Of a DNA stretch of 34,863 nucleotides, positions 1 through 34,863 are shown in pieces. Position 1 is the first letter of the stretch; every line of letters starts with the position of its first letter. The position numbers and the translations under genes are program-made. The notes beneath the pieces were generated by a model, which was given only the letters and a program-made list of their open reading frames with translations, did no database searches and was not told the origin of the DNA. Source of the stretch: an uncultured Bacteroidales bacterium (lineage in GTDB: Bacteria > Bacteroidota > Bacteroidia > Bacteroidales > UBA4417); contig CAIRHD010000330.1 in NCBI GenBank assembly GCA_903878265.1, positions 1 through 34,863 of the forward strand, in the 5' to 3' direction.

Positions 1-273
1 ATATTTCCCGAAGGAACCCGGAGCACCGATGGAACCATTGGCCCGTTTAAGGCAGGAAGCCTCAAGTTGGCCATTAAGGCAAAAGTGCCAATTGTACCGA
101 TAAGTATCAGTGGATCAAAGAATATTATGCCAAAAGGCAGCTCGCTTATAAGATCCGCAAGCGTGAAAGTTGTTATTTCGCCGCCACTGCTACAGGATGA
201 TCTAACAGGAATGGACTCGAACGAAATAGCTAAAAAAGTAAGAAATATTATTGTTTCAAATCAACAGCCCTGA
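1..273 (+). CDS. plsC: 1-acyl-sn-glycerol-3-phosphate acyltransferase, C-terminal part (partial at window edge)
   Basis: The reading frame is open from base 1 and ends with TGA at 271-273, so only the last 90 residues are visible. It begins inside the acyltransferase motif F-P-E-G-T-R-S, which in PlsC/LPLAT enzymes contacts the phosphate of the lysophosphatidic acid acceptor. A little downstream come the hydrophobic A-K-V-P-I-V-P-I segment and the I-S-P-P region that typically follow this block. The family transfers an acyl chain to the sn-2 position during phospholipid synthesis at the inner membrane. The catalytic H-x4-D motif and any N-terminal membrane helix lie outside the window. An internal ATG at 67 is not a plausible start because the conserved motif lies upstream of it. 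No terminator hairpin is obvious right after the stop; a repeat element begins at 412. Confidence 0.85.
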   Translation: MFPEGTRSTDGTIGPFKAGSLKLAIKAKVPIVPISISGSKNIMPKGSSLIRSASVKVVISPPLLQDDLTGMDSNEIAKKVRNIIVSNQQP

Positions 274-411
274 CCTTGGGCACTGAATGGCGGGATTTTG
301 GATATTTTGTTTGATGCGAAATGGCATACTTGCAAGTACCGCATTATTTTCTAAAATACTTTTAGCCCCTTATTATCGCCAACCAAAACTGAACCTACGG
401 GATTGAATTAT

Positions 412-674
412 TTGTAACTATCAGCCATGCCAAAATATTGAAAAACAATTATTTGCCACAGATTTCGCAAATTTCGCAGAATAGAATTAATCAATTTAGT
501 CAGTTTTAACATAAAACCAACTTAAATAGCTGTAAATCTGTGCTAATCTGTGAACTTAGCTAAGCGGTATCACGCGATGCACTGAGCTTGCCGAAGTGAA
601 TACCTTTGAGAAGAAATTAAATACATGAGTAAATCTGTGGCCATAATGGCGAATTGAGGAAAGAATAGTTACAA
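412..674. repeat. Palindrome-ended intergenic element (TTGTAACTAT ends, nested GCCACAGATTT repeats)
   Basis: The 10-mer TTGTAACTAT at 412-421 recurs as its exact reverse complement at 665-674. Nested inside, GCCACAGATTT at 455-465 is the exact reverse complement of AAATCTGTGGC at 631-641. Between these lie AAATCTGTG at 534-542 and AATCTGTG at 545-552, a short direct repeat of the same motif, and the GAGCTTGCCGA hairpin at 564-598. This is two nested inverted repeats around a hairpin, with no coding capacity. It could be a decayed miniature mobile element or a REP-like element. The matches are seen directly; any mobility is inference. Confidence 0.6.
564..598. repeat. REP-like hairpin repeat, copy 1 (GAGCTTGCCGA loop)
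   Basis: A GCG/CGC mini-stem (564-566 with 573-575) is followed by GATG and a second stem, CACT (580-583) pairing with AGTG (595-598), around the 11-nt loop GAGCTTGCCGA. A second copy lies at 13076-13110 with the same loop and layout but TGTT/AACA as the stem. Three stem pairs therefore differ in a compensatory way. GAGCTTG-containing palindromes are, as I recall, common in intergenic DNA of many bacteria; I cannot confirm the family here. Confidence 0.6.
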
Positions 675-694
675 TTATTTTACATAAAACAGGT

Positions 695-1903
695 TCAAAC
701 TGTCCTTTTTTCCTTTTCGATAATTTGTTTCCCAACCCAGTTTCCCATCGAAAAACTGCCTTGTAATAAAAAGCCGCCGGTTGGTGCATCCCAATCCAAC
801 ATTTCGCCAATGGCAAAGCAGTTTTGCCGTTTTTTAAATGAAAAATCAAAATCCATTTCGCTAAGATCGATTCCACCAACGTTAGAAATGGCTTCTTCTA
901 CAGGGCGTAGCGAATGAATTGGTAATTCAAGTTGTTTTAAACTCTTGGCAAACAACTCTGGTGAAAGGAATGTTTCTTTTGATGTAAATGCTTTTAATAT
1001 TGATAGTTGAGTGTTGTTTAAATTGAAAATTTCAGTATAACTTTTCGTAGTCGCTGATGTTTTACCAACTATTTTATGCAAAATTTGTTCTTCGGTATTG
1101 AATGGTTTCAAATCAAGGATGATTTGTGCCGGTCTATTTTCCAAAAGCAGTTTCCTGATTTCAGGAACCAATGGATAGATAGCGTTTCCTTCCAAGCCAT
1201 ATTCTGTAATTATCGCCTCTCCTTTTTGGATTATCCTATTCACCGTAGCGGCTATATTTTTCAAGGGTTTACCTGCATGGTTTGATTTAAAATTCTCAGG
1301 CCAGTTAATTTCTATTCCGCAATTTGAAGATTGAAAAGGAAGCGTCCTGATGTTATTAGTTTCAAAAATTGTTCTCCATTCTCCATTAGACCCTGTTACA
1401 GGCCACGAAGCACCACCTAATGCAAAAATAAAATAATCAGCCTGAACCAAAATATCTTCATCGCTGCATCTGATTGTAATTCCATTTCCGGCACTAAAAT
1501 CTGTAAACTCATGCTTCAAATGAAACTCAACGCCTTGAAATATCAGCTTTTGTTTGATTTTTTTCAATATATCGGCTGGCGTGATTCCCCTTTCGGGGAA
1601 AACCCTGCCACTTGAACCCTCGAATGTTGGAACACCCAATTGTAGCAACCATTTGCGTAAAGCAGCCGAATCAAAATCAAGTAAGGCCTCTTTCAGAAAA
1701 TATTCAGGCTTATATATTCTATACAGATCCTCGCCTCGCAAGCTATTTGTGATATTAAATCCACCTTTTCCGGCAAGGAGCAATTTCTGTCCAACACCTT
1801 TCTCCTTGTCATAAATATGAACATCGTAAAAAGGGCTTAACACATCGGCTGCCATCAAACCAGCAGGGCCACCGCCAATAATAGCAATTTGTTTTCGGGG
1901 CAT
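695..1903 (-). CDS. NAD(P)/FAD-dependent oxidoreductase, BaiN/HI0933-like flavoprotein
   Basis: The 402-residue protein starts with a Rossmann FAD-binding fold: a short hydrophobic strand, then G-G-G-P-A-G at residues 10-15 and an acidic residue at the end of the second strand. The block G-K-G-G-F-N-I-T-N around residue 46 and the C-terminal G-E-M-L-D-W-D-A-P-T-G-G-F segment, which closes over the flavin, are hallmarks of the HI0933/YhiN family. Within it the sequence best fits the PP_4765-type subgroup. The family includes the bile-acid enzyme BaiN, but most members have no known substrate, so the reaction cannot be given beyond a flavin-dependent redox step. Length is normal for the family. 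The ATG at 1903 sits ten residues before the FAD motif. The gene is convergent with plsC and stands alone; its upstream spacer holds tandem repeats. Confidence 0.88.
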   Translation of the reverse strand: MPRKQIAIIGGGPAGLMAADVLSPFYDVHIYDKEKGVGQKLLLAGKGGFNITNSLRGEDLYRIYKPEYFLKEALLDFDSAALRKWLLQLGVPTFEGSSGRVFPERGITPADILKKIKQKLIFQGVEFHLKHEFTDFSAGNGITIRCSDEDILVQADYFIFALGGASWPVTGSNGEWRTIFETNNIRTLPFQSSNCGIEINWPENFKSNHAGKPLKNIAATVNRIIQKGEAIITEYGLEGNAIYPLVPEIRKLLLENRPAQIILDLKPFNTEEQILHKIVGKTSATTKSYTEIFNLNNTQLSILKAFTSKETFLSPELFAKSLKQLELPIHSLRPVEEAISNVGGIDLSEMDFDFSFKKRQNCFAIGEMLDWDAPTGGFLLQGSFSMGNWVGKQIIEKEKRTV

Positions 1904-1920
1904 GGGGTTGGCGTTGAGGT

Positions 1921-1982
1921 GTTAAGTTGTTGATTTGTTGATAGGTTGATAGGTTGATAGGTTGAGTTGTTAAGTTGTTGAT
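1921..1982. repeat. Short tandem repeat, TTGATAGG x3 flanked by a 14-bp direct repeat
   Basis: Three exact copies of TTGATAGG run from 1938 to 1961. They are bracketed by two exact copies of GTTAAGTTGTTGAT at 1921-1934 and 1969-1982. The tract lies just upstream of the flavoprotein start codon (1903), where its promoter would be expected. Similar low-complexity sequence of the reverse-complement type (ATCAACC units) appears near 27592-27640. Confidence 0.75.
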
Positions 1983-2040
1983 AGATTTCTGCCACAAAAG
2001 TTAAGTTGAAAATCGAATCTATGATAAAAAGTATCTCCAG

Positions 2041-2070
2041 TCACCTTTTCTCCCCTCACCTTTTCTCCCC
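2041..2070. repeat. 15-bp perfect tandem duplication
   Basis: TCACCTTTTCTCCCC occurs twice in a row (2041-2055 and 2056-2070), followed by a similar pyrimidine-rich stretch. It lies in the spacer downstream of the hydE stop codon and upstream of the flavoprotein gene. No function is apparent. Confidence 0.75.
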
Positions 2071-2101
2071 TCTCCTTGTCACCCATCTTTACCTAAACGA
2101 G

Positions 2102-3202
2102 TCAATCTACTTTAGAAGAAGAAGTCCGTTTAGCAAAATGCTTCGAGTCGCCCCATTCGCCAAAACCTATTTCATCGCCGGCAATATGAATCCTAGCTTC
2201 CAGACAATTGCGGCATTCGCTGGCATCTTCGTCCAGGCAAGGTTTATCTTCATAGAGCAAATAGTCTTCGCGATATTTAACCGGTGTAAGGTTAGGCATT
2301 ATGATATTTGCCCCAACTTTCAATGCTTTTTCTCGGCCCTGTTTATCAATTGCTTGCATGGCTGTGGTAGCTGCAATATTTATATCCTTCATCATAATCC
2401 GTAAAATGGCAACCATTTTCAGCGACACATCAAAACGCTCTTTCCTCGGCCATAAAAGGTCTTTATATTGATACAGCGGCGTTTCTTCATGCTCAATAAA
2501 TGGGCCCATGCCAACCATATCTACATCTAACTTTTTCAAAAAAAGCAAGTCGCCAGCCAAATGTTCAATGGTTTGAAAAGGAAGCCCTATCATAACACCA
2601 GAACCAACGTTGTAACCAATTTCGCGCAACATTTTCAGTGCATTTACGCGGACATCGAAATCGTGTTTTTTATTGTTTGGATGGATTTTATAATACAATT
2701 CCCGGTCGGAAGTTTCTATGCGTATCAGGTAGCGGTGGGCGCCGTTTGCAAACCACTCGCGATACGTTTTTTCCGTTTGCTCGCCCATGGATAAAGTAAT
2801 GCCGAGCTTGCCATTTGAAAGTTCTTTTATTTTTTTCAAAAGTGTGGTAACAGTTTCCACAAAACCATCATCGCAGCGTTCGCCCGATTGCAAAACCATG
2901 GAACCATAGCCATTTTCGAGGGCAAAACGGGCTGCTTCAAGTACTTCGTCTTCGCTAACCATGTAACGGCCAGGCTTGGGATTTCCAGCACGGATTCCAC
3001 AATACAGGCAATTTTTTGAACAAATATTCGATAGCTCCACCAAACCACGGAAGTAAACCTTGTTGCCAACAAACTGTTTTTTTATTTCGGCTGCATGCGT
3101 GAAAAGGGCTGTCCTGTCCTTTCCCATGGCATTTAGCAACACCACAAGGTCAGAATGTGTTAACTCTTCCTTATTTAAAATTTCGTTAAAAAGTTCAGGC
3201 AT
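2102..3202 (-). CDS. hydE: [FeFe]-hydrogenase H-cluster radical SAM maturase HydE
   Basis: HydE is a radical S-adenosylmethionine enzyme that helps build the dithiolate-bridged diiron part of the [FeFe]-hydrogenase H-cluster, working with HydF and HydG in the cytoplasm. The radical SAM signature C-x3-C-x2-C (C-S-K-N-C-L-Y-C) is at residues 61-68 of the 366-residue product, in the HydE-typical setting L-S-N-I-C-S-K-N-C-L-Y-C-G-I-R. The C-terminus carries three more cysteines spaced C-x7-C-x2-C, as at the second, non-essential cluster of Thermotoga HydE. The frame stays open 14 codons further to 3244. I prefer the ATG at 3202 because family alignment begins near M-P-E-L and because a -7-like box lies at 3225-3232, between the two starts. 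No HydF, HydG or hydrogenase subunit is in the window. Confidence 0.92.
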   Translation of the reverse strand: MPELFNEILNKEELTHSDLVVLLNAMGKDRTALFTHAAEIKKQFVGNKVYFRGLVELSNICSKNCLYCGIRAGNPKPGRYMVSEDEVLEAARFALENGYGSMVLQSGERCDDGFVETVTTLLKKIKELSNGKLGITLSMGEQTEKTYREWFANGAHRYLIRIETSDRELYYKIHPNNKKHDFDVRVNALKMLREIGYNVGSGVMIGLPFQTIEHLAGDLLFLKKLDVDMVGMGPFIEHEETPLYQYKDLLWPRKERFDVSLKMVAILRIMMKDINIAATTAMQAIDKQGREKALKVGANIIMPNLTPVKYREDYLLYEDKPCLDEDASECRNCLEARIHIAGDEIGFGEWGDSKHFAKRTSSSKVD

Positions 3203-3224
3203 ATTAATGATGGCTATTGACGAG

Positions 3225-3232
3225 CAAAAATA
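3225..3232 (-). promoter_or_regulatory. Candidate Bacteroidota -7 box for hydE
   Basis: The minus strand reads TATTTTTG, matching TAnnTTTG, 23 nt upstream of the ATG at 3202. No TTG is found at the usual -33 spacing, so only the -7 part is supported. Confidence 0.4.
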
Positions 3233-3326
3233 CAGCGATTTCATAAGATAAATGATAAAATCCGGTATCTCAAAAGTTGATTTTGATTTTGTTAAAATTC
3301 AGATTAACCATTTATTTTTGGAGCAA

Positions 3327-4730
3327 TTATCTTTTGATAAATTTCCCCTCCCTTACAATATCCCCTAAAATACATCTGACAAAATAGGTTCCGGTTTTTA
3401 AATCATGTACATCTAACTTGTTTTCAGTATGTTTTGAAAATATTTTCACTTGACGACCTTCCATGTCGATGATAAGGATGGTGTCAAAACGCATTATTTC
3501 ATTTCCGGCGAAAGTCAGAACATCGTCAACCGGATTTGGGAAACAATCAATTTGTGTAGCCTTATCATTTTCCTTAACAGAATTGACATACGAACCAAAA
3601 AGCCATAAATAAGCCTCACCAAAGGCTTCCCGCCAAAGTTTTTCGTTATGCTGCCCGCCATTTACAATTTTATTGAAAATATCGTCCTGAGCAAAACCAT
3701 TTCGGAGCAGCGAATCATTCATTTGTTGCATTTCGCTTACCATGCTTGCACTTTCGTTTGTACCACAAAGTTGATAGAACCGCATATTGTAATGCTTTCC
3801 TGTATCTAGGGTATATTGCCAAATGCTGTCAGAATACCAATACGAAGGGGAAAACAGTCCGGCTTTGCTGAAAATATCCTGATATTTCAACGATCCATAG
3901 TGCGAAATCAATCCACCCAGCGAACTTCCCATAATTCCCGTATTTTCCCTGTCGGGCAAGGTGCGGTAATTTGCATCAATGTATGGTTTAAGGGTTTCGA
4001 CAATAAACTGCATATATTTTTCGCCATCTCCGCCACCGTATTGTGGGTTTTGCCAAGGTGTATATTCGCCAATTCGATCTCCACCACCATTATCGATACC
4101 TACCACCAAAGGAACATGTTTGCCCTGCCCGGCAAGTGTGTTGAGTGTTTCATCCACTTCCCATTCGCCTGAAAATGAAGTAGTGGCATCAAACAAATTT
4201 TGTCCGTCGTGCATATAAAGTACCGGATATCTTTTAGTTGAAGTTTCGTAATCAGGTGGATAATACACCCAAATCCTTCGTGTCCGGTTCAATTGTGGCA
4301 TATAAAAATTGGTACTTATAATATTCACATTCGCTGCTGCGGTAGAATTGCCTCCTCCGCCAGCATCGGCCCAGTTTGCGATATTGACATCAACTGAATC
4401 GGTGCTTCCAAAAGTATAAGTGCGGTCAGTAATTTCTTCCCCACCTGCCCCTTTTTCAACTGTTTCCCACGAACCTCGGGTAAATTTGTATTTTATAACT
4501 GTTCCATTAGCCTCGGCAGCTAAGGATATTTCCCATTTGTCCTGTAGGTTTTTATGCAGTTTAAATGCTGGTAAACCTGGTTCCCAACCGGTGAAGTCGC
4601 CGGCAATAAAGATGCTATCTTGGGGCGGTGTGTAAGCCGGTAGCGACTTAACGGTGAAGGTTACCTGAGCAAAAGCAGAAAAACAGGCCGATAACATCAG
4701 GATAACTAACAGTTTTATTGAGCGTTGCAT
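3327..4730 (-). CDS. Secreted esterase (esterase D/feruloyl esterase-like) with CBM-like N-domain and T9SS sorting domain
   Basis: The 467-residue protein has a signal peptide (residues 1-21, ending A-F-A-Q). Next comes an immunoglobulin-like domain (about 23-120) resembling the glycogen/starch-binding E-set or CBM20/48 fold, with the segment F-I-A-G-D-F-T-G-W-E. After a Gly-rich linker an alpha/beta-hydrolase esterase domain (PF00756 type, about 138-380) has the nucleophile elbow G-S-S-L-G with Ser270 and a likely catalytic His361 in G-G-Q-H-N-E. The last 75 residues form a type IX secretion sorting domain (F-P-N-P-V then a final K-T-G-T-Y-F-V pattern). It should therefore be exported through the outer membrane and remain at the surface or be released. 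The substrate is probably an ester of a polysaccharide side chain or a siderophore-like compound; the sequence does not decide. It stands alone between hydE and the S9 peptidase gene. Confidence 0.85.
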   Translation of the reverse strand: MQRSIKLLVILMLSACFSAFAQVTFTVKSLPAYTPPQDSIFIAGDFTGWEPGLPAFKLHKNLQDKWEISLAAEANGTVIKYKFTRGSWETVEKGAGGEEITDRTYTFGSTDSVDVNIANWADAGGGGNSTAAANVNIISTNFYMPQLNRTRRIWVYYPPDYETSTKRYPVLYMHDGQNLFDATTSFSGEWEVDETLNTLAGQGKHVPLVVGIDNGGGDRIGEYTPWQNPQYGGGDGEKYMQFIVETLKPYIDANYRTLPDRENTGIMGSSLGGLISHYGSLKYQDIFSKAGLFSPSYWYSDSIWQYTLDTGKHYNMRFYQLCGTNESASMVSEMQQMNDSLLRNGFAQDDIFNKIVNGGQHNEKLWREAFGEAYLWLFGSYVNSVKENDKATQIDCFPNPVDDVLTFAGNEIMRFDTILIIDMEGRQVKIFSKHTENKLDVHDLKTGTYFVRCILGDIVREGKFIKR

Positions 4731-4821
4731 ACTGTTTGAAGATTTGGATCACGTTTTTTTTGCGAAATTAAACCATTTCAAATAACTTGACGGAAAGAAA
4801 TGCCGTTGTTTGATGAAAATA

Positions 4822-4855
4822 AAAAAAGCCCCAGAAATAAATCCGGGACTCTTTT
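4822..4855 (-). terminator. Rho-independent terminator after the S9 peptidase gene
   Basis: Read on the minus strand, a short stem (AGTCCC pairing with GGGGCT, one G-U pair) is followed by a run of seven T residues (complement of 4821-4827). It begins about 20 nt after the peptidase stop at 4877. Confidence 0.6.
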
Positions 4856-4876
4856 ATTTGAACCAACAGAAAATTA

Positions 4877-6817
4877 TTACTTACTTGTTGGTTCGGTTTG
4901 TTTTTTCAGATGTGTACCCAAAAATTTCTCCATCGAACGGTAGAAATCGAACTGGTTTTCTTCGTTGTGGAAGCCATGGCCTTCATTGTCTTTTACCATG
5001 TATTCGACTTGAATTCCGCGTTTTTTAAGTGCATCAACCATTTGGTCGCTTTCAGCTTTGTTTACTCGGGGATCGTTTGCACCCTGAGCCACAAAAAGCG
5101 GGGTTTTTATCTTGTCAACATGAAAAACCGGTGAGGCTTCACGCATTAAAACACTGTCCTTTACCGGATCGCCAACCATTTCGTACATCATATCCATCAT
5201 GGGTTTCCAGTAAGGCGGAATAGTTTTCATAAATGTAAACAGGTTCGAAACACCCACATAATCAACAGCGGCTGCATACAAATCAGGAGTAAAAGCAATT
5301 CCGGCAAGTGTGGCATAACCACCATAACTGCCACCATAAATTGCAATCCTTGTACTGTCAGCAATACCTTCGCTAACCAGCCAGTTTACACCATCGGTAA
5401 TATCGTCCTGCATGGTTTTGCCCCATTGTTTAAAGGAGGATTCCCAAAATTTGCGTCCATATCCGGTTGATCCGCGGAAATTCATCTGGAAGACGGCATA
5501 TCCGCGGTTTGCCAAAAATTGTATTTCAGGGTTAAAACCCCATTGGTCGCGATACCATGGCCCGCCATGAGGATTGACAACAACCGGAAGGCTTTTGGCA
5601 GTTTCCATTGAATAACCTTTTGGAAGTGTAAGATATCCATTTATGGTAAGCCCATCGCGGCTCTTGTATTCGATTGGCAATTGGTTAGCCATTTCTTTTT
5701 CATCCAGCCATGGACTTACATCAGCAATTTTATCAAGCTTTTCAGTTTTTACATCATACAAGTAATATGACCCCATTGTTTTATCGCTATAAGTGGAAAC
5801 GATATACTTATCCTCAGCTTTTGTATTCGAATTAAAACCAAATTCCATATCGCCAAATTCCTTTTTCATTTTACCAACCAAAACTTCAAACTCCTTATCG
5901 AAGAAATATCTTTCACGTTTCCACGAAGTATATCGGGCTGCCGTGAGCACTTTGCGCGCTTTGGAGAAAAACAATGCGTCAACATCATAATCTGCATTCT
6001 CATAAAGCACTTTTACCTCTTTTCCTATGCGCGGGTCAAATTCGACAATTGCTGCTTTATCGCGGCCAAGATTGGATGAAGCATAAATATTCTTATTGTC
6101 GAAAGTGAAGAATTGCGGAGCCAACATTTCCTTGAAACTTGTGGTAAGCACGGTTTTAAACTCGTCTTTTTCGGTTTCCCTGAAAAGCAGTGCAGTATTC
6201 ACACCATCAACAATAGCTGTTGCCAAACGGAGTTTACCATCGTGGTCGGTAATCCAGGACTGGATATTGCCCGGGTTTTCGGCCAACAAGGTCAATTCGC
6301 CTGTGTTGATATTCAAACGGTAAGGGTCAAAAACCTCTGGAACGCGTTTATTGAGTCCCACGATCACAAATTCGTCTATTTCGGGAAGGTCGTCAATAAC
6401 CTCGGTCCTTACTTTCGGGAAATCGGTAAGGCCAATCAGGTTAGAACCATCTACGTTTACACCAAAAAGCTTGAAATTCTCATCCCCACCTGTATCTTTA
6501 AGGAAAAGGATGCGGTTGTTGTTGCCCCAGAAATAGCCGGAAATGCTTCGGGCGGTATCGCTGGTAAGCCTGATGGCGGAATCCTTGCCTATTTCCTGTA
6601 CAAAAACATTCAGCCTGCGCATGTAAGGAGTCATATAGGCATAGTATTTACCATCTGGCGAAAGCTGGTAACCCGATTTTTCAGGGTTCTTGAAAAAATC
6701 CTCTAATGGGATTTGTTTAGCTGTCATAATTTCATTTTTGGGTTTGCATCCGCCAATACCGAGCACAACTGCCAGCATTAGTATTGGTAAGCTTGAAATC
6801 AGTTTTTTCATACGCAA
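4877..6817 (-). CDS. S9 family prolyl oligopeptidase-type peptidase, lipoprotein
   Basis: The protein is 646 residues with an N-terminal lipoprotein signal: a hydrophobic stretch ending G-I-G-G-C, so Cys24 would be lipidated. Residues about 40-380 resemble the beta-propeller that gates access in this family (repeated W/F-x-D-N/G patterns), and about 395-640 form the alpha/beta-hydrolase catalytic domain. The triad is visible: Ser497 in G-G-S-Y-G-G, Asp582 in G-A-N-D-P-R-V, and His614 in N-E-G-H-G-F. The oxyanion-region motif N-P-H-G-G-P is at about 415-420. The family cleaves short peptides, often after proline or from acylated N-termini. As an envelope lipoprotein it would act in the periplasm on imported peptides. 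The ATG at 6817 is the natural start since it gives the intact signal peptide. A terminator follows at 4822-4855. Confidence 0.92.
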   Translation of the reverse strand: MRMKKLISSLPILMLAVVLGIGGCKPKNEIMTAKQIPLEDFFKNPEKSGYQLSPDGKYYAYMTPYMRRLNVFVQEIGKDSAIRLTSDTARSISGYFWGNNNRILFLKDTGGDENFKLFGVNVDGSNLIGLTDFPKVRTEVIDDLPEIDEFVIVGLNKRVPEVFDPYRLNINTGELTLLAENPGNIQSWITDHDGKLRLATAIVDGVNTALLFRETEKDEFKTVLTTSFKEMLAPQFFTFDNKNIYASSNLGRDKAAIVEFDPRIGKEVKVLYENADYDVDALFFSKARKVLTAARYTSWKRERYFFDKEFEVLVGKMKKEFGDMEFGFNSNTKAEDKYIVSTYSDKTMGSYYLYDVKTEKLDKIADVSPWLDEKEMANQLPIEYKSRDGLTINGYLTLPKGYSMETAKSLPVVVNPHGGPWYRDQWGFNPEIQFLANRGYAVFQMNFRGSTGYGRKFWESSFKQWGKTMQDDITDGVNWLVSEGIADSTRIAIYGGSYGGYATLAGIAFTPDLYAAAVDYVGVSNLFTFMKTIPPYWKPMMDMMYEMVGDPVKDSVLMREASPVFHVDKIKTPLFVAQGANDPRVNKAESDQMVDALKKRGIQVEYMVKDNEGHGFHNEENQFDFYRSMEKFLGTHLKKQTEPTSK

Positions 6818-6979
6818 GGTTTTAGGTCTGAAATTAGAAATGGATTGTTTTAAAATTTGAACTGGTAATTAAGACAATTGACAGGCAAAAAAGTTACAAA
6901 TGGTTTTTAAAACATGGAGAATACTTACTATTCTATCTATCTCCGCCTTTTTATGAACCAGTTTGTAACAAAGGTAATA

Positions 6980-7168
6980 TTATTTGGAAGCTCTTGCCCT
7001 CTGAACCAACAGCGCCCCAAAGCAAACCAACATAATTGCGAAAGGCCAGGAAGTTGAATGGACCTGAAGCTTGAAAAAGTAAATGGCCCCATTGAGCAAC
7101 AGTAGAAAGAATCCTGGGACAAACATCATATACCCAGCTATTTTTAAGTTTTTCTCTATATTTTGCAC
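6980..7168 (-). CDS. Small two-helix membrane protein, function unknown
   Basis: A 62-residue frame with a GTG start, directly preceded by an in-frame TAG, encodes two hydrophobic segments (about residues 10-32 and 41-56) separated by a short polar turn, with a basic C-terminus (R-A-R-A-S-K). The composition suits a small inner-membrane protein, and a later ATG at residue 14 is also possible. I recognise no family. It lies in the spacer between the S9 peptidase gene (same strand) and the divergent POT transporter. Because it is short and sits in AT-rich spacer DNA, it could be a chance frame. Confidence 0.4.
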   Translation of the reverse strand: MQNIEKNLKIAGYMMFVPGFFLLLLNGAIYFFKLQVHSTSWPFAIMLVCFGALLVQRARASK

Positions 7169-7412
7169 CTAACGTTTTATTAATGATTTTTAATGTATTT
7201 GAACCTTATGAGAGTTGCTAAATTAAACAAAACCAATATATTGCAATACTTTTTAAGCCGCTTCTCTACAAGTTGATTAAATCCATCTGCAAACCTTGTT
7301 GAATAATCGGTGAATCACATATTCAGAAATCCGGACTGTTTAAGAATAAGAAACCAACAGTATCACTATTTTTCTTTCTTTTGCATGAGAACATTTAACT
7401 AGAATAACCAAA

Positions 7413-8723
7413 ATGAATAATCCGAAAGCCACAAAGAATGAGCCAGGCATGAAATCGTTCCCACGCAGTTTCTGGACTGTAATAACCATGGAGTTTTTTG
7501 AACGTGGCTCTTATTACGGGGTCATGTCCGTACTTTCGGTTTATCTGGTAATGAGCATTCCCGAAGGCGGATTGGGGTTTTCGAAAGAAAGCGTTGGGGT
7601 AATTAAAAGCACGATTACACCTTTGCTCTATTTCCTTCCAATACTGGCCGGGGCTTTAGCCGATAGGTTTGGCTACCGTAAAACCCTGATGATGGCTTTC
7701 ACGGTAATGAGCACGGGATATTTTTTCACCAGCTTGTCCACATCGTATGGCATGGTATTTCTTAGCCTGATCCTTATGGCAATTGGTGCAGGTTTTTTTA
7801 AGCCCATTATTTCGGGCACCATTGCGAGGGTTACGGATGAAAGCAATTCGTCGCTTGGTTTTGGGATTTATTATTGGAGCATAAACCTGGGTGCATTTAT
7901 TTTTCCGCTTTTGCTGGTTCCATACCTGAAAAGTATCGGATGGAGCTATATTTTTGTAATGGCTGCCGTTGGTACTGGTTCAATGCTGCTGCTGAATATA
8001 TTTGTTTACCGCGAGCCACCAAGACCTAAAAGCACAAAACCCCTGATAGATGTTTTTAAAGGTATATTCCTCGTCCTGAAGGATTATCGTTTCCTGTTGA
8101 TGATATTTATTTATTCGGGTTTCTGGATCATGTATTTTCAGATGTTCGATACCGTGCTTTGGTACCTGAAGGATTATATTGATATGACCCCGGTAAACAA
8201 CGCGGTGAATTCTTTCCTTGGGCATTTTGTTTCCGAACCATCTTGGAAATTTGATACCGAGCATGTTACGGTAATAAGTTCGGGATGTATAATACTTTTG
8301 CAATTGCTTGTTTCGAGTATTGTACGCAAAACCCCTGCACTACCAACTATGATTGCCGGTATTGCCCTTGGGACAATTGGGATGGCTATCCTTTCGCTTT
8401 CAACCTATTCGTGGGTTTTTATCGGTGGCATTGTGATATTTTCGATTGGTGAAATGACCGCTCACCCAAAATTTATTTCCTATGTTGGTTTGATAGCTCC
8501 TGCCGATAAAAAAGCACTATACCAGGGATATGCATTCCTGTATGGGGTAATTGGGAGCGGGATTGGAGGAATATTGGGGGCCACACTGTATGTGCATTTT
8601 GTTGACAAACTTCATCAACCCGGCGTTTTATGGTTTATTTTCAGTCTGATAGGTGTTGCGACCATTATAGGATTGCTCTTATATAACAAATACATTTTAC
8701 CGAGAAAGCCTGTAAGTGAATAG
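7413..8723 (+). CDS. Proton-dependent oligopeptide transporter (POT/PTR family, MFS)
   Basis: The 436-residue protein is almost entirely hydrophobic with about 12 membrane helices. Helix 1 carries the POT signature E-x-x-E-R (Glu27, Glu30, Arg31) followed by G-S-Y-Y-G, which takes part in proton coupling and peptide binding. The loop after helix 2 has the MFS motif G-A-L-A-D-R-F-G-Y-R-K. Family members import di- and tripeptides with protons across the inner membrane. The divergent central region (about 205-280) has a shorter loop than in many POTs, so the substrate could differ from di/tripeptides. The ATG at 7413 places helix 1 at the usual distance. The 244-nt spacer upstream shows no clear promoter; TTCTTTTG at 7376-7383 is one mismatch from the -7 consensus. 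Confidence 0.87.
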   Translation: MNNPKATKNEPGMKSFPRSFWTVITMEFFERGSYYGVMSVLSVYLVMSIPEGGLGFSKESVGVIKSTITPLLYFLPILAGALADRFGYRKTLMMAFTVMSTGYFFTSLSTSYGMVFLSLILMAIGAGFFKPIISGTIARVTDESNSSLGFGIYYWSINLGAFIFPLLLVPYLKSIGWSYIFVMAAVGTGSMLLLNIFVYREPPRPKSTKPLIDVFKGIFLVLKDYRFLLMIFIYSGFWIMYFQMFDTVLWYLKDYIDMTPVNNAVNSFLGHFVSEPSWKFDTEHVTVISSGCIILLQLLVSSIVRKTPALPTMIAGIALGTIGMAILSLSTYSWVFIGGIVIFSIGEMTAHPKFISYVGLIAPADKKALYQGYAFLYGVIGSGIGGILGATLYVHFVDKLHQPGVLWFIFSLIGVATIIGLLLYNKYILPRKPVSE

Positions 8724-8836
8724 CTTTTAGAAAATAGAAAATAGTGAATAGAGAAAACTAAAAGTATTTTAAAAAAACAAATTTCACTTTTAAGCTCCTT
8801 AACCCCCAAAACCTAACCCCTAATCCCTTAAAAAAG

Positions 8837-9049
8837 ATGGAATTTGAACTCATAGGCCACGAGTACATACAACTAAACCAACTGCTTAAGCTGTTGGGGC
8901 TTGTTGATACCGGAGGCGAAGCCAACCAACGCATTGTGGATGGCGAAGTTGTTGTAAACAATCAGGTTGAATACCAGAAACGGAAAAAATTGCGGACGGG
9001 GGATGTTGTTAGATTTCAGCGGCATGTGATAACCATAAGGGAAGCCTGA
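8837..9049 (+). CDS. S4-domain RNA-binding protein, YbcJ-like
   Basis: A 70-residue protein that is essentially one S4 domain, an alpha-L RNA-binding fold. The pattern I-x-L-N-Q-L-L-K-L-L-G-L-V-D-T-G-G-E-A, then I-V-D-G-E-V-V-V-N, then E-x-R-K-K-L-R-T-G-D-V-V matches the YbcJ/RQC-P35-like single-domain proteins (COG2501). Such proteins bind structured RNA, likely ribosomal, but the exact role is unsettled. It is complete at the normal family length. It follows the POT gene by 113 nt of AT-rich spacer and may be cotranscribed with it, though nothing links their functions. Confidence 0.88.
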   Translation: MEFELIGHEYIQLNQLLKLLGLVDTGGEANQRIVDGEVVVNNQVEYQKRKKLRTGDVVRFQRHVITIREA

Positions 9050-9229
9050 AAAATTGAAGTATGGAATCTAAAAAAACTAACCGAAAGGAAAAGCCTGGTT
9101 GGATATTGGTTCCCATTTTTAAACATATATGATATCAATTTTGAGTCTGTCTCATTGGTTCAGACTGCATTGGGATTTTCGACGATAAATGACAGGATAA
9201 AACTTTTTACCTTATAGCACCCTACGAGA

Positions 9230-9667
9230 ATGAACCCATTTACAAAACAAATATCAATCCGTTGGGCCGATATTGACCCAAATTTCCATGTTAGGCACAG
9301 TGTTTATTACGACTTTGGGGCACAACACCGCATAGAAATATTGGAAAATTCCGGACTTACACTCCAATTGATGCAAGAACAGAATTTTGGCCCTGTAGTG
9401 TTTCGGGAAGAATGTGTGTTCAAAAGGGAAATCCGCTTTGCGGACGAGATTAGCATTAGTACAAAAATATCAAAAATGAAACCTGATGCATCGCGCTGGA
9501 CGATCGAGCATCTTCTTTTGAATCAGCAGGGCAAAACCTGTGCTATAATTACGGTTGACGGGGCTTGGATTGATACAAAATTGAGAAAACTTAAAACTGA
9601 ACTTCCACAAATCGCTTTGGATGTCCTGAAGTCTTTTCCTAAATCGGATGATTTTATAGAAATGTAA
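9230..9667 (+). CDS. Acyl-CoA thioesterase, 4HBT hotdog fold
   Basis: The 145-residue protein has the hotdog-fold thioesterase pattern I-R-W-A-D-I-D-P-N-F-H-V-R-H-S-V-Y-Y at residues 10-27. In the family this block usually reads D-x-D-x-x-G-H-V-N-N-x-x-Y and contains the catalytic Asp. Here the glycine is Asn and the N-N pair is Arg-His, so the active-site helix is unusual although both Asp residues remain. The middle region (F-V-F-R-E-E-C type, then a strand with E-I-S-I-S-T-K) and the terminal G-A-W-I-D strand are typical. It probably hydrolyses an acyl-CoA thioester in the cytoplasm; the chain length is unknown. The ATG at 9230 is the first in frame. It converges on the nitronate monooxygenase-like gene with a shared terminator at 9749-9782. 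Confidence 0.82.
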   Translation: MNPFTKQISIRWADIDPNFHVRHSVYYDFGAQHRIEILENSGLTLQLMQEQNFGPVVFREECVFKREIRFADEISISTKISKMKPDASRWTIEHLLLNQQGKTCAIITVDGAWIDTKLRKLKTELPQIALDVLKSFPKSDDFIEM

Positions 9668-9748
9668 GGAACCAAACAGAAACTTTCTTTGCTTATAGCT
9701 TCTAAAAACCACAATACATACCCTGAATTCCTTTTCCACAATAATGTA

Positions 9749-9782
9749 AAAATCCTTGCTACTAAATGGTAACAAGGATTTT
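9749..9782. terminator. Bidirectional terminator between thioesterase and nitronate monooxygenase-like genes
   Basis: A perfect 10-bp stem, AAAATCCTTG (9749-9758) with CAAGGATTTT (9773-9782), encloses a 14-nt loop. A/T runs on both sides give a U-tract in each direction, suiting the two convergent genes that flank it. Confidence 0.8.
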
Positions 9783-9835
9783 AAAAAATATTTTCGTAAA
9801 TTACAATAACCAAATCATGAATCGACAGTTAACTA

Positions 9836-10927
9836 TCAGCAGATAATTAATTCGTCTTTTTTCAAATAAGCATAGTATTCCTGCTTAATTGTTTCCATAA
9901 GCTCTTTTACCGGGACAATTTTATTGGTGCGCCACACATTGCTACCTGCAAACGCATAACCTCTGTTGAAATTACCCCGAAGTGCCGAAGCAAGTGAAGC
10001 CATAATGCAATAAGGTGCTGTGCTGATGTCGCAGGTACGGATACAATTGACAGGGCAAGTTTTAGGCTGTCGTTTCCCAGCAATAACTTCATCCAAAAAT
10101 GGAGATTTTATTGCGCGTCCTGGCATTCCAACTGGACTTTTTATAATCATCACATCCTCTTTTTTAGCATCCAGATAGGCTTGCTTAAATTCAAGGGAAG
10201 CATCACATTCATCGGTAGTAACAAAGCGGGTTCCCATCTGCACACCCGAAGCGCCCAAACGCATAATTTTAAGCATATCTGCACCCGAATATACTCCACC
10301 AGCAGCAATTACAGGAATTTCCTTCCCATTTGAAGCGGCAATATCATTTACAACAGCTACAACTTCAGGTATAAGTTTCTCAAGGGCAAAGTTCTCATCA
10401 AAAATTTGTTCCAATTTAAATCCAAGGTGGCCACCTGCTTTCGGACCTTCAACAATAATTGCATCAGGAAGATAGTTGAAGTTGGCAAGCCATTTATTGC
10501 AAATCAAGGCAGCAGCCCTGGCCGATGAAACTATGGGTATGAGGCGGGTTTTACAACCAGGAGTAAGATACTTGGGTAAATCGAGTGGTAGTCCGGCACC
10601 GGAGATCACTATGTCAACTCCCTCCTCAATTGAGGTTCGCACAAGATCATCGTAATTGCTAAGTGCAACCATGATATTTACACCAATGATTCCCAGAGAT
10701 TTTTGGCGTGAAATTCTAATTTCGCGTCTAAGGCCAGAAATACAGTTTTCAAGGTAATTCTTAGAAGGTTCTCTGTGCAGGAGTCCAAGTCCTGCTGCTG
10801 AAATTACACCAACACCTCCTTCGTTAGCAACTGCCGATGCAAGTCCTGAAAGGGAAATACCGACACCCATTCCTCCTTGAACTATACAACTTGGAACTTT
10901 CAGGCCACCTATGTTCAATGCTTTCAT
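9836..10927 (-). CDS. Nitronate monooxygenase-like / NAD(P)H-dependent flavin oxidoreductase (2-nitropropane dioxygenase family)
   Basis: The product is 363 residues if started at the ATG at 10927, which places the family-typical N-terminus (G-G-L-K-V-P, then Q-G-G-M-G-V-G) immediately after it; the frame extends 14 codons further without conserved sequence. It is a TIM-barrel FMN enzyme of COG2070: the G-P-K-A-G-G-H motif carries the probable catalytic His167, and I-A-A-G-G-V and G-A-S-G-V-Q-M-G-T bind FMN phosphate. The family includes nitronate monooxygenases and FabK enoyl reductases; this sequence belongs to neither clearly. Near the C-terminus four cysteines sit in C-P-V-N-C-I-R-T-C followed by C eight residues later (291, 295, 299, 307), which I read as a possible metal or Fe-S site. 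It is monocistronic with a candidate promoter at 11027-11034. Confidence 0.85.
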   Translation of the reverse strand: MKALNIGGLKVPSCIVQGGMGVGISLSGLASAVANEGGVGVISAAGLGLLHREPSKNYLENCISGLRREIRISRQKSLGIIGVNIMVALSNYDDLVRTSIEEGVDIVISGAGLPLDLPKYLTPGCKTRLIPIVSSARAAALICNKWLANFNYLPDAIIVEGPKAGGHLGFKLEQIFDENFALEKLIPEVVAVVNDIAASNGKEIPVIAAGGVYSGADMLKIMRLGASGVQMGTRFVTTDECDASLEFKQAYLDAKKEDVMIIKSPVGMPGRAIKSPFLDEVIAGKRQPKTCPVNCIRTCDISTAPYCIMASLASALRGNFNRGYAFAGSNVWRTNKIVPVKELMETIKQEYYAYLKKDELIIC

Positions 10928-11026
10928 CTTTGTAAATTTCAGTAAGTAATTATTTGGGGATATTTGCAATGTATCGAAACCAGACTTTGCAGTAAGACTT
11001 TTCAGATCGTCTCCTTAACTGTGATA

Positions 11027-11034
11027 CAAAAGTA
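11027..11034 (-). promoter_or_regulatory. Candidate -7 box for the nitronate monooxygenase-like gene
   Basis: The minus strand reads TACTTTTG, a full match to TAnnTTTG, about 100 nt upstream of the ATG at 10927. No TTG is present at the -33 position, so this is only half a promoter. Confidence 0.35.
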
Positions 11035-11223
11035 CGACCGATATAAATTATTTACAGAAAAATGGGTTACACGGTACAAAAAGGGCGGAATAGTATGGTT
11101 TAGGGACGAAATGCAGGTTATTGAGGGACGAAATGCACAAGTAATCGCTGTTCAAAGCTTGAATTTAAGGGCTAATCAAGCTTGCTGACATATAAAAATG
11201 GTCAAAAAGAAAGGATTTTTTGA

Positions 11224-12084
11224 TTATTTTGATGCAAGCAACTTCCGAAAAAGAGGTATATTTTGACGTGAAATAGGGATGCCAAAATCTAGTTTGAAAG
11301 CTTCGAGGCTGTAATTTGGTGAAGACCCTGCTAATTTTGAAATCTGGTTAATATTTACCAGGCAGCGTCTGTGACATCGTTTGATATTTGAGGATTTCGA
11401 TAATAGCGATTCCACGCTATTCAATGTTTGCCTAACCATTGCTTTACGGGTCACAATGCCTACGGTATAATAAATTTCGACATAATTGCTTGCAGATTGT
11501 ATGAGGATAATATCCTTTAAATCTGCTTCAAAAACCTCTTTCCCATTCTCTGATTCAATTCGAATATGCTCATCTGTTGCATGTTGTGAATTCTTCCGTT
11601 CCTCGGTAAGCCAATGCCGCCCCGAATCAATAACTTGTGCTACTTTTGTTTTCAGCGAGTTATTGTAATTTGAAAGGTTAAAAAGTATCAAAGGCAGCAA
11701 AGCCAAGGCTCCCGAACGGAAAATGGTAAGCGATTTCATGGTCGAAATATCAAAAACCATTGCTGACAAGGTGAAGCCAAGAATCAATACCCCAAACATA
11801 CCTATATTCCAAATCAACTCTTTACGCACGGTCCAACGCGCTGACTCGAACAATTTTGGGAAAAGGCCTGGAAGGAACAATGTACTGAAGAAAAAGATTG
11901 CAGCACTCACCAAACCGATAACCAGAACGAAATATCCATCTTTGGGAGAAGCCAGAAAATTAATGCCAAATGGCTGAAAATAAAGCATAATCAACATAAA
12001 AGCCATACACACAAAGGCAATAGTCCGCAGATTATGCTTAAAGTTATTGTTAAATGGATAAGGTTGATTAAGGTTCTCGAACAT
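11224..12084 (-). CDS. Membrane-anchored LytTR-family transcriptional regulator
   Basis: The 286-residue protein has four membrane helices (about 20-38, 51-72, 90-112, 121-139), a polar linker, and a C-terminal LytTR DNA-binding domain (about 175-286). Diagnostic LytTR features are the strand D-I-I-L-I-Q-S-A-S-N-Y-V-E-I-Y, the helix with L-N-S-V-E-S-L-L, and the block C-H-R-R-C-L-V-N-I-N-Q-I, which corresponds to the R-x-H-R-S-Y-L-V-N signature. There is no receiver domain, so any signal would enter through the membrane part rather than by phosphorylation. This layout is widespread in Bacteroidota, but targets are rarely known. No histidine kinase or obvious target operon adjoins it. A good promoter lies just upstream at 12102-12133. 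Confidence 0.87.
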   Translation of the reverse strand: MFENLNQPYPFNNNFKHNLRTIAFVCMAFMLIMLYFQPFGINFLASPKDGYFVLVIGLVSAAIFFFSTLFLPGLFPKLFESARWTVRKELIWNIGMFGVLILGFTLSAMVFDISTMKSLTIFRSGALALLPLILFNLSNYNNSLKTKVAQVIDSGRHWLTEERKNSQHATDEHIRIESENGKEVFEADLKDIILIQSASNYVEIYYTVGIVTRKAMVRQTLNSVESLLSKSSNIKRCHRRCLVNINQISKLAGSSPNYSLEAFKLDFGIPISRQNIPLFRKLLASK

Positions 12085-12101
12085 GCCAATTTATTCAAAG
12101 G

Positions 12102-12133
12102 CAAATGTACAAATATTCTTCTAATCCAATCAA
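12102..12133 (-). promoter_or_regulatory. Bacteroidota-type promoter of the LytTR gene
   Basis: On the minus strand a TTG (complement of 12131-12133) is followed after 21 nt by TACATTTG (complement of 12102-12109), matching the TTG-N19-21-TAnnTTTG consensus. The start codon at 12084 is 17 nt downstream of the -7 box, so the leader would be very short. Confidence 0.55.
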
Positions 12134-12274
12134 GCATGGGTTAAAGTAGTGCACTTCCTGTTACAGAGAGCTAAAATATTTAGATTATCTAACTAATATT
12201 CAGTGTTTTAAGTGTTTGCTTTTTACTTTTATCAGTCCAAATCAATTGGTACAAGATTTGATAAGAAAACCGCG

Positions 12275-12937
12275 ATGAAAAGCCCACTTGATCAAACTAC
12301 ACTTTTGAAAGCCCTTGATTGGACTTATGATAAAGCATTGAACGGAGTTCCAGGAATGGATTCGTCGCCAAAAATGGCCCAGAAATACATGCAGCAACAA
12401 GGGTCGCTAATCGAAAATGCAAATTCGTTAATCAGGTGGCAAAATGCAAAGGCTGCAACAAGTGGGTTTATAACTGGTATTGGCGGTTTTATAACAATAC
12501 CGATAGCTATTCCGGCTAATTTGGCGAGTGTACTATATATTCAAGTCCGAATGATTGCCGCTATTGCACAAATGGGTGGTTATAACCTCCGTGATGATAA
12601 GGTTAAAACATTGATTTATATGTGCTTGGTTGGTAATTTTGCCAAAGACGTCCTTCAGGAAGCAGGGATACTGTTAAGCACAAAACTTACGGCCCAAGTT
12701 GTAAAAAACATTTCAGAAAAATCATTACTGCTTATCAATCAAAAAGTTGGATTCCGTTTACTTTCGGTGTATGGAGGAAAAGGGATTTTCAACTTAAGTA
12801 AATCAGTTCCGTTGGTTGGTGGGATCATTGGTGGTTCAATTGATATAATTGCCACGAATATTGTCGGAAATGTTGCTCGAAATATCTTCCTCGCAAATAA
12901 CCTAAACGAAGATATAGCTCTGAAAATCAAACACTAA
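12275..12937 (+). CDS. EcsC family protein
   Basis: I place the start at the ATG at 12275 (M-K-S-P-L-D), giving 220 residues; the frame runs 21 codons further upstream, but that part is rich in aromatic residues and unlike the family. After a polar first third (about 1-70) there is a Gly-rich hydrophobic stretch (T-S-G-F-I-T-G-I-G-G-F-I-T, about 74-100) and a second one near 175-205 (S-V-P-L-V-G-G-I-I-G-G-S). This pattern of membrane-associating segments is characteristic of the EcsC domain (PF12787). The family is named after the third protein of the Bacillus Ecs ABC transporter locus, but its biochemical role is unknown. No ABC transporter genes are nearby, as is common for EcsC proteins in Bacteroidota. 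A terminator-like hairpin follows. Confidence 0.8.
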   Translation: MKSPLDQTTLLKALDWTYDKALNGVPGMDSSPKMAQKYMQQQGSLIENANSLIRWQNAKAATSGFITGIGGFITIPIAIPANLASVLYIQVRMIAAIAQMGGYNLRDDKVKTLIYMCLVGNFAKDVLQEAGILLSTKLTAQVVKNISEKSLLLINQKVGFRLLSVYGGKGIFNLSKSVPLVGGIIGGSIDIIATNIVGNVARNIFLANNLNEDIALKIKH

Positions 12938-12963
12938 AACAGGGTGAAATTTATATTATATAA

Positions 12964-12991
12964 TTTTAGGTTTCTTCCGAAAACCCTAAAA
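12964..12991 (+). terminator. Likely terminator after the EcsC gene
   Basis: TTTTAGGTTT pairs with AAACCCTAAAA with one bulged base, 26 nt after the EcsC stop codon. The stem is AT-rich and no strong T-run follows, so efficiency is uncertain. Confidence 0.45.
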
Positions 12992-13075
12992 TAAAGAAAA
13001 CTACTAAGGCTCTAATAACACAACTTTTAACAAAGCGTTGTTGAGCTGTAAAATAAACTTTGTGGACTTAACGAA

Positions 13076-13110
13076 GCGATATTACGCGATGTGTTGAGCT
13101 TGCCGAAACA
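13076..13110. repeat. REP-like hairpin repeat, copy 2 (GAGCTTGCCGA loop)
   Basis: It matches the copy at 564-598 over 35 nt with 8 differences. The loop GAGCTTGCCGA (13096-13106) is identical; the stem is TGTT (13092-13095) with AACA (13107-13110) instead of CACT/AGTG, so six of the eight differences are three compensatory base-pair changes. The GCG/CGC mini-stem (13076-13078, 13085-13087) is also kept. Confidence 0.65.
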
Positions 13111-13377
13111 AACTCATTTTATTATTAGCGATTGTGAGTAAACTTAGAAGCTTTGTGCTTTTGCTGCACAAAAGACTTTTCGGAATGGGCTCAACTTTTA
13201 AATAAAAAACGCCTTTCGCCCATCCTATTTTACTGCCAGCCCAAATATAATATAATAGATAATGAATATTACATATTTTCACAAAATATTGTTAAACAAT
13301 ATATTGCATTTCTATTTATACATTTTCTAAATTGATAAACTACAAACAATTTATTATATTTATGCCTGATAATGAAC

Positions 13378-13385
13378 TAAGTTTG
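13378..13385 (+). promoter_or_regulatory. Candidate -7 box upstream of the OadB-like pair
   Basis: TAAGTTTG matches TAnnTTTG and lies 55 nt upstream of the ATG at 13441. No TTG occurs at the expected -33 spacing; the upstream sequence is very AT-rich. Confidence 0.35.
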
Positions 13386-13440
13386 CACCCTCAAACCAAG
13401 AAAGGTTTCTCCTGTCTAAACCAATAAAGTCCAATGTTTT

Positions 13441-13791
13441 ATGGGAACTATATTTTTAAAAACCCTGATAATGTTCATCCTATCATTTGTAATAGCTATG
13501 GTGGTGGCATTATTGATTTACTGGATACGCAGGTTGCTTACTTCGGTGAGGATTAACAGTTTTTTTGATGAAAAGTCGAAAACTATGGTACAGAGGGCAC
13601 AAAGGATTCATAAAATCCATGACCAAAAACTTGTTTTAATCTCTGAAAAGTTTGAAAATGAAGTACATCCTGAATTGTTTGATTTCTACAAAGGGGTAAA
13701 CGATGAATTTGAGCAACCTGAAGATTATCACGGTGAGTTAAAACCTATAATTCGTCGTAAGCGTAGTATTAAAAAACACAAGAATATTTAG
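13441..13791 (+). CDS. Single-helix membrane protein coupled to the OadB-like gene (possible OadG-like partner)
   Basis: The 116-residue protein has one strongly hydrophobic segment (about residues 7-30) followed by a basic W-I-R-R boundary and a long polar cytoplasmic tail rich in Lys, Arg, Glu and His, ending in K-K-H-K-N-I. I recognise no family from sequence. It ends 16 nt before the OadB-like gene on the same strand, so the two are almost certainly cotranscribed. In decarboxylase Na+ pumps the gamma subunit OadG is likewise a one-helix protein with a polar tail that holds the complex together. This topology and position suggest an analogous role, but there is no visible sequence match to OadG or its Zn-binding tail. 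Confidence 0.7.
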   Translation: MGTIFLKTLIMFILSFVIAMVVALLIYWIRRLLTSVRINSFFDEKSKTMVQRAQRIHKIHDQKLVLISEKFENEVHPELFDFYKGVNDEFEQPEDYHGELKPIIRRKRSIKKHKNI

Positions 13792-13807
13792 TTTATCAAA
13801 ATACAAA

Positions 13808-15019
13808 ATGGAAAATATAGACTTCTTTAAGTTATTCCAAGGGTTTGGCACAATAGCCGCTTCAAGTCCAACGATTATAATTGCACGGTTTGGATTGATG
13901 ATTTTGGGTGCATTGCTTGTATATCTTGGAAAAAGGGGCATACTGGAACCTTTGTTGATGATCCCAATGGGAATTGGCATGTCGGCAATAAACGCGGGTG
14001 TGATGTTTATGCCCGATGGTTCGATGGGGAATTTATTTTTGGATCCAATGATCAGTGAGCCAGATCAATTGATGAACATCATGCAAATCGACTTTTTGCA
14101 ACCCATTTATGTGCTGATGTTCAGCAACGGATTAATTGCATGCTTTGTTTTTATGGGCATTGGTGCCATGCTTGATGTGAGTTATTTGCTCGATCGACCA
14201 TTTTCGAGCATGTTTTTGGCCATGTTTGGCGAACTGGGCACTTTTTTGACCATCCCAATTGCAGTTTATTTTGGGTTAAATTTAAAAGAAGCCGCATCTA
14301 TAGCCATGGTTGGAGGTGCTGACGGCCCCATGGTCCTGTTTACTTCGTTGAGCTTGGCAAAACATCTTTTTGTGCCGATAACGGTTGTTGCATATTTGTA
14401 CCTCGGTTTAACTTACGGTGGCTATCCCTATTTAATCCGGTTGATGATTCCCAAACATATCCGTGGTATAAAACCAGAACCGCCAAAACGTAAAAAGAAA
14501 CCAATAAATTCGGGCATGAAACTCACTTTTGCCGTTTTGATTTGCACCGTTCTTTCTTTTTTGTTCCCGGTTGCCTCTCCCCTATTTTTATCGCTTTTTG
14601 TCGGTGTTGCTATTAAAGAATCGGGCTTGACCAATTTATTGAATTTTATTTCTGGGCCATTACTTTATGGATCAACATTTTTATTGGGTTTGCTTTTAGG
14701 AGTACTTTGCGATGCAAGCTTATTGCTCGACCCTAAAATTTTGATTTTGTTAGTGTTAGGAATCACAGCTTTACTAATTTCTGGAATTGGCGGCATTTTA
14801 GGTGGGTATATTCTCTATTTCCTTTCAGGCAAAAAATATAATCCAACTATAGGTATTGCTGCTGTAAGTTGTGTGCCTACCACGGCCAAAGTAGCTCAAA
14901 AAGAAGTTTCAAAAGTAAATCCACAAGCTTTTATCCTGCCACAGGCAATTGGTGCAAATATCAGTGGTGTGATTACTACCGCAATCATCACAGGCATTTA
15001 TATCACACTGTTAAGCTGA
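13808..15019 (+). CDS. Divergent sodium-translocating decarboxylase beta subunit-like protein (OadB family)
   Basis: The 403-residue membrane protein follows the OadB/MmdB/GcdB family from end to end. In the family this subunit carries Na+ across the inner membrane, driven by decarboxylation of a carboxybiotin on a partner subunit. By comparison with recalled Klebsiella OadB numbering, the key residues are Asp172 in G-G-A-D-G-P (D203), Tyr198 in A-Y-L-Y (Y229), and the block N-P-T-I-G-I-A-A-V-S-C-V-P-T-T-A-K with Asn345, Gly349 and Ser354 (N373, G377, S382). The last position, Arg389, is replaced here by Lys361. The usual G-A-D-G-P-T is G-A-D-G-P-M, and a basic insert (P-K-R-K-K-K, about 226-231) sits in the central loop. 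No carboxyltransferase or biotin-carrier gene is in the window. It may pair with such subunits encoded elsewhere or have taken another transport role. Confidence 0.85.
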   Translation: MENIDFFKLFQGFGTIAASSPTIIIARFGLMILGALLVYLGKRGILEPLLMIPMGIGMSAINAGVMFMPDGSMGNLFLDPMISEPDQLMNIMQIDFLQPIYVLMFSNGLIACFVFMGIGAMLDVSYLLDRPFSSMFLAMFGELGTFLTIPIAVYFGLNLKEAASIAMVGGADGPMVLFTSLSLAKHLFVPITVVAYLYLGLTYGGYPYLIRLMIPKHIRGIKPEPPKRKKKPINSGMKLTFAVLICTVLSFLFPVASPLFLSLFVGVAIKESGLTNLLNFISGPLLYGSTFLLGLLLGVLCDASLLLDPKILILLVLGITALLISGIGGILGGYILYFLSGKKYNPTIGIAAVSCVPTTAKVAQKEVSKVNPQAFILPQAIGANISGVITTAIITGIYITLLS

Positions 15020-15059
15020 CCATTGCAGTTTTAGTAACCAAGATTTGATTCCAATTCCG

Positions 15060-15067
15060 TAAGTTTG
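15060..15067 (+). promoter_or_regulatory. Candidate -7 box upstream of the CotH-like gene
   Basis: TAAGTTTG matches the TAnnTTTG consensus, 121 nt before the ATG at 15189. No TTG with 19-21 nt spacing is present upstream. Confidence 0.3.
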
Positions 15068-15188
15068 CACAACCATTTTTGGTTATAGTTTTTATTTTTT
15101 GAGATATTTAGGCTTATCTCATTGATTTACAACTAAACAAACCAGCCTTTCAAAGCAAAAACTGATTTTGCGCTTAACTATTTTGCTT

Positions 15189-16715
15189 ATGCGAAACTTA
15201 CTCCTTTCTCTTATTTTTGCAACATTTTCATTTTCAGTACTATATTCGCAAAATACCTTGTTTGATGATACAAGGATTTCATCGGTTTTTATCGAAATAC
15301 CAGTTGATTCGTTAGCCGTTATTTATAAAGATGTGCTTTCAGACCATTATTTTAAAGCCTTGTTTATTTTTGAACATGAAACTGGTAGGGACACTTTGGC
15401 AAATGTTGGTTTCAGGTTGCGAGGAAACACTTCCCGCTTTTCGCAAAAGAAATCCTTTAAAATAAGTTTTAACGAGTACGAATCAGCCCGCCGGTATCAG
15501 GGAGTAAAAAAAATCAACCTCAACGGTCAGCACAACGACCCGACGATGATACGAGAGAAACTTTATTATTACGTATGGAACAAGGCGGGAATGGCCAAAC
15601 GCCGCACGAACTTTGTAAAATTGCACATAAACCATATCTATTATGGGCTATATACAAATCTCGAAGAATTTGATAAGGACTGGTTACAAAAGATTTATGG
15701 CGAAAAAAGTGGCAACCTCTACAAATGCACTTACCCTGCCGATTTAGTATTTCATGGCAGCGATCAACAGTATTACAAAAATATTGTGAGTGGCTCTTCA
15801 ACAGGTGGCAGAGCTTACGACCTGCAAACCAACGAAACCGAAGATGATTATTCCGACCTCGTGGAACTGATAACTTTGCTTGACCATCCGGCAGATTCCA
15901 CTTTTGCTTTGCTTATAGCTCAAAAACTGAATATTGACATTTTGCTGAAAGCTTTTGCAATTGATGTAGCCACAGGAAATTGGGACGATTATATGTATAT
16001 CAATAACAATTATTTCCTTTACCATAATTCAAATTCCGGTAAATTTGAATTTATCAGTTATGATACAGATAATACTTTTGGCGTTGATTGGGTGAGCCAG
16101 GACTGGACAAGCCGCAATTGCCTCGATTGGTACAACCAAACTGAACCGAGGCCATTAGCTAAAAAAATATTTGCTATCCCAGAATTTATGCAGAAATACC
16201 AGCAATATCTGGATACAATTACCAATGAAATCCTCAACTTGAACCTTGTTTTTCAGCATATTGATTCGCTCGAAACTTTGATTACGGAAGCTGCAAAAGC
16301 CGATATTTACCGCTCGCTCGATTATGGCTACACCATTGCCGATTTCTATAACGGTTTTAAACAAAAAGTTGACTACCATACACCTTACGGGATAAAACCC
16401 TTTTTAACTAGACGCCGCGATGCCACTTTGCACCAACTCGCTACGTCAGTTATTTCCGATTTTGCTTTCAACAATATTGAACTTTTACTTTACCCCAACC
16501 CTGTTGGCGATTTTTTGAATGTTAAAATATCAGATGCACAAGCAAGTGGAACAATACATATTTTTGATATGTTGGGCCAAAAGCTAAAAGCTACGGAAAT
16601 TTCTAAAAGCCAATCCGCTTTTTCAATTCCGGTAAACGATATTAATCCAGGTATTTATACTTTGGTAATTACAGGGAATGGATTGGCCGGTAGCCAGCGT
16701 TTTATAAAAAAGTAA
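15189..16715 (+). CDS. Secreted CotH kinase-family protein with T9SS sorting domain
   Basis: I choose the ATG at 15189, giving 508 residues with a clean signal peptide (1-20, ending L-Y-S); a TTG seven codons upstream is less likely. The CotH kinase domain covers about residues 30-400. Recognisable features are F-R-L-R-G-N-T-S with following lysines (around 76-91), L-N-G-Q-H-N-D-P-T-M-I-R (about 111-122), the catalytic-loop-like G-N-W-D-D (263-267), and Y-D-T-D-N-T-F-G (291-298), which corresponds to the metal-binding Asp motif. CotH of Bacillus is an atypical protein kinase of the spore coat; secreted Bacteroidota relatives have unknown targets. The last 75 residues form a T9SS type A sorting domain (Y-P-N-P-V-G-D ... 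P-G-I-Y-T-L). It would act on or outside the outer membrane, where the ATP supply is unclear. Confidence 0.87.
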   Translation: MRNLLLSLIFATFSFSVLYSQNTLFDDTRISSVFIEIPVDSLAVIYKDVLSDHYFKALFIFEHETGRDTLANVGFRLRGNTSRFSQKKSFKISFNEYESARRYQGVKKINLNGQHNDPTMIREKLYYYVWNKAGMAKRRTNFVKLHINHIYYGLYTNLEEFDKDWLQKIYGEKSGNLYKCTYPADLVFHGSDQQYYKNIVSGSSTGGRAYDLQTNETEDDYSDLVELITLLDHPADSTFALLIAQKLNIDILLKAFAIDVATGNWDDYMYINNNYFLYHNSNSGKFEFISYDTDNTFGVDWVSQDWTSRNCLDWYNQTEPRPLAKKIFAIPEFMQKYQQYLDTITNEILNLNLVFQHIDSLETLITEAAKADIYRSLDYGYTIADFYNGFKQKVDYHTPYGIKPFLTRRRDATLHQLATSVISDFAFNNIELLLYPNPVGDFLNVKISDAQASGTIHIFDMLGQKLKATEISKSQSAFSIPVNDINPGIYTLVITGNGLAGSQRFIKK

Positions 16716-16817
16716 GAAGCCTTGACTGATTTTCAGGTAAGGAAATCCACTTTTATCAACTTTACACAGTTTCCAACACTTTTTTGAACACTATGCTAAC
16801 AATTAACAGATTCGGAG

Positions 16818-16825
16818 TACTTTTG
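16818..16825 (+). promoter_or_regulatory. Candidate -7 box of yebC
   Basis: TACTTTTG matches TAnnTTTG and lies 43 nt upstream of the yebC ATG at 16869, a normal leader length. The -33 region has no TTG at canonical spacing. Confidence 0.45.
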
Positions 16826-16868
16826 CGCGCTGATTAAAAACAACAAAAACAGATTAAGAAAACAGATT

Positions 16869-17579
16869 ATGGGAAGAGCATTTGAATTTCGTAAGGCACG
16901 CAAAATGAAACGTTGGGGCAATATGGCCAGGGTTTTTACCCGCTTGGGCAAGGATATTGAAATGGCTGTTAAATCCGGAGGCCCTGATCCCGGTGGCAAT
17001 GCACGCCTTCGTTTGTTGATTCAAACTGCACGAAGCGAAAACATGCCGAAGGACAATGTGGATCGCGCCATAAAACGAGCAATTTCAAAGGATTCGTCCG
17101 ATTACAAAGAAGTGGTTTACGAAGGCTACGCCCCTCACGGTGTTGCTGTGGTTGTTGAAACTGCTACTGATAACCCAACCCGCACGGTTGCCAATGTAAG
17201 GATGTATTTCAATAAATATGGTGGCAGCCTCGGCACTACCGGCATGTCCGATTTCCTTTTCGATCGCAAATGCACTTTTAAAGTTGCGATGAAGGAAGGA
17301 ATTGATATTGAAGAGCTTGAGCTTGAAATGATTGATTTTGGCTTGGATGAAATTTTTGTTGACGAAGGCGAAATAGTGCTTTATGCAGGATTTCAAAATT
17401 TCGGCTCTATCCAAAAGTATTTGGAAGACAATAAATTTGAGATCAAAACATTTGCTTTCGAGCGCATCCCAAACGACACCAAGGAGTTAACTGAGGAACA
17501 ACAAGCCGATGTTGAAAAACTGATCGAAAAAATGGAAGAAGATGACGATGTGATCAATGTTTTTCACAATTTGAGGTAA
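16869..17579 (+). CDS. yebC: YebC/PmpR family DNA-binding regulator / translation factor
   Basis: The 236-residue protein has the three-domain YebC layout. The N-terminal helical part begins M-G-R-A-F-E-F-R-K-A-R-K (family consensus M-A-G-H-S-K-W-x-N-I), then come K-S-G-G-P-D-P-G-G-N-A-R-L-R at about 38-51 and N-M-P-K-D-N-V-D-R-A-I, followed by two alpha/beta domains with Y-E-G-Y-A-P-H-G-V-A. The opening differs from the common M-A-G-H start, as in the second YebC type found in many Bacteroidota. Members have been described as transcription regulators (PmpR) and, more recently, as factors easing translation of proline-rich stretches, like mitochondrial TACO1. The gene has its own -7 box and a terminator at 17582-17613. 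Confidence 0.93.
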   Translation: MGRAFEFRKARKMKRWGNMARVFTRLGKDIEMAVKSGGPDPGGNARLRLLIQTARSENMPKDNVDRAIKRAISKDSSDYKEVVYEGYAPHGVAVVVETATDNPTRTVANVRMYFNKYGGSLGTTGMSDFLFDRKCTFKVAMKEGIDIEELELEMIDFGLDEIFVDEGEIVLYAGFQNFGSIQKYLEDNKFEIKTFAFERIPNDTKELTEEQQADVEKLIEKMEEDDDVINVFHNLR

Positions 17580-17581
17580 GG

Positions 17582-17613
17582 TCGTGATTTGGGAAAGCCT
17601 AAATCATGATTTT
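17582..17613 (+). terminator. Rho-independent terminator after yebC
   Basis: A 12-bp stem (17582-17593 with 17598-17609, including two G-U pairs) encloses the tetraloop AAAG and is followed by TTTT. It starts 3 nt after the yebC stop codon. Confidence 0.7.
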
Positions 17614-17883
17614 CGTGGTGTTAGAAACTTCACACCCTAACTTTACCCTATCAGGCTTAACTTTACAAATCTGTCTTGAATCACTTACTTGTAAGCAGTT
17701 TTTAATTCGGCTGAATGAAAAGACAAATCAATCCAATCTATTGCCTTTGGCTTGTTAATTAAATCCTTGCTCCTATGCAAATCCTTCCACATATTGAAAT
17801 AATATAACCTAACCCGCTACAAATGCTTTTGCACGACAGCGAAAAGGGGAGATATGCTTACTAAATGATGTGTATGGGCCCCG

Positions 17884-17978
17884 GATTTATCGAACCACAT
17901 AAAACGATTTACGCAACAGCGGAGAGATACAAACCGAAAGATTTATAGAACCACCCGAAACGATTCGCGCAATAGCGG
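17884..17978. repeat. Degenerate 39-bp direct repeat pair
   Basis: The segment 17884-17922 matches 17940-17978 at 32 of 39 positions; shared blocks are GATTTAT, GAACCAC, AAACGATT and CGCAA. The second copy ends about 20 nt beyond the glycosidase stop codon. No coding frame is apparent. Confidence 0.7.
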
Positions 17979-17998
17979 TAGCAATTTCATGCAATGCC

Positions 17999-19645
17999 TT
18001 ATTTACGGCCTGCTTCCTTAGCCCAGTTGCCCCTGAAAGTTATTTTTTGATCGTGGATTCTGAATACAAACTTGCCATATTGAACCGAAATGCCTGCCGA
18101 TGCATTTACAACCCAGCAATTATCAGGGATAGTGAAGAAGTTTTCGGAGGTAATTATCTTTTCATTTAACTGGTCTTTAATTGAAACGGATGCTTGTGGC
18201 CCGACTTCCCATCCGAGATGGGTATTATAGCATACTTTCAAATCCCCTAGGAACTTAAAATTTTCTTTAGTTTCTAATCTGGTTTTTATGCTGGCTATTT
18301 TACCTTCATTCAAATCATTTCCAGGAGTTACCTCAATGGTCAACTTGGGCACTTCGAAAGCCGTTTTTGAAGCCAGGATATTAATTGATTCGTTTTTGAC
18401 GACTTTATTGTCTTTATCGTAAAACTCGAAAGCAAGTTCCATATCTTCAATCCCCACAGGGTTAATAACCAATTGATCGGCAAAATAGCCTTCGCCGTTT
18501 ATGATTTTTGTATAAATTACTTTATCAAGAAACTTTATCACCACTTTTTTAACATCCTTGTCAGTATAAAGCTCTAAAGGAATTGAGGCTCCAACATGAA
18601 TTGTGTTATTTTTAGGGCTGATAATCAATCCTTTCATGTAATCGCGCATGGCAAACCATACAGGGCGGGGCGATCCATATTTATCGTTCGCATCACTGTA
18701 ACCCCAGAAACCAAACCATTCTTCCGGTTGATCCAGGCCATGGCTATTTTTATCGCCGCCTTTCCACCAGCCATCGGCATAGTAAAACGGGCACATGCCT
18801 ACAGCCCCTGCATCAATAAGATCACGATAATTTCCAATAAGCCCATCACTTTGTTGTTTCAGCGTATTGCCGCCATAACGGCCAAAACCTTTATGTGAAA
18901 CCGAATAGCCAAATTCGGTGGTTATAAAAGGTTTATTTAAACCGTTAAGTTCATTTAAACCTTTGATATAATCTTTAAAACCCATGGTTGCGGTCTGGGC
19001 CTCCGAATGGTCGTAACAATTGTAGGCATACACATCAAAATAACTTTCATCCATATAATCGCTTATCATCGCGTTTGCCGACAGCGTTACCGGAATTCCC
19101 GGGTGTTCTTTATGTATGGTATCTATCAAGGTTTTCATCAGGCCTACAAACGCCTTACCGGTAACCTTATATATATGATCTGTTTGAGGCTCATTAATAA
19201 CCAGATAGGTAATTATACAATCATATTTCTTTGCATAAGCTGTAACCTTTTTCACTTTTTCAACACATTCCGTTACAAATTCAGAATCCCCATAATTTTT
19301 ATCAGGATTAACATCTATTCCCATAATCAGTTTCAGCCCTGATTCCTGCACAAGTTTTAATTGTGCTTCCGAATATTGGCTCCAGGTCCTGATGGTATTG
19401 TACCCACCTTCTTTGATCACTTTCAGGTCGAATTTCAATAAATCCAGGTCATCATTCCTCACACCTTCATAAGGATGCTGATTAGGCCGTGCGCCTATTT
19501 CATATCCGATAGCTTTAATAAAAAACCTCTGTCCGTTAAGGTAGTACCAATTATCTTTCAGCTCAATTTTTGTTTTCGGTTGTGCAAACACGGAGAAGAA
19601 CGAAGAAAGAAGCATTGCAGTCACCAGCATTAATAATTTTTTCAT
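17999..19645 (-). CDS. Secreted glycosidase, clan GH-A TIM barrel (GH2/GH5/GH72-like)
   Basis: The 548-residue protein has a signal peptide (1-21, ending V-F-A-Q) and then a TIM-barrel catalytic domain (about 25-340). The two expected glutamates of clan GH-A retaining enzymes are visible: acid/base Glu152 in L-V-I-N-E-P and nucleophile Glu244 in F-I-T-T-E-F-G-Y. The N-terminal D-N-W-Y-Y-L-N-G-Q-R-F-F-I-K-A-I-G-Y stretch resembles the opening of GH2-type and fungal Gel/Gas (GH72) barrels. The C-terminal 200 residues are beta-rich, with a chain-length and domain feel of Ig-like modules, and lack a T9SS sorting signal, so the protein is probably periplasmic. The substrate cannot be assigned; a beta-linked glucan or mannan is plausible. 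No SusC/SusD pair is adjacent, so this is not a classical polysaccharide utilisation locus. Confidence 0.8.
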   Translation of the reverse strand: MKKLLMLVTAMLLSSFFSVFAQPKTKIELKDNWYYLNGQRFFIKAIGYEIGARPNQHPYEGVRNDDLDLLKFDLKVIKEGGYNTIRTWSQYSEAQLKLVQESGLKLIMGIDVNPDKNYGDSEFVTECVEKVKKVTAYAKKYDCIITYLVINEPQTDHIYKVTGKAFVGLMKTLIDTIHKEHPGIPVTLSANAMISDYMDESYFDVYAYNCYDHSEAQTATMGFKDYIKGLNELNGLNKPFITTEFGYSVSHKGFGRYGGNTLKQQSDGLIGNYRDLIDAGAVGMCPFYYADGWWKGGDKNSHGLDQPEEWFGFWGYSDANDKYGSPRPVWFAMRDYMKGLIISPKNNTIHVGASIPLELYTDKDVKKVVIKFLDKVIYTKIINGEGYFADQLVINPVGIEDMELAFEFYDKDNKVVKNESINILASKTAFEVPKLTIEVTPGNDLNEGKIASIKTRLETKENFKFLGDLKVCYNTHLGWEVGPQASVSIKDQLNEKIITSENFFTIPDNCWVVNASAGISVQYGKFVFRIHDQKITFRGNWAKEAGRK

Positions 19646-20105
19646 GGCTTATTGATATATGTTTATTAAAAATTGAATTCTATCATTTTGCATAGGTACA
19701 CAACATAACGGTATTAAAATGATCTGCCTTACCCTTTCTACCGCCGCTTTGAACTATACCCATAAAAAGTTTGTAACTATTCACCTTATACCAAAAAAAA
19801 GAAGTTCTACCTTTAATGTGATTAAAGCTATTAATCTGTAGGCTGTTAGATCACTGATAACTCAAATAATGCTTATTGCCTTCCAAAGCATAACAAAAAA
19901 CACTGATGCCAAAGCCCAAACCATCCCTAAATCCTCAATTTATATCCCACTGAATAGTTACTCGTAAAATTAATGGCACTGTTCTTTTACTGATTTAAGG
20001 TTGTGTTTGGAAAATAGAACTTTCAACACTCTATATTATTATACAATATCAACTATTTTCCATTAACCAAAAACCGTTAACTATCAGCCAACAACCACTC
20101 CCACC
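19646..20105. other. 460-nt intergenic region containing a GTAACTAT-bounded element
   Basis: The region separates the glycosidase and gcvP genes, both on the minus strand. It contains the 189-bp repeat element at 19773-19961. No promoter match was found for the glycosidase gene and no hairpin terminator for gcvP. The last 80 nt before gcvP are a low-complexity run rich in AACTATC and CCAAC units. Confidence 0.7.
19773..19961. repeat. Intergenic element A with 11-bp inverted ends (GTAACTATTCA)
   Basis: GTAACTATTCA at 19773-19783 is exactly reverse-complementary to TGAATAGTTAC at 19951-19961. The left 107 nt (from 19771) is colinear with the copy at 24117-24221: TTGTAACTAT, ATACCA, TACCTT, TATTA and ATAATGCTTATT occur in the same order with nearly identical spacing. 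No coding frame is present. Confidence 0.6.
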
Positions 20106-22988
20106 TCACTTCACATAACTTTCCACTGGAGCGCAAGTACAAACCAAATTCCTGTCGCCCCAGGCATCATCAATACGAGTCACAGCCGGGAAATATTTAT
20201 CTTCTTTCGCACAAGGTATTGGGAATGCAGCTTTTTCCCTGCTATATGGCAAAGTCCAGGTATCTGTAGTAACCATGGCAAGCGTATGCGGTGCATGTTT
20301 AATGGCATTATCGTGCTTATCGGTAACTCCGTTTTCAATATCAGCAATTTCTTTACGGATCGAAATCATGGCATCAACAAAACGGTCGAGTTCGCTCAAA
20401 GGTTCGCTCTCGGTAGGTTCCACCATTAAAGTGCCCATCACCGGAAAAGCAACGGTTGGAGCATGAAAACCATAGTCCATCAAGCGTTTGGCAATGTCAA
20501 TAACGGCAACATCAGCAGTTTTCAGGAATTGGTTGCAGTCCAAAATCAGTTCGTGTGCCACCCGGCCTTTACTACCCGAATACAGTATTTTGTAATGTCC
20601 TTCGAGCCTCGATTTAATATAATTAGCTGTGAGGATAGCATATTTTGTGGCTTCGGTAAGGCCGTTTCTGCCTAATAATTTTATGTAAGCATACGAAATC
20701 GGAAGCACAAGCGCACTTCCATAAGGTGCTGAAGCCACTGCCTGAATCGCCTGATCGCCGCCGGTTTTAACAATAGGATGGCCCGGCAAGAATGGCATCA
20801 AATGCTCGGAAACACCAATCGGGCCAACACCTGGGCCTCCGCCTCCGTGGGGGATAGCAAATGTTTTGTGAAGGTTCAAATGGCAAACATCGGCCCCAAT
20901 AGTACCCGGATTTGTAAGCCCTACCTGTGCATTCATATTGGCGCCATCCATGTAAACCTGTCCGCCATTTTCATGAATTATGGCCGCTATCTCAAGTATG
21001 CTTTCTTCGAATACACCGTGTGTAGATGGATAGGTAACCATCAATGCCGAAAGGTTTGCGACATGTTTTACCGCCTTTTCGCGTAAGTCAACCATATCCA
21101 CGTTTCCGTTTGGATCTGTTTTTACAACCACAACCTCCATGCCTGCCATAGCCGCGCTTGCAGGGTTGGTGCCATGTGCCGAAGCAGGTATAAGACATAC
21201 ATTGCGATGCCCTTCGCCACGGCTTTCGTGATATGCTTTAATTACCAGCAACCCTGCATATTCGCCCGAAGCACCCGAATTCGGCTGCATAGAAACGGCT
21301 TTGAAACCAGTAATTTCGCAAAGTGCTTTTTCAAGTTCAAGTATCAGTATGTTGTAGCCTTCGGTCTGGTCAACAGGTGCAAAGGGGTGAATTGCTCCAA
21401 ATTCGGGCCAGCTCAAGGGAATAAGTTCGGCAACTGCATTCAGTTTCATCGTACACGAACCTAATGGAATCATACTGCGGTTGAGTGCCAAATCGCGGTT
21501 TTCCAGTTTTTTAAGGAATCGCATCATTTCGGTCTCCGAATGATAACTGTTAAAAACGGGTTCGGTCAAATAATCTGATTTCCTGTCCATGGCTGGGGCA
21601 TAAGTGCGGATAAGTACACACTCCTCGGGGTTGCAAACAAATTCCACAAACTGCTTTTTTGCTGCCGAAGCAAAAATGTGGAGTATAAGGTTCACATCTT
21701 CCAACGAAGTGGTTTCATCCAAACTGATACCAACCTGATCTACGCCGATATAATTGAAGTTTACATGGCTTTCGATAGCTAGTTTGCGCAGGTTCTCTAT
21801 TTTTACAGTTTCAGGAATAGCCACCAACAGCGTATCAAAGAAATTGGCATTCAGTTGTTTGTAACCATATTTCTGTACTTCGGCACTCAAAACCCCAGTC
21901 AATATATTAATATGACGGGCAATATTCCTGATCCCTTTCGGTCCATGATATGCGGCGTACATCCCGGCCATTATGGCCAATAATGCCTGTGCAGTGCAAA
22001 TATTGGAAGTGGCACGTTCGCGTTTTATATGCTGCTCGCGGGTTTGTAAGGCCATGCGCAGGGCGCGGTTGCCTTGGGCATCAACCGACACTCCTATTAT
22101 ACGCCCTGGAATAAATCGTTTGTATTCGTCTTTTGTAGCGAAAAATGCTGCATGTGGACCGCCAAATCCCATCGGTATTCCAAAACGCTGTGTGGAACCA
22201 ACCACAACATCGGCCCCCCATTCGCCAGGAGGTGTAAGCAGTGCCAGGCTTAACAGGTCGGCAGCAACAGCAATTGCAATGCCATTTTCGTGTGCTAGGT
22301 TTACCAGTTTACGGTATTCGTGTATTTCGCCAAATTGGTTTGGATATTGTAGCAGCATCCCGAAAATGTTGGGTGCAGGTCCAAATTCATCGCAAGACTT
22401 AACTACTACTTCAATCCCAAGGTGTTTTGCGCGGGTTTCAATAACTGCAATTGTTTGAGGGAATGTATTTTTTGATACAATAAACGTATTTGCACCTGCT
22501 TTTACAGCTTCGCGCGGGCGTGCATTGTGCAGCATGATCATGGCTTCGGCTGCTGCGGTGGCTTCGTCGAGCAAGGATGCATTTGCCAATGGCATTCCAG
22601 TAAGGTCCGATACCATAGTTTGGAAAGTGAGCAAAGCTTCGAGGCGGCCTTGCGATATTTCGGCCTGATACGGGGTGTATGACGTGTACCAACCTGGGTT
22701 TTCAAAAATGTTTCTCAATATAACGCCCGGCGTAATTGTGTTATAATAGCCAAAACCAATATACGATTTAAACACTTTGTTTTTGGCAGCCAGTGCTTTA
22801 ATATGGTTTAGGTATTCAAATTCATTAAGCCCCAACGGCAAATTCAATGGTTTTGGCAGCCTGATGGAAGCCGGAATTGTTTCGTCAATAAGTTGGTCAA
22901 GCGATTCTACCCCTATTGCTTTCAACATCAACTCGGTTTCGTTAATGCTTGGCCCATTATGGCGGTCAATAAAATTGTTGGTAATCAT
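20106..22988 (-). CDS. gcvP: Glycine dehydrogenase (aminomethyl-transferring), glycine cleavage P-protein
   Basis: The P-protein decarboxylates glycine with pyridoxal phosphate and passes the aminomethyl group to the lipoyl arm of GcvH. This 960-residue protein is the full single-chain form, with both homologous halves, rather than the split GcvPA/GcvPB type common in anaerobes. Visible features are the N-terminal R-H-N-G-P motif, [14 protein letters not shown] (about 104-117), [13 protein letters not shown] (about 505-517), and the PLP lysine Lys708 in H-L-N-L-H-K-T-F followed by a Gly-rich loop. GcvH, GcvT and the L-protein are not in the window. A good promoter is at 23026-23058 and leaves a leader of only about 30 nt, too short for a glycine riboswitch. 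Confidence 0.96.
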
Positions 22989-23025
22989 ATAGTTATGTGT
23001 ATTTATCTTTTGTTTTATGATGCGG

Positions 23026-23058
23026 CAAAGATAATAATCTTAATTTCATAGCATCAAA
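23026..23058 (-). promoter_or_regulatory. Bacteroidota-type promoter of gcvP
   Basis: The minus strand has TTTG (complement of 23055-23058), 21 nt, then TATCTTTG (complement of 23026-23033), a full match to TTTG-N19-21-TAnnTTTG. The start codon at 22988 is 37 nt downstream of the -7 box. Confidence 0.7.
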
Positions 23059-23285
23059 AACTTGTTAACTTTTCACGATATAAAAAATTGCCTAAAGTGG
23101 TTAAAGTAGTTAGCTAGTGTAGAATTAGAATCAGGCAGAAGTCAAAGGTAATAAGTCAATGGTCAAAGGTAATTACTGAGAGTGCTTCCATTTCCCTAAT
23201 CCACCTTCAATATTCCATAATCCATTTTCCCCTCCTCCTAATGTATATTGCTCAAAATAAACAGTGGCGCGAACGAATAAATTAA

Positions 23286-23293
23286 TATATTTG
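23286..23293 (+). promoter_or_regulatory. Candidate -7 box of the UreH-like gene
   Basis: TATATTTG matches TAnnTTTG and ends 17 nt before the ATG at 23311. No TTG lies at the usual distance upstream. Confidence 0.35.
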
Positions 23294-23310
23294 CTTTTAA
23301 AACTATACTA

Positions 23311-24114
23311 ATGCTGACATTTTTAACTGGATTTATTGCCAGTATAGCCCATGTTGTTACAGGACCAGACCATCTTGCAGCCGTTACGCCTTTGGCTATC
23401 GACAGCCGCAAAAAATCGTGGATGGTGGGCTTTTCATGGGGGTTAGGGCATACCATCGGTATGTTATTGATAGGACTGTCGTTTGTTTTATTTAAGGGAT
23501 TATTGCCAGTGGAAGCCATTTCTAAATATAGCGAAACAGCAATTGGGACTTTATTAATAGGGATTGGCTGCTTGGCTTTATTCAGGATTTACCGCCACCA
23601 TTCGCATGGAAATAAACCCCACGCCCATTTCCACACAACACCTTATTTATATACACATATCCATCAACATTCGCATGGAGCAAAACCCATTTCGGTTCTT
23701 GGTCGTGTTAACCAAAAACTCAGTCCCAAGCCTAGCTTCACACTTGTACACGAACAAAGCCACACACAAGGCAGCGACCATGGCCACGGACATGAACATA
23801 AGCTCACGGGGAAATTTAAACAAAATGCAATTTCCGCTTTTTCGATTGGCATAATTCATGGGTTTGCAGGCTTTAGCCACCTGTTTGCACTATTGCCCTC
23901 ACTTGCACTACCATCTGTGTGGGAATCGGTCATTTATATCACGGCATTTGCCATGGGCACAGTGCTTACCATGATCATTTTTGCCTTTATCTTAGGACTT
24001 GTCGCCTTTAAATCGGTAGTAAAAGACAAACAGATATTCCTAAAATGGTTCACCTTCTCTGGTGCGATATTGGCTATTGTGATTGGGTTAATATGGATAA
24101 TTAATCCATTTTGA
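23311..24114 (+). CDS. Nickel/cobalt transporter-like membrane protein (UreH/NicO-type) with His-rich loop
   Basis: The 267-residue protein has about six membrane helices in two halves. Helix 1 carries H-V-V-T-G-P-D-H-L-A (His14, Asp20, His21), resembling the metal-binding H-x4-D-H motif of NiCoT nickel/cobalt permeases, and a second motif G-H-T-I-G follows at 46-50. The second half has another histidine pair (G-I-I-H-G-F-A-G-F-S-H, near 180-190). Between the halves a cytoplasmic or periplasmic loop (about 95-163) contains many histidines, some in H-G-H-G-H-E-H-K clusters, typical of metal-storage or metal-delivery loops. UreH-type proteins are linked to nickel supply for urease or hydrogenase, but no such enzyme gene is here, so the metal is uncertain. 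The gene converges on parE. Confidence 0.8.
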   Translation: MLTFLTGFIASIAHVVTGPDHLAAVTPLAIDSRKKSWMVGFSWGLGHTIGMLLIGLSFVLFKGLLPVEAISKYSETAIGTLLIGIGCLALFRIYRHHSHGNKPHAHFHTTPYLYTHIHQHSHGAKPISVLGRVNQKLSPKPSFTLVHEQSHTQGSDHGHGHEHKLTGKFKQNAISAFSIGIIHGFAGFSHLFALLPSLALPSVWESVIYITAFAMGTVLTMIIFAFILGLVAFKSVVKDKQIFLKWFTFSGAILAIVIGLIWIINPF

Positions 24115-24116
24115 AA

Positions 24117-24221
24117 TTGTAACTATCCACCCAATACCAGGAAAATATGTGTACCTTACATTTGATGTAGGTTATTAGGAAGAAAGTTTGTAGTTCCTTT
24201 CTAAATCAGATAATGCTTATT
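24117..24221. repeat. Intergenic element B, one-armed copy of the GTAACTAT family
   Basis: It is colinear with 19771-19877: TTGTAACTAT at the start, ATACCA at the same offset (17), TACCTT, TATTA and the 12-mer ATAATGCTTATT at offsets shifted by 2. No matching inverted end is found before parE, so the right arm is missing or decayed. Confidence 0.55.
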
Positions 24222-24306
24222 TGTTGTCAAAAATGTGAAGCAAAATGCTGAACCCAAACGACTAACACCCAAACCCTGTTTCAGAAAATCCAATAAACCA
24301 AAATTA

Positions 24307-26175
24307 TCAGGCTATGTCCTCCAATAGTTCGGCCTCAATTTCACCTTCATTACGCAGGTTGTCGATAATAAACAATTGCCGTTCGGGGGTATTGCTACCC
24401 ATGTAAAACGAAAGTAGGCTATCTATTTCGGACAAATGTTTTAGAATGACAGGATCAAGTCGCATAGAAGCACCGATAAAATGACGGAATTCATCTGGGG
24501 AAATCTCGCCAAGACCTTTAAAACGTGTGATTTCAGGATTTGGGCCTAATTCTTTTACCGCACCCAACCGCTCCTGCTGCGAATAACAGTAATTGGTTTT
24601 TTTCTTGTTTCGGACCCTGAAAAGCGGGGTTTGAAGGATGTAAACATGGCCCGATTTTACCAGATCGGGGAAAAACTGAAGAAAAAAAGTAAGCAACAAC
24701 AAGCGTATATGCATCCCATCCACATCGGCATCGGTTGCAATTACAATGTTGTTGTAACGTAGGTTTTCAATATCGTCCTCAATATTTAAAGCGGATTGCA
24801 ATAGGTTAAACTCTTCGTTTTCGTAAACCACTTTTTTGGATTTCCCGTAACAGTTTAGGGGTTTTCCTTTCAGGCTGAATACAGCTTGGGTATTGACATC
24901 GCGCGATTTTGTTATAGACCCGCTTGCCGAATCTCCTTCGGTAATAAACAAAGTGGTTTCGAGTCGGCGCAAATCGTTGCTGTTGTAATGCAAACGGCAA
25001 TCCCTCAGCTTTTTGTTGTGAAGGCTAACTTTCTTGACACTTTCTTTGGCAAGTTTCTTGATATTGGCCATCTCCTTCCGTTCTTTTTCCGATTGGAGGA
25101 TTTTACGATAGAGTGCCTCGGCGGTATCCGAATTCATGTGGAGGAAGTTGTCGAGCTTCTTTTTCAGGATATCGCCAATAAATTTATTTATCGTAACCCC
25201 ACCAGGCTCAATATGCTGAGAACCAAGCTTGGTTTTGGTCTGCGATTCGAACAAGGGTTCACTAACCTTGATGCTTACTGCCGCGATTATCGACGAACGT
25301 ATGTCGCTGTATTCAAAGTCTTTGTTGAAAAATTCGCGGATTGTTTTAACCAATGCATCGCGAAAAGCGGAAAGATGTGATCCGCCTTGTGTGGTATGCT
25401 GCCCATTCACGAATGAATAATACTCTTCGCCATATTGCTTTGCGCTGTGGGTAAAAGCACATTCAAAATCAATATCTTTGATATGGATTATCGGATAATT
25501 TATCGCGCTGCCATTGTTCGATTTTTCGAGCATATCGAGCAATCCATTTTTAGCAAGGAAGCGCTGACCGTTGAAAATTATTGTCAGCCCATTGTTCAAG
25601 AAACAATAATTCCAGAGCATCTGCTCAATGTACTCCTTTAGGAAATGATAATTTCCAAACAATTGAATATCAGGTGTGAAACTTATAAATGTGCCGTTTC
25701 GCTGATCCGAAGGTTGTTCACCTGTTTCGCGCACCAATACACCTTGATGGAATTCCACCGTATTGGTTCGCCCATCCCGGATGGCCTGTGCCACAAAATA
25801 ACTCGAAAGTGCATTCACGGCTTTGGAACCAACGCCATTTAACCCAACTGCCTTTTTGAAAACTTTTGAATCGTATTTTGCCCCCGTATTTATTTGCGAA
25901 ACACACTCGACCAATTTGCCAAGTGGTATACCCCGTCCATAATCGCGGATGGAAACGGTATGCTCTTTTATCGTAACTTCAATATTGCGGCCATGGCCCA
26001 TCGTAAATTCATCGATACAGTTATCAATGATCTCTTTTATAAGCACATAGATGCCATCATCATGCGACGATCCATCGCCTAATTTACCAATATACATACC
26101 CGGGCGCAGCCTGATATGTTCCTTCCAGTCAAGCGACCGGATGCTTTCTTCATCGTAATTTTGAACTGTTTCCAT
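24307..26175 (-). CDS. parE: DNA topoisomerase IV subunit B (ParE)
   Basis: ParE is the ATPase subunit of topoisomerase IV, which unlinks daughter chromosomes. I start at the ATG at 26175 (622 residues); eight upstream codons in frame lack conservation. The GHKL ATPase part shows L-R-P-G-M-Y-I-G, the E-I-I-D-N ATP/Mg motif, D-Y-G-R-G-I-P and [21 protein letters not shown] marks the transducer lysine. The Toprim domain has E-G-D-S-A-S-G-S with Glu413 and the metal ligands in A-T-D-A-D-V-D-G (Asp482, Asp484). Length and the opening S-L-D-W-K-E-H-I-R match Bacteroidota ParE rather than GyrB. ParC, usually next to it in this phylum, is not downstream: the next gene is the convergent metal transporter. 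Confidence 0.92.
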
Positions 26176-26185
26176 AATGCAGCTG

Positions 26186-26193
26186 CAAAGATA
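26186..26193 (-). promoter_or_regulatory. Candidate -7 box of parE
   Basis: The minus strand reads TATCTTTG, a full TAnnTTTG match, only 11 nt before the ATG at 26175. The transcript would have almost no leader. No TTG is present at -33. Confidence 0.4.
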
Positions 26194-26260
26194 TACCAAT
26201 CCTCAAAATGGAAACACGCTTTCGAGAGGAAGTTATTATCGAGTTTTGCACAGAAGGAAA

Positions 26261-26300
26261 GGAATGCGGATTGCGGAATTTGGATTGCGGACTTCGGAAT
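26261..26300. repeat. Low-complexity GGATTGCGGA repeats
   Basis: GGATTGCGGA occurs exactly at 26268-26277 and 26282-26291 with related GGAAT units around it. It lies in the 223-nt spacer between parE and the CAP-SPOR gene. A single GCCACAGATTA at 26360-26370 in the same spacer resembles the arms of the element at 412-674. Confidence 0.6.
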
Positions 26301-26398
26301 ACCATTTGCCTGATGGCAGAAAAATATAAATAAGCTGAATTATAAATTGGGCCAAATGAGCCACAGATTATTGGATTACCAGAATAGATTATTCCACT

Positions 26399-27358
26399 TT
26401 ATTCCTTTAAAACCCAAATCCCGGTGAATGTGCTTTTTAGTTCGTTAACTTTAATTGCAGCTTTTTTAGCGGTGTCATAATAGGTGAGAGCAATGCGGTA
26501 TCCGGCTTGGCTGTTCAAAATACAAGCATCAGGATAACCAGAAGATTTTATTTTGTTCAATTCTGATTCAGCAATTTCAGCGCTCTTTGTGCTCAAAACA
26601 ATCAAGTAATACTTTGCTGCTGAGCTGACCGTCGGCTTGCTTATTTCAACATTTCCCTTGGTAACGTCTTTTGGAAGTACTTCTTTTTTGGTTTTAGCTT
26701 CCTTTACCTTAACAACTTTAGCAGTATCATCTTTGGCTTTAGCTACCTCATGTTTTTTAAGCGAGTTATCAATAACGGTTTTATCTGTTTTTTCGCCGAG
26801 CCAAAGAACGGCATATCCTTCCTTGATACCTACTCCAATTGCTTTCCATTGGAACCCTTTCCATCTGCCACGGCTGAGGATCATGTCAGCAGAGGCGTTT
26901 GCTTGCTGCCACAAAGATGAAGCATCGGCGGGCGTTGCCTTTTCTTCGCCCCAATATGCCAATTCGTAACCATTTCCGTTGTATCCTGTAATCTCTTTAG
27001 GTTTTGATGTCATGCATTTTATCCCAGCAGCATCCTTGGTATTGCAACAGGAAGTCCATTTCTCTGATTTACTCCAAGCTTGACCATTGCACCCATTATC
27101 TTGTGGTTTATTAAAAACCAAATCGTTCAGATGCACATGTGCAACAATGGTTAATGCTTCCGACAAAGGTATAATTGACAATTTATTCTGCCGACGCATA
27201 TCGTTAATCATGTTGTAAAGGATTGCTTCGTCCTCCGATATGTTCTTTAATATGGAATCGTTACTTTTTGTCAGACCAATACTATCCTGTGCAATTGCTT
27301 GTAAAACAGCAATGCACATAAGAAGGAACACTAAATACAGCTTTTTGCTCTCAGGCAT
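26399..27358 (-). CDS. Secreted CAP-domain protein with C-terminal SPOR domain
   Basis: The 319-residue protein has a signal peptide (1-24, ending A-I-A-Q), a CAP/SCP-like domain (about 42-195), a Lys-rich linker (about 200-240), and a C-terminal SPOR-type domain (about 245-319: Y-Y-L-I-V-L-S-T-K-S, then S-G-Y-P-D-A-C-I-L, then Y-R-I-A-L-T-Y-Y). The CAP part has the H-V-H helix, a Cys-rich loop (C-N-G ... C-C ... C, probably two disulfides) and N-G-Y-E-L-A-Y-W-G, the usual Bacteroidota form. SPOR domains bind glycan strands stripped of stem peptides, so the protein is expected in the periplasm at the peptidoglycan or division site. The CAP function here is unknown. It stands alone between parE and the SBP/flavin reductase unit. 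Confidence 0.83.
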   Translation of the reverse strand: MPESKKLYLVFLLMCIAVLQAIAQDSIGLTKSNDSILKNISEDEAILYNMINDMRRQNKLSIIPLSEALTIVAHVHLNDLVFNKPQDNGCNGQAWSKSEKWTSCCNTKDAAGIKCMTSKPKEITGYNGNGYELAYWGEEKATPADASSLWQQANASADMILSRGRWKGFQWKAIGVGIKEGYAVLWLGEKTDKTVIDNSLKKHEVAKAKDDTAKVVKVKEAKTKKEVLPKDVTKGNVEISKPTVSSAAKYYLIVLSTKSAEIAESELNKIKSSGYPDACILNSQAGYRIALTYYDTAKKAAIKVNELKSTFTGIWVLKE

Positions 27359-27591
27359 ATTTTGCAGATATTACCTTTGGTTTGATTGGCTAAATTACAA
27401 AAAATATTGTCATTTTTTCAAATTTAGTCTGTCTTGATTTATTGAGGGCTTTAAAGTGGAGCAAGAAACAGTGCATGGTGAGTAGGAATAGAAATATCTA
27501 CAGCCACACAACTGAGCAATAGGCCATTAGGATTTTATGAATATTATCCGGCTTCCGAGCAAGGCATTTTCTTCCAAACAATAAACTTTAC

Positions 27592-27640
27592 AATCAACCA
27601 ATCAACACCTCAACCATTCAGTTTTTCAACTAATCAACCT
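27592..27640. repeat. Low-complexity ATCAACC-type tract
   Basis: AATCAACC-like units (CAATCAACCAATCAACA, CTCAACCATTCA, CTAATCAACCTC) follow one another just beyond the flavin reductase stop at 27643. This is the reverse-complement style of the TTGATAGG tract at 1921-1982. Confidence 0.5.
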
Positions 27641-27642
27641 CT

Positions 27643-28161
27643 TTATATCACATTGGTAAAGCATGAAATAATCTCCCCAATATACATTCGGTGATAATCC
27701 TTTTTTGGATAATTGGCATTTATTTTATCGAGTATAAAGTTTTCGGGGATAATATCCGAAAAGTACAACTTGCGGCACTCAAGCATCAATTTTGCTTGTT
27801 CAAAAAAAATGGTGCCTTGTGGCGAAGCAATCGGTTTTAATCCTGTGGCTTTCATTTTATCAGTTTGCCTACCCGAAACCTTACCGCATAAATTAAGTGC
27901 TTCCCTAAAGTTTTTATTAAAAAAACTCATGGTGAAAAACTCGTTCGACTCCATAAATTTGTAGGTGTAGCGGTGTGGCCTCACAAAACAGAAAACCACG
28001 GGCTTGTTCCATAGTATCCCCATTCCTCCCCAACTGGCTGTCATGGTGTTAAATGAATCAAAATCCCCAGCCGTAAGAAGGAACCAGTCATCATCAATCA
28101 ATGTAAATGGGTTTTGATCAATATCTTGTGGTTCAATTTTTTGAAAATCGTCGAATGTCAT
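27643..28161 (-). CDS. Flavin reductase-like domain protein
   Basis: The 172-residue protein resembles the FMN-binding split-barrel flavin reductase family (PF01613). Typical features are the N-terminal strand W-F-L-L-T-A-G-D, the T-M-T-A-S-W-G-G-M-G-I-L-W-N-K-P segment that binds the flavin, V-R-P-H-R-Y-T-Y, and F-T-M-S-F-F. The family reduces or carries FMN, sometimes in partnership with a monooxygenase, but Bacteroidota members are mostly of unknown role. Its start codon overlaps the stop of the upstream peptide-binding lipoprotein gene by 4 nt (ATGA at 28158-28161), so translation is probably coupled. Nothing in the sequence shows why these two functions are joined. Confidence 0.83.
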   Translation of the reverse strand: MTFDDFQKIEPQDIDQNPFTLIDDDWFLLTAGDFDSFNTMTASWGGMGILWNKPVVFCFVRPHRYTYKFMESNEFFTMSFFNKNFREALNLCGKVSGRQTDKMKATGLKPIASPQGTIFFEQAKLMLECRKLYFSDIIPENFILDKINANYPKKDYHRMYIGEIISCFTNVI

Positions 28162-29798
28162 TTTGTCTTTTTTACTTGTTTCAAATTTAATAAATTCAAT
28201 GGGTTAGAACTTAAACCCGAAATGCTTTTTTGGCTGAACCGAAGTGCTTCGTCGTAATACAGCACTACAACTGGGGCTTCTTCAATGAGTATTTGATCCA
28301 TTTGCATATATTTTTGTCCCCTTATCGAATCATTGCTTTCACGGATACATTCCTCATACATTTTGTCAAAAAGTGCAGACGAGAAATGGGTATAATTTGG
28401 CCCAGCAGGGCAAAAATTTGGCGAATAAAAAAGCGAGAGGTAATTTTCGGCATCAGGATAATCAGCAATCCACGAGCCCCGGAAAAAACTAACTTTCGAT
28501 TGTGCGATCAGTTCGCGCAAAGTTGCTGGTGGCGTTACATCAATCCGAATGTCGATTCCAATTTCGCCAAGTTGGCTTTGGATAAATTTGCAAAGATCAA
28601 GGTAAGAAGCATTTGTGGTAAGCGTTATTGGCGGAAGCCCTTTTCCACCTGGAAATCCTGCTTGGGCAAGTAAATGCGTCGATTTTATTGGATCAAAATC
28701 ATAACCCTGAACCTGCTTTTGGTCGAACCAAGGCATACCGGCAGGAACAAATCCGGCTGTTCCAGCAATGCCAATGTTGTTGCGAAGATAGCGCATCATT
28801 TTTACCCTATCGAATCCATGGTTGATTGCTTGCCGTATCATTTTGAGTTTTAACGGGCTTTCGGCAGCAGCTTTATAATTTGTATCTATCAGTATTCCTA
28901 GGTATTCAGTATTCAAATAGGGCTGCTTTGTCAGGTTTATCCTGAAGGAATATTTACTTCGCAGCAATCCGTCATTCGTCAGCAATTCGTCTTTATAACT
29001 TGCATCGATTCCAGACACAAAATCGAGGTTCCCTTTTATAAATTCAAGAAACGCAGATTGCTTGTCAACAATAAATGATACAGCCACTGCATCCAAATAA
29101 GGTAGGGGAATGCCATTGGCAAGTTCGAAATAATGCTCATTTTTCAACATCACCAATTTAACACCTTCTTTCCATATACCAAAAGAGAAGGGGCCGGTAC
29201 CAACCGGATGTTGCCTGAAATCAACCCCATATTTTTCAATTGCCTCAAACGGCACAACCGAACAATACTGCATGCTGAGCAAGCCAAGGAATGGAGGAAA
29301 TGGTGCTTCGAGACTGATAATCAGTGTACTGTCATTGGTTGCAACAAATGCTTTGCTATGTTCTTTTTTAACTTGCGCCAAAACCCATGCCCCTGGCGAA
29401 GCAAGTTTTTCGTCGAGTAACCTCCTGAAACTAAAAACAAAATCGTTGGCCACCACTTTTCTTGCTTTTTTATCGGCAAATGCTTCGCTTTGATGAAAGT
29501 AAACATCGCTGCGGAGATGAAATATATATAATTGCCCATCGGTAGAAATTTCCCAGCTTTTGGCAATGCAAGGCTTCACTTTCAAATTGTCGTCGAGTTG
29601 TACCAAGCCATTAAATAATTGGTTTACAGCCCAAATATTGGCTTGGTTTCGGGCGAAAGCAGGATCCAACGAAGTAATACCAGCCGATTCGTTATACCTG
29701 AACACAGTCCTTCCATCGTTTTCAAAATGCCTTGATTTACAGGAAGTAAGCAAGAGCAACGTTAAAATGATGAGGCAATTGGTTCTGTATATGTTCAT
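28158..29798 (-). CDS. Oligopeptide-type ABC transporter substrate-binding lipoprotein (SBP_bac_5)
   Basis: The 546-residue protein has a lipoprotein signal with lipobox L-L-T-S-C (Cys20). The mature part matches solute-binding family 5 (OppA/DppA type): F-R-Y-N-E-S-A-G-I-T-S-L-D-P-A near the start, L-F-N-G-L-V-Q-L, A-K-S-W-E-I-S-T-D-G-Q-L-Y-I-F-H-L-R, and later G-T-G-P-F-S-F-G. These proteins capture peptides or similar ligands in the periplasm for an ABC importer. No permease or ATPase gene is adjacent, so it must use components encoded elsewhere or act alone. The ATG at 29798 gives an intact signal peptide. It is divergent from the M1 aminopeptidase gene, with a good promoter at 29821-29852, and overlaps the flavin reductase downstream. 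Confidence 0.88.
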   Translation of the reverse strand: MNIYRTNCLIILTLLLLTSCKSRHFENDGRTVFRYNESAGITSLDPAFARNQANIWAVNQLFNGLVQLDDNLKVKPCIAKSWEISTDGQLYIFHLRSDVYFHQSEAFADKKARKVVANDFVFSFRRLLDEKLASPGAWVLAQVKKEHSKAFVATNDSTLIISLEAPFPPFLGLLSMQYCSVVPFEAIEKYGVDFRQHPVGTGPFSFGIWKEGVKLVMLKNEHYFELANGIPLPYLDAVAVSFIVDKQSAFLEFIKGNLDFVSGIDASYKDELLTNDGLLRSKYSFRINLTKQPYLNTEYLGILIDTNYKAAAESPLKLKMIRQAINHGFDRVKMMRYLRNNIGIAGTAGFVPAGMPWFDQKQVQGYDFDPIKSTHLLAQAGFPGGKGLPPITLTTNASYLDLCKFIQSQLGEIGIDIRIDVTPPATLRELIAQSKVSFFRGSWIADYPDAENYLSLFYSPNFCPAGPNYTHFSSALFDKMYEECIRESNDSIRGQKYMQMDQILIEEAPVVVLYYDEALRFSQKSISGLSSNPLNLLNLKQVKKTK

Positions 29799-29820
29799 TT
29801 GAAACGATAAAACGAATCAT

Positions 29821-29852
29821 CAAAAATACAAGTTTGAACCATGCCGTTGCAA
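29821..29852 (-). promoter_or_regulatory. Bacteroidota-type promoter of the peptide-binding lipoprotein gene
   Basis: The minus strand has TTG (complement of 29850-29852), 21 nt, then TATTTTTG (complement of 29821-29828). The ATG at 29798 follows 22 nt after the -7 box. Confidence 0.6.
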
Positions 29853-29880
29853 TTCATTCCCTATGTTAACTAAAAAAATA

Positions 29881-29888
29881 TACTTTTG
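29881..29888 (+). promoter_or_regulatory. Candidate -7 box of the M1 aminopeptidase gene
   Basis: TACTTTTG matches TAnnTTTG and lies 25 nt before the ATG at 29914 but downstream of the longer-frame start at 29863, which supports the 29914 start. Only a weak TTC is found at -33. Confidence 0.45.
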
Positions 29889-29913
29889 CCTGTTTTTAAC
29901 TTTTGTTCATTTC

Positions 29914-31911
29914 ATGAAAAAACTAATCATTTCCGTTATTTTTGTACTTGCCGCTGCAACATCAATCTATGCCCAGAAATCGTTGGTTGTTAAAGGCTCC
30001 GAAATTTGTTCACAATCCAAAATGAAGAGCAAAAACCTGGCTGTGAAGTCATTCCGTTCGGAAAATTCGCCAAAACATACATTCGATGTGCTAAATTACA
30101 CCATCAACATTAATGTATTCAATTGCTTGAAAAGTCCATATCCAAATAACTTTAGTGCCGATGTAAAAATCCTTTTCCACGTTGATAGCACATTGAACCA
30201 AATTGTGCTTGATGCGACCAATACTTCCTTAACTATCGATTCGGTAAGGATGAATGGGTTAACTTACACACATTCGGGCGATAAGTTAACAATTCAATTG
30301 GATAAGGTTTACAATCCGGGTGAACTGGCGGAAGTGAGGATTTACTATAAACATTATAATGTAAATGATGGTGCTTTTTATGCATCGGGAGGTTTTTTGT
30401 TTACCGATTGCGAACCTGAAGGAGCACGAAAATGGTTTCCGTGTTACGACAGGCCGTGCGATAAAGCCACTACCGATATTACAGCTACCGTTCCATCTAA
30501 TGCAAAATTGGGATCTAATGGCCGGCTGCAGGATTCGGTTGTCGATGGCAATAAAACTATTTACCATTGGATTAGCCGCGATCCAGTTGCCACTTACCTT
30601 GTTGTGCTTACCGCAAGAGTTAACTACAACCTTAGCATTATTAATTGGACTAATCCAAATACCTCCGAAATTGTTCCTATGCGGTTCTATTATAACCCCG
30701 GCGAAGATCCAACTTACATCAAAAGCATCATTGGTGAAATGACTTCATTTTATTCTGATGAATTTGGCGACCATCCTTTTGAGAAAAATGGTTTTGCCAC
30801 GCTCAACAGCGAATTTGCCTGGGGAGGAATGGAAAACCAGACACTCACCAGTCTTTGCCCCGATTGTTGGAGCGAATCGCTTGTTGCTCACGAATTTGCC
30901 CATCAATGGTTTGGCGATATGATTACATGCGCCACTTGGGCCGATATTTTCCTTAACGAAGGTTTCGCCACTTGGACAGAGGCATATTGGACCGAAAACC
31001 AAAGTGGCTACGATGCATATAAAAATGAGTTGGTAGGCAATGCCGATTATTATCTGTCGTCGAATCCGCATTGGCCTATTTCCTCACCATCATGGGCTGT
31101 TACCACGCCAAACGTAAATACCTTGTTCAATTATGCAATTACTTATATGAAAGGAAGTTGCGTGCTGCACATGCTGCGTTACACTTTAGGCGATTCAGTG
31201 TTTTTCCCAGCATTTAAAGCGTATGCCACCGATACCGCCGAATTTAGATACAAATCGGCTACAATTGAGGATTTTAAGAATAAAATGGAAACAGGTTCGG
31301 GGCAGCAATTGGATTGGTTTTTTGATCAATGGGTTTATAAACCCGACCACCCGATTTATGAGAATATTTATAGCATCGAACATCCAACCAAAGGCGAGTG
31401 GATGGTTTATTTCACAGCAAAACAGCAGGATCAGGCATTTTTACCGTACTTCCAAATGCCTATCGATTTGAAAATCAGTTTTAAAGATGAAACCGATACA
31501 ATTGTCAGGGTTTTTAATAGTTTTAGTGGACAGATCTTTTCGTTCGATTTTAATAAAGAGCCAAGTTTCGTAACCTTCGATCCAAACGACGATATTTTGC
31601 TCAAGGAAGGGGAAACAAACGTTGGAATTGAAGAATCTGCTGAAAATGTTTTAGGAATTTCGTTGAAAGCATCTCCAAACCCTTTCAGTTATCAGACAAA
31701 AGTTAGTTTCAGCATAAGCAAGCCAACATTTGTTACAGCCGAATTGTACGACAATTTGGGAAAGAAAATCAACACATTGATTGAAAAATTTTATACGCCA
31801 GGTGATTATACTGCTGATATAAAAGCTGAAGGTTTAAAATCGGGAACATATTTTGTTGTTTTCCGTGTGGCTGGCCGAACCGAAACTATCAAAATCACAA
31901 AAACACAATAA
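29914..31911 (+). CDS. Secreted M1-family zinc aminopeptidase with T9SS sorting domain
   Basis: I start at the ATG at 29914 (665 residues), which opens a normal signal peptide (K-K-L-I-I-S-V-I-F-V ... Y-A-Q); the frame extends 17 codons upstream to 29863 but the -7 box lies inside that stretch. The M1 gluzincin motifs are complete: G-G-M-E-N (304-308, exopeptidase motif), H-E-F-A-H (326-330) and the third zinc ligand Glu349 in N-E-G-F-A. An N-terminal saddle domain precedes the catalytic domain. The last 80 residues are a T9SS type A sorting domain (A-S-P-N-P-F ... K-S-G-T-Y-F-V). It would trim N-terminal residues from peptides outside the cell. It shares a divergent promoter region with a peptide-binding lipoprotein, fitting joint peptide use. 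Confidence 0.93.
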   Translation: MKKLIISVIFVLAAATSIYAQKSLVVKGSEICSQSKMKSKNLAVKSFRSENSPKHTFDVLNYTININVFNCLKSPYPNNFSADVKILFHVDSTLNQIVLDATNTSLTIDSVRMNGLTYTHSGDKLTIQLDKVYNPGELAEVRIYYKHYNVNDGAFYASGGFLFTDCEPEGARKWFPCYDRPCDKATTDITATVPSNAKLGSNGRLQDSVVDGNKTIYHWISRDPVATYLVVLTARVNYNLSIINWTNPNTSEIVPMRFYYNPGEDPTYIKSIIGEMTSFYSDEFGDHPFEKNGFATLNSEFAWGGMENQTLTSLCPDCWSESLVAHEFAHQWFGDMITCATWADIFLNEGFATWTEAYWTENQSGYDAYKNELVGNADYYLSSNPHWPISSPSWAVTTPNVNTLFNYAITYMKGSCVLHMLRYTLGDSVFFPAFKAYATDTAEFRYKSATIEDFKNKMETGSGQQLDWFFDQWVYKPDHPIYENIYSIEHPTKGEWMVYFTAKQQDQAFLPYFQMPIDLKISFKDETDTIVRVFNSFSGQIFSFDFNKEPSFVTFDPNDDILLKEGETNVGIEESAENVLGISLKASPNPFSYQTKVSFSISKPTFVTAELYDNLGKKINTLIEKFYTPGDYTADIKAEGLKSGTYFVVFRVAGRTETIKITKTQ

Positions 31912-31947
31912 ACAGAAAAACCGGATAAATTATCCGGTTTTTCTGTT
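31911..31947. terminator. Perfect bidirectional terminator between M1 aminopeptidase and lon
   Basis: Bases 31911-31928 and 31930-31947 are an exact 18-bp inverted repeat around a single central A, with GGAT/ATCC and AAAAACC/GGTTTTT inside it. The stem begins at the last base of the aminopeptidase stop codon, and T-runs exist on both strands, suiting both convergent genes. Confidence 0.9.
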
Positions 31948-31963
31948 TTAAAAATGTGCCTTT

Positions 31964-34396
31964 TTACTTTTTCTTGATTAAGGCAATATCAAGCACATCA
32001 ATCATATTTGTTAAATAATGGAATTTTACGCCTTTTATATAATCAGGTTTTATTTCCATGATATCCCGTTTGTTGTCTTCCGAAAGGATAATATCGGTGA
32101 TTCGCGCCCTTTTTGCCGCAAGTATTTTTTCTTTCACGCCTCCAACCGGAAGTATGCGGCCTCTTAGCGTTATTTCGCCCGACATGGCCAACTTGTCATT
32201 TACTGGTTGTTTTGTAAATGCCGATGCCAATGCGGTAAACATGGTGATTCCTGCCGAAGGGCCATCTTTTGGTGTAGCACCTTCTGGAACGTGGATATGC
32301 ACATTCCATTTTTCGAAAACATCATTTTCTATTTTCAATTGGCTTGCATGAGATTTAAGGTATTCGTATGCAAGTGAAGCCGATTCTTTCATTACGTCGC
32401 CTAGGTTGCCGGTAACGGTGAGGTTGCCTTTCCCTGGGCTTAGGCTTGTTTCTACAAAAAGGATTTCACCGCCAACAGCTGTCCAAGCGAGGCCGGTAGC
32501 TACCCCAGGCGTGTTTCCTGAATAACTTTTTTCGTTGTTGAACGGTGCAGCCCCCAAAATTTTCTCTACGTCCTCATTTGAGAGGTTCGAAGGGATAATT
32601 TCGTCCATGGCTATAAAACGCGCACGGTTACGGATAACTTTTGCTATGGTTTTTTCTAACAGCCGAACGCCAGATTCCCTTGTATAGTTTTCAATAATGG
32701 ATTGAAGCACGGGCTTGCTGAAGGCAATTTTCTTTTTGTCTATGCCATGTTCTTTCATTTGCTTTGGAACAAGGTGCTTACGGGCAATTTCAATCTTTTC
32801 TTCAATCAAATAGCCGCTCAGGTCAATAATTTCCATCCTGTCGCGCAAAGCTGGGTGTACATTGTTAAGCGAATTCGCTGTTGCAATAAACATCACTTTT
32901 GATAGGTCGTATTCAACTTCAAGGAAATTGTCGTAAAAGGAACTGTTCTGTTCAGGATCAAGTACTTCCAAAAGTGCAGCGGATGGATCACCGTTAACGG
33001 TCATTCCCGAAACCTTATCAATTTCGTCGAGCACGAAAACAGGGTTCGACGATTTGGCTTTACGTATGCTTTGTACAATACGTCCAGGCATTGCACCAAT
33101 ATAAGTTCTTCGATGGCCACGAATTTCGGCTTCGTCGTGCAAACCGCCTAACGACATGCGAATGTAATTGCGGCCAATAGCCCGTGCTATCGATTTCCCC
33201 AACGAAGTTTTCCCAACACCAGGAGGACCAACAAGGCATAAAATAGGTGATTTCATGTCGCCTTTAAGTTTCAGCACAGCAAGATATTCGATAATGCGTT
33301 CCTTCACTTTTTCCATCCCGTAGTGATCCTTATCCAGGACTTTTTGAGCATGGTGCAAATCGAAATTGTCCTGAGTAAAAGTGTCCCAAGGCAAATCAAC
33401 CATCACTTCGAGGTAGTTTACCTGCATGCCAAACTCCATTGCCATCGGGTTCATGCGCTGTAATTTGGCAATTTCCTTTTCAAAAATCTTAAAAGCAACT
33501 TCGGGCCATTTTTTTGAATAGGCTTTAGCTTTAATTTCGTTGATTTGTTGTTCGTTAGGGTTGCTGCCTAACTCATCTTGTATTTGTTTCAGTTGCTGGT
33601 TCAGGAAATAGTCGCGCTGCTGCTTATCCATATCAACTTTAACCTTGCTTTGGATCTGGTTTTTCAGGTCCAACATCTGCAAGTCTTTGGTTAACAGGAC
33701 TAAAACACGATTTGCACGCTCTTCCAAATCAAGGATACTTAGCAGGTTCTGCTTTTCGTTTATTTCAACGTTCAGGTTCGAAGCTACAAAATTTACCAGG
33801 AAAACAGGGCTTTCAATATTCTTTATTGCAAAAGCAGCTTCACTTGGCAAATTAGGCGACTGATTGATGATTTGTATCGAGAGGTCTTTTATAGAAGAAA
33901 TCAAAGCCTCAAAATTCTTATCTTTATTGATGATGAAAACCTGTTTGTCGATGCTGTGGACTTCGGCTTTAAAATAAGGTTCCGATTGAAGCAACGTACC
34001 CAATTCAAAGCGTTTCTTGCCCTGAATAATTGCCGTAGTATTGCCATCAGGCAGTTGAAGGATTTTTATGATATAAGCAACAGTCCCGATTTTATTGAGG
34101 TCATCGTATCCTGGATCTTCAATATCCCCATCTTTTTGCGAAACAACGCCTATTATACGCTCACCCTTATAGAATTCCTTGATAAGCCGTATTGATTTAT
34201 CGCGGCCTACAGTTATTGGTATTACAACTCCTGGGAACAAAACCGTATTTCGAAGAGGCAAAATAGGCAAAATGGGTGGAACGTCTTCAGCATTTATATT
34301 TTCTTCATCCTCTGCCGAAAGCAAAGGGATAAATTCAGTTTCATCTTCCATCACATTCGAAAGATGCAGTTCAGCTAAGTTTATAGTATTATCCAT
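31964..34396 (-). CDS. lon: ATP-dependent protease La (Lon)
   Basis: Lon degrades misfolded and regulatory proteins in the cytoplasm as a hexameric AAA+ serine protease. The 810-residue protein has all domains: the LON N-terminal substrate domain (about 42-235, starting [13 protein letters not shown]), a coiled-coil region (about 250-320), the AAA+ module with Walker A G-P-P-G-V-G-K-T (390-397) and Walker B F-V-L-D-E-I-D (454-460), and the protease domain with Ser714 in D-G-P-S-A-G and Lys755 in G-G-V-K-E-K. The N-terminal extension of about 40 acidic residues before the LON domain is usual in Bacteroidota Lon. The ATG at 34396 is the first in frame. No heat-shock operator or clear -7 box was seen upstream. 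Confidence 0.97.
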
Positions 34397-34500
34397 AAGT
34401 AAATATGACAGATTGGCTTATTTAGTGCCTGTTTATTTAACGAAAGTGCTTTGTCAATAACCATGCCAGTAGATTAACAATGCTTTCAATGGAATGTTTC

Positions 34501-34598
34501 AATGGCTGGATCGTTTAAAATTGGTGATTTGCGATTTACGATTGTTGATTTACAATCTTCAGCCAATCCACTATCCGAAATCTACAATCCGAAAACTC
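34501..34598. repeat. Low-complexity GATTTGCGATTTACGATT-type spacer
   Basis: The spacer upstream of lon holds repeated GATT/GATTTAC units (GGTGATTTGCGATTTACGA, then GTTGATTTACAATC) followed by CAATCC/CCGAAA units. It is of the same low-complexity character as the tracts near 1921 and 27592. No gene is visible. Confidence 0.45.
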
Positions 34599-34863
34599 TT
34601 AAAGCACCCTATTATCGCTTGCCAGTTCAAAAACTGCTTTAAAAATATCCTCTTCCACTGAATCAAAAGGCAGTTCGCGACGGGCATACACCGCTTTTGC
34701 TGTATCCATTGCTTCTTCGAGTCTGTGTTTCCTGAAACCGGAATTGCCGCCCCAAACAAAAGATGGTATAAAATTGCGATGGTAATTTACACCAAAAATA
34801 TTGGAACAAACCCCTACCGTTGAACCAGAATTAAACATCGAACTTATGCCTGTTTTACAATGG
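34599..34863 (-). CDS. GlmU-like sugar-nucleotidyltransferase, C-terminal part (partial at window edge)
   Basis: The frame is open to the window edge, so only the C-terminal 87 residues are seen; the ATG at 34838 is internal because the conserved frame continues upstream of it (H-C-K-T-G-I-S-S). The block K-T-G-I ... M-F-N-S-G-S-T-V-G-V-C-S-N-I-F-G and R-N-F-I-P-S-F-V-W-G-G is characteristic of the Bacteroidota GlmU-related putative UDP-GlcNAc pyrophosphorylases. This part is the left-handed beta-helix end, where coils give the N-S-G-x-x-V-G-V pattern, and the short terminal helix (A-K-A-V-Y-A-R-R). The nucleotidyltransferase domain lies outside the window. The gene ends 203 nt from the lon start codon on the same strand. 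Confidence 0.82.
   Translation of the reverse strand, partial: HCKTGISSMFNSGSTVGVCSNIFGVNYHRNFIPSFVWGGNSGFRKHRLEEAMDTAKAVYARRELPFDSVEEDIFKAVFELASDNRVL

Follow-up and report, generated by a model that had tools for sequence, protein, structure and literature searches.

A MadB-like beta subunit and its one-helix partner from Bacteroidales, a probable separately encoded membrane sector of biotin-dependent Na+-translocating decarboxylases

The gene pair described here, from an uncultured Bacteroidales bacterium, probably encodes a complete membrane sector, consisting of a beta and a gamma subunit, of a Na+-translocating decarboxylase that depends on biotin. On the comparative data, the best reading is that this sector is separately encoded and exchangeable and that its energy source would be the usual decarboxylation of carboxybiotin. 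Descriptions of Na+ pumps driven by carboxybiotin usually treat them as complexes of fixed composition.

RESULTS

The pair lies in a window (the whole stretch of DNA analyzed, 34,863 nucleotides, C330:1-34863) of a genome of 5.78 Mb that is 95% complete. An initial annotation had described a 403-residue OadB-family protein 16 nt downstream of a 116-residue protein with one membrane helix, and the open reading frames (ORFs) and the PF03977 match confirm this arrangement (intergenic gap at 13792-13807; Table 1). It had also reported that the window encodes no carboxyltransferase or biotin carrier, which holds for the whole contig C330: none of the profiles for carboxyltransferase (PF01039), PYC_OADA (PF02436), and biotin carrier (PF00364) had a match on this contig. 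Malonate decarboxylase families were absent among the ten window proteins scanned.

Table 1. Features of the gene pair, in window positions
Feature	Position	Strand	Basis
116-aa one-helix "micro-gamma" subunit, putative (helix at about residues 8-30, basic cytoplasmic tail)	13441..13791	+	ATG ORF
Tail motif H-P-E-L-F-D-F-Y-K-G, within a tail found only in Bacteroidales	13666..13695	+	Alignment
403-aa MadB-like (W clade) carboxybiotin decarboxylase/Na+-pump beta subunit, putative	13808..15019	+	ATG ORF, PF03977, tree, predicted fold
Glu47 = StOAD Glu40 (required for decarboxylation in StOAD)	13946..13948	+	Alignment, structure paper
Asp172 = StOAD Asp203, Na+ site 1	14321..14323	+	36/36 W, 39/39 canonical
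Met175 after GADGP, clade marker (canonical, Thr)	14330..14332	+	M in 36/36 W, T in 37/39 canonical
Basic middle loop, about residues 222-236	14471..14515	+	Loop comparison with the genome's canonical beta
Ser354 = StOAD Ser382, Na+ site 1	14867..14869	+	36/36 W, 37/39 canonical
Lys361 = StOAD Arg389, clade marker	14888..14890	+	K in 36/36 W, R in 39/39 canonical
Asn384 = StOAD Asn412, Na+ site 2	14957..14959	+	N in 30/36 W, S in 6/36 W

The 403-aa protein belongs to the OAD_beta family (PF03977, 354.4 bits against a gathering cutoff of 31.6). Its best NCBIfam match is TIGR03136 (MadB), at 496.3 bits, below the equivalog cutoff of 596.9; with TIGR01109 (canonical OadB/MmdB) it scores 178.8 bits, below the cutoff of 190.6, and it is 30% identical to the canonical beta of its own genome. 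The best PDB match of the predicted fold, which was computed from 18 rows with a pLDDT of only 70.2, is the OAD beta-gamma structure 6iww (E value of 4e-13, TM score of 0.70).

Residues were mapped by aligning the window beta with Salmonella OadB (6iva; StOAD numbering). The Klebsiella OadB numbering used in the initial annotation proved to be correct in this alignment (StOAD residue first: D203=D172, Y229=Y198, N373=N345, G377=G349, S382=S354, and R389=K361). Conserved in the window beta are the StOAD positions E40, D149, D203, Y227, Y229, R250, E298, T318, N373, G377, S382, and N412, and changed are T148L, R258K, N311G, N315Y, R389K, N392Q, and S419T; R304 was not mapped. Across the clade to which the protein belongs (W, described below), the equivalents of D203, S382, Y227, and Y229 are conserved in all 36 rows and that of E40 in 35, with one gap, although ten of the 36 loci, L007-L015 and the window to which they are closely related, are not independent. 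According to the available text of PMC7274780, the Na+ sites of OAD are assigned to Asp203, Ser382, and Asn412, Glu40 is critical, and N311A causes moderate inhibition. The N315 position is Tyr (Y287 in the window beta) in 36/36 W rows, and the sequence does read GADGPM in place of GADGPT, as had been noticed at the outset. The basic insert reported in the middle loop is present but small, the loop having 31 residues and a net charge of +8 compared with 27 residues and +6 in the genome's canonical beta.

The replacement of Arg389 by Lys had been given functional weight, and we asked whether it might indicate a change in energy coupling. This interpretation was rejected because Lys is found throughout the clade and because substitutions of Arg389 caused no severe inhibition of the Klebsiella OAD, as far as the available text of PMC7274780 reports. 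We therefore regard Lys361 as marking the clade and not as evidence of another energy source.

In a maximum likelihood tree of 69 beta subunits, from which six near-copies (L007, L009-L013) and five exact duplicates were omitted, 30 W rows were split from 39 canonical rows by a branch with support of 100/100, and the branch leading from W to the canonical betas was long (2.94). The proposal of a specialized branch of the beta family is borne out by this split. Grouping with ordinary MmdB/OadB proteins that share the Lys had been named as the outcome that would speak against such a branch; the clade is noncanonical, but it does include the Lys-bearing betas of complete Mmd-type operons. The betas encoded near the split, malonate-type carboxyltransferase genes of Rhodobacter also fall within the W clade in the tree (the other neighbors in that cluster were named by eye). 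The distribution of W is patchy and crosses phyla. It was found in 16 of the 247 genomes of the window's order, across 14 families, in 9/297 genomes of one clostridial order, and in 32/40 Competibacterales genomes (matches of at least 66% identity, two of them, in G573 and G586, partial), and it was not found in G119 and G217, both searched and both from the same genus as the window.

A small one-helix ORF lies directly upstream of the beta gene at 35 of the 36 W loci (ORF end at -160 to +30), as it does for 9/9 further W betas at eight clostridial loci, where the ORFs were chosen by eye. Under a nearly identical rule (-160 to +60), such an ORF precedes 0/14 canonical Bacteroidales betas and 7/10 canonical betas from Clostridia and Competibacterales; at five of these seven loci (L175-L179), the upstream helix differs from the W type and is OadG-like. 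The micro-gamma of L023 was assigned by hand where the rule had chosen a neighboring 31-aa ORF, and three others (L011, L018, and L027) had their starts trimmed manually. In G469, two W betas stand in tandem, each with its own one-helix partner. The signal-like ORFs upstream at seven Bacteroidales loci showed no mutual similarity.

The partners are 37 to 64 aa long in Clostridia and Rhodobacter and 45 to 147 aa long in Bacteroidales. Their helix mostly follows the motif F-x3-F-x-I-[SAG]-[MF]-x-[VI]-A-x2-I, common to the rows from Bacteroidota, Bacillota, and Pseudomonadota, and its two I columns hold I in 34/36 rows and V in 2/36. The tail that follows in Bacteroidales, where the E/D, L/I, D/N, Y, and G columns are conserved in most tail-bearing rows, does not occur in the Clostridia and Rhodobacter rows and has no match; as a guess, its E-L-x-D-x-Y-x-G pattern may serve in docking to a carboxyltransferase or to the carrier. 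The micro-gamma ORFs are real genes because their substitution rates, computed with an in-house script, show purifying selection: the 116-aa ORF has a dS of 0.85 and a dN of 0.08 between the window and L008 (dN/dS of about 0.1), and the 37- to 38-aa ORFs of Rhodobacter have a dS of 0.75 to 0.81 and a dN of 0.08 to 0.15.

Family models did not connect these proteins to the OadG family. The 116-aa protein had no PF04277 match and scored 16.3 bits with NF002792 (cutoff, 93), none of the eight micro-gammas tested exceeded the cutoff of any family model, OadG models included, and the micro-gamma alignment, when compared as a profile with that of canonical MmdD, did not match it (probability of 2%). 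Because such matches are absent, the homology of the micro-gamma to OadG is argued from the helix that it shares with the MmdD of Competibacterales. L022, the sole exception among the 36 W loci, has the order carboxyltransferase, MmdD, carrier, W beta; its MmdD bears the micro-gamma helix and passes the Pfam model OAD_gamma PF04277 (29.7 against a cutoff of 27). At further Competibacterales loci, an MmdD with this helix was found in 19/29 by pattern (with the carboxyltransferase end visible in 16) and, at L320, by eye. Of the 22 loci at which the upstream sequence can be seen, 20 thus have it ahead of the carrier and W beta; the remaining two are L309 and L321, and the other seven loci are partial or cut at contig ends. 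The 116-aa protein thus has a single N-terminal helix, adjoins a beta subunit, and shares that helix, by alignment, with a bona fide OAD_gamma protein. The initial view that the W beta has its own small partner stands as to its conservation but not as to its being unrelated to known subunits. The simpler idea that the micro-gamma is merely the helix cut off from MmdD is weakened by two genomes: G037 has both a helix-bearing MmdD and a micro-gamma, and G319 has a micro-gamma together with an MmdD-like protein (by eye) with a different helix. The micro-gamma can therefore be an additional subunit and not simply the missing helix.

The second, canonical beta and the decarboxylase genes for which a search of the window's genome had been advised were found together on contig C118, in a complete operon for a carboxyltransferase (519 aa), an MmdD-like protein (135 aa), a biotin carrier (147 aa), and a beta subunit (397 aa). 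The genome does possess a beta subunit other than that of the window, and the W pair would be a second membrane sector beside canonical MmdB. Two further carboxyltransferase/carrier pairs stand without an adjoining beta, on C508 (536 and 135 aa, also without MmdD) and on C41, so that each of the three carboxyltransferases of the genome has a carrier alongside; PYC_OADA had one match, on C290. No link from the W pair to any particular carboxyltransferase was seen in this genome.

Other genomes show which soluble proteins accompany the W beta. In the Competibacterales operons described above, the carboxyltransferase is of the MmdA type. A C118-type carboxyltransferase (at least 74% identity) is present in 16/16 W-positive genomes of the same order; in 14 of them, it is separated from the W pair by more than 100 kb or is on a different contig. 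The exceptions are G167 and G037. In G167, a distance of about 1 kb separates the W pair from a complete canonical operon, which is on the opposite strand. In G037, where W gave the only beta match, one operon encodes a carboxyltransferase with 80% identity to the C118 type, followed by MmdD, the carrier, a micro-gamma of 57 aa, and the W beta. In G064, W is likewise the only beta, a lone C118-type carboxyltransferase lacks carrier and MmdD, and a C508-type one has an adjoining carrier.

In each of G253 and G254, W is the sole beta match and carboxyltransferase is also matched just once, in an operon that continues with an MmdD-like protein without the N-terminal helix and a carrier but contains no beta. 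The MmdD-like protein of G253 aligned with the C-terminal part of PF04277 alone, at a score (21.4 bits) below the cutoff; that of G254 was called helix-less by eye, its Ala-rich part reaching 1.72, just above the threshold of 1.6 used elsewhere. G432 resembles them, with an MmdD-like protein of 71 aa that scored 16.5 bits with PF04277, below the cutoff. The W-only genomes G525, G417, and G469 have an MmdA-type carboxyltransferase without adjoining MmdD or carrier, and G525 has an additional GcdA-like carboxyltransferase match. In the six clostridial W-only genomes, then, the MmdD beside the carboxyltransferase is helix-less (three) or absent there (three), whereas it has a helix in 11 mmd operons from clostridial genomes that possess a canonical beta (nine controls, G536, and G471), a contrast that is confounded with ancestry, the W-only and control genomes being of different lineages. 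Three carboxyltransferases have no MmdD alongside and hence fall outside the 11, namely those at L297 (the second in G536), L283 (in G319), and L221 (the second in G252); the stretch at L294 contained no carboxyltransferase. The L221 carboxyltransferase adjoins a 664-aa carboxylase-type gene.

In G536, the W pair lies beside genes that we take to be acyl-CoA dehydrogenase/Etf-like and a 580-aa carboxyltransferase that is 23% identical to the C118 type and that we take to be GcdA-like. The W pairs of G281 and Rhodobacter lie near split carboxyltransferase genes of the malonate type.

DISCUSSION

We read the W beta and the micro-gamma as a sector that may serve several biotin-dependent decarboxylases, either from a separate locus or by being swapped in. 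A carboxyltransferase encoded elsewhere would put CO2 on a biotin carrier, and the carboxybiotin would then be decarboxylated at the W beta with export of Na+. The helix of the 116-aa protein would pack on the beta subunit at the site of OadG, and the cytoplasmic tail of this protein may take the docking role for which other systems use the soluble half of MmdD. Judged from sequence comparison, the micro-gamma looks like an overlooked, widely conserved subunit of the W beta and not a new type of machine. The different energy source that the initial annotation had suggested finds no support, as in several genomes the W beta accompanies an ordinary biotin-dependent decarboxylase or is the sole beta that was found for one.

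The likeliest donor of the carboxyl group would be the C118 methylmalonyl-CoA decarboxylase, a choice that we hold at about even confidence, because its orthologue is present in all W-positive genomes of the order and because W replaces the canonical beta in G037. The carboxyltransferase/carrier pair on C508 comes next, as a doubtful candidate. A stronger form of the latter idea is that the C508 proteins have in the W pair a membrane sector of their own, the whole forming a complete second decarboxylase for another acyl-CoA substrate. The C508 genes have no beta or gamma gene alongside, matches at the level of the C508 type occur in at least 14 of the 16 W-positive genomes, and in G064 the carrier adjoins the C508 type while the C118 type stands without carrier and MmdD. 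However, the C508 type is widespread, with at least about 150 matches (counted by eye, all of at least 71% identity) in the 247 genomes, compared with 16 for W. Among the matches listed, the sole carboxyltransferase match of G054 (92% complete, W present) is of the C118 type, and G164 (82% complete) has no C508-type match. The C508 proteins may instead be an acyl-CoA carboxylase whose biotin carboxylase is encoded elsewhere. C41 carries a further carboxyltransferase/carrier pair. C508 as the specific partner was therefore rejected as first choice, the type being common in the order without W, and we consider a dedicated C508 complex rather unlikely.

It is also conceivable that the pair forms a Na+ channel, leak, or carrier that is independent of decarboxylation. 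The absence of a carboxyltransferase near the pair and the distance of the C118 type in most W-positive genomes of the order would fit such a function, as would the clade-specific K361, Y287, and M175 and the long branch to the canonical betas. However, E47, D172, and S354 are invariant in the 36 W rows apart from one gap, members of the clade occur inside carboxyltransferase operons and malonate-type clusters, and the W-only genomes would need the W beta for their decarboxylase, so that we give this explanation very little credence. That the small upstream protein is an independent membrane protein which merely shares the operon, and not a subunit, appears improbable to us: the failure of the OadG models and of the MmdD profile comparison and the widely varying lengths in Bacteroidales are in its favor, but the same position and a similar helix recur in Bacteroidota, Bacillota, and Pseudomonadota, the two genes were duplicated together in tandem in G469, and the same helix sits within the OAD_gamma protein of Competibacterales. 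We therefore retain the beta-gamma sector of a biotin-dependent decarboxylase as the preferred interpretation.

Among known systems, MadB (TIGR03136) is the best model match of the window beta, and the malonate-type betas of Rhodobacter group with it; unlike MadB, the window beta is under the equivalog cutoff and has no malonate cluster alongside. The available text of PMC7274780 contains no mention of a one-helix partner for MadB that we could find. With canonical MmdB/OadB/GcdB (TIGR01109), the window beta shares the predicted fold, the Na+ ligands, and the presumed reaction, but it differs in K361, M175, and Y287, has its own helix partner, and lies outside the canonical clade. The micro-gamma resembles OadG/MmdD (PF04277, TIGR01195) and the small relatives already modeled in NCBIfam, NF040909 (OadG_rel_small) and NF047904 (MmdE), in having one N-terminal helix and being encoded with a beta subunit, whereas the micro-gammas tested from the W clade pass none of these models. 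In Xylanibacter ruminicola, mmdA is located apart from mmdB and an oadG-like gene, so that the Mmd genes occupy two loci (PMC11575231, available text). This is like the window pair in that a beta and an oadG-like gene stand away from mmdA; in the same text, however, mmdC adjoins mmdB and one beta is named, while the window pair is MadB-like and includes a second beta. The beta subunits, OadG-type helices, NF040909, NF047904, and, as far as the available text of PMC11575231 goes, two-locus Mmd in Bacteroidota are thus already known. Among the literature matches listed, no title dealt with a one-helix partner of MadB-type betas, which is no proof of absence, and they gave no account of a MadB-like clade with a near-universal helix partner, of its occurrence in an mmd operon, or of an MmdD that correspondingly lacks its helix.

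The membrane half represented by W moves with its own tiny helix subunit, and the soluble halves are often encoded elsewhere. Such a subunit is readily overlooked in annotation, being 37 to 64 aa outside Bacteroidales and passing no family model tested. The W pair would explain apparent orphan oadB genes, malonate-type pumps gain a candidate gamma subunit, and subunit exchange and ion coupling become directly testable. As a tentative extension, we speculate that the W beta and the micro-gamma are a mobile plug-in sector for methylmalonyl-CoA, GcdA-like, and malonate-type carboxyltransferases across Bacteroidota, Bacillota, and Pseudomonadota, and that cells with two sectors may switch the ion coupling of one soluble decarboxylase.

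Small helix peptides and other genes upstream of the W pair

In one clostridial genome (L255, G469:C39), the pair formed by micro-gamma, the small one-helix protein, and the MadB-like W beta occurs twice in tandem, with a separate small helix gene for each beta. Several clostridial W loci also carry, ahead of micro-gamma, another peptide with a helix, 31-34 aa long (L023, L025, L252, L254, L255 twice, L256, and L257), which ends approximately 120-240 nt upstream of W beta and has the C-terminal end I/V-R-x-E-L-K. At L252 and in one of the two L255 copies, the peptide lies inside a longer ORF, and at L258 (G319) a helix resembling it is fused to a soluble part like that of MmdD, an OAD_gamma-type subunit. 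No such peptide was found before micro-gamma in the clostridial loci L253 and L259, and none of those tested against the family models scored above the cut-off.

ORFs of 113-150 aa are located 67-290 nt upstream of micro-gamma in seven loci (L102, L104, L106-L108, L112, and L113). These have a hydrophobic N-terminal segment and C-terminal ends that are also hydrophobic, and BLAST among them detected no mutual similarity; they may be leader peptides or chance ORFs. The W pair of Herbinix/Anaerocolumna-type genomes, and likewise that of G471, has a divergent gene for a LysR-like regulator upstream of it. This gene, named by eye, was assigned by sequence in L018, L020, L021, and L253 and by size and place in L017 and L019.

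Neighboring and decarboxylase-related genes

Downstream of the window's W pair lies a CotH-family gene (see the table). The translated start of the L312 contig looks like sequencing-adapter read-through fused to a biotin-carrier ORF.

The methylmalonyl-CoA decarboxylase operon at L206 (G020:C308) closes with two canonical beta genes in tandem. Some Bacteroidales MmdD proteins (L206-L209, L211, and L214-L218) are about 300 aa in length, with a long additional N-terminal part. The window's own genome encodes, at L032, a carboxyltransferase and an unusual biotin carrier that neither a beta nor an MmdD gene adjoins; relatives of this carboxyltransferase occur in at least roughly 150 of the 247 genomes of the order, counted by eye among the matches listed.

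Coordinates of the neighboring gene and the carboxyltransferase locus
Feature	Position	Remark
CotH-family protein	window 15168-16715	type IX secretion tail
L032	G000:C508:4782-6893
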